In this document: piece by piece, positions 1 to 39,508 of the stretch
Layout of the letters: the number at the start of each line of letters is the position of its first letter
Numbering within the stretch: the first letter of the stretch is position 1
NCBI GenBank assembly: GCA_030653935.1
Contig: JAURYL010000120.1
Coordinates: forward strand, 1-39,508
DNA: 39,508 nucleotides
Reading direction: 5' to 3'
Source: Pseudomonadota bacterium
Lineage (GTDB): Bacteria; Pseudomonadota; Gammaproteobacteria; Burkholderiales; Thiobacillaceae
Notes under the pieces: model-generated
What the model was told of the DNA's origin: nothing
Databases searched by the model: none
Seen by the model: the letters and a program-made list of their open reading frames with translations, nothing else
Translations under genes and position numbers: made by a program

Positions 1-52
1 TCCGCTTGCGGCGCGAAAACGAGCGCGCGTGGAATTTCGCGCCGCAAGCGGA
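1..52. repeat. Perfect 18-bp inverted repeat
   Basis: Bases 1-18 and 35-52 are exact reverse complements, separated by a 16-base loop. It lies just past the 3' end of the hemerythrin-like gene, so it could end that transcript, but there is no T-run and it looks more like one of the dispersed palindromic repeats of this genome. Confidence 0.7.
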
Positions 53-77
53 CGCTCCTACGGGACGTGTTTCACGT

Positions 78-503
78 TTAAAACTTCGCCAGTAGAGCAT
101 CCGCCTGTCCCGCCAGCGCCTGGTCCGCCATTGGGTAGAGGATGTTTTCCTCTTTCAGATTGTGTTGGCGCATCAGCATGAGCAGGGTTTCCGACAAGCC
201 GAGATAGCCGTTGCCATCCTTGCGCGCCAGAGCGTCGCGCATGGCGACGAAAACCTCGTTCATCTGCCGATGTTCATCGCGCATCACCTGGGTAGGGCCG
301 CCGCGCATGCCGGTCTGCGCCTCGAATGCCGGGAATACCACCTCCTCCTCATGCGCGAAGTGTCGCTGCGTGCTTTCGACGAAATGCTGGAAAGCGGCAT
401 CGGCGAGCGTCCAGTCGCCGGCGGCGGCTTGGTTTTCCGCCTCCGCGTAAAGCTCGTCGCATTGGTTGTGTTCGTTGGTGAGAAAGGAGGAAAGCGTGGT
501 CAT
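78..503 (-). CDS. Hemerythrin-like HHE-domain protein
   Basis: A 141-residue all-helical protein of the hemerythrin/HHE cation-binding family, expected to bind a di-iron centre with histidines and carboxylates and so to bind or sense oxygen, nitric oxide or iron in the cytoplasm. Candidate ligands are H12, H48, H51, the acidic run after H51, H78, H114 and E118/E119, spaced as in a four-helix bundle. The reading frame stays open upstream towards 755, but that extension is low-complexity and lies over radA on the other strand. The start is therefore placed at ATG 503, with ATG 512 as the alternative; neither has a strong ribosome binding site. It diverges from radA with about 110 bp between. 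The family is clear; the physiological role is not. Confidence 0.85.
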   Translation of the reverse strand: MTTLSSFLTNEHNQCDELYAEAENQAAAGDWTLADAAFQHFVESTQRHFAHEEEVVFPAFEAQTGMRGGPTQVMRDEHRQMNEVFVAMRDALARKDGNGYLGLSETLLMLMRQHNLKEENILYPMADQALAGQADALLAKF

Positions 504-613
504 GGTCTGCATCCGAATGAAAACGCGCCCATGCTGGCCTCGCCGGGAAGGCTGTTCCTTGACCTTAGGCAAGGAAGTTGCAGCCGTTTCGCGCGCCGGG
601 GTATAAGCCAGGC

Positions 614-1978
614 ATGGCAAAACCCACGACAACCTACGTCTGCGCCCAGTGCGGCGGCCAGACCAGCAAATGGCAGGGGCAGTGTCCACACTGTCTGGCC
701 TGGAACACCCTCGCCGAATCCATTCGGGAAACCAAGCCCAGCCGTTTCCAGGCACTCGCCGCCACTGGCCAGGTGGTGCGCCTGTCCGCCGTGCAGGCGG
801 TGGATACGCCGCGTCTGGCGACCGGCCTGGCGGAATTCGACCGCGTCCTCGGCGGCGGCCTGGTCGGTGGCGGCGTGGTGCTGATCGGTGGCGACCCCGG
901 TATCGGCAAATCCACCCTGCTGTTGCAGGCGCTGGCGGAACTCAGTACACGGGTAAAAACCTTGTATGTCAGCGGCGAAGAATCCGCGTCCCAGATCGCC
1001 ATGCGCGCCCGCCGCCTGGGGCTCAACGCCGACATTCCCCTGCTCACGGAAATTCGCCTGGAATCCATTTTCGCCACCCTGAAGGCCGAACAGCCACAGA
1101 TCGCGGTGATCGACTCGATCCAGACCGTCTACACCGAACAACTGCAATCGGCGCCGGGAAGCGTCGCCCAGGTGCGCGAATGCGCCCAGGAACTCACCCG
1201 CCACGCCAAGCAGGCCGGCATCACCATCTTCCTGGTCGGCCACGTCACCAAGGAAGGCACCCTCGCCGGGCCGCGCGTGCTTGAGCACATCGTCGACACC
1301 GTGTTGTATTTCGAGGGCGATACCGGCTCCAGCTTCCGCCTCATCCGCGCCTTCAAGAACCGCTATGGCGCGGTCAACGAACTCGGCGTCTTCGCCATGA
1401 CCGACAAAGGGCTCAAGGGCGTCAACAACCCCTCCGCCCTGTTCCTCAGCCGTGAGCACACCCAGGACGGCCGTGAAGCGCCCGGCTCCTGCGTGGTGGT
1501 GGCGCTGGAAGGCACCCGTCCGCTCCTGGTGGAAATCCAGGCCCTGCTCGATGCCTCGCACAGCCCCAGCCCGCGCCGCCTCACGGTGGGCCTGGATGGC
1601 AACCGCCTGGCCATGCTGCTGGCGGTTTTGCATCGACACGGCGGCATTCCCTGCTACGACCAGGACGTCTTCGTCAACGCCGTCGGCGGCGTCAAGATCA
1701 GCGAACCAGCGGTAGACCTGGCGGTGGCGCTGGCCATGGTCTCCTCGCTACGCAACAAGCCGATTCCACACAAACTCGCGGTCTTCGGCGAAATCGGCCT
1801 CGCCGGCGAAATCCGTCCGGTCCAGCGTGGCCAGGAACGCCTGAAAGAAGCCGCCAAACTCGGCTTCACCCAGGCCCTGTGCCCGAAAGCCAACCTGCCC
1901 AAAGGCAAAATTGCGGGGATGGAAGTACGCGGCGTCGGCAGCCTCGCCGAGGCGCTGGAGTTTTTCCGGGGGTTGTAA
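614..1978 (+). CDS. radA: DNA repair protein RadA
   Basis: RadA (Sms) is a RecA-like, DnaB-type ATPase that promotes branch migration and processing of recombination intermediates. The 454-residue product has the family layout: an N-terminal four-cysteine zinc finger (C10, C13, C24, C27), a RecA-like ATPase core with Walker A GGDPGIGKST (lysine 99), the RadA signature KNRYG at about 248-252 (usually KNRFG), and a C-terminal Lon-protease-like domain. The frame is open from 578, but the conserved MAKPTTTYVC start falls at ATG 614. Length is normal for the family. It diverges from the hemerythrin-like gene; downstream there is a repeat-containing spacer. Confidence 0.97.
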   Translation: MAKPTTTYVCAQCGGQTSKWQGQCPHCLAWNTLAESIRETKPSRFQALAATGQVVRLSAVQAVDTPRLATGLAEFDRVLGGGLVGGGVVLIGGDPGIGKSTLLLQALAELSTRVKTLYVSGEESASQIAMRARRLGLNADIPLLTEIRLESIFATLKAEQPQIAVIDSIQTVYTEQLQSAPGSVAQVRECAQELTRHAKQAGITIFLVGHVTKEGTLAGPRVLEHIVDTVLYFEGDTGSSFRLIRAFKNRYGAVNELGVFAMTDKGLKGVNNPSALFLSREHTQDGREAPGSCVVVALEGTRPLLVEIQALLDASHSPSPRRLTVGLDGNRLAMLLAVLHRHGGIPCYDQDVFVNAVGGVKISEPAVDLAVALAMVSSLRNKPIPHKLAVFGEIGLAGEIRPVQRGQERLKEAAKLGFTQALCPKANLPKGKIAGMEVRGVGSLAEALEFFRGL

Positions 1979-2350
1979 CCTCGGCTTCCCCACAGCTGGG
2001 GGTCCGAAGCCGGCGCCTGTCGGACTGCTGAAAAGTCGGTTGCATACGGTCTTGGCCATCCATTTATTGGGCACCTCGAATAACGCTGATTCGTCGTTCC
2101 CGCGCATGCGGGAACCCAGTGGAATCAACACTCTGGATTCCCGCATTCGCGGGAATGAGTGCGCCCGTAAAGGCGCGATGACAGCGCGGTGGAAGTCCGT
2201 GCCGGGGGAAGCCAAGCCCTTTGGGCAGGAGCAATAGAGACCGGAGGCCCGCTGTCGATCGCTTCGCTCGCCTAAAGTTATACGTCCTGTGGCCGATAAG
2301 GCATGCATGCGCATCTTCATTTCATGCAAGTCTTTGATTCAGGATGATTC
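1979..2350. other. Intergenic spacer without a gene
   Basis: This 372-bp gap between radA and the HD-GYP gene contains the repeat pair at 2094-2159. I found no convincing gene, RNA or riboswitch in the remainder. The last dozen bases hold a modest Shine-Dalgarno (CAGGA) before ATG 2351. Confidence 0.6.
2094..2159. repeat. dRS3-like inverted repeat pair
   Basis: Two short hairpins with arms of the form TTCCCGC/GCGGGAA (2094-2116 and 2131-2159) are separated by a short spacer flanked by CCAG and CTGG. The second contains ATTCCC-N8-GGGAAT, the form of the neisserial dRS3 repeat. Related pairs lie at 10783-10852 and inside mfd at 16351-16432. Confidence 0.8.
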
Positions 2351-3622
2351 ATGCGGACCGATGTAGTCAAACACACGATCCTGGTCGTTGATGACGTTCC
2401 GGAGAACCTCACTGTTCTGGGTGAATTGCTTCAGCCCGGGTACCGCGTGCGCGTCGCCAATTCCGGTCGTCGCGCGCTTCAGGTGGCGGCGAGCGAGCCG
2501 CGTCCGGATCTGATTCTGCTCGATGTGATGATGCCGGAGATGGATGGTTACGTGGTCATCAACGAGTTGCGCTCCAACCCGGGCACCCGCGATATCCCGG
2601 TCATCTTCGTTACCGCGATGGATAGCGATCAGGACGAGGAACGTGGCTTGGCGCTGGGCGCGGTGGACTACATCGCGAAACCGATCCGGCCCGCCATCGT
2701 TCTGGCGCGGGTGCGCGCGCATCTGGAACTGAAGCAGGCGCGCGACTGGCTGAAAAACCAGAATGTCTGGCTGGAGAGTGAAATTGCCCGCCGCATGCGT
2801 GACAACCAGTTGATGCAGGATGTCAGCATCCGGGCGCTGGCCAGTCTGGCCGAGGCGCGCGATATGGAGACCGGACAGCACATCCGTCGCACCCAGGCTT
2901 ATATCGAGGTATTGATCGCACAGCTGCGGCCGCATCCGCGTTTTGCCGCATTTTTCACCGATTCCATGGCGCATATGGTGGCCAAGGCGGCGCCGCTGCA
3001 TGACATCGGCAAGGTGGGCATTCCGGATTGCATTTTGCTGAAACCCGGTCGCTTGACCGTGGAAGAGTTCGAGATCATGAAAACCCACAGCAGCATTGGC
3101 GGCAATGCCATCGATCTGGCGATGCGGGGTGAGCTCGATGATGCGGACTTCCAGCTCCTGCAACAGCATGCCCGTCAGGACCATCAGGCCGTATCGGGGG
3201 GTGAATTCGAAAGCGCGCCGCTGGCGTTTCTCGCGGTGGCCCGGGAAATCGCCCTGTGGCACCACGAAAAATGGGATGGCAGCGGCTACCCGGATGGGCT
3301 GGTCGGCGATGCCATTCCCATTCCGGCGCGTTTGATGGCGCTGGCGGATGTCTTCGATGCCGTCGCCAGCCGCCGTGTCTACAAGGAGCCCATGCCCTTC
3401 GAGGTCGCGGTGCGGCTCATTACGGAAGGGAGTGGCCGGCATTTCGACCCCGACGTGGTCACGGCATTTCTCCGTAATCAGGAGGTTTTTCGCGAGATTC
3501 TGGAGCGTTACGCCGACAACGACGAATCGCTGGAAATCAAGGCTGGCGCGCTGCGCTCGCGCGGTCTGGTCGAGTCGCCCGCGCCGTCCGGAGGGAGCCT
3601 CGGTATCCCTGAACGGCCATGA
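2351..3622 (+). CDS. Response regulator with HD-GYP c-di-GMP phosphodiesterase domain
   Basis: A 423-residue RpfG-type regulator. Residues about 8-125 form a receiver domain with the phosphoacceptor D58 in LLDVMMPEMDG. A linker helix leads to an HD-GYP domain with the metal-binding pair H217-D218 (HDIGKVGIPD) and an intact GYP triad at 312-314, so cyclic-di-GMP hydrolysis is expected. The stretch between the helix after KTHSS and the HHEKWDGSGYP motif is longer than I expect for RpfG homologues, by perhaps 20 residues. Its stop overlaps the start of the following hybrid kinase (ATGA at 3619-3622), so the two are translationally coupled and the kinase is the likely phosphodonor, directly or through the phosphorelay. 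The chemistry is well supported by motifs; the signal is unknown. Confidence 0.93.
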   Translation: MRTDVVKHTILVVDDVPENLTVLGELLQPGYRVRVANSGRRALQVAASEPRPDLILLDVMMPEMDGYVVINELRSNPGTRDIPVIFVTAMDSDQDEERGLALGAVDYIAKPIRPAIVLARVRAHLELKQARDWLKNQNVWLESEIARRMRDNQLMQDVSIRALASLAEARDMETGQHIRRTQAYIEVLIAQLRPHPRFAAFFTDSMAHMVAKAAPLHDIGKVGIPDCILLKPGRLTVEEFEIMKTHSSIGGNAIDLAMRGELDDADFQLLQQHARQDHQAVSGGEFESAPLAFLAVAREIALWHHEKWDGSGYPDGLVGDAIPIPARLMALADVFDAVASRRVYKEPMPFEVAVRLITEGSGRHFDPDVVTAFLRNQEVFREILERYADNDESLEIKAGALRSRGLVESPAPSGGSLGIPERP

Positions 3623-6600
3623 CTCAGCCTGGACAGCCCGATTTTGATCCGGGGCGATTTCTCGGTGAAATCGGTGTCGGCTACTGGGAATACGACATTG
3701 CCAGTGACCGCTTGCGCTATAGCGAACTGCTGCGGGACTGGGTGGGCGGGGATTTTCCCGCGCCGGAAGGCTCCCGACTGGCCGACTGGTTTGCCCGCAT
3801 CCACCCTGAGGATCGTGCCCGGGCCGAGGCCGCCGCGCGTCTGACCTTCGCCGAGGGAGCGCCTTTCAGTCTCGATCACCGTTTCGCCCGCGCCGACGGT
3901 AGCTGGGTCTGGCTGGCCGCGCGCGGCTATATCGCTGATCGCGACGCCTCAGGCCAGCCTCTGCGCCTGCTCGGGAGCAAGACCGATATCAGCGAACTGA
4001 AGACCGCGCAGGAGGCAGTGCTCCGGCGCGACCGCTACCAACGCGCTGTGCTCGACAACTTTCCCTTTCTCGTATGGCTGAAGGACAAGGAGAGCCGCTA
4101 TCTGGCGGTCAACCAACCATACGTCGATGCTTGTGGCCTGGCGTCGCCGGAGCAAATGGTGGGCAAGAGCGATCTCGATATCTGGCCGCGGGACCTGGCC
4201 GAGGCCTATCGCGCCGACGACCGTGAGGTCCTGACCAGCGGCCGCGGCAAGATGGTCGTGGAACCGCTCTCGGCCACGACCGGGAAAAGCTGGATCGAGA
4301 CCTACAAATCGCCGGTGATGCTGGATGGCGAGGTGATCGGTACCGTCGGTTACGCGCACGACATCAGTGAGCGCATGAGGGTCGAGGCCTTGCTTGAGGA
4401 AAGCGAGGAGCGCTACCGCATCCTCGCCGACAATTCGCCGGAATGGCAGTACTGGGTGGGGCCGAGCGCCACCTATCTCTATGTCTCGCCCGGCTGTGAG
4501 GCGATCAGCGGTTATCCCCCACAGGCCTTTCTCGCGGATGCCGGCCTGATGCTCGCGCTCGTGCATCCACAAGATCGTGGCGTATGGCAAGCGCACTGGC
4601 GCGAGATCAGCGCGGGCCTGCACAGCCAGTCGCACGCCCATGTGGAACTCCGCATCGTCTCCCGTTCCGGCGAGGTGCGCTGGATCGAGCACCAGTGCCA
4701 GGCAGTCACCGGCCACAAGGAAAACGACGGCGGCTGGCGCGGGGTGAATCGCGACATCACGGAGCGCAAACAGGCGGAGGAGGCGGTACGCGAGAGCCGC
4801 GAACTGCTGCGTACCGTGATCGATGAGAGTCCCAACATCATCCTGATGAAGGACTGGGATGGCCGTTTTCTCATGGCCAATCTCGCCCTGGCCAAGCTTT
4901 ACGGTACCCGGCCGGATGCGCTGGTGGGCAAGAGCGACGCGGATTTCAACCCCAACCGCGAGCAGGTCGAGTTCTTCCAGGAGAACATCCGGAACATCCT
5001 GCGCGAGGGCGAGACACGCATCGTGCTGGAAGCCTCGACCGATGCCACGACCGGGGAAACCCATTATTTCCAGTCGATCAAGAAGCCGTTGCGCGGCCCG
5101 GATGGCGAGCCGCGCATCCTGGTTATCGCCCACGACATTACCGAGACGCATCAGGCCAAGGCGCGCGCCGAGGCGAGCGAGCAAAGGCTGAACTACGCCC
5201 TCGACGCCACCGGCGAGGGCATATGGGACTGGAACGTGAGCAGCGGCCAGGTGCGGCACAACGCGCAATGGTTGCGCGGCATGGGCTTGCCGGTGACCTG
5301 CCTGGAACACCCGCTCGAGCTTTTTACCGATCACGTGCACCCGGATGACCGCGACGCGGTATGGGCGCGTATCCGTGCCTGCATGGAGGGGGAGGGCGAC
5401 TACGTTTCCGAGCATCGCATGTGTCATGTCGATGGCTCCGTGTTCTGGGTGCTCGACCGGGGGCGCGTGGTGGAGCGGGACGCCGAGGGCGGCGCCCTGC
5501 GCATGGTCGGCAGCTACAGCGACATCACCGAGCGCAAGGCGGCGCAGCGCGAACTGGAGCAGCACCGCGCGCATCTGGAAGCGCTGGTGGCGCACCGCAC
5601 CAGCGAACTGGTGGCCGCGCGTGAACGGGCGGAATCCGCCAGCCGCGCCAAGTCCACCTTCCTGACCAATATGAGCCACGAGATCCGCACCCCGATGAAC
5701 GCGATCATCGGTCTCACCCATTTGCTGCGCGGCTCCGCGACCCTGCCCAAGCAGGTCGAGCAACTGGACAAGGTGGCCGAGGCGGCGCGACATCTGCTCG
5801 GCATCATCAACGACATTCTCGACATCTCGAAGATCGAAGCCGGCAAGCTGGAAATCGAGGTCGCCGATTTCCAGCTCGACCAGGTCATTGCCCATACCTT
5901 CGATCTGATCCAGGGCAAGGCCATGGCCAAAGGGCTGACACTCAGGCGCGAGATTGATCCGGCGCTACCGCGCGTGCTGCGCGGTGACGCCCTGCGTCTC
6001 GGCCAGATCTTGCTCAATTTTTCCGGCAACGCGATCAAGTTCACTGAGCGGGGAGGCGTCCGCATCGCGGCGACGCTGGTGGGCCGTGACGGCGACCGTT
6101 TGCGGGTGCGCTTCGAGGTCGGTGACAGCGGCATCGGCATGCGCGCGGATCAGGTTGAGCGCCTGTTCCAGGCCTTCGAGCAGGCGGATAGTTCGACCAC
6201 CCGGAAATACGGTGGCACCGGCCTCGGCCTGGCGATCAGCAAGCGTCTGATCCTGTTGATGGGCGGTGACCGGGAAGGTGATATCGGCGTCGAAAGCCGG
6301 CCAGGGGAGGGCAGCCGCTTCTGGTTCGAGATTCCGTTGCTTTCCAGCAAGGCACGGGCCGAGACGGCGCCGCCGCAAGCCATCGACCCGCGCGATGCTC
6401 TGGCGCGCAGGCGGGGAGCCCGCATCCTGCTGGCGGAAGACAATCTTGTGAACCAGGAGGTGGCGCGAGAGCTGCTTGCCGAGGTGGGCATGCGCGTCGA
6501 TGTGGTGGCCAATGGCGCCGAGGCGTTGCGCCTGCTCGAACAGACCGCTTACGACCTGGTGCTGATGGACGTGCAGATGCCGGTCATGGACGGGTGCGCG

Positions 6601-7428
6601 GCGACTCGCGCCATCCGTGCCCTGCCTGGCCGTGAACGCCTGCCCATTCTGGCGTTGACCGCCAACGCCTTCTCTGATGATCGCGCGCGCTGCCTGGCCG
6701 CCGGCATGAACGCGCACATCGCCAAGCCGGTTGATCCAGAAGCACTCCATGCCGCCCTGGTCACATGGCTGCCGGAAACCTGCGATAGCGGCGTCGGCGC
6801 GCCGGCGGCCGACCCGCGAGCGGCCATCCTCGCCATTCTCGGCCTCGACAGCGAGGCCGGATTGCGCAGTGTGCGGGGCAAATGGGCCAGCTACGAACGC
6901 CTGCTGCGCCTCTATGTGGAGAACCACCGGCAAGACCTGGCCAAGCTTCGCCTGCACCTCGCGGCCGGTGAAGTGGAGGCGGCGCGGTTGATTGCGCACT
7001 CGCTCAAGGGGGTCGCCGGCAGCCTCGGCGCCCTGTCCGTGCAAGCCCAGGCGGCGGAACTGGAAGCCCTGCTGCGCGGCGACGGTGACCAGGACCAGAT
7101 CGAACACCTGTCGGCGCGCCTGGAAAGCGAAATGGCCAAACTGGTCGGCGCCCTGGACGCGGCACTGAATCTCGCGCGGCCAGACGATGCGCGACCCGGG
7201 GCGGCGAGCGTGGCCATCTCCGACGAGGCCATCGCCCACCTGGAACGCCTGCTGAGTGAGGATGACCTGGGTGCCGGCGATGCCCTGCGCGTGGCTCTGC
7301 CCACCCTGGCCGTGCGCCTGCCGGCGCCGACGCTCGCCCGTCTGTCCCGACAAATCGATGCCTACGACTTTCAGGCCGCGTTGCAAACCCTGCGGATGGT
7401 GGCCTCAGCGCGCGAGGCAGCGGAATGA
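3619..7428 (+). CDS. Five-PAS hybrid sensor histidine kinase (HisKA-HATPase-REC-HPt)
   Basis: A 1269-residue soluble-looking hybrid kinase; no transmembrane segment is obvious. Five PAS units start near residues 10, 143, 263, 392 and 520. The HisKA domain follows with phospho-acceptor H687 in [12 protein letters not shown], then a HATPase_c domain with N, G1 and G2 boxes (about 788-900), a receiver domain with D984 ([11 protein letters not shown]) and an HPt domain with H1127 (AHSLKG). This gives a complete H-D-H relay in one chain. A roughly 70-residue tail after the HPt closely resembles the tail of the next kinase. The gene overlaps both neighbours by four bases (ATGA at 3619 and 7425), so all three are expected to be made together, with the HD-GYP regulator as likely final output. 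Confidence 0.94.
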
Positions 7429-10400
7429 CCTTTATTTCGTCATTACCGTTCTTGCGTTCCGGGATTCGCGTGGCGCGCCATGTCTGGCGCTGCCTGCTCA
7501 TCCTGTTCCTGCTCACGCCCTTGGCTGTCGTCGCGGAACCCACGCAACAGCAAGTGCGCCTGGGCGTGTTGTCGTTCCGTTCACTGGAGCACACCGCCGC
7601 GCAGTGGCAGCCGCTGGCCGAGTATCTGAGCCGGCGCATACCCGGCTACCGCTTCCAGGTCGTACCCCTGTTCTATCCCGATCTCGATCAGGCGGTGGCG
7701 CGTCAGGAACTGGATCTGGTTCTGACCAATCCCGAGCATTACGTGCTGTTGCGCTCTCGTCACGGCCTCGCCGCGCAGGCGACCCTGATGTCGATGGCGG
7801 GGGATTTTCCCGCCAGCCAGTTCGGCGGCGTCATCCTGGCGCGGGCGGACAGGCCGGATCTGAAAACATTCGCGGATCTCAGGGGCAAGCGCGTCGCATC
7901 GCCCAGCGAGCAATCCCTTGGCGGCTATCTGGTGCAGCGTTGGGCGCTGTACCAGGCCGGGATCGACATCACCCGCGATTTTCGCGAGCTGCGATTCACC
8001 GGCATGCCGCATGACAAAGTGGTGTTCGATGTGCTCGCCGGCCACGCCGATGCCGGTTTCGTGCGTACCGGCGTGATCGAGTCGCTGATCGCGGAAGGCA
8101 AGGTCAAGCCCGGGCTGTTGCGGGTGATACGACAAGAAGCGACGCCTGCCTTCCCGCAACTGCTTTCCACCGACCTTTACCCAGAATGGCCTTTTTCAGC
8201 AGCATCCGGGGTGCCGGGGTGGTTCACCAAGCAGGTGGTGCAGGCGCTGTTCGAACTGGAAGCGAACAGCGAGCCCGCCAGGGTGGGCAAGTTCTTCGGC
8301 TTCGCGCCCGTCGGCGATTACAGCCGCATCGAGGCCATCATGATCAAGCTGCGGGTGCATCCGGACCACCAGTTTTCGCTGAGGCAGGTACTGGAACGCT
8401 ATTCGCACTGGCTGGTATCCGGCCTGGTGGTGCTGCTGGTGGCGGCCATCGCCCTGTTCGTCATGCGCCGCATCAATCGTCGTTTGCGCGCGGCATTGGC
8501 CGAGGCCGAACGACTCAGCTTGCGCGACACCCTGCTGGAGAGCCTGGGCGAGAGCGTGATCGGCATCGACGCTCAGGGCAGAGTCAGCTTCATCAACGCC
8601 GCCGCCCTGGCCAATCTGGGCTTCAGTCGCGATGAGACGCTTGGCCGCGACCTGCATGCCATCACCCACCATCACCATCGCGATGGCAGCCACTATCCCC
8701 GCGAGGAGTGCCCCATTTTCAATGCCCTGCAAAGCGGCCACCCCTATTCCGGCGAGGAGTGGTATTGCCGCAAGAACGGCGATGGCTTTCCGGTGAACCT
8801 CAATGCCCGGCCCATCATCGATGCCAACGGCCGGATTCAGGGCGCGGTGACCGCTTTCCAGGACATCACCCTGGAGAAACGCAATCTCGACGAGTTGGCG
8901 CGCCACCGTCACCACCTGGAAGACCTGGTGGAGCGGCGCACGGCGGAGCTGGCCAACGCCATGACCGCCGCCGAGTCGGCGAACCATGCAAAGAGCCTGT
9001 TCCTGGCGAACATGAGCCATGAGATCCGCACACCGATGAACGCCATCGTCGGCCTGACCTATCTCTTGCGGCGCGACGCGCGCGACCCCGCTCAGCAAGC
9101 GCGCCTGACCAAGGTCGCGGAAGCGGCCGGGCACTTGCTGGGGATCATCAACGACATCCTTGATTTCTCGAAAATTGAAGCCGGCAAGCTCACCCTGGAG
9201 CGCACCGATTTCAGCCTGGAACGGCTGCTGAATGGTGTTTCCAGCCTGGTCGAGGAAAAGCTCCGGGAAAAGAGCCTGGCCTTTAGCCGGGAGATCGATC
9301 CGGCGCTCGACGGGATGTTGCGCGGTGACCCGACACGGCTATCCCAGATACTGCTCAACTATCTCTCCAACGCGGTCAAATTTACCGACCACGGCCAGAT
9401 CACCTTGCGCGCGCGGCTTCTTGAAGAGACGGAAGACGGCTTGCGGCTGCGTTTCGAGGTGGAGGACAGCGGCATCGGCATTCCCGCCGAGCGCCTGCCG
9501 CAACTGTTCCAATCCTTCGAACAGGCCGATAGTTCCACCACCCGAAAATACGGCGGCACCGGCCTGGGCCTGGCGATCAGCCATCGCCTCGCCGAGTTGA
9601 TGGGGGGCGATGCCGGCGCCGAGAGCCAGCCGGGCCAGGGCAGCACTTTCTGGTTCACCGCGCGCGTCGGGCGCGGTGAAGCCTTGGCCAGTACCTTGAA
9701 TGCTCCCCACGAAGCGCCCGCTGGCGACCTGCTCGCAAAACTGCGTGGGCGCCTGGTGCTGCTGGTGGAGGACAACCCGATCAATCAGGAGGTCGCGCTC
9801 GACCTCCTGCGCGAGGTTGGCATTGAAGCCGACCTCGCGCGGGACGGCCTGGTGGCGCTGGAGAAGGCGCGTGCTCGGCCATACGAACTCATCCTGATGG
9901 ATGTGCAGATGCCGAACATGGACGGCCTCGCCGCCACGGCCGCCATCCGTCAATTGCCGGCGCACGCGGTTACCCCGATCCTGGCGATGACCGCCAGCGT
10001 CTTCGCCGAGGATTACGATCAATGCCTGGAAGCCGGCATGAATGATCTGGTGCCGAAGCCGGTGGACCCCGACACCCTGTTTGGCGCGCTCGCCAGATGG
10101 CTGCCGCCGCGACAACAAGCGGAGCCGATTCCGCCAGTGGTTCGCGCCGCCGAGGCGGACACGAGTGCCCGCGCCGCCCTCGCCGGCATCGACGGCCTGG
10201 ATCTGACGGCCGGACTGATCAGCGTCCGGGGCAAGCTGTCCAGCTATACCCGCCTGCTGCGTAAATTCGCCGAAGATCATCGGGACGACATGCAGAAACT
10301 GCGTGAGCAATATCAGTCAGGTGACCTGGAAACCGCGCGGCGTACCGCGCACACGCTCAAGGGGCTCGCCGCAACCCTGGGCGCGCTGTCGGTCCAGGCT

Positions 10401-10766
10401 CGGGCCGCGACGCTGGAAGCGGCGTTGCGTGATGGGGAGTCGGGCAGCGAGATTCTGACGCAGGTGGCCAGCCTGGAAACCCAGTTAAGCGCCTTGTTTG
10501 CAACCCTCCTTGCGCGCCTGCCGCAACCCGGCGCCACCCAACCCGCCGCCATTGCCAGTGACGCGCAACTGGATATGGCGGTCGCCAGACTGGAGTCGCT
10601 GCTGGCCAATGACGACATGCGCGCCATCGCCGCCCTGGAGGCAGCGTTGCCGCGTCTGGAGAAACAGTTGAGCGTGGCCGATCTGGCCCGCTTGCGACGA
10701 CAGCTGGAGTCTTATGATTTCCAGGCGGTGCTGGAGTTGTTGCGGGCGAGGCGTAGGACAGCGTAG
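7425..10766 (+). CDS. Hybrid sensor histidine kinase with PhnD-like periplasmic sensor
   Basis: A 1113-residue membrane kinase. A signal peptide (residues 1-37, likely cut after AVVA) is followed by a phosphonate-transporter-type periplasmic binding domain (about 43-300, PhnD-like, including LVLTNPEHYV and GGYLVQRWALY), one membrane helix (about 325-347), a PAS domain (365-475), HisKA with H532 ([12 protein letters not shown]), HATPase_c, a receiver domain with D826 (LMDVQMPNMDG) and an HPt domain with H976 (AHTLKG). The C-terminal tail (about 1045-1110) parallels that of the upstream kinase, suggesting both kinase cores descend from one duplication. In PhnD-type sensors the ligand may be a phosphonate, another oxyanion or a metabolite; the sequence does not decide. 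Last gene of the operon that starts at 2351. Confidence 0.94.
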   Translation: MTFISSLPFLRSGIRVARHVWRCLLILFLLTPLAVVAEPTQQQVRLGVLSFRSLEHTAAQWQPLAEYLSRRIPGYRFQVVPLFYPDLDQAVARQELDLVLTNPEHYVLLRSRHGLAAQATLMSMAGDFPASQFGGVILARADRPDLKTFADLRGKRVASPSEQSLGGYLVQRWALYQAGIDITRDFRELRFTGMPHDKVVFDVLAGHADAGFVRTGVIESLIAEGKVKPGLLRVIRQEATPAFPQLLSTDLYPEWPFSAASGVPGWFTKQVVQALFELEANSEPARVGKFFGFAPVGDYSRIEAIMIKLRVHPDHQFSLRQVLERYSHWLVSGLVVLLVAAIALFVMRRINRRLRAALAEAERLSLRDTLLESLGESVIGIDAQGRVSFINAAALANLGFSRDETLGRDLHAITHHHHRDGSHYPREECPIFNALQSGHPYSGEEWYCRKNGDGFPVNLNARPIIDANGRIQGAVTAFQDITLEKRNLDELARHRHHLEDLVERRTAELANAMTAAESANHAKSLFLANMSHEIRTPMNAIVGLTYLLRRDARDPAQQARLTKVAEAAGHLLGIINDILDFSKIEAGKLTLERTDFSLERLLNGVSSLVEEKLREKSLAFSREIDPALDGMLRGDPTRLSQILLNYLSNAVKFTDHGQITLRARLLEETEDGLRLRFEVEDSGIGIPAERLPQLFQSFEQADSSTTRKYGGTGLGLAISHRLAELMGGDAGAESQPGQGSTFWFTARVGRGEALASTLNAPHEAPAGDLLAKLRGRLVLLVEDNPINQEVALDLLREVGIEADLARDGLVALEKARARPYELILMDVQMPNMDGLAATAAIRQLPAHAVTPILAMTASVFAEDYDQCLEAGMNDLVPKPVDPDTLFGALARWLPPRQQAEPIPPVVRAAEADTSARAALAGIDGLDLTAGLISVRGKLSSYTRLLRKFAEDHRDDMQKLREQYQSGDLETARRTAHTLKGLAATLGALSVQARAATLEAALRDGESGSEILTQVASLETQLSALFATLLARLPQPGATQPAAIASDAQLDMAVARLESLLANDDMRAIAALEAALPRLEKQLSVADLARLRRQLESYDFQAVLELLRARRRTA

Positions 10767-10782
10767 GGCACCGCGAAAAACC

Positions 10783-10852
10783 CGTCGTTCCCGCGAAGGC
10801 GGGAACCCAGTTAATTCAACAATCTGGATGCCCGCCTTCGCGGGCATGACGG
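10783..10852. repeat. dRS3-like inverted repeat pair
   Basis: Two hairpins (10783-10810 and 10823-10852) have arms TTCCCGC/GCGGGAA and TGCCCGC/GCGGGCA. It is the same family as 2094-2159 and 16351-16432. It lies directly after the kinase operon and may also act as a transcript end. Confidence 0.8.
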
Positions 10853-10939
10853 AATAAATCCGCGCTTCCCTAGAAGGGCGGCTTGCGGTTCACATCCCGT
10901 CATGCGCTATAGTCCGCCGCGATTTTGTCCAGGTACGCC

Positions 10940-12895
10940 ATGTCCCAATCCCTCCCCGCCCACGCGCTCGAACTCCTCGCCCCCGCCAGAACCACCGACA
11001 TCGGCCGGCAGGCGATCCTGCATGGCGCCGACGCCGTCTATATCGGCGGGCCCTCTTTCGGCGCCCGCCACAACGCCGGCAACACGGTGAGCGAGATCGC
11101 CGGGCTGGTCGAATTCGCGCATCGTTACCACGCGCGCATCTTCGCCACCCTCAACACCATCCTGCATGACGCGGAACTGGAGCCGGCGCGCAAGCTGGTG
11201 TGGGAACTGTACGACGCCGGAGTGGACGCGCTGATCGTGCAGGACATGGGCCTGCTGCAACTGGATCTGCCGCCCATCGACCTGCACGCCTCCACCCAAT
11301 GCGACATCCGCACCCCGGAAAAGGCGCGCTTCCTTGCCGAGGTGGGTTTTTCTCAGATCGTTCTGGCGCGTGAATTGACGCTCGGGGAAATCGCGGCGGT
11401 GCGCGCCGCCGTGCCGGAGGACACCGTATTGGAGCACTTCATCCACGGTGCCCTGTGCGTGGCGTTCTCCGGCCAGTGCAACATCAGCCATGCCCACACC
11501 GGCCGCAGCGCCAACCGCGGCGATTGTTCCCAGGCCTGCCGCCTGCCTTATTCCCTGGAAGATGACCAGGGTCGCGTGGTCGCCTTCGAGAAACACCTGC
11601 TCTCGGTGAAGGACAACAACCAGAGCGACAACCTCGATGACCTGATCAACGCCGGCGTGCGCAGCTTCAAGATCGAGGGGCGCTACAAGGATGTCGGCTA
11701 TGTGAAGAACATCACCGGCCATTACCGCCAACTGCTCGACGAGATTCTGGAAAAACGCCCGGAGTTGGCATCAGCCTCCAGCGGCCACACCCGGCTGTTG
11801 TTCACCCCCAACCCGGACAAGACCTTTCATCGCGGTTCCACCGATTACTTTACGCAGGGCCGCAAGGCCAACATCGGCGCTTTCGATACCCCGGCTTTCG
11901 TCGGCCTGCCCTTGGGCCTGGTCACGCGCATCGGCCCAGATTGGTTCGAGATTGAAGCGGAGGAGCCCCTCGCCAATGGCGACGGCCTCACCTATCTGAA
12001 CAAGCGCGAAGTGGTGGGCATGCAGGCGAATACGGTGGAAGCGGTCGGCAACTCGCAGTGGCGGATTCGGCCGAACGAACCGCTGGCGAGCTTGCCCGGC
12101 CTGGCCCCCGGTACAGCGATCAGCCGCAACCGCGACCATGCCTGGGAACAGGCGCTGAACAAGGCCTCGGCGGAGCGGCAGATCGACATCTGGGCCGGTT
12201 TCACCGAGACCGTCGATGGTTTTGAACTGACCCTGCATGACGCCGACGGCATCAGCGCGAGCGCGGCATTGCCGTTCGAGAAACAACCGGCGCGGGAGCC
12301 GGACAAGGCCGAATCGGCGCTGCGCGAGCAACTTGCGCGCTTCGGCGGCAGCGACTTCTCATTACTGGAATTGACCGTAGCCTGGAGTCAGCCCTGGTTC
12401 GTGCCCGCCTCGGCGGCCAACAAGCTGCGCCGGGAAGCGGTGGAGAACTTGCACGCCGCGCGCCTCGCCGCTTACCTGCGCCCGACTCGCAAAGCCGCCG
12501 TGGTGCCGCCCGCCATCTACCCGGAAGAAGCACTGACCTTTCTCGCCAACGTCTACAACCAGGCCGCGCGCCGGTTCTATGAAAAACACGGCGTCAAGCT
12601 GATCGCCGCCGCCTACGAGGCGCATAAAGAAGCCGGTGAAGTCTCGTTGATGATCACCAAGCATTGCCTGCGCTACTCGTTCAGCCTCTGCCCGAAACAG
12701 GCCAAGGGCGTCACCGGCGTCCAGGGCCAGGTACGCGCCGAACCGATGACCCTGGTAAACGGCAACGAACGCCTGACCCTGAAGTTCGACTGCCGCGCCT
12801 GCGAAATGCACGTCATCGGCAAGATGAAGAAACACATCCTGAAAACCCCACCGCCCTCGGTAGTGCCGGTGACGTTTCACAAGCAGCAGCGGTAA
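10940..12895 (+). CDS. rlhA: Peptidase U32 family protein, probable 23S rRNA C2501 hydroxylase RlhA
   Basis: A 651-residue U32-family protein, matching in length and layout E. coli RlhA (YdcP, about 650 residues), which hydroxylates 23S rRNA C2501. The N-terminal U32 barrel opens with ELLAPARTTDIGRQAI and GADAVYIGG. The family core follows as HGALCVAFSGQCN and GDCSQACRLPY, whose cysteines, with those near the C-terminus (SLCPKQ and FDCRACEM), suggest an iron-sulfur or metal site. A DUF3656-like region fills the second half. The frame is open from a TTG at 10925, but ATG 10940 gives the expected N-terminus. A four-cysteine site is inferred from the pattern, not proven. It stands alone between two repeat clusters. 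Confidence 0.88.
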   Translation: MSQSLPAHALELLAPARTTDIGRQAILHGADAVYIGGPSFGARHNAGNTVSEIAGLVEFAHRYHARIFATLNTILHDAELEPARKLVWELYDAGVDALIVQDMGLLQLDLPPIDLHASTQCDIRTPEKARFLAEVGFSQIVLARELTLGEIAAVRAAVPEDTVLEHFIHGALCVAFSGQCNISHAHTGRSANRGDCSQACRLPYSLEDDQGRVVAFEKHLLSVKDNNQSDNLDDLINAGVRSFKIEGRYKDVGYVKNITGHYRQLLDEILEKRPELASASSGHTRLLFTPNPDKTFHRGSTDYFTQGRKANIGAFDTPAFVGLPLGLVTRIGPDWFEIEAEEPLANGDGLTYLNKREVVGMQANTVEAVGNSQWRIRPNEPLASLPGLAPGTAISRNRDHAWEQALNKASAERQIDIWAGFTETVDGFELTLHDADGISASAALPFEKQPAREPDKAESALREQLARFGGSDFSLLELTVAWSQPWFVPASAANKLRREAVENLHAARLAAYLRPTRKAAVVPPAIYPEEALTFLANVYNQAARRFYEKHGVKLIAAAYEAHKEAGEVSLMITKHCLRYSFSLCPKQAKGVTGVQGQVRAEPMTLVNGNERLTLKFDCRACEMHVIGKMKKHILKTPPPSVVPVTFHKQQR

Positions 12896-12898
12896 GAA

Positions 12899-13070
12899 CC
12901 CCCCTTTTTAAAGGGGGGCAGGGGGGATTTGGCGGGCGTTGGGCTGGCTGCGGAATCTCCGTAAATCCCCCCCGGCCCCCTTTGAAAAAGGGGGGAGTCA
13001 AACGCGGCACCGGCGAAGCAACGGGTAAGACACGGACCCCCCTTTCCCAAAGGGGGGTAGGGGGGATTTC
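12899..13070. repeat. Cluster of three C6/G6 palindromic repeats
   Basis: Three elements (12899-12930, 12963-12997, 13036-13070) combine a CCCCCCTTT...AAAGGGGGG hairpin with a G-rich arm ending in GGGGGGATTT, or its complement. The second is inverted relative to the first and third. Two more arms of this family lie inside mfd (16016-16050, 16082-16116), and another appears to begin at the right edge of the window (39498-39508). The cluster fills most of the spacer between the convergent rlhA and the SOR-like gene. Confidence 0.85.
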
Positions 13071-13086
13071 TCCAAGGGTCGTGTTA

Positions 13087-13539
13087 TCACGCCGCCTTCA
13101 GATACTTTTCCTTGGCGGCACGCGCTTCAATCGCTTCCTTGTCGCTGTAGGCCTTGCCCGACCAGAGCATGTCGTAGGCGATTTCCTCGTTGCCGTTTTC
13201 GCACAGTTCCAACACCTTGTTGAACAGCGGCTGGAAGGTTTCGGAACGGTGTGAACGCTCGTGTTCCGCGAACGACTGCCAGAAGGTCACGATCAACGCC
13301 TCCTTGCCCTTCAGCGGGTTGTCCACCGCCTGGCCGATGGTCGAGCCTTCGTTGGATACCTGGCCCGAGTTCATCGCCACGAAGCCGCCGACGAAGCCGG
13401 TGTCCGAGTGGTAGGTCTTGACGTTCTCGCACAACTCCGCGACGCGCATTTCCAGATTGTCGGTGCTGTATTCGGGTTTCAGGATCACGCGGTTGATGGT
13501 GACCACGCCGTCGTTGTTGAAGCCATTGATCAGTGCCAT
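13087..13539 (-). CDS. Small alpha/beta-barrel protein resembling one half of sulfur oxygenase reductase
   Basis: A 150-residue protein with no signal peptide. The start at ATG 13539 is fixed by a strong Shine-Dalgarno, AAAGGAG, seven bases upstream. The pattern fits the dimeric alpha-beta barrel fold: beta strand with GFVGG (48-52), TFW (85-87), then helix EHERSH with H93 and H97, C113 and E118/E119. From memory, sulfur oxygenase reductase (SOR) has GFVGF, TFW, an HxxxH iron site with a later glutamate, a catalytic cysteine before GFVG (here C37) and cysteines after the histidines. The order agrees, but SOR is about twice as long. It could instead be an antibiotic-biosynthesis-monooxygenase-like protein. 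Fold assignment is fairly likely; enzymatic activity is an inference. It is monocistronic, with a palindrome in its promoter region. Confidence 0.6.
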   Translation of the reverse strand: MALINGFNNDGVVTINRVILKPEYSTDNLEMRVAELCENVKTYHSDTGFVGGFVAMNSGQVSNEGSTIGQAVDNPLKGKEALIVTFWQSFAEHERSHRSETFQPLFNKVLELCENGNEEIAYDMLWSGKAYSDKEAIEARAAKEKYLKAA

Positions 13540-13556
13540 GTGTATCTCCTTTGTAA

Positions 13557-13572
13557 ATAAGCAAACGCTTAT
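13557..13572. promoter_or_regulatory. Palindromic operator candidate upstream of the SOR-like gene
   Basis: ATAAGC-AAAC-GCTTAT is a perfect 6-bp inverted repeat lying 18-33 bases before ATG 13539. A further AAGCGCTT palindrome lies at 13590-13597 and another GCTTAT near 13665. The clustering of one hexamer around a single promoter suggests a dimeric regulator; which one is not known. Confidence 0.4.
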
Positions 13573-13699
13573 ATTCATGTGCCAAAAATAAGCGCTTCAG
13601 TGTTGATCGGCGCTTCGTTGGAGGTACCTTGCCAAATTACTCAAGTAATAACAACGGTATTGCTTATGTTGTTATAAATAGGATCTATGTGTATCACCT

Positions 13700-13806
13700 G
13701 GTTCCCATGCTCCAGCGTGGGAACCCGTCTTGGACACTCCAGCGTCAGGCTATCCGCGACGCTGGAGCGTCGGGACTTGCTCCCACGCTGGAGCGTGGGA
13801 GCAAGA
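13700..13806. repeat. Compound palindromic repeat downstream of mfd
   Basis: Three nested or adjacent hairpins: GGTTCCCA/TGGGAACC (13700-13725), CTCCAGCGTC/GACGCTGGAG (13737-13765) and CTTGCTCCCA/TGGGAGCAAG (13777-13806). All share the CCAGCG core. They sit just beyond the mfd stop codon and may serve as its terminator, although no T-run follows. Confidence 0.75.
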
Positions 13807-13824
13807 GGGGAAGGGGGGAGCCAA

Positions 13825-16800
13825 CTACGCGATTTCCCTCAGAAATCCCCGTATCAACTCCAGGCGTTTGCCCAGGGTGGCGCAGTCTTTTTCGATCTTT
13901 ACCTTGTCCTGGCCGGCGAGTTTGTATTCGCGCTTGGTCTGGATCAGCTTGATCAACTTCATCGGGTCGAACGGCGGGTTCGGTTCGAACTGGATGCTGG
14001 CGCCTCCCGAACTCACGGCCAGGCGGGCGATGCCGAAAGGTTTGGTTTCCAGGCGCAGGCGGTGCACCGCCATGAGGGCTTCGGCCGGTTCCGGCAACAG
14101 GCCGAAGCGGTCGATCAGTTCTTCCTTGAGGTCGTCCAGTTCCGCCAGGGTTTCGCTGTTGGCCAGACGTTTGTAGAGCACCAGGCGTTCGTGGATGTCG
14201 CCGCAATAATCGTCCGGCAGCAGGGCGGGCATATGCAGGTTGATTTCGGTGGTGGCCTTGAGTGGGGCGTCCATGTCCGGCTCGCGGCCTTCCTTGAGTG
14301 ATTTGACGGCACTCGCCAGCATGTCGTTGAAAAGATTGAAGCCAACCTCCTGCATTTCGCCGCTCTGCGACTCGCCCAGTACCTCGCCGGCACCACGGAT
14401 TTCCAGGTCGTGCATGGCCAGGTAGAAGCCGGAACCGAGGTCTTCCATGCTCTGGATGGCGTCCAGCCGTTTGGCGGCGGCGGGGGTGACTTTCACGCCG
14501 TCCGGGGGCGTCAGCAGGTAGGCATAGGCCTGGTGGTGCGAGCGGCCGACGCGGCCACGCAACTGGTGTAACTGTGCCAGGCCGAACTTGTCGGCGCGAT
14601 TCATGATGATGGTGTTGGCGGTGGGGACGTCGATGCCGGTCTCGATGATGGTGGTGCACAGCAGCAGATTGAAGCGCTGGTGGGTGAAGTCGCGCATCAC
14701 ATGTTCCAGCTCGCGTTCCGGCATCTGGCCGTGGGCGACTTCGATGCGCGCTTCCGGCAGTAGTTTCACCAGCTTTTCCTTCATGGTCTGGATGGTGTCG
14801 ACCTCGTTGTGCAGGAAGAAAATCTGGCCGCCGCGCTTCAGTTCGCGCAAGGCCGCCTCGCGGATCAGGCCGTCGGAAATCGGCTGCACGAAGGTTTTGA
14901 TCGCCAATCGCTTCTGCGGCGCGGTGGCGATCACCGAGAAATCGCGGATGCCTTCCAGCGACATCGCCAGGGTGCGCGGGATGGGCGTGGCGGTCAGGGT
15001 CAGCACATCCACCTCGGAACGCAGTTCCTTCATGCGTTCCTTCTGGCGCACGCCGAAGCGGTGTTCCTCGTCGATGATGGTCAAGCCCAGGTTCTTGAAC
15101 ACCATGTCTTTCTGCAACAGTTTGTGGGTGCCGATGACGATGTCGATCTGACCGCTCTTGAGCCCGGCCTGGGCGGCGGCGACTTCCTTGGGCGAGCGGA
15201 AGCGGGAGAGTTCGGCGATGCGCACCGGGGTATCCGCGAAACGGTCGGAGAAGGTCTGGAAATGTTGTTCCGCGAGCAGGGTGGTGGGGCACAGCACTGC
15301 CACCTGCTTGCCACCGGCGGCCGCGACATAGGCCGCGCGCAGCGCCACTTCGGTCTTGCCGAAGCCAACGTCGCCGCACACCAGGCGATCCATCGGCCGG
15401 CCGGAAGTCATGTCGCTCACCACCGCCTCGATGGCGGCCATCTGGTCCGGGGTTTCCTCGAAGCCGAAGCCTTCCGCGAAAGCGTCGAGATCGTGGTCGC
15501 TGGCGGCGAAGGCGTGGCCCGAGTTTGCGTTGACTCGGGCTGCGCGCTGGGCGTAGATGTTGAGCAATTCCGCCGCCGTGTCGCGCGCCTTCTCCATCGC
15601 CCGCCGCTTCGCCTTCTCCCATTGGCCGCTGCCGAGACGGTGCAAGGGTGCGGTGTCCGGGTCGCCGCCGAGATAGCGGGAAATCAGATGCAGATGCGCG
15701 ACCGGCACATAGAGCTTGTCGCCGCCGGCGAATTCCAGGGCCAGAAACTCCTCGGTGCCGTCGCCCATATCCATGCCAGTCAGGCCGAGATAGCGGCCGA
15801 TTCCGTGCTGGGCATGCACCACCGGGTCGCCGATTTTGAGTTCGGACAGATCCTTCAACAACCCTTCTGCGCTGCTGGCGCGCTTGCCTTCGCGGGCGCG
15901 GCGGGTGATGGGGCTGCGTGCGTAAAGCTCGGTTTCGGTAAGGACGGCGAGGTTCGCCGTGAGGTCGATGAAGCCGGTGGCGAGCGGGCCGGTGGTCAAT
16001 GTGAAGTGGCTTGGCTTCCCCTTTTGCAAAAGGGGGGCTGGGGGGGATTTCGCCGACGGTTGCGCGGAGGCAGGCGTAGTTAAATCCCCCCTGCCCCCCT
16101 TTTTCAAAGGGGGGTTCTCCGTGTCGCTTGTGCCTGTTGTCCACCCCTCACTCAACTTCGGCTTCAAACCGTATTCCGCCAGCGCGTTCGCCAACGTCTC
16201 GCGCCGGCCCAGGCTTTCCGCGATCACCAGGGTCGCGCCCTGGAAACTGTCGAGGTGGGCTTGCAGGCGGTAATAGGGGTTCTCGGCCTTGCGCTCCACT
16301 TCCACGGCGGGGGCGGGGTGGAAACTTTGAGTGGCGGCGTCTTCTGAGCCGTCATTCCCGCGCAGGCGGGAATCCAGGTCGTAGGCCTGATCAGATGAAC
16401 GCTCTGGATTCCCGCTTTCGCGGGAATGACGGTACTCGTTGTCGCTGGTAGTGCGTAATTCCACCCGCGCATAGGGCTTCAATGTCCCGAAAAACCGATC
16501 CGGCGGCAGAAACAGGACATCCGGTGCCAGTAGGGGGCGGTGCTTGTCACCCTGCATCAAGCGATGCCGGCTTTGCGTGTCGCGCCAGAAACCGTCCACG
16601 GCTTCCTGGATGTCGCCATGCAGCACCAGCGCGGTGTCATCAGCCAGGTAGTCGAACAGGGTGGCGGTGGCATCGAAGAACAGCGGCAGGTAGTACTCGA
16701 CGCCGCCGGGCGCCAGCTTATTGGAAACGTCCTTGTACATCTGGCTCTTCGACGGGTCGCCCTCGAAGCGGTCGCGGAAGTTTTGCCGGAAACGGGTGAC

Positions 16801-17451
16801 GCCAGACTCGTCCAGCGGCACTTCGCGCGCCGGCAGCAGGTGGATTTCGGCCACCTTGTAGAGGCTGCGCTGGTTGTCCGGGTCGAAGGTGCGAATGCTC
16901 TCGATCTCGTCGTCGAACAGGTCGATGCGATAGGGCAGGGCCGTGCCCATCGGGAACAGGTCGATGATGCCGCCGCGCACCGCGAATTCGCCCGGTGAGA
17001 GCACCTGCTGCACCGCGCTGTAGCCGGCCTCGGTCAGGCGGGAGCGCAGCTTGTCCGCGTTCAGCTTGTCGCGTTCCTTGAGCAGAAAGGCATGGGCGTT
17101 GAGATAACTCGGTGGGCACAGGCGCTGCATGGCGGTGGCGGCCGGCGTCACCAGCACGTCGACCTTGCCTGTCGAGGCCAGCCACAGGGCGGAAAGCCGA
17201 TCAGAAACCAGGTCCGGGTGCGGTGAAAGCGGGTCGTAGGGCAGCGTTTCCCAGTCCGGGAACAGGCTGACCGACAGCGCCGGATTGAACCAGGCGATTT
17301 CCTCGGCCAGGCGGGTCGCTTCTTGCGCGGTCTGGGTGAGGAGCAGCAGGCGCTGCCGCGCGGCCAGGTCGGCGAGAACCATGCTGTCGGCGGAGCCGGC
17401 GGGGCGGCGCAGCTTGAGACGCTGGCCGGGGGGAGGGAGCTTGAAGGTCAC
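13825..17451 (-). CDS. mfd: Transcription-repair coupling factor Mfd with two repeat-derived insertions
   Basis: Mfd removes RNA polymerase stalled at DNA damage and recruits UvrA. The product is 1208 residues, against about 1150 in E. coli. It has the UvrB-like N-terminal module, the RNA-polymerase-interacting domain after about residue 525 (VVHAQHGIGRYLG), the RecG-like translocase with Walker A GDVGFGKTE (K699), DEEH at 794-797 and motif VI LRGRVGRS, and the C-terminal TRCF domain. The GTG start at 17451 gives the expected N-terminus; no clear ribosome binding site is visible. Two stretches, about 338-370 and 441-481, are translated copies of intergenic repeats (16351-16432 and 16016-16116), in frame and free of stops; they account for the extra length. 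Both lie between the UvrB-like module and the polymerase-interacting domain. Confidence 0.96.
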   Translation of the reverse strand: MTFKLPPPGQRLKLRRPAGSADSMVLADLAARQRLLLLTQTAQEATRLAEEIAWFNPALSVSLFPDWETLPYDPLSPHPDLVSDRLSALWLASTGKVDVLVTPAATAMQRLCPPSYLNAHAFLLKERDKLNADKLRSRLTEAGYSAVQQVLSPGEFAVRGGIIDLFPMGTALPYRIDLFDDEIESIRTFDPDNQRSLYKVAEIHLLPAREVPLDESGVTRFRQNFRDRFEGDPSKSQMYKDVSNKLAPGGVEYYLPLFFDATATLFDYLADDTALVLHGDIQEAVDGFWRDTQSRHRLMQGDKHRPLLAPDVLFLPPDRFFGTLKPYARVELRTTSDNEYRHSRESGNPERSSDQAYDLDSRLRGNDGSEDAATQSFHPAPAVEVERKAENPYYRLQAHLDSFQGATLVIAESLGRRETLANALAEYGLKPKLSEGWTTGTSDTENPPLKKGGRGDLTTPASAQPSAKSPPAPLLQKGKPSHFTLTTGPLATGFIDLTANLAVLTETELYARSPITRRAREGKRASSAEGLLKDLSELKIGDPVVHAQHGIGRYLGLTGMDMGDGTEEFLALEFAGGDKLYVPVAHLHLISRYLGGDPDTAPLHRLGSGQWEKAKRRAMEKARDTAAELLNIYAQRAARVNANSGHAFAASDHDLDAFAEGFGFEETPDQMAAIEAVVSDMTSGRPMDRLVCGDVGFGKTEVALRAAYVAAAGGKQVAVLCPTTLLAEQHFQTFSDRFADTPVRIAELSRFRSPKEVAAAQAGLKSGQIDIVIGTHKLLQKDMVFKNLGLTIIDEEHRFGVRQKERMKELRSEVDVLTLTATPIPRTLAMSLEGIRDFSVIATAPQKRLAIKTFVQPISDGLIREAALRELKRGGQIFFLHNEVDTIQTMKEKLVKLLPEARIEVAHGQMPERELEHVMRDFTHQRFNLLLCTTIIETGIDVPTANTIIMNRADKFGLAQLHQLRGRVGRSHHQAYAYLLTPPDGVKVTPAAAKRLDAIQSMEDLGSGFYLAMHDLEIRGAGEVLGESQSGEMQEVGFNLFNDMLASAVKSLKEGREPDMDAPLKATTEINLHMPALLPDDYCGDIHERLVLYKRLANSETLAELDDLKEELIDRFGLLPEPAEALMAVHRLRLETKPFGIARLAVSSGGASIQFEPNPPFDPMKLIKLIQTKREYKLAGQDKVKIEKDCATLGKRLELIRGFLREIA
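16016..16116. repeat. C6/G6 palindromic repeat inside mfd
   Basis: Arms 16016-16050 and 16082-16116 belong to the family clustered at 12899-13070. On the mfd strand they encode a peptide with PPLKKGG at one end and APLLQKGK at the other, so the element is read through in frame. Confidence 0.85.
16351..16432. repeat. dRS3-like repeat pair inside mfd
   Basis: Hairpins at 16351-16377 (containing ATTCCC-N8-GGGAAT) and 16402-16432 match the intergenic pairs at 2094 and 10783. In the mfd frame they encode peptides containing SRESGNP and DSRLRGNDG, the usual translation of such repeats. Confidence 0.85.
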
Positions 17452-17531
17452 TGACGGAGGGGCTGAGTAAACCAGGGCCGGGGATTATCCCAAAACTACA
17501 CCAGCAACGTCGGCTGAAGGGGAATCAGTGT

Positions 17532-17602
17532 CGTAGGTTGGGCAAAGCGAAGCCCAACGAACCGTCGCGATGTTGGGCACGCTTCGCTTTGCCCAACCTA
17601 CG
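17532..17602. repeat. 22-bp perfect inverted repeat of the GTAGG class
   Basis: Bases 17532-17553 and 17581-17602 are exact reverse complements beginning CGTAGGTTGGGC. The element lies in the spacer between the mfd start and the 3' end of the diguanylate cyclase gene, so it may help to terminate transcripts coming from the cyclase. Similar architecture with different arms recurs at 27479, 27637 and 30949. Confidence 0.85.
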
Positions 17603-17630
17603 GCGCTGCTGTTTCCAGGTTGAAGGGCGA

Positions 17631-18815
17631 TCAGCGATTCAGTTCGGCCTGGTTCCAGCAGTTGCCGCCCGCACCTTTGCTTTGATACATGGCGCGGTCT
17701 GCGGCGGCTAGAAGCTCATCGGTGCTGGTGCCGTGCGTGGGGTAGATCGCCACGCCGATGCTGGCATGTACGCTGCAATTGCCGCCGTGGCTGCACTCCA
17801 TGTTGGCGATGCCGTGGACGACGCGGTCAGAGAAATGGCGAATCTGATCTGCGCCGCTCAGATTAGGGCAAACCAACGCGAATTCGTCGCCGCCCAGACG
17901 CGCCACGATGTCGCTCTCCCGTGCCAGGCCCAGCAAAGTGTTGGCCAGTTTTTTCAGCAATTCGTCGCCGGCGGCATGGCCGAAACGGTCGTTGATCGGT
18001 TTGAATCCATCCAGGTCCAGAAGCAGCAGGGAAAACGCCTGGCTCTCGCGGTTGGCCTCAGCCACCTGCCGCTCCAGGGTTTCACGTAGAGCCGCGCGGT
18101 TGAACAAGCCGGTCAGAGCGTCGCGTTGGGCAAGCTCGCGCCAGCGGCGGCGATCCTGGCGCACGAAGTGATATTGCTTCACCAGGCCGAGCACGATGAC
18201 CAGAAAGTTGATCAGCGCGAGCGCGAAGGCGCCGGTCTGGATCGCGCGCATCTCACGGATGCGGCTGACGGAATGCTGTTCCAGCACGAAGGTGAGGTCA
18301 TTCATGCGGGCGAGGATTTCGCGGTTGTTGGCAATCATGTAGTCCATCGCCCAGCGGAAATCGTCAGCGGCGGCCGAGGGCATATTCAGCGACTTGTCCA
18401 GGCGTTCAGCCAGTGGCGCCACGTGGAGCAGCGCCACATCGAGCGGCCCACGCCCGCCATTGGGTTCGACCCGGCGCAGATGCACCAGTGTGCCATCGCC
18501 CCCCTTGGTGACGCCGCCCTGGTCGAATGCGCGCAGGGTGGTGGCGAACAGCTCGTAGGCGTCGGCCAATTCCTCGCGCGCTTGCATCCTCGATGTTTCG
18601 TTCGGCGCCTGGTTGATCAGCAACAGCGATTTGGTGATCTGCTGCGAAAGCATGCGCTGGCGGCCGGCCAGATTGATCGCTACGGCGTCGCGCGAAACCT
18701 GGTTGGCGATCCACAGATTGATCACCAGTACGCTCAGATCAAGCAATACGAACAGCGCGATGGCAATGCCGAGCTTGAGTGGGGAACCGAGAAGGAATCG
18801 GGTGGGTAGTGGCAT
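17631..18815 (-). CDS. Membrane diguanylate cyclase with PilJ-type sensor
   Basis: Cyclic-di-GMP synthase candidate. A first membrane helix near the N-terminus, then a periplasmic region opening with the type IV pili methyl-accepting-type motif LAGRQRMLSQQ, a second membrane helix (about 205-222), a short coiled linker and a GGDEF domain with an intact RLGGDEF signature. Counted from the TTG at 18830, GGDEF is at 313-317 and the inhibitory I-site R304-E-S-D307 sits five residues before it, so product inhibition is expected. I place the start at ATG 18815 (394 residues), because the upstream TTG is less likely; neither has a good ribosome binding site. It transcribes away from ovoA. The sensor domain of this type is often linked to nitrate or small anions, but the ligand is not shown here. 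Confidence 0.93.
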   Translation of the reverse strand: MPLPTRFLLGSPLKLGIAIALFVLLDLSVLVINLWIANQVSRDAVAINLAGRQRMLSQQITKSLLLINQAPNETSRMQAREELADAYELFATTLRAFDQGGVTKGGDGTLVHLRRVEPNGGRGPLDVALLHVAPLAERLDKSLNMPSAAADDFRWAMDYMIANNREILARMNDLTFVLEQHSVSRIREMRAIQTGAFALALINFLVIVLGLVKQYHFVRQDRRRWRELAQRDALTGLFNRAALRETLERQVAEANRESQAFSLLLLDLDGFKPINDRFGHAAGDELLKKLANTLLGLARESDIVARLGGDEFALVCPNLSGADQIRHFSDRVVHGIANMECSHGGNCSVHASIGVAIYPTHGTSTDELLAAADRAMYQSKGAGGNCWNQAELNR

Positions 18816-18938
18816 TGCCGAAAGGGACAAGAAAGGGCCAGGGAAGCCCGATTCTGGGCATGTGGCCGTGTTTGGGCAATCGTTGAGTTTTTACACCTGC
18901 TAGCATTAGCCGTTGCTCATCACGTAACCGTCCCGCCC

Positions 18939-21050
18939 ATGTTCAACCAGCGCTTCCCGCGAACCCCCAATCTGTCCAGCGGTCATGCCGAAGACAAGCG
19001 CAGCGAAATACGCGCTTACTTTCATGCCACCTTCGACCGCTACGAGTCCTTGTTCGAGTCGCTGGCCAGCGACGCGGCGTATTTCCACAAGCCGATTCCG
19101 TTGCGGCATCCGCTGATTTTCTACTTCGGCCACACCGCCACGTTTTTCGTCAACAAGCTGGTGCTGGCCGGCTTGCTGAGCGATCGGATCGAGCCACGTT
19201 TCGAGTCGATGTTCGCCATCGGCGTCGATGAAATGAGCTGGGACGATCTCGGCGAGGCGCATTACGACTGGCCGACGGTGGCCGAGGTTCGTGCCTATCG
19301 AGGGCAAGTGCGCGTGGCGGTGGATGGCCTCATCGCCCGCCTGCCGCTGACCCTGCCGATCACCTGGGATCACCCTTGGTGGCCGATCCTGATGGGCATC
19401 GAGCACGAGCGCATCCACCTGGAAACCTCATCGGTCCTGATCCGCCAGCACGCCCTGAACCATGTACGTCCGCACCCGGCCTGGGCGCCCTGCCGCGACA
19501 CTGGCTCGGCGCCCACCAACGAACTGGTTGAGGTGCCGGCGGGCCAGGCGCTGCTCGGCAAGGAACGCGACGATCCCTGGTATGGCTGGGACAACGAATA
19601 CGGCCGCCACGAGGCCGACATTCCGGCATTCCAGGCCGCGCGTTATCTGGTGAGCAACGCTGAATTCCTGGAGTTCGTCAGTGACGATGGCTACGCCAAC
19701 GATGCCTGGTGGCCCGAGGAGGGGCTGGCCTGGCGCAATTTCACCGAGGCTCGCCATCCCACCTTCTGGTTGCCCGATGGCAATGGCTGGCGCTTGCGCC
19801 TGATGCTGGAAGAAATCGCCATGCCCTGGGACTGGCCGGTCGAGGTCAATTTCCACGAGGCCAAGGCGTTCTGTAACTGGAAAGCCGCGCATAGCGGCGC
19901 GAAGGTGCGCTTGCCCAGCGAGGACGAATGGCACCACCTGGCCGCGTTCGCCGGCGTGGCCGAGGTGCCGCAAGCGGGTGCGGCGGCCGCCAATCAGCAT
20001 CTTGACCACGGTGCTTCCTCCTGCTCGGTTAACCGTTTCCCGCACGGCCCGTTGTTCGACGTGGTGGGCAATGTCTGGCAATGGACCGAAACGCCGATCT
20101 ATCCGTTCGACGGCTTCCAGGTGCATCCGCTCTACGATGACTTCACCACGCCCACTTTCGACGAGCGCCACAACCTGTTCAAGGGCGGCTCCTGGATTTC
20201 CTGCGGCAACGAAAGCCGCCTGGCCGCGCGCTACGCCTTCCGCCGCCATTTCTTCCAGCACGCCGGCTTTCGCTATGTGGTGGGCGACCCACCCCCGACG
20301 CCGCCGCCCTCGCACTACGAGAGCGACAAATTCCTGTCCGAATACGCCGAGTTCCATTTCGGTGACGACTATTTCGGCGTGCCCAACTTCTCCCAGGCGC
20401 TGGCCGAACTGGCGATCCAGGCCATGGGCGAGCGGCCGAAACACCGCGCCCTCGACCTCGGTTGCGCGGTGGGACGCGCCAGCTTAGAACTGGCGCGCGT
20501 CTTCGACGAAGTGGAAGGCATCGACTTCTCCGCGCGTTTCATCGGCCTCGGCGCGGAATTCGCGCAACGCGGCGTGCTGCGTTACACCCTGGTCGACGAG
20601 GGCGAACTGGTGTCCTACCGCGAGCGGCGTCTGGCCGATCTCGGCCTGGAGGCGACGAGTGGCAAGGTGAGTTTCTTCCAGGGCGATGCCTGCAATCTGA
20701 AACCGCGTTTCACCGGCTACGACCTGATCCTCGCCGCCAACCTCATCGACCGCCTATACAGCCCGGCCAAGTTCCTCGACAACGTGCATGATCGGGTAAA
20801 TCCCGGTGGCCTGCTGCTGATCGCCTCACCCTACACCTGGCTCGTGGAGCACACGCCTCGGGAAGAATGGATTGGCGGCTACAAGCGGGATGGCGAGAAG
20901 GTCACCACACTGGACGGCTTGAAAACCCACCTCGGCAAGCACTTCAGGCTGCTGCAAGGCCCGCTCGAAGTGCCCTTCGTCATCCGCGAAACCCGGCACA
21001 AATTCCAGCACACGCTTTCCGAGGTGACGATTTGGGAACGTTTGCCATGA
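18939..21050 (+). CDS. ovoA: 5-histidylcysteine sulfoxide synthase / methyltransferase OvoA
   Basis: OvoA starts ovothiol biosynthesis: an iron-dependent, oxygen-using coupling of cysteine to histidine C5 to give the sulfoxide, and N-methylation of the thiohistidine by a C-terminal domain. The 703-residue chain shows all three parts: a DinB-like helical bundle (about 25-170) with H65 and the HxxxHxE iron motif H156, H160, E162 in EHERIHLE; a formylglycine-generating-enzyme-like domain (about 190-455, VPAGQALLGKE to GFRYVVGD); and a SAM methyltransferase (about 480-703) with motif I LDLGCAVGRAS. Length and domain order match known OvoA and distinguish it from EgtB, which lacks this methyltransferase. 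Its stop overlaps the ovoB start (ATGA at 21047). Confidence 0.95.
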   Translation: MFNQRFPRTPNLSSGHAEDKRSEIRAYFHATFDRYESLFESLASDAAYFHKPIPLRHPLIFYFGHTATFFVNKLVLAGLLSDRIEPRFESMFAIGVDEMSWDDLGEAHYDWPTVAEVRAYRGQVRVAVDGLIARLPLTLPITWDHPWWPILMGIEHERIHLETSSVLIRQHALNHVRPHPAWAPCRDTGSAPTNELVEVPAGQALLGKERDDPWYGWDNEYGRHEADIPAFQAARYLVSNAEFLEFVSDDGYANDAWWPEEGLAWRNFTEARHPTFWLPDGNGWRLRLMLEEIAMPWDWPVEVNFHEAKAFCNWKAAHSGAKVRLPSEDEWHHLAAFAGVAEVPQAGAAAANQHLDHGASSCSVNRFPHGPLFDVVGNVWQWTETPIYPFDGFQVHPLYDDFTTPTFDERHNLFKGGSWISCGNESRLAARYAFRRHFFQHAGFRYVVGDPPPTPPPSHYESDKFLSEYAEFHFGDDYFGVPNFSQALAELAIQAMGERPKHRALDLGCAVGRASLELARVFDEVEGIDFSARFIGLGAEFAQRGVLRYTLVDEGELVSYRERRLADLGLEATSGKVSFFQGDACNLKPRFTGYDLILAANLIDRLYSPAKFLDNVHDRVNPGGLLLIASPYTWLVEHTPREEWIGGYKRDGEKVTTLDGLKTHLGKHFRLLQGPLEVPFVIRETRHKFQHTLSEVTIWERLP

Positions 21051-22213
21051 GTTTTGATTTCGACCGAATCATTCCGCGCGAAGGCACCGCCGCCCTCAAG
21101 TGGGACGGCCGCAAGAGCGTGTTCGGCACGGAGGATGTCATTCCACTGTGGGTGGCCGACATGGATTTCGCCGTGCCGGAAGCGGTCAGCCAGGCGCTGG
21201 CGGCGCGCGCCGCGCATCCGGTCTACGGCTACAGTCTGTTCCCGGACGACGTGTATGAGTCGCTGATCGGCTGGCTGCGCGCGCGCCACCAATGGCCGGT
21301 CGAACGCGACTGGATCATGATGGCGCCCGGCGTTGTGCCCTCGCTGCATGCCGCCGTGCTCGCCTTCGCTGCAGCGGGGGAGGGCGTCATCGTGCAGCCG
21401 CCGGTGTATTTCCCCTTTTTTTCCGCCGTCACCACGACCGGCCGGCGCCTGGTCGAGAACCCGTTGATATACGAGGCGGGGCGTTATCGCATCGATTTCG
21501 ACCACCTGGAACAGTGCGCCGCCGACGCCCGCATGTTGATTCTGTGCAGCCCGCACAACCCGGTCGGCCGGGTCTGGAGCGAGGATGAACAGCGCGAACT
21601 GCTGCGCATCGCCCGCAAGCACAAGCTGGTGGTGCTCTCCGACGAAATCCACCACGACCTGATCTACCCCGGCCAGCGCCACATCCCCCTGGCGACGCTG
21701 GCGGACGACGGCGATGACATCGTCACCGCCGTCGCCCCGAGCAAGACTTTCAACATCCCCGGCCTGGGGCTTTCCGCCCTGGTCGCCAGCAAGCCGGAAC
21801 AGCGCGAGAAGCTGCGCCGCGCCTTCGACCTGCTGCATGTAAGTGGCGCCAACCCGTTCAGCATCACCGCCTTCTCGGCGGCCTACCAGCATGGCGCCGC
21901 CTGGCTGGACGCGCTGATGCCCTACCTCGCGGAAAGCCGTGATGAAGTCGCCACCACCCTCGCGCGCGAGGCGCCGGCCATCCGCGTGGTCGCGGCGGAG
22001 GGTACTTATCTCCTGTGGCTGGATTGCCGGGAGCTGGGTATGAGTGATGCGGCACTCAACCGCTTCTTCATCGAGCGCGCACGCCTGGGAATGAGTCCGG
22101 GCAGCCTGTTCGGCCAGGGCGGCGGCGGCTTCATGCGTCTCAACCTGGGCGCGCCGCGTAGCGTGATCCGCGAGGCCACGCATCGTCTGGTTGGCGCGGT
22201 GAAAGGCATCTGA
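21047..22213 (+). CDS. ovoB: PLP-dependent sulfoxide lyase OvoB (MalY/PatB family)
   Basis: A 388-residue fold-type I PLP enzyme of the MalY/PatB cystathionine-beta-lyase type. It has the family start (DGRKSVFGTEDVIPLWVADMDF), the CSPHNPVGRVW motif, SDEIHHDLIYP and the Schiff-base lysine K233 in APSKTFNIPGL. On its own this would be a generic C-S lyase, but the four-base overlap with ovoA makes it OvoB, which cleaves the histidyl-cysteine sulfoxide to 5-thiohistidine in ovothiol synthesis. The ATG at 21047 is chosen over earlier in-frame starts because it gives the family N-terminus and the coupled ATGA junction. Confidence 0.92.
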   Translation: MSFDFDRIIPREGTAALKWDGRKSVFGTEDVIPLWVADMDFAVPEAVSQALAARAAHPVYGYSLFPDDVYESLIGWLRARHQWPVERDWIMMAPGVVPSLHAAVLAFAAAGEGVIVQPPVYFPFFSAVTTTGRRLVENPLIYEAGRYRIDFDHLEQCAADARMLILCSPHNPVGRVWSEDEQRELLRIARKHKLVVLSDEIHHDLIYPGQRHIPLATLADDGDDIVTAVAPSKTFNIPGLGLSALVASKPEQREKLRRAFDLLHVSGANPFSITAFSAAYQHGAAWLDALMPYLAESRDEVATTLAREAPAIRVVAAEGTYLLWLDCRELGMSDAALNRFFIERARLGMSPGSLFGQGGGGFMRLNLGAPRSVIREATHRLVGAVKGI

Positions 22214-22289
22214 CTGGTACGCCTGTCCAATTGAGCCGCAATCGCTCTGCCCACAGAATCACAGCTCACCATAATCAAGGAGACCCCCC

Positions 22290-23210
22290 ATGCCGCGTCT
22301 GTTCCTGATTTTCGCCCTGCTGTTCACCACCTCCGCCATGGCGGCCGCCATCCCCGCCACCAAGGTCGCCAAGGTCAACGACCGCATCTACGCCCTGCTC
22401 GGGCCGATGGAACTGCCCAACAAGAAAAACCAGGGCTACATGGTCAACAGCACGCTGATCATCGGCGAAACCAGCGCCATCCTGATCGACACCGGCTTCA
22501 CCGACGAAATTGGCGCGCATCTGGCGAAAGAAGTCGCCAAGCTCACGAAAAAGCCGGTGAAAGTCATCATCAACACCCACCACCACGGCGACCACAGCTT
22601 CGGCAACGCCGCCTTCCCCGACGCGAAAGTCATCAGCTCCGAGATGTGCCGCAAGCTGCTGATCGCAGGCGAGGGCGAATGGCTAGGCATCATCCAGGGC
22701 GCGCTCGGCCGCAAACTGCCCAACACCCGCGCCGTCCCCGCCACCGAGGTCTACGCCAGCAAGACGAAAACCGACGTCACCCTGGACGGCGTCAAGCTCA
22801 CCTTCTGGGTGCCGGAAGCCGCGCACACGGCCGGCGACATGATGATCTGGCTGCCCGACGACAAAGTCCTGGTCGGCGGCGACATCACCGTCAACGAAAT
22901 CACCCCCAACTTCCGCGACGCCAACGTCAAGCTGTGGATCGAAACCCTGGCCGAAGTGAAGGCGATGCCCGCGAAAACCATCATCCCCGGCCACGGCCCG
23001 CTGATGACCACCAAGAGCGTCGCCAAGCTGCACCAGCGCATGGCCAAGCTCTACGCCGGCGTCGAAGCCGGTTACAAGTCCGGCCTCACCGACGGCGAAA
23101 TCCGCAAGAAACTCGACCTTGCCGAATGGAAACCGCTGCACCACTTCGACGAACAGATGGGCGGCAACATCAACAAAGCCTACTTGGAGATCGAGGCGGC
23201 GGCGTTCTGA
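22290..23210 (+). CDS. Exported metallo-beta-lactamase-fold hydrolase
   Basis: A 306-residue MBL-fold protein with an N-terminal signal peptide (about 1-19, cut after AMA). The metal site is complete: H97-x-H99-x-D101-H102 in NTHHHGDH, a further histidine in AAHTAGDM, the aspartate in GGDIT and the histidine in IPGHGPL. The C-terminal helical extension resembles SoxH-like and quinoprotein-relay metallohydrolases. A strong ribosome binding site, AAGGAG, lies seven bases before ATG 22290. It follows ovoB by 76 bp and could be cotranscribed, but there is no known need for it in ovothiol synthesis. A damaged copy of its 3' end lies at 30702-30938. Substrate unknown. Confidence 0.9.
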   Translation: MPRLFLIFALLFTTSAMAAAIPATKVAKVNDRIYALLGPMELPNKKNQGYMVNSTLIIGETSAILIDTGFTDEIGAHLAKEVAKLTKKPVKVIINTHHHGDHSFGNAAFPDAKVISSEMCRKLLIAGEGEWLGIIQGALGRKLPNTRAVPATEVYASKTKTDVTLDGVKLTFWVPEAAHTAGDMMIWLPDDKVLVGGDITVNEITPNFRDANVKLWIETLAEVKAMPAKTIIPGHGPLMTTKSVAKLHQRMAKLYAGVEAGYKSGLTDGEIRKKLDLAEWKPLHHFDEQMGGNINKAYLEIEAAAF

Positions 23211-23269
23211 AAGTAGCGCCGGCGCCTCGTCGGCGTCTTTGAGTAGTCAAAATAAGCCGGCAAGGGTCA

Positions 23270-23430
23270 CCGAAGCGATGAGCTTTACCAATGACCGATT
23301 TGCCCAGCATCGAGTGAGTGCTTGCGACCCGTTTCAGACGGACAAGCTGGCGGTGTGGGCGTCTCTTGCTCGGCCTCAAGAGACGGTCAAGTAGGGACTC
23401 TGGTGGTTGGCCACCTTGTCTTTCCCTACC
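23270..23430. repeat. Diverged long repeat, left copy
   Basis: The stretch containing ACCAATGACCG and TCTCTTGCTCGGCC resembles, at roughly 70-75 per cent over its best 50 bases, the reverse complement of 24301-24430. The two copies flank the toxin-antitoxin pair in opposite orientation. No gene is supported in the 23211-23468 spacer. Confidence 0.5.
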
Positions 23431-23468
23431 CAGTGCAGTGTTGGCATGTTCTTGTGTCTGGCGATCTA

Positions 23469-23864
23469 TCAGGCGCCCGGCCACAGGCGGGCGAAGTCAA
23501 ACGAAAGCTGGCGGTGGTGCCGGACGGACAGTAGGTACACCGTGGCGTCGGTCTCCGATGCGGTGTACAGCATCAGGTAGTCGCCATGCAGGTACTCGCG
23601 CAGCGCCTGGGCAGCGCCGACCGGCAGCGCGGCGAGTTGGGTCAGCGCTTCGGCCGATTGCGGCGGGTTGTCCAGGTAACGCCGGCCGATGCGCGGAAAC
23701 CGGCGCAGGTTGGGGATCACCGTCGCGCGCAGCTCGGCCAGCAGGGCGTCGAAGGCAAAACCCGCATCGGCCTCCAGCAGGAACGCCTCGATGGCGTCGA
23801 GGCGTTCCAGGAAACTCGCGGTCAGTTCGACCCGGTAGAGGCCCGCATCCACGCTTTTAGCCAC
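23469..23864 (-). CDS. RelE/ParE-family toxin
   Basis: A 131-residue protein of the RelE/ParE superfamily: an N-terminal strand-helix (YRVELTASFLERLDAIEAFL) and a C-terminal sheet with LREYLHGDYLMLYTA and LLSVRHHRQL, the typical end of ParE/RelE toxins. It is longer than many members owing to the central helical segment. I chose the GTG at 23864, which overlaps the antitoxin stop by eight bases as expected for a coupled pair; the frame continues further up only through antitoxin coding sequence. Whether it cleaves mRNA (RelE) or poisons gyrase (ParE) cannot be told. Confidence 0.8.
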   Translation of the reverse strand: MAKSVDAGLYRVELTASFLERLDAIEAFLLEADAGFAFDALLAELRATVIPNLRRFPRIGRRYLDNPPQSAEALTQLAALPVGAAQALREYLHGDYLMLYTASETDATVYLLSVRHHRQLSFDFARLWPGA

Positions 23865-24180
23865 GTTTCTTGGCGGGCTTGCCTGACTGGGCAGAGGCCC
23901 GGCACTGTTGCAGCCGCTCGATGGCGCCATCGGCCTCAAAGGTTCGGCCGGCGGCAATGTCGGCCAGGCCGCGCCGGGCATCGTCGATCAGCAGCAGGTG
24001 GATGCGCTCGCCTTCCAGCCGGTGGTAGTAGTCCAGCCGGCCAGCGTCGATCAGGGCGACGTAACTTTCGCCGTTCTTGGTGATGATCTTCTCGGCGCCG
24101 GCCTTGGCCTGATCGGCCAGCTCGGAGAGGTTGGCGCGTGCCTGGGTGAACGGCACCACGTCGCCGGTAGAAAAGCCCAT
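23857..24180 (-). CDS. Phd/YefM-family antitoxin
   Basis: A 107-residue Phd/YefM-type antitoxin, first gene of the pair. Its N-terminal DNA-binding region reads VVPFTQARANLSELADQAK followed by KIITKNGESYVALI, the usual Phd/YefM core. The C-terminus is disordered and basic (SGKPAKKRG) and overlaps the toxin start. The start at ATG 24180 has a good ribosome binding site (AAGGAG); the longer upstream frame lacks family resemblance. It is expected to neutralise the toxin by direct binding and to autoregulate the operon. Confidence 0.85.
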   Translation of the reverse strand: MGFSTGDVVPFTQARANLSELADQAKAGAEKIITKNGESYVALIDAGRLDYYHRLEGERIHLLLIDDARRGLADIAAGRTFEADGAIERLQQCRASAQSGKPAKKRG

Positions 24181-24300
24181 GGCCAACTCCTTGCAGATAG
24201 ATAACAGAATTCTGTGCAGCATACTGCGCGACATGGACCTTCGTCCATACCGGACGCGTGAGTCTGCAATACGGGCCACGCCCTACAGTACACACGAGGT

Positions 24301-24430
24301 CAGCCGAAGCGGTCATTGGTGAACGGCCGGTATCAGGTCAAGGTGATCGTCGCCTATGGCCGAGCAAGAGACACCCGAGCCACCAACCTGGCCGTCTCAA
24401 AGTGGCCGGTTCCAGCCCAATGCTCACCAT
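24301..24430. repeat. Diverged long repeat, right copy
   Basis: In reverse complement this resembles 23270-23430, sharing ACCAATGACCG, a TTTnAGACGG block and TCTCTTGCTCGGCC, although the order of blocks is not identical. It may be a decayed mobile element or an old dispersed repeat. Confidence 0.45.
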
Positions 24431-24591
24431 CCCCATAGCCGACATTCACTGGTCTAACGGCACTACCTCGACCGTCTTTGGTGTCCGAGTTCAGGAATTC
24501 ATGGTGAGGGTCCTGGAGGCCGGAGGTGGCCGGGTGGCCGGCATGGCGTCCGCGCGGGGGCATTGCGCGGCGAGCGCTGTCGATACCTTGG

Positions 24592-24690
24592 CAGCCTGTC
24601 GGACTTTGGAATCGTCGGCTGCAAATCCGGCAAAAACTGGCCTCGTCGGGGCCGATTTTCGCTATCGACGACCAAAGTCCGACAGGCTAC
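24592..24690. repeat. Long imperfect inverted repeat
   Basis: Arms 24593-24617 and 24666-24688 pair over AGCCTGTCGGACTTTGG and the following CGTCG, with a small bulge. Loop of about 48 bases. It sits just beyond the end of the minus-strand accessory Hsp70 operon and may mark its transcript end. Confidence 0.75.
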
Positions 24691-24711
24691 TGGTCTGGCG
24701 CGGCGGTCGCG

Positions 24712-24969
24712 TCAGCGGCACTCGCCGCGCGCGATCTTGCGCAGCAGGGGCGCCAGCGTCTCGGCCAGCGCGCCGCGCTTCAGGGTCAGCGATTTGTCGA
24801 CGTGGGCCTGGGCCAACTTCGGGTTGCCATTGGCCCAGGCCCGGATGGCGAGTCGGACGAGGTTTTCGGCGCGCGACTCGACAGAAAACACCAGACTGAG
24901 GTCGCAGCCACAGCGTGGGCAGAGCGCGCTTTCATTGAGGCGGCTGCGGCAGGATGGACAGCGTTCCAT
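24712..24969 (-). CDS. Small zinc-ribbon protein linked to the accessory Hsp70
   Basis: An 85-residue protein starting MERCPSCRSRL, with a four-cysteine zinc ribbon (C4, C7 and C17, C20 in LCPRCGCDL), then two helices resembling a single TPR-like hairpin (NLVRLAIRAWANGNPKLAQAHV). The start ATG 24969 is two bases after the Hsp70 stop, so the two are tightly coupled; it is the last gene of the operon. I do not recognise a named family. The zinc ribbon plus helical hairpin suggests a client- or partner-binding adaptor for the Hsp70 upstream, which is inference from position and architecture only. Confidence 0.75.
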   Translation of the reverse strand: MERCPSCRSRLNESALCPRCGCDLSLVFSVESRAENLVRLAIRAWANGNPKLAQAHVDKSLTLKRGALAETLAPLLRKIARGECR

Positions 24970-24971
24970 GC

Positions 24972-26762
24972 TCAGGCTTCCAGGTAGTAGAGCAGGTCGG
25001 CGAGGCTGTCCATGGCCATCTTCAACGCGACATCATTGGCCACATCATTGATCTCATCCCCTTGCGCGAGGGCATCCTTGACGGCTTCGATGCCGTTCAC
25101 CAGGTCTTCGCCGTCTTCCGCGCCGGCCGCCCCCAGCAGACGTTCCGCCTTTTCAATCAGGGCCTGGGCCTCCACGTGCCGGCGGCGGTGTTCGGCGTTG
25201 TTGCCAGCCTCGCCGCCCGGCGTTGAAGGGGCCTCGCCGAACAGGGCACTTACCCGGTCCCGCGCGGCGTCGAGCTGGTCGGTTTCCTGGCGCGCCAGGG
25301 CGTTGGCGATGGTGATGGAGCGTTCCAGGCCGGTTTCCTTTTCGCGCGTGGTGACGTGGAGGATGCCATCGAGGTCGAGCGAGAAGCTGGTGACGATGCG
25401 GCTGCCGGCGGGGGCGTCGGCGCGCAGGCCGTCAATGGTGAACTGGCCGATTTCGACGTTGTTGAGCGCGTCGCGATCTTCACCTTGATATACGCCGACA
25501 TCGATCCGTTCCTGTCCATCGTAGGCGGTATAAAACACCTCGCTCTTGGAGACGGGGATAGGGGTGTTCTTGCGGATCAGAGGGATGAAGCAGTAGAAAT
25601 ATTCTTCGCCGTCCAGCAGGCCGATGGCGGAGGTGCCGAAGGTGTAGGGGGTGACATCGACCAGCACTCTGGAGGTCTGGTCGCCATTGATGACGCCGGC
25701 CTGGATGGCCGCGCCCATGGCCACGCATAGATCGGGATTCAACTCGCCGCGCGGCGCCAGGCCCAGCGCTTCCTCCAGGCGGCGCGCCACCAGGGGCGTG
25801 CGGGTGGCGCCGCCGACCAGCAGGATTTCGTCGATGTCGGACACGGTCAGATGCGCGCCGGCGAGGGCGATATGGGTGGCGTCCAGCGTCTCGGCGATGT
25901 AGGGCTCGATCATCGCTTCGTAGTCGTCGCGCGAAAGTTCCACTGCCAGATGCACCGGCTCGCCCTGATGCTGGAGCAGGTATTCCTCGGCGAGCATGGC
26001 GTAGGGGCGGTCGGACAGCGTGATCTTGGCGGCCTCGGCGGCGCGTTGCAGGCGCGCCATGGCGATGCCGGACTGGCGCGCGGCATGGGCCACCTCGGCG
26101 CCGTGGCGCGCCTGGAGATGGTCGAGGGCGAAATCGACAATTCTCTGGTCGAAGTCGTCACCGCCCAGATGGTTGTTGCCGTGGCTGGCGAGCACTTCCA
26201 CCACGTCGCCTTCCAGGTTGACCACGGACACGTCGAAGGTGCCGCCGCCGAGGTCATACACCAGCGCCCGGCGCGCGCCCTGGTGTCCGGTTTCGTAGGC
26301 CAGCGCGGCGGCGGTGGGTTCGTTGATGATGCGCACCACCTCCAGCCCGGCGATTTCACCGGCTTCGCGGGTTGCCTGGCGCTGCGCATCGGAGAAATAG
26401 GCGGGCACGGTGATGACCGCCTTGTTCACCGGCTGTCCCAGGTGGTTCTCGGCGATTTGCTTGAGCCGGCGCAGGATCAGGGCGGAGATTTCCTGCGGGC
26501 TGTAGTCCTTGTCGCCCAGGCTGACGCGCGTGGCTTCGCCCATGCGCCGCTTGATCGAGCGCACCGTGCGTTCCGGGCGCAGTACATATTGGTTGCGGGC
26601 GGCTTCGCCGATCAGCAGGGCGCCGTCGTCGGCCAGGCCGACCATCGAGGGCAGGATGCGCACCCCCTCGGAGATGGCGATGACTTCCACGCGTCCGTCG
26701 CGCACCACGGCGACTTCGGAGTTGGTGGTACCCAGATCGATGCCGACGATAATTTCACTCAT
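24972..26762 (-). CDS. Accessory Hsp70 chaperone (DnaK-like)
   Basis: A 596-residue Hsp70, shorter than the 643-residue canonical DnaK encoded at 32504. The ATPase domain is complete: phosphate-1 [38 protein letters not shown], phosphate-2 [14 protein letters not shown] and adenosine motif LVGGATRTPLV. The interdomain linker reads VLVDVTPYTFG rather than the usual [11 protein letters not shown]. The substrate domain follows and the helical lid is shortened, ending in LLYYLEA with no DnaK-type acidic tail. These differences and its own operon resemble specialised Hsp70s such as HscC. It lies five bases after the GrpE-like gene and two before the zinc-ribbon gene. Nucleotide-driven chaperone cycling is well supported; its clients are unknown. 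Confidence 0.92.
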   Translation of the reverse strand: MSEIIVGIDLGTTNSEVAVVRDGRVEVIAISEGVRILPSMVGLADDGALLIGEAARNQYVLRPERTVRSIKRRMGEATRVSLGDKDYSPQEISALILRRLKQIAENHLGQPVNKAVITVPAYFSDAQRQATREAGEIAGLEVVRIINEPTAAALAYETGHQGARRALVYDLGGGTFDVSVVNLEGDVVEVLASHGNNHLGGDDFDQRIVDFALDHLQARHGAEVAHAARQSGIAMARLQRAAEAAKITLSDRPYAMLAEEYLLQHQGEPVHLAVELSRDDYEAMIEPYIAETLDATHIALAGAHLTVSDIDEILLVGGATRTPLVARRLEEALGLAPRGELNPDLCVAMGAAIQAGVINGDQTSRVLVDVTPYTFGTSAIGLLDGEEYFYCFIPLIRKNTPIPVSKSEVFYTAYDGQERIDVGVYQGEDRDALNNVEIGQFTIDGLRADAPAGSRIVTSFSLDLDGILHVTTREKETGLERSITIANALARQETDQLDAARDRVSALFGEAPSTPGGEAGNNAEHRRRHVEAQALIEKAERLLGAAGAEDGEDLVNGIEAVKDALAQGDEINDVANDVALKMAMDSLADLLYYLEA

Positions 26763-26767
26763 GTTTG

Positions 26768-27421
26768 CTAGACCTTTTTGTTGACGATGACTTCGGCGGC
26801 GCGCAGCAGCTCGCCGTGTTGGTAATAACCGCGCAGTACCTCACGCAGCACTTGGCCGTCGGGCTGGTCGGGCACCGCTTCGACGCCCACCGCGCGCATC
26901 CGATGCGGGTCGAGGCGCTGGCCGATGGCTTCCTGTGGACGCACCTGGTGTCCGTCCAGCAATTCATCCACGCGCCGCAGCGTGAGGGCCTGGCCCTGCG
27001 CCAGGCTGTCGGCGAAGCGCGTCTCGGCCGGAACCAGTCGCGCCAGGAAGGCGGGACGGTGCGCGGCGCCGGCATCCACGCCCGCTGCCAGGCGATCACG
27101 CAGGTCGAGCAGGCCCAGCAGCAGGCCGCGTTCGGCCTGGCGCTTGCCCGCGCTGGCCTGTTCGCGCGCCCGTTCCAGCTCCCGATTCAGGCGTTCGTTC
27201 TGTTCGCGCAGGACTTCGCCGAACTGGCGCATTTCTTCGAGCATGGCCTTGAACTGGCGTGACTCCAGGCGGATTTCGTTCTTCAGCGCGGCCATTTCGG
27301 CCAGCAGGGTATGCAGATCGACCGGGGCGTCGCCGGCCTCCGTATCGCTTTCCTCAACGTCGTCTAGGTAGGCGCGGAATGCCTCGATCAGGCCTTCCTT
27401 TTGGGCGGGGTCGAGCATCAT
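26768..27421 (-). CDS. GrpE-like nucleotide exchange factor of the accessory Hsp70 system
   Basis: A 217-residue protein with an acidic N-terminus, a long coiled coil (about 45-100, rich in E, R, Q and L heptads), the LLGLLDLRDRL helix, and a C-terminal GrpE-type beta domain with DPHRMRAVGVEAV and VLRGYYQHGELLRAAEVIVNK, corresponding to the canonical FDP and QKGY-LRPAMV motifs. It should release ADP from the Hsp70 encoded five bases downstream. Two ATGs stand in tandem (27421 and 27418) behind GAGG. The first ten codons (MMLDPAQKEG) are repeated upstream at 27551-27581 and 27709-27739, part of a 158-bp tandem duplication that separates this gene from the J-like gene. Confidence 0.85.
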   Translation of the reverse strand: MMLDPAQKEGLIEAFRAYLDDVEESDTEAGDAPVDLHTLLAEMAALKNEIRLESRQFKAMLEEMRQFGEVLREQNERLNRELERAREQASAGKRQAERGLLLGLLDLRDRLAAGVDAGAAHRPAFLARLVPAETRFADSLAQGQALTLRRVDELLDGHQVRPQEAIGQRLDPHRMRAVGVEAVPDQPDGQVLREVLRGYYQHGELLRAAEVIVNKKV

Positions 27422-27478
27422 CCTTGGTTCCTCAGTCGAACGCAGCTGGACGGCCCGGCAAATCCGCAACCGGAGAGC

Positions 27479-27545
27479 GTAGGGCGGAACGCGAAGCGGT
27501 TCCGCCAATGAAAACGGCGGATCGCCCTTCGGGCATCCGCCCTAC
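27479..27545. repeat. Nested palindrome of the GTAGG class (copy 1)
   Basis: Outer arms GTAGGGCGGA (27479-27488) and TCCGCCCTAC (27536-27545) enclose two smaller hairpins, GGCGGAAC/GTTCCGCC and GGCGGAT/ATCCGCC, giving a cruciform-like fold. The second copy is at 27637-27703. Confidence 0.85.
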
Positions 27546-27636
27546 CCATGCCTTCCTTTTCGGCGGGGTCGAGCATCATTCTTGATTCCTCAGTCGAACG
27601 CAGCTGGACGGCCCGGTAGATCCGCAATCGGGGAGC

Positions 27637-27703
27637 GTAGGGCGGAACGCGAAGCGGTTCCGCCAATGAAAACGGCGGATCGCCCTTCGGGCATCCGCCC
27701 TAC
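27637..27703. repeat. Nested palindrome of the GTAGG class (copy 2)
   Basis: Same element as 27479-27545, shifted by 158 bases and without visible change in its arms. Confidence 0.85.
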
Positions 27704-27733
27704 CCATGCCTTCCTTTTGGGTGGGGTCGAGCA

Positions 27734-28027
27734 TCATGGTTTTTCACCCAACACCCGGCGCAGCCGTTGCTCCGACGGACGCCGCGGTTGGAATGTGGCG
27801 CTGAGCGCGTCCAGCACGTCTTCCGGTGTCGGGGCCGTGGTGTCGAACAGGGCGTGGGAGCGGCGCGCCTGGGCACTGGCGATGGCTTCGTAGGCGGCAC
27901 GCAACTGCTCGAAGCGGTGCCGGTCACGCTCGGGTGGGCAAGCGCGTATCGCCGCCAGATAGGCGAGGCGGATGGTTTCGTCGTCGGCGGTGGCGGGCAC
28001 GCCGAGGAGGCGGTAAGGGTCAGTCAT
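27734..28027 (-). CDS. Small J-domain-like protein lacking the HPD motif
   Basis: A 97-residue protein with the outline of a J domain: YRLLGVPATADDETIRLAYL (helices I-II) and FEQLRAAYEAIASAQARR (helix III, compare canonical FKEINEAYEVL). The loop between helices, where J proteins carry the HPD that triggers Hsp70 ATP hydrolysis, reads RACPPERDRHR, so the tripeptide is absent. ATG 28027 overlaps the TPR gene stop by eight bases. Its own stop at 27734 overlaps an ATGATG that begins a copy of the GrpE-like first codons, the probable ancestral junction. It should bind the dedicated Hsp70 or the TPR protein; without HPD it may not stimulate ATP hydrolysis in the usual way. The C-terminal 35 residues are unassigned. 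Confidence 0.75.
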   Translation of the reverse strand: MTDPYRLLGVPATADDETIRLAYLAAIRACPPERDRHRFEQLRAAYEAIASAQARRSHALFDTTAPTPEDVLDALSATFQPRRPSEQRLRRVLGEKP

Positions 28028-30503
28028 CGAACAGGTTTCTCTGGTTAATATCCGAAGGTTTGCGTGGCCCCGGTTTGCGTGGGGCCGGCGCCGGGACGTC
28101 GCCAAGTCGCGCTTGTTGCGCCATCATTTCGACCAAGGCGCGGGCGAACTCCTTGTTGTTGCCACCCAGTTCCTTGCGCAGGGCATCGAACGTCTTCTTG
28201 CCCATCGCCTGGCGCGCCATGCTGAACAGCGCCTCCTCGCCGCCCATATGCAGCAGCAACTCGAACATCGCACCCGGATCGTCATTCATCAGCCCGCCGA
28301 CGAAGTCACCCTCATCCTCCGGGTAGAAGCTATCCGACTCGACGGGATGGAGCAGATCCTGGATGCGCTGGAAAGTGCGCCGATCACCTTGAGCGCGGGC
28401 TGCCTCGGCGGCATCTTCGAGGTCGTATTGCATCCGCTCGGGGATGCGGTACGGCATGTTGGCGTATTGAGCCATGGCCTTGAAATAGACGAAGAGGGGT
28501 TGTCGCGGCCGCTGTTTCAGCGCGGCATCGGCATAGAGGCGGAGCAGTTCACTTTCCTTGCGGCGCAGCCAGGCTTCGCAAATCAGGCGCTGCTCGGACT
28601 CGGCATAGCGGCCGGCCGCCGCCCGCCTGAGCGCCGGGCGCAGGGGATTCAAGGCGTTGCGCAAGGTCGTGTCGCGCAAGGTTGTGTCCATCTCGCGCGC
28701 GGCTTCGAGCGCTCGGGCCAGGGCGACCACCGTCGCCGGGGCGGGGGTGGCGGCCAGATCGACCTTTCCTTGCTTCAGCAACTTGGCCGCATCCAGTCCC
28801 AGCCGGCCCGCTTCCAGGGCCAGATGGAAGCCCCCCAGCAAGGCCCCCCCCAGGTCGGCGACCACGTCACGGATAGCGGTATCGGCGCTCGCCGGGTCGT
28901 CGCCGGCGAGGGCGCGCAACAGGTTCAGCGTCGCGCCATCTTCCGAACCGCGCAGCCATTCCGCCGCCGCCTCCAGTTCCTTGCGCGCCGACGGGAGGTT
29001 TTTCGCCTTGATCTGCTTGCGCGCGTGGGAGAAATGGGCTTGGCCGATCAGCCGCCGCACCTTGGGGTTGATGGGGTCGAGTTCCAGCACCCGCTTGGCC
29101 AGCCCCACGGCTTTCTTGAAGGCTTTGCCGGCGAGCGCCACCCGCACGGCTTCGAGCAAGAGCTCGGCATCCTTGGGAAAACGCGGCAACGCCTGGTCAA
29201 GGCGGGCGCGCGCATGCTGGAGCGCACCCGCATGGCGATGCTCCGCGATCAGCCGTAACTGGGTGTCGCGTTGATCGGGATCGAGATCGACACTGCGCTC
29301 CAGGCAAACGATAGCGTCCGTAAGCAGCGCGCCGGCCTCACCCAGGGCCGCCAGATCCATCCCCGACAGGCGCCGCCAGATCAGCGCCGCGTGCCGCTTC
29401 TTTTCAGGATTGCCGCCCAGCAATTCGGCCATGCGCCGCCAGTGGGGCGTGGCCGGGCCGCGTTCGCCGCGCGCTTCGACCGCCTGGGCGGCGAGGTGTG
29501 ACCGCTCCACTTCCGGCAGGGCGCCGAATATGTCGGTATGGGACTTCTGCCGATTCGCCGCATGGGGCAGTAATTGCCGGCAGAAATTCGCCGCCATGCC
29601 CTCGGGCAGCACACGCCGATGGCGCGCGAGCAGATCGAAAAACTGCCCGGGGTTGGGGTGGTCGCCCAATTTGGCGAGTTCCAGCAGCAGGGGGCGCAGG
29701 GGGTCCGGGCAACCTTTGAGATCCAGCACCAGTTGCCGGCCGACCTCGTCGAGACCGTGCAATGCCGTCAGCCAACGGCCAGCGGGCAACACCGCGCAGC
29801 GCAATGCCGCAGCCAGCCGCTCGAATGGGCCGTCGGCCGGCAGGCGGGCAATCACCTCAGTTGCCCTGTCGGTTGCCGCTGCGGGATCCGTTGTCAGCAG
29901 CGCCAGCGCCTTGAGCAGCGGCTTCAAATCGCGATATGGCGAACGAAACGGGATCGCCTGGAGGCATTCACCCAGCGCGGCCCAATCACCTTGGCCGTAT
30001 GCCTGCAACGCCGCCAGCGCCGCTGGCCGGTGGCGCAGCAGTGCGCTGTCGGCGGGTAGATCGGGGAGTGGTGTGTTCTGCGGCAAGGTCAGCAGTGTGG
30101 CGGCGAGGCGCGTTTCCAGTTCGGCGCGCGCCGCTTCGGGCAGGGAGGAATCGGCCAGCAGCCGCATCGCCTCGCCCCGTTCCCCCGCCTGCATGAGCCA
30201 GGTCAGGTAAGGCCCTTCGACGAGCGGCTTGCCGCATATTTGCCGGCGGTTACGCCACAACACCAGCGCTTCCTTGAGCATGCCCTTGGCGGCCAGACTG
30301 TGGGCGCGACCGGCGTAACACGCGGCCAAACCTTCGACCCAGATGGGCCGTCGCTCACGCTTGAGCAGTTCCTTGTAAAGCTCGATTGCCTCCTTGTGGC
30401 GAGACAGGGCCAATTCCGCCTCGGCCCGCGCGGCCAATGCGGTGCTGTCCATGTCATGGGGTGACGGCGGTTTTTTCGGGTTGGCTTTGGCCTTGCGTGA
30501 CAT
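28020..30503 (-). CDS. Large TPR protein of the accessory Hsp70 operon
   Basis: An 827-residue, mostly helical protein with no signal peptide. Tetratricopeptide-like repeats are visible near the N-terminus (ALSRHKEAIELYKELLKRE, AKGMLKEALVLWRN) and in the middle (KAFKKAVGLAKRVLELDPINP, then SARKELEAAAEWL). The C-terminal region has an acidic patch (FYPEDEGDFVGGLMNDDPG), a conserved-looking MARQAMGKKTFDAL segment and a proline/lysine-rich tail. It heads the operon and overlaps the J-like gene by eight bases, so a role as scaffold or client recruiter for the Hsp70 is likely, but unproven. The start is uncertain: ATG 30503 has a weak ribosome binding site and lies within a heat-shock-like promoter; ATG 30452 (residue 18) is the alternative. 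Confidence 0.8.
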   Translation of the reverse strand: MSRKAKANPKKPPSPHDMDSTALAARAEAELALSRHKEAIELYKELLKRERRPIWVEGLAACYAGRAHSLAAKGMLKEALVLWRNRRQICGKPLVEGPYLTWLMQAGERGEAMRLLADSSLPEAARAELETRLAATLLTLPQNTPLPDLPADSALLRHRPAALAALQAYGQGDWAALGECLQAIPFRSPYRDLKPLLKALALLTTDPAAATDRATEVIARLPADGPFERLAAALRCAVLPAGRWLTALHGLDEVGRQLVLDLKGCPDPLRPLLLELAKLGDHPNPGQFFDLLARHRRVLPEGMAANFCRQLLPHAANRQKSHTDIFGALPEVERSHLAAQAVEARGERGPATPHWRRMAELLGGNPEKKRHAALIWRRLSGMDLAALGEAGALLTDAIVCLERSVDLDPDQRDTQLRLIAEHRHAGALQHARARLDQALPRFPKDAELLLEAVRVALAGKAFKKAVGLAKRVLELDPINPKVRRLIGQAHFSHARKQIKAKNLPSARKELEAAAEWLRGSEDGATLNLLRALAGDDPASADTAIRDVVADLGGALLGGFHLALEAGRLGLDAAKLLKQGKVDLAATPAPATVVALARALEAAREMDTTLRDTTLRNALNPLRPALRRAAAGRYAESEQRLICEAWLRRKESELLRLYADAALKQRPRQPLFVYFKAMAQYANMPYRIPERMQYDLEDAAEAARAQGDRRTFQRIQDLLHPVESDSFYPEDEGDFVGGLMNDDPGAMFELLLHMGGEEALFSMARQAMGKKTFDALRKELGGNNKEFARALVEMMAQQARLGDVPAPAPRKPGPRKPSDINQRNLFDD

Positions 30504-30528
30504 GGAAATTCCAACGTGCGGTTTCAAG
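30500..30528 (-). promoter_or_regulatory. Sigma-32-like promoter at the head of the accessory Hsp70 operon
   Basis: On the minus strand CTTGAAA (30528-30522) is followed after 14 bases by TTCCATGT (30507-30500), close to the heat-shock consensus CTTGAAA-N13/15-CCCCATNT. Transcription would begin near 30495, inside the first codons if ATG 30503 is used, but upstream of ATG 30452. Confidence 0.45.
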
Positions 30529-30643
30529 TGGCGGGCCAGGGCAACGGCCTATCCACCATCAGGATGGGGTGGTCGGTCTGGATGACCGCTTGTTCGAGCG
30601 CGGCAAGGATAACTTCCTGATTGAGGAAGAGGCAATTAGTCAT
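30524..30643 (-). other. Possible 39-codon open frame, unassigned
   Basis: ATG 30643 opens a frame of 39 codons (MTNCLFLNQEVILAALEQAV and onward to PLPWPAT) that ends just before the TPR gene. It follows the vapB remnant in the same direction, in the place where vapC would normally stand, but does not look like a PIN domain. No ribosome binding site is evident; it may be a relic. Confidence 0.25.
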
Positions 30644-30651
30644 GGCCAAAT

Positions 30652-30701
30652 GCCAGGCCGGGCGTTCTTATTGAGCCGGCTGTTCTTCGGCCGCCTGGGC
30701 A
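30652..30701 (-). pseudogene. Remnant of a vapB 3' end
   Basis: About 50 bases match the 3' end of the intact vapB gene (31450-31505) with roughly eight differences, encoding AAEEQPAQ, a stop, then ERPA, in place of [13 protein letters not shown]. It abuts the metallo-hydrolase remnant, making a chimera of two broken genes. Confidence 0.65.
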
Positions 30702-30938
30702 AAAATCATCATCCCCGGCCACGGCCCGCTGATAACTACGGCAGATGTCGGCAAACTGCACCAGCGCATGGCCCGCCTCTACGCCGGCACCGAAGCCGGT
30801 TACAAGGCTGGCCTCACCGACGGCTAAATCCGCAAGAAGCTTGACCTCACCGAATGGAAGCCGCTGCACCATTTCGCGGAACAAATGGGCGGCAACATCA
30901 ACAAGGCCTACCTGGAGATTGAGGCGGCGGCGTTCTGA
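30702..30938 (+). pseudogene. 3' remnant of an MBL-fold hydrolase gene
   Basis: Seventy-nine codons correspond to the last third of the intact gene at 22290-23210, from IIPGHGPL to the shared end NKAYLEIEAAAF. A TAA replaces a glutamate codon after LTDG, and the signal peptide and the HxHxDH metal site are missing, so it is not functional. Nucleotide identity with the intact copy is high, near 87 per cent by eye. Confidence 0.9.
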
Positions 30939-30948
30939 GGGGGAACGA

Positions 30949-31030
30949 TAGGATGGGTTGAGCGATAGCGAAACCCATCAAAGCATCGGCCGGCGAGGTG
31001 ATGGGTTTCGCTATCGCTCAACCCATCCTA
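30949..31030. repeat. 32-bp perfect inverted repeat of the GTAGG class
   Basis: Arms 30949-30980 and 30999-31030 are exact reverse complements (TAGGATGGGTTGAGCG and onward) with an 18-base loop. The right arm ends nine bases before the vapC stop codon, so the hairpin may terminate vapBC transcripts. A single related arm occurs at 31795-31816. Confidence 0.9.
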
Positions 31031-31039
31031 CGCGGGCTG

Positions 31040-31438
31040 TCACAGCAGCCAATCCTCGATGCTCAACCCCTCCACGCGCTCGAACTCCTGGACGTTGTGG
31101 GTTACCAGAATCATGTCGCGGGCCTTGGCCTGGCCGGCGATCAGCACGTCGTAGGGGCCGATGGGTGTGCCCTTCGTGGCCAGCAGGGCGCGGATGGCGC
31201 CAGCTTGGCGGGCGTCCTCGCGGTCGAACTCCAGAACCTCGAATTGCAGGGCATCCACCAGGGTCAGATTGCGTTCGCTGCGCTGGCTCTTGAAGGCGCC
31301 ATAGAAAAGTTCGTGGGCGACGATGGCGGAAATACAAACCTGCGCGGGGGTGAGTTGGCGGATGCGCCGCGAGGGGCGCGAATCCTTGTCGTTCAACAGG
31401 GCGATGACCGTGTTGGTGTCGAGCAGGTAGCGTTTCAT
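31040..31438 (-). CDS. vapC: VapC-type PIN-domain toxin
   Basis: A 132-residue PIN-domain ribonuclease. Acidic metal ligands of the family are visible: D7 in YLLDTNTVIALL, the glutamate in SAIVAHELFYG, the aspartate in IGPYDVLIAGQA and the later THNVQEF segment. VapC toxins cut specific RNAs, often initiator tRNA or 23S rRNA. The start overlaps the vapB stop (ATGA at 31435-31438). The gene looks intact, from the DTN motif to the end EDWLL. The RNA target cannot be predicted from sequence. Confidence 0.92.
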   Translation of the reverse strand: MKRYLLDTNTVIALLNDKDSRPSRRIRQLTPAQVCISAIVAHELFYGAFKSQRSERNLTLVDALQFEVLEFDREDARQAGAIRALLATKGTPIGPYDVLIAGQAKARDMILVTHNVQEFERVEGLSIEDWLL

Positions 31439-31680
31439 CGGAACAGTTCGTCCAGGCCGGGGCGTTCTTGTTGAGCCGGTTGCTCTCCGGCCGCCTCGAC
31501 AAAATCCTGGTCGAGCGCGCCGCAGATGGCATCCAGCCAGTCCCAGTTTTCCGCCAGGGGTTCGAGGATGACGGCATTGCCGTGGCGGCGGATACGAACT
31601 TCCTGTTCCTCGAAACGGAAATCTTTGGGCAAACGCACCGCTTGTGAGCGTCCGGACCAGAATATTTTTGCGGTATCCAT
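31435..31680 (-). CDS. vapB: VapB-type antitoxin (AbrB fold)
   Basis: An 81-residue antitoxin with the N-terminal swapped-hairpin AbrB-type DNA-binding domain ([19 protein letters not shown], then [14 protein letters not shown]), followed by a region that would bind VapC and the C-terminus [19 protein letters not shown] 31680 has GGAG upstream. It is the first gene of the pair and should repress its own promoter. A damaged copy of its 3' end lies at 30652-30701. Confidence 0.92.
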
Positions 31681-31853
31681 GGGGGTGGCTCCAGATGAGA
31701 TATGGCAAAGAGATATATCACTATTCCGGGTTTGTTAACAAGGTGAGCACAGGCCAAGCACAAACCCGTTGCCTCACCGGTGGGTGTCATGATGGGTTTC
31801 GCTGTCGCTCAACCCAACACGGGCTTGGGGGCATCGAATATGTTCTCCCCACA

Positions 31854-31881
31854 CTTGAAATGCGCCACAACGCCCACAAAA
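31854..31881 (+). promoter_or_regulatory. Sigma-32-like promoter of grpE-dnaK
   Basis: An exact CTTGAAA at 31854-31860 is followed 11-12 bases on by a CCCACAAAA stretch, a weak match to CCCCATNT. Position 50-60 bases before the grpE start fits a heat-shock promoter. Confidence 0.45.
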
Positions 31882-31910
31882 CCACTCCGGTTTTTAGGAG
31901 GGAAGTGAAC

Positions 31911-32432
31911 GTGTCTGAGGAACAAGTCAATCAGGAAAGCGTCGAGGCGGCGGGCGTCAATGTGGACAGCATGCCGAGTCATGAGGAATTGCTGCGCCAG
32001 GCGGAGTTGAACGCGCAGGAACACCACGATGCCTGGCTGCGCGCCAAGGCGGAGACCGAGAACGTGCGCCGCCGCGCGATCGATGATGTGGAGAAGGCGC
32101 GCAAGTTCGCGCTGGACAAGTTCGCGGCCGACTTGCTGGCGGTGAAGGACAGCCTGGAAGCCGCGCTGGCGACCGGCGACAACGTCAGCCTGGAAAGCGT
32201 TAAGAGTGGCGTGGAGCTGACTCTGAAACAGCTTTCCGGCGTGTTCGAGAAGTACGCGATCAATGAAATCAATCCGTTGGGCGATAAGTTTGATCCGAAC
32301 CATCACCAGGCGATTGCCATGGTGGATGCGGAAGGCGAGCCCAATACCGTCGCCCAAGTGCTGCAGAAGGGTTACCTGCTGAACGAGCGGGTGATTCGGC
32401 CGGCGATGGTGATGGTGGTGAAAGGGAAGTGA
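31911..32432 (+). CDS. grpE: Nucleotide exchange factor GrpE
   Basis: GrpE of the canonical DnaK system, 173 residues. It has a long N-terminal coiled coil ([33 protein letters not shown]), the four-helix-bundle region and the C-terminal beta domain ([35 protein letters not shown]). The start is the GTG at 31911, eight bases after AGGAGGG; another GTG at 31905 is too close to it, and the longer open frame is noncoding. dnaK follows after 71 bp in the same direction. Confidence 0.96.
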
Positions 32433-32503
32433 AGTTGCGCCCTTGAAACCCCACTCAACAATCCCATAAAGCTAGCAAGCTAATTTTTCTGAGGAAGACA
32501 CAA

Positions 32504-34435
<1,932 letters not shown>

Positions 34436-34470
34436 GACCCGCATGAGGCGGCGCAAGCCGCCCCCTGTAG

Positions 34471-34497
34471 CGCCGGCATCCCTGCCGGCGTTTTTTT
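34471..34497 (+). terminator. Intrinsic terminator after dnaK
   Basis: The hairpin CGCCGGCA-TCCC-TGCCGGCG is followed directly by seven T residues. A smaller hairpin GGCGGC-GCAA-GCCGCC lies just before it (34447-34462). Confidence 0.85.
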
Positions 34498-34511
34498 GTG
34501 ACATTCACTCA

Positions 34512-34578
34512 CTTGTAGCGCCGGCATCCTTGCCGGCTGGGTTTGAAAAGACGCCGGCACGGATGCCGGCGCTACAAG
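34512..34578. repeat. 18-bp inverted repeat with CGCCGGCAT core
   Basis: Arms 34512-34529 and 34561-34578 are exact reverse complements (CTTGTAGCGCCGGCATCC). The adjoining terminator hairpin at 34467-34490 uses the same GTAGCGCCGGCATCC sequence, so the dnaK terminator looks like a domesticated copy of this repeat. Confidence 0.8.
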
Positions 34579-34664
34579 CGCACATTCACCCCGCGGGTGG
34601 GGTAGGGTTCTTCAGGTCTATCCCGGTCAACGAGATAAGCGCTTTATTCACCAGGACACATCGG

Positions 34665-35924
34665 ATGGACTCGCCGCATCAACCCGCAGCCCCTCTCCCG
34701 ATCACGCCAGACCCATTGGCCAGCGAAGCGCGCGGGCAGGTCGACCGCGTCGTGTTCCTGCTCGCCTGTGCCGCCTTCGCCAGTTCCGCCGCGCTGCGCC
34801 TGTGCGATCCGATGTTGCCGGCGCTGGCGCGTGATTTCGCTACGACGGTGGGGCACGCGGCGCTGGTGGTCACCGCCACCAGCATCGCCTATGGCCTGTT
34901 GCAACTGGTGTTCGGGCCGCTTGGTGACCAGTTTGGCAAGCTCAAGGTGGTCACCTGGGCTTGTCTGGCCTCCACCGTCGGCGCCGTCGCCTGCGCGCTT
35001 AGTTCCAATCTGGAAATGCTCGCTCTGGCGCGGGCGCTGAATGGCGCCACCACGGCCGCACTGATTCCGCTCTCGCTGGCCTGGATCGGCGACGCGGTCG
35101 CACTGGAGCATCGTCAGGCGACGCTGGCCCGGTTCATGTCCGGGCAGATCATCGGCCTGATCAGCGGCCAGGCGATCGGTGGTTTTTTTGCCGATTTTTT
35201 CGGCTGGCGCTGGGCCTTCGTGCTGCTTGCCGTGATTTATCTCGGTGTCGGCCTGCTGCTGCGCGCCTCCCTGCGCGCGCATCAACCCGGGGTGAACGCC
35301 GGCGGGACGCTACCCACCAGCCAACGCGGGCGCTTCCGCCAGGTATTCGCCAATTCCCATGCGCGCTTCATCCTGATTGTCCTGTTTGTCGAGGCGGTCA
35401 CGACCTTCGGCGCCATGTCCTTCATCCCCTCCTATCTGCATCAGCGCTTCGGCATTTCCCTGTTCCACGCCGGCCTGGTCGTTGCCACTGTCGGACTGGG
35501 TGGCCTTGGCTACACCCTGCTGGCGCGCCACTGGGTCAAACGTCTGGGGCAGCGGCGCCTGGCGCGCATGGGTGGCCTCTTGCTCGGCCTGGCGTTCACC
35601 CTGTTGGCGCTGGCGCCGGCCTGGGGCTGGGGTGTGCTCGCCTGCGGCCTTGCCGGGCTGGGCTTTTACCAGTTGCACAACACCCTGCAAACGCTGGCGA
35701 CCCAGATGATTCCGGAGGCGCGCGGCACCGCCCTGTCGCTGTTCGCCTTCTGCTTCTTCCTTGGTCAGGCCAGCGGCGCCGCTGTTGGCGCGGTCGTGGT
35801 CGATCATGTCGGCGCGAGCTGGTTGTTCCTGGCTTCGGCGCTGACACTGCCCCTGGCTGGAGGCATCCTGGCGCGCCACATCAAGGCACGCGCGCGGGAA
35901 ACCAACGAACCGGCCCGGCTATGA
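34665..35924 (+). CDS. MFS transporter
   Basis: A 419-residue, very hydrophobic protein with about twelve membrane helices and the MFS motif A between helices 2 and 3 (GPLGDQFGKLKVV). A long central cytoplasmic loop (THQPGVN to QRGRF region) separates the two six-helix halves. The ATG at 34665 is used; the frame is open further upstream only through repeat DNA. It resembles drug or small-molecule efflux members by general layout, but the substrate cannot be assigned. The next gene starts 39 bases downstream. Confidence 0.88.
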   Translation: MDSPHQPAAPLPITPDPLASEARGQVDRVVFLLACAAFASSAALRLCDPMLPALARDFATTVGHAALVVTATSIAYGLLQLVFGPLGDQFGKLKVVTWACLASTVGAVACALSSNLEMLALARALNGATTAALIPLSLAWIGDAVALEHRQATLARFMSGQIIGLISGQAIGGFFADFFGWRWAFVLLAVIYLGVGLLLRASLRAHQPGVNAGGTLPTSQRGRFRQVFANSHARFILIVLFVEAVTTFGAMSFIPSYLHQRFGISLFHAGLVVATVGLGGLGYTLLARHWVKRLGQRRLARMGGLLLGLAFTLLALAPAWGWGVLACGLAGLGFYQLHNTLQTLATQMIPEARGTALSLFAFCFFLGQASGAAVGAVVVDHVGASWLFLASALTLPLAGGILARHIKARARETNEPARL

Positions 35925-35963
35925 GCTATCGTTCCGCGTAAGGACACCCCCAAAGGAGTGGAT

Positions 35964-36866
35964 ATGCCCGCGGATTTCGATCTCAACCTCGCCAGCGCCT
36001 GGCTTCCTTTGAGCTGGGGCGTGCTGGTCGGTTTCGTGTTTTCCCTGGTGGGCGCGGCGGGGGGCATCCTGGCATCGTTCGGACTGATCTCGGTGCTGGG
36101 CCTGAGCGACGCCAACCAGGTCAAGCCCATGGCCCAGATGCTCACGTTGGCCACGCCCCTGGTGGCGGTTCCCAACTATCTGCGCCAATGCCGGCTGGTA
36201 TTCAGCCTGGGCCTGGTTCTCGCCGCCGGCGGTTTGCTCGGCGCGCTTGTGGGCAGCGCGTTATCGGTGCGCTACCTCTCGGATATGTCCAGTTTCAAGC
36301 CCGTGTTCGCGATTCTTGTGCTGATCATCGCGGTACAACTGGTCTGGTCTCTGGCGCGCAGCCAAGCGGGGCAGGGCGCCAGCGCGAGGGCGGCCGCGGC
36401 GTTCGAGGGTCTGGTGGCGACAGGCAGCGCACCTTGCGAAATCGGGGTGCGGCATACGATCTGGTCCTGGCGGCGCATCCAGTTCGCATTCGGCGGCGAG
36501 ATGTTCGACTACAGCCCCGTACTGGCGTTCGCCATCGGTTTTTGTATCGCGGCCCTGGCTTCCGCCCTGGGCGTTGGCGGCGGTTTCCTGCTGGTGCCCT
36601 TCATGGCGATGGGCTTGCGCCTGCCCATGTTCGTGGTAGCGGGCACCGCCGCGCTGGCGGTATTCGTCAGTTCCTCGGCATCCATCGCCAACTATCTGGC
36701 GATGGGGGTGCGGCTGAACTGGGAACTGCTCCCGCCACTGCTGTTGGGCACGCTGATCGGCGCTTATCTCGGGCCGTATTTGTCTCGCTATTTTCGTGAC
36801 AGTTGGCTGCGCGGCGTGTTGGTGGTGGTACTCACCGGCATCGGGCTGAAGTATCTGCTGGCTTGA
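35964..36866 (+). CDS. TauE/SafE-family sulfite/anion exporter
   Basis: A 300-residue permease with about eight membrane helices in two homologous halves, including the repeated glycine-rich segments LVGAAGGILASFGL and ALGVGGGFLLVPFM typical of TauE/SafE (DUF81) proteins, which export sulfite, sulfonates or related organosulfur anions. AAAGGAG (35952-35958) ends six bases before ATG 35964, preferred over a GTG at 35958 inside the ribosome binding site. It follows the MFS gene by 39 bp and may be cotranscribed. The substrate is inferred from the family only. Confidence 0.9.
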   Translation: MPADFDLNLASAWLPLSWGVLVGFVFSLVGAAGGILASFGLISVLGLSDANQVKPMAQMLTLATPLVAVPNYLRQCRLVFSLGLVLAAGGLLGALVGSALSVRYLSDMSSFKPVFAILVLIIAVQLVWSLARSQAGQGASARAAAAFEGLVATGSAPCEIGVRHTIWSWRRIQFAFGGEMFDYSPVLAFAIGFCIAALASALGVGGGFLLVPFMAMGLRLPMFVVAGTAALAVFVSSSASIANYLAMGVRLNWELLPPLLLGTLIGAYLGPYLSRYFRDSWLRGVLVVVLTGIGLKYLLA

Positions 36867-36925
36867 ACCGCGAAAGGGGAGCGAAGCCGCCCTCATTCGC
36901 GCGGAGTCCCCGCGAAACTACCGAC

Positions 36926-38053
36926 TCAAGCGTGTTCCGCCCTGATCTGGCACAGGTGAACGTGTCTGGCGACCTCGTTGTTATTTCTGAACGACAGCGG
37001 TTCATGTTCCTGTTTCCTGCCAACCGGTGTCCGTTCGATATGCCGCGTGATGTCCATGTTGGTGCCTGCCACGCGCAGGGGGTTGCCGTTGCCGTCACGC
37101 TGGATGTGGCCGCGCGCGAGGACACGCAGCTCATGGCCGGCTTTGTGGCGTAGGTTGAACTCCACGGAAAAATGGTCTTTGCCGGTATTGGCCAGTGCCT
37201 GTACGAGCCGCCGACGTGCGCGTTTGGCGTCCTCGACGGGCATGAAACGGCACCATAGATCGGGGTCCCGCGAGGTTTCCTCCGCCAGATGGCCAAGCAT
37301 GTTCCACCAGCGCGGCGAGAACCAGTACTCACCGTTTACCAGATCCCAGTCCCAGGCGGCGTCGCCGCTGCCTTTCAGCACCAGGGCCAGGCGTTCCTTG
37401 CCCCGAATCAGCCATTGCTCGATGCGCTTGTGTTCCGTGATGTCGCGTGCGACACAGAGAAAACCGGCTGGCCCGTTGTTGCCGTCCGTGAGCAAGCTGA
37501 GCGTCATTTGCAATTCGCGCTGTTCGCCGGCGACCTCCATCGACATGTCCGCCGATAGCGGTTGGGGATCCTCGATAAGTAGCAGGAGGCTGTCGGTGAT
37601 GAAATGGGCGATGTCATCGGGAAATACCGTGAAATAGGAACGGCCGATGCATTCTGCCGCCGGCATATAGGCGATCCCCGATTTGGCCGGTGGGTAGTAC
37701 TCGCTGATATGTCCATCGCTATCGATCATGAAGACCAGATCCGGCAGCGATGCAATCAGTGCCCGCTGCCGTGCCTGGCTGATGGCCAGCGCCTGCTCCG
37801 CTTCGATGCGTGCGGTGATATCGGTATGAATCCCGGCCACGCGAATTGGCCGGCCTTCTCGCCATTCCACGACGCGTCCATGCGTTTCCAGCCAGACCCA
37901 TTGATCCGCCGAATTCTGTACGCTGTATTCGATACGGTAGGCCTCGCCACCGCTGATCGCCGCCTCCACCATCGGCATCACCCGCAGGAAGTCGTGCGTA
38001 TGCATGCGCCTTAACCAGGCTTCCTGCGCCATTTCACCGGCATCGCGCGGCAA
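36926..38053 (-). CDS. PAS-only protein, probably a fragment of a sensor kinase
   Basis: About 375 residues with three PAS units and nothing else: a partial PAS_3 with its PAC end (VAGIHTDITARIEAEQAL), a second PAS (ALIASLPDLVFMIDSDGHIS) and a third (GSGDAAWDWDLVNGEYWFSP), ending at MDITRHIE, where a kinase or GGDEF domain would normally begin. A 35-residue unrelated tail then reaches the stop. PAS-like residues continue upstream of the first possible start (TTG 38053; next ATG 38032) with no earlier start codon, so the 5' end also seems lost. It may still be translated. Most likely both ends were removed by recombination. Confidence 0.6.
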   Translation of the reverse strand: MPRDAGEMAQEAWLRRMHTHDFLRVMPMVEAAISGGEAYRIEYSVQNSADQWVWLETHGRVVEWREGRPIRVAGIHTDITARIEAEQALAISQARQRALIASLPDLVFMIDSDGHISEYYPPAKSGIAYMPAAECIGRSYFTVFPDDIAHFITDSLLLLIEDPQPLSADMSMEVAGEQRELQMTLSLLTDGNNGPAGFLCVARDITEHKRIEQWLIRGKERLALVLKGSGDAAWDWDLVNGEYWFSPRWWNMLGHLAEETSRDPDLWCRFMPVEDAKRARRRLVQALANTGKDHFSVEFNLRHKAGHELRVLARGHIQRDGNGNPLRVAGTNMDITRHIERTPVGRKQEHEPLSFRNNNEVARHVHLCQIRAEHA

Positions 38054-38157
38054 ACCGAGAATGCGGCAACAGTGTTCGGCCTGAATTAGCGTTTCCCCTG
38101 CGCCATTTACGACCCTATGCCTGGGTAAGCCGCGACCTGGCCCAGGCCATGAAATAC

Positions 38158-38865
38158 CTACGCCTGCTGCGTACCGACCAGCTTGCGACCACGAATGCCC
38201 AAGCCCATCACTCCCAGAAGCAACAGCGCGATGCTCGAAGGTTCCGGAACGCTGGCAACCGCGACGCCGACACCAAAGTCCGCCGCGTCAAGAAAGTTAC
38301 TGATTGCGGGATTGCCTCCCGCCGCGGAAATGGACTCGTACGCGAAGCGCACGTTGTTCCCCAGCGCGATGATCGGCGCTTCGCCGGCACTGGTGTAGAA
38401 GGCCCAGGCGTTATTGCCGGTCGAATACTGATTGGAGAACAGCGTGGTGTCGTCTCCACCGCCGATCAAGCTATCCAGACCGAGGTCGATGATGCTCAAT
38501 CTCAGGACATCCACACCCAAGCGCCCGCGATGCGCGAACTGGAAGCCGACCAGGCTGCCCGACGCGATGCCGGTGACATCCTGATACAACGTGCTCACCT
38601 CATAGGCGTTGAGTTCCGCGAACTGCGTCCCCTCGTATGCGGCAATGCCTTGAAAGCTATCGCTCCAGATCTCGATCTTGTTGTCGCTGGCCGTGGTCTG
38701 CCAGCCGGGAATCGTTCCCGCGTCCACGATGGAATAATTGGGTGTCCCTGGCGTGTCTGCGGGATTCTCGAAACCGCCGTTGATGAGGGAAGCCTGTGCG
38801 GATTAGTAGGCGGCGAGGGTCAAGATGAATAGAAACGCACGACCCAGGGTCTTGTTCTCGAACAT
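38158..38865 (-). pseudogene. PEP-CTERM exported protein gene with a stop in the signal peptide
   Basis: Read from ATG 38865 (GGAG nine bases upstream) the frame gives a signal peptide MFENKTLGRAFLFILTLAAY, then TAA at codon 21 (38805-38803), then resumes in the same frame with SAQASLINGGFENP and runs to a C-terminal VPEPSS-hydrophobic-GRKLVG sorting tail. The mature part is a beta-rich extracellular-type domain with NNVRFAYES and similar segments. PEP-CTERM proteins are cut by exosortase and placed at the cell surface or in exopolysaccharide. The stop is the only lesion seen; no frameshift follows. It could be a recent null mutation, a base-calling error or a read-through case. Confidence 0.8.
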
Positions 38866-39031
38866 AGCCGGTTACTCCAGAAGCGGTGATTGATGGAAGA
38901 TGAAGTGCTGTGCTGGATCTTGCGCGAGGCCGGGCGGGCATACTGGGCCACTATCGATCAAAACTGAGCCGTCCGCGACATCTTGCTGCTTGTTTCTCGC
39001 GGAGTGACGCGGCTCACAGCACAATCCAGCC

Positions 39032-39499
39032 ATGACAGATTTCAACACGCCTCGACTCCTCATCATCGATGACCAACCGACCTCCGTCGGCCTGTTGTTG
39101 GCCTATCTGGGGAACAGTGATCTGGATATCCTGGTCGCTCTGGATGGTCACGATGGGCTCGCCAAGGCGCGTGGAGGCCTGCCCGACTTGATCTTGCTCG
39201 ATGTGAACATGCCCGGCCTGGATGGCTTCAGTGTCTGCGAGCAACTCAAGTCCGACCCCCGCACGATGGACGTCCCGGTGATCTTTCTCAGCGCGAGCAA
39301 CGATATCGACGATAAATTCAGACTTCCTGATCCCGGCCGGGTTATGGCCGTGCTTTCCGGAAGCATGAATGGCACGAAGCACGAGCGTTTCCAGGTAGCC
39401 CGGCGTGCAGCCCGCCCACCGAAGGTTGAACTGGGTTGCCGTGTCCGGGCTGCATCCGGGATGGCGACGCCGCACGCCTGTGCCGGGCTACGGTACTAA
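39032..39499 (+). pseudogene. Truncated response-regulator receiver domain
   Basis: The first 95 residues are a normal receiver domain: acidic pocket IIDDQ (D13, D14), phosphoacceptor in LILLDVNMPGLDG, and VIFLSAS for beta-4. After DIDDKFR the protein character stops; the lysine-containing beta-5 (usually KPF) and helix 5 never appear. The rest of the frame is repeat DNA with the inverted repeat at 39395-39491. The break is near 39315. A stand-alone receiver without beta-5 should not fold properly. Confidence 0.75.
39395..39491. repeat. Inverted repeat after the broken receiver gene
   Basis: Arms GTAGCCCGG (39395-39403) and CCGGGCTAC (39483-39491) enclose about 80 bases. The element immediately follows the point where the receiver domain loses homology, and what looks like a further C6/G6 repeat begins at 39498. 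Confidence 0.65.
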
Positions 39500-39508
39500 A
39501 TCCCCCCC

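Follow-up and report, generated by a model that had tools for sequence, protein, structure and literature searches.

Background

A 2021 review (PMC8215388) distinguishes three prokaryotic Hsp70 types, and argues that HscA and HscC have lost the need for an exchange factor because their clients are few. It also reports that J function was lost in the tested systems when Gln replaced His or Asn replaced Asp in the HPD motif. The closest described systems are DnaK-DnaJ-GrpE with its three-part cycle, HscA-HscB as a dedicated Hsp70-J pair within a functional operon, the accessory Hsp70 HscC of E. coli with its J partners DjlB and DjlC, and TPR co-chaperones of eukaryotes such as Hop. The window analysed here, the whole 39,508-nucleotide stretch of DNA from a member of the Thiobacillaceae, contains a block of five genes which combines elements of these systems. 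No description of such a block was found in the literature searched, including the accessible parts of PMC8215388, PMC13254535 and PMC3836487; as this search covered few subscription papers, an earlier description is possible.

Organisation of the five-gene block

The ORF list gives five minus-strand genes at 24712-30503 (Table 1), which agrees to the base with the operon reported in an earlier note on this DNA, as does the spacing: the TPR and J genes overlap by 8 nt (28020-28027), and the GrpE/Hsp70 and Hsp70/zinc-ribbon gaps are 5 and 2 nt. A feature that the note does not mention is the 312-nt distance between the J and GrpE genes, which is due to a 158-nt unit present in two copies, and the 125-nt repeat part of this unit has 52 matches in the genome, two of them in the window (40 of 47 candidates scored). 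The Pfam scores for Hsp70, GrpE, DnaJ and TPR_19 are all above their cut-offs, and the zinc-ribbon protein has a weak match below cut-off (Zn_ribbon_6, 0.011). None of the PADLOC anti-phage models matched the block except PbeC (0.0065, residues 46-124 of the GrpE ORF). We also considered a heat-shock promoter before the TPR gene, as a CTTGAA-type box, which we take to be a heat-shock promoter element, is present in the window, L017 and L019; it is absent in L018, L015, L020, L022 and L023, and the −10 would overlap the TPR startcodon, and hence such a promoter is not claimed.

Table 1 Positions of the block's genes and sequence features in the window
Feature	Position	Strand	Details
TPR solenoid protein, first gene	28020-30503	-	827 aa from conserved ATG; Pfam TPR_19 5.6e-6
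J-like protein	27734-28027	-	97 aa; Pfam DnaJ (PF00226) 7.5e-7
GrpE-family exchange factor (putative)	26768-27421	-	217 aa; PF01025 2.2e-19, profile positions 6-165 of 165
Hsp70, separate clade	24972-26762	-	596 aa; PF00012 1.2e-143; tree
Zinc ribbon (two CxxC) and three helices weakly TPR-like	24712-24969	-	85 aa
QRNLF in TPR tail, resembling the beta-clamp motif, off the published consensus at position 2	28029-28043	-	
PPE replacing HPD in the J-like protein	27929-27937	-	Alignment
Hsp70 residues 266-271 (QGEPVH), counterpart of DnaK GrpE-signature loop 290-295	25950-25967	-	Alignment
158-nt tandem duplication with third partial copy, between J and GrpE	27389-27737	-	Dispersed REP-like repeat and first 33 nt of the GrpE gene

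Distribution and conservation of the block

All five genes were found in identical order at 65 distinct Pseudomonadota loci (29 in the first set and 37 of the 40 loci in a further set, one being a repeat of L022), from iron bacteria, methane-eating bacteria and others, so that the order is kept across genera and families. Of the three exceptions in the further set, two (L275 and L291) are truncated at contig ends, and the third, L306 (genome G949), has a short TPR gene with J and GrpE and no Hsp70. Other variations are G135 (L115), where GrpE is absent between J and Hsp70, and G176, with the TPR gene on one contig and the Hsp70-zinc ribbon pair on another. The TPR family is present in the 29 first-set loci and the 40 further loci. 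A Nostoc plasmid (Cyanobacteria were sampled through the plasmid collection only) has the same layout with a clear sequence match for four of the five genes, while its first gene codes for a TPR protein with barely any similarity (hhalign probability 24%, E 8e-4).

In a draw of 369 genomes, the 11 with the TPR gene are also the 11 with the Hsp70 gene (hypergeometric 2.7e-21), and in a draw of 398 genomes across the phylum TPR was found in 27, Hsp70 in 17 and both in 15 (hypergeometric 3.8e-18); absences in these draws are approximate, since scoring was confined to the two or three top candidates of each genome. The kept gene order and this co-occurrence support the proposal of the earlier note, a private operon that includes an exchange factor of its own. 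Its expectation that the five genes travel together holds for their order and for the TPR/Hsp70 pair in the 11 genomes, but not for the TPR gene in general, which occurs alone or with J, and without this Hsp70, in 12 of the 27 genomes that carry it in the phylum-wide draw. The five proteins have concordant distance matrices (r 0.71-0.95), which could reflect common descent alone.

The surroundings are variable: outside the block no family was common to more than three of the 27 loci with wider flanks, and flank sharing was mostly within one genus (L113/L309/L310 and L313/L315/L321), with a further case between L311 and L327/L328, where MreB-type genes lie upstream. Clustering of the neighbours gave mostly antisense ORFs, and shared neighbours were dropped as a clue to the client. 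No isc genes were among the scanned neighbours. The closeness to housekeeping grpE-dnaK, to which the earlier note had attached weight, is seen in the window, but no second DnaK was present in the 27 flanks and the closeness looks incidental; L013 has a second DnaK-type Hsp70 near the block.

The Hsp70 and its putative exchange factor

The window Hsp70 is a full-length PF00012 homologue which falls below the equivalog cut-offs for both DnaK (TIGR02350, 524 bits vs 823) and HscA (TIGR01991, 407 bits vs 709). In the tree the operon Hsp70s form one clade of 22 rows, Nostoc included (96/94), apart from DnaK plus HscA (100/100) and from the four HscC references used (100/100). Besides the operon Hsp70, the source genome encodes a DnaK and a further Hsp70 that falls with HscA. 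The ATPase residues K70, E171, T199 and D201 (DnaK numbering throughout) are present in 31/31 sequences, and K70, R167, E171, T199, L391 and D393 are invariant in both the first (31/31) and further set (38/38). The linker, described earlier as altered, differs only as VLVDVTP from the VLLLDVTP of DnaK, and with L391 and D393 invariant that description was too strong, whereas the short lid was correctly seen, as DnaK 601-638 has no counterpart in the operon Hsp70.

The GrpE-family protein matches PF01025 over the whole profile (70.2 bits, cut-off 25.8). A PROSITE-like GrpE signature is matched by the window protein, by E. coli GrpE and by the genome's own housekeeping GrpE, and by 9/31 sequences overall. 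On the Hsp70 side, the GrpE-signature loop is kept in the operon Hsp70s and absent from E. coli HscA and HscC, and its H295 is found in 29/31 and 38/38 sequences of the two sets.

With catalytic, linker and GrpE-loop residues kept, a three-part cycle like that of DnaK-DnaJ-GrpE is expected, in which the private GrpE would reset the Hsp70 via the retained loop. Unlike that system, the operon J of 97 aa has no HPD and leaves no room for the other DnaJ domains, the Hsp70 lacks the tail and lies in a separate clade, and the block has two extra proteins. The block resembles HscA-HscB in the dedicated Hsp70-J pairing within an operon; HscA has no GrpE loop and is placed with DnaK by the tree, and HscB has an HPD.

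A J-like protein without HPD

J-domain homology of the J-like protein is above the cut-off (PF00226, 29.6 bits vs 27.8), yet HPD is replaced in every homologue of the first (36/36) and further set (40/40), and its His is found in none. The view that the block carries all classical cochaperones is therefore not right, because the J-like protein lacks HPD in all homologues read. The third residue of the motif is acidic in 30/31 operon-linked J proteins (L103 counted) vs 1/5 of those from loci with TPR and J only (Fisher 4e-4), and in 39/40 of the further set.

Pam16 acts as inhibitor or regulator for Pam18, and the J-like protein might do likewise, with a housekeeping J stimulating the operon Hsp70. 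The consistent lack of the His is in favour of this, and since Gln for His or Asn for Asp in HPD abolished J function in the tested systems according to the review (PMC8215388), the protein may regulate rather than stimulate. Nevertheless we regard such a role as rather unlikely, as nearly all J proteins with the Hsp70 at their locus retain the acidic residue, against only 1/5 of those without it, and this, together with the invariant Arg167, L391 and D393, fits direct J contact. We prefer a stimulating J-like protein, which would trigger ATP hydrolysis via a PP[E/D] version of HPD, whose acidic residue could still contact the invariant Arg (R167 in DnaK).

The TPR protein and its tail

The model of the TPR protein is all-helical (mean pLDDT 76, pTM 0.43) with a low-confidence tail (800-827), and among the 50 matches listed by a structure search with it were generic TPR proteins and proteins with other helical repeats. 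One candidate role of the tail is binding of the DnaN sliding clamp, by which the Hsp70 would be recruited to complexes of replication or repair. The published clamp motif (Q-aliphatic-x-[LM]-(x)-[FL]), sought in the last 20 residues, is present in 18/44 TPR tails (47 TPR rows minus the short or cut L115, L172 and L173, none of whose ends has it), against 0.26 on average in shuffles (at most 4 in 5000 of these), with 3/225 in other ORFs and 18/1731 in body windows. Motif-matching tails are found at 13/15 loci without the operon Hsp70, and 7/10 eye-picked neighbours of such loci are repair proteins by Pfam (MutL at L169 and L170; MutM at L150, L154, L156 and L157; HhH-GPD at L171) and three are not; these neighbours come from few lineages, were noticed post hoc, and are not immediately adjacent in L150 and L170. 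E. coli HscC affects UV resistance, as PMC8215388 describes, and in the window group synonymous codon changes leave the Q and L unaltered. However, the motif matches are not independent by descent, only 5/29 operon-linked tails match, and the QRNLF of the window is off consensus and overlaps the stretch expected for the ribosome binding site of the J gene. In the further set 1/40 tails match (7/40 with a relaxed pattern, six of these in one genus), after which a clamp tail as general feature was dropped. A clamp-tethered repair or replication chaperone is thus unlikely in our judgement, and the clamp-like tail, common in one order and absent from most methanotroph loci read, is a lead only.

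Comparison with HscC

That the block is an HscC system, with an HscC-type Hsp70 and DjlB/DjlC-like J which gained its partners later, is very unlikely: the deletion of DnaK 76-99 and the insertion in substrate-domain loop L1,2 are shared, as are the loss of HPD (HPE in E. coli DjlB and DjlC) and the short stretch following it, but the four HscC references form their own clade, the operon Hsp70 model scores E. coli HscC (332 bits) below E. coli DnaK (456), DnaK 291-296 is absent in E. coli HscC and kept here, and a deletion like that of 76-99 (76-101) also occurs in many DnaK proteins outside the Proteobacteria, according to PMC8215388. The earlier note had named HscC as nearest parallel, which stands for the two indels and fails for the clade and the GrpE loop; as for its statement that HscC has no GrpE, TPR or zinc-ribbon gene of its own, none is annotated beside hscC of E. 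coli or of three plasmids, the gene tables of the latter being incomplete.

A probable separate chaperone system

Judged by the genes present, their order and co-occurrence, the clade of their own in the Hsp70 tree, the loss of HPD and the conservation of catalytic, linker and GrpE-loop residues, the block probably specifies a self-contained Hsp70 machine of another type than DnaK, HscA and HscC, which works beside the cell's own DnaK and HscA-like Hsp70. The long TPR protein and small J-like protein would form a targeting module which recognises a particular client or assembly and passes it on to the Hsp70 of the block; these partnerships, like the stimulation of the ATPase, the exchange of nucleotide and the handover of the client, are predictions. 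The zinc-ribbon protein, with two CxxC pairs in 30/30 and 37/37 homologues and model helices weakly resembling Hop TPR2A (E 0.33), may be a small adaptor for Hsp70 or client. As with Hop, the TPR protein is expected to act with an Hsp70, but the operon Hsp70 has no EEVD-type tail, and the likeness to Hop is a resemblance for which homology is not established.

As the five-gene order is kept with an Hsp70 of its own branch and its helpers, the carriers seem to run a separate chaperone system. The block's Hsp70 is the only specialised Hsp70 met in this analysis with its own GrpE, and a case for testing the few-clients argument of the review (PMC8215388), to whose three prokaryotic types it would add one more. 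The conserved PP[E/D] motif is likewise a natural test of the role of the HPD His. A bolder version, a further Hsp70 type in the form of an apparently movable five-protein machine, clamp-tethered via the TPR tail in several lineages and perhaps ancestrally in that of the window, is improbable; if true, the tether would station an entire Hsp70 cycle at replication or repair complexes to remodel them. The TPR gene is present in 58/161 genomes of one order, apparently the methanotrophic Methylococcales, and as the block is common there, culturable organisms may allow the client to be found.

Conservation of the five-gene block

The five minus-strand open reading frames described in the earlier note, together with their spacings, were all recovered by ORF calling and family profile matches. 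The window covers one contig from end to end (39,508 bases, in an assembly of 3.8 Mb), and the MAGs nearest to this genome bear the names Gallionella, Nitrosomonadales, proteobacterium or Pseudomonadota. The first scan and the family models gave 29 loci with all five proteins in the order TPR-J-GrpE-Hsp70-zinc ribbon, counting two (L110 and L172) in which the contig end cuts an end gene; locus L021 is truncated by the start of its contig, and only its last three block genes are visible. When the search was widened to the whole order around genome G309, 58 of 161 genomes (G309 counted) proved to carry the TPR gene, and 40 of the other 57 TPR loci were taken, hand-picked across the score range: 37 have the five genes complete and in order, two (L275 and L291) are truncated where their contigs stop, and one (L306) has a short TPR gene with J and GrpE genes but without Hsp70. 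As L269 appears to repeat L022, the total is 65 distinct loci.

With only two or three candidates scored per genome, the TPR protein and the operon-type Hsp70 were present in the identical 11 of 369 genomes of a class-level draw (the window's genome included), while in a phylum draw of 398 genomes the TPR protein was found in 27, the operon-type Hsp70 in 17 and both in 15. Where the Hsp70 lacked an assigned TPR protein, G571 has a TPR end at the contig edge (9e-14) and G604 a 493-aa ORF, with no family assigned, at the TPR position. Operon-type Hsp70s of both draws scored at least 641 bits, and the other Hsp70s that were scored, in a separate comparison, at most 516 bits. Positive genomes numbered 5/23 in the window's genus, and 26/48, 1/13 and 1/3 in three further orders.

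Genomic context in the window

The same genome also contains the housekeeping grpE and dnaK, and an additional Hsp70 on its contig C62 which groups with HscA. The nearness of the block to grpE-dnaK, mentioned in the earlier note, is seen in the window but looks incidental, since none of the 27 flanks contains a second DnaK and, in the wider flanks compared, no gene family outside the block is common to more than three of the 27 loci. A dispersed repeat has split the window's J-GrpE junction, with a tandem unit in which the opening 33 nt of the GrpE gene were duplicated as well; extra sequence at this junction is also present in loci L017 and L023. A toxin-antitoxin pair lies just downstream of the operon, and a VapC-like region is flanked by an inverted repeat of 55 nt whose arms are 80% complementary; the small ORF upstream of the VapC-like gene had no Pfam match. 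The DinB_2-containing protein is, by its domain order, EgtB/EgtD-like.

Further features of the window
Feature	Position	Strand	Remarks
DinB_2 + FGE-sulfatase + methyltransferase protein	18939-21047	+	overlaps aminotransferase ORF
Phd/YefM-type antitoxin and ParE-type toxin pair	23469-24279	-	Pfam 1.4e-8, 4.5e-7
REP-like repeat	27389-27737		52 matches across genome; part of the tandem unit
45-nt repeated stretch	31460-31504; 30660-30704		
Inverted repeat arms	30954-31008; 31762-31816		
VapC-like PIN protein with small upstream ORF	31040-31816	-	NCBIfam 133 bits, cut-off 140
Housekeeping dnaK	32504-34435		

Modules and the TPR tail

The suggestion of a private five-gene set is supported by the order kept in the 65 loci, but TPR and J genes also occur without Hsp70 (L150, L154, L156, L157 and L166), the TPR gene stands alone at further loci, and in genome G176 the Hsp70-zinc ribbon pair is apart from the TPR gene. 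We therefore read TPR-J as a targeting module and GrpE-Hsp70-zinc ribbon as a motor module. The TPR protein is predicted to form a solenoid made up entirely of helices (pLDDT 76, pTM 0.43), its tail being modelled at low confidence, and the zinc-ribbon protein a ribbon with three helices, weakly TPR-like (five models, the best at pLDDT 88 and the rest at about 75). A mutL, mutM or HhH-GPD glycosylase gene lies beside or near the stand-alone TPR or TPR-J genes of L150, L154, L156, L157 and L171, and likewise at L169 (5237-7075) and L170 (4717-6552).

Motifs resembling those binding the sliding clamp end many TPR tails. The published consensus, as quoted in PMC13254535, was matched by 18 of 44 tails, far more than in shuffles and other ORFs, and a relaxed pattern, drawn up after some tails had been seen, by 33/44 tails versus 6/225 other ORFs. 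Among the 40 later loci these numbers were 1/40 and 7/40, six of the seven in one genus, so the clamp-like motif is lineage-restricted. In the window the motif reads QRNLF, which departs from the published consensus and could be due in part to the ribosome-binding site that serves the overlapping J gene, although its Q and L are retained despite synonymous codon changes.

The Hsp70 and the J-like protein

In a tree of 40 proteins, 22 operon Hsp70s, including that of Nostoc, form one side of a branch (96/94), separate from DnaK plus HscA (100/100) and HscC (100/100); an earlier tree, in which one long-branched sequence represented HscC, agreed. ATP-hydrolysis, J-contact and linker residues are invariant among operon Hsp70s, which share with HscC the deletion of DnaK residues 76-99 and an L1,2 insertion; they keep the GrpE-signature loop that E. 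coli HscA and HscC have lost. Beside the operon Hsp70s, the trees sampled DnaK, HscA and HscC, so the operon Hsp70 would be one more type relative only to the three prokaryotic types counted in a review (PMC8215388). A further Hsp70-like ORF, of about 640 aa, lies near the five-gene block of locus L317 (7120-9051, plus strand); its score against the model of the operon Hsp70s was 50 bits, and it perhaps belongs to an unclassified Hsp70 family.

The first residue at the HPD position of the J-like protein is never histidine (0/36 and 0/40 sequences; the two sets share one locus). An acidic third residue is present in 30/31 operon-linked J proteins of the first set and 39/40 of the second, but in one of five whose locus has a TPR-J pair and no Hsp70; this one, L150, is from a genome which carries the operon elsewhere. 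In the DnaJ-DnaK structure, as described in the same review (PMC8215388), the histidine contacts the linker backbone and the aspartate R167. Retention of the acid with loss of the histidine suggests that coupling to Hsp70 may be altered rather than abolished.

Related blocks on cyanobacterial plasmids

Nostoc plasmid NZ_CP151103.1 is annotated with TPR, DnaJ-domain, GrpE, Hsp70 family and TPR genes, in the same order as the block. Four products match the family models (J 2e-16, GrpE 1e-36, Hsp70 2e-204, zinc ribbon 4e-14), the last having two Cys pairs and TPR repeats, and the first TPR protein has a bare match only. Related Hsp70 and TPR stretches are found on three Acaryochloris plasmids; in two examined the block is annotated in part only, and the Hsp70 frame is interrupted in the one copy read. 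The three plasmids (L330, L335 and NZ_CP071720.1) belong to one Acaryochloris strain, each with a related block copy that is broken-looking or partly annotated.

Conserved residues are the basis on which we infer a mechanism for this system, and the five-gene block itself is a real, conserved and self-contained Hsp70 system in its own clade.
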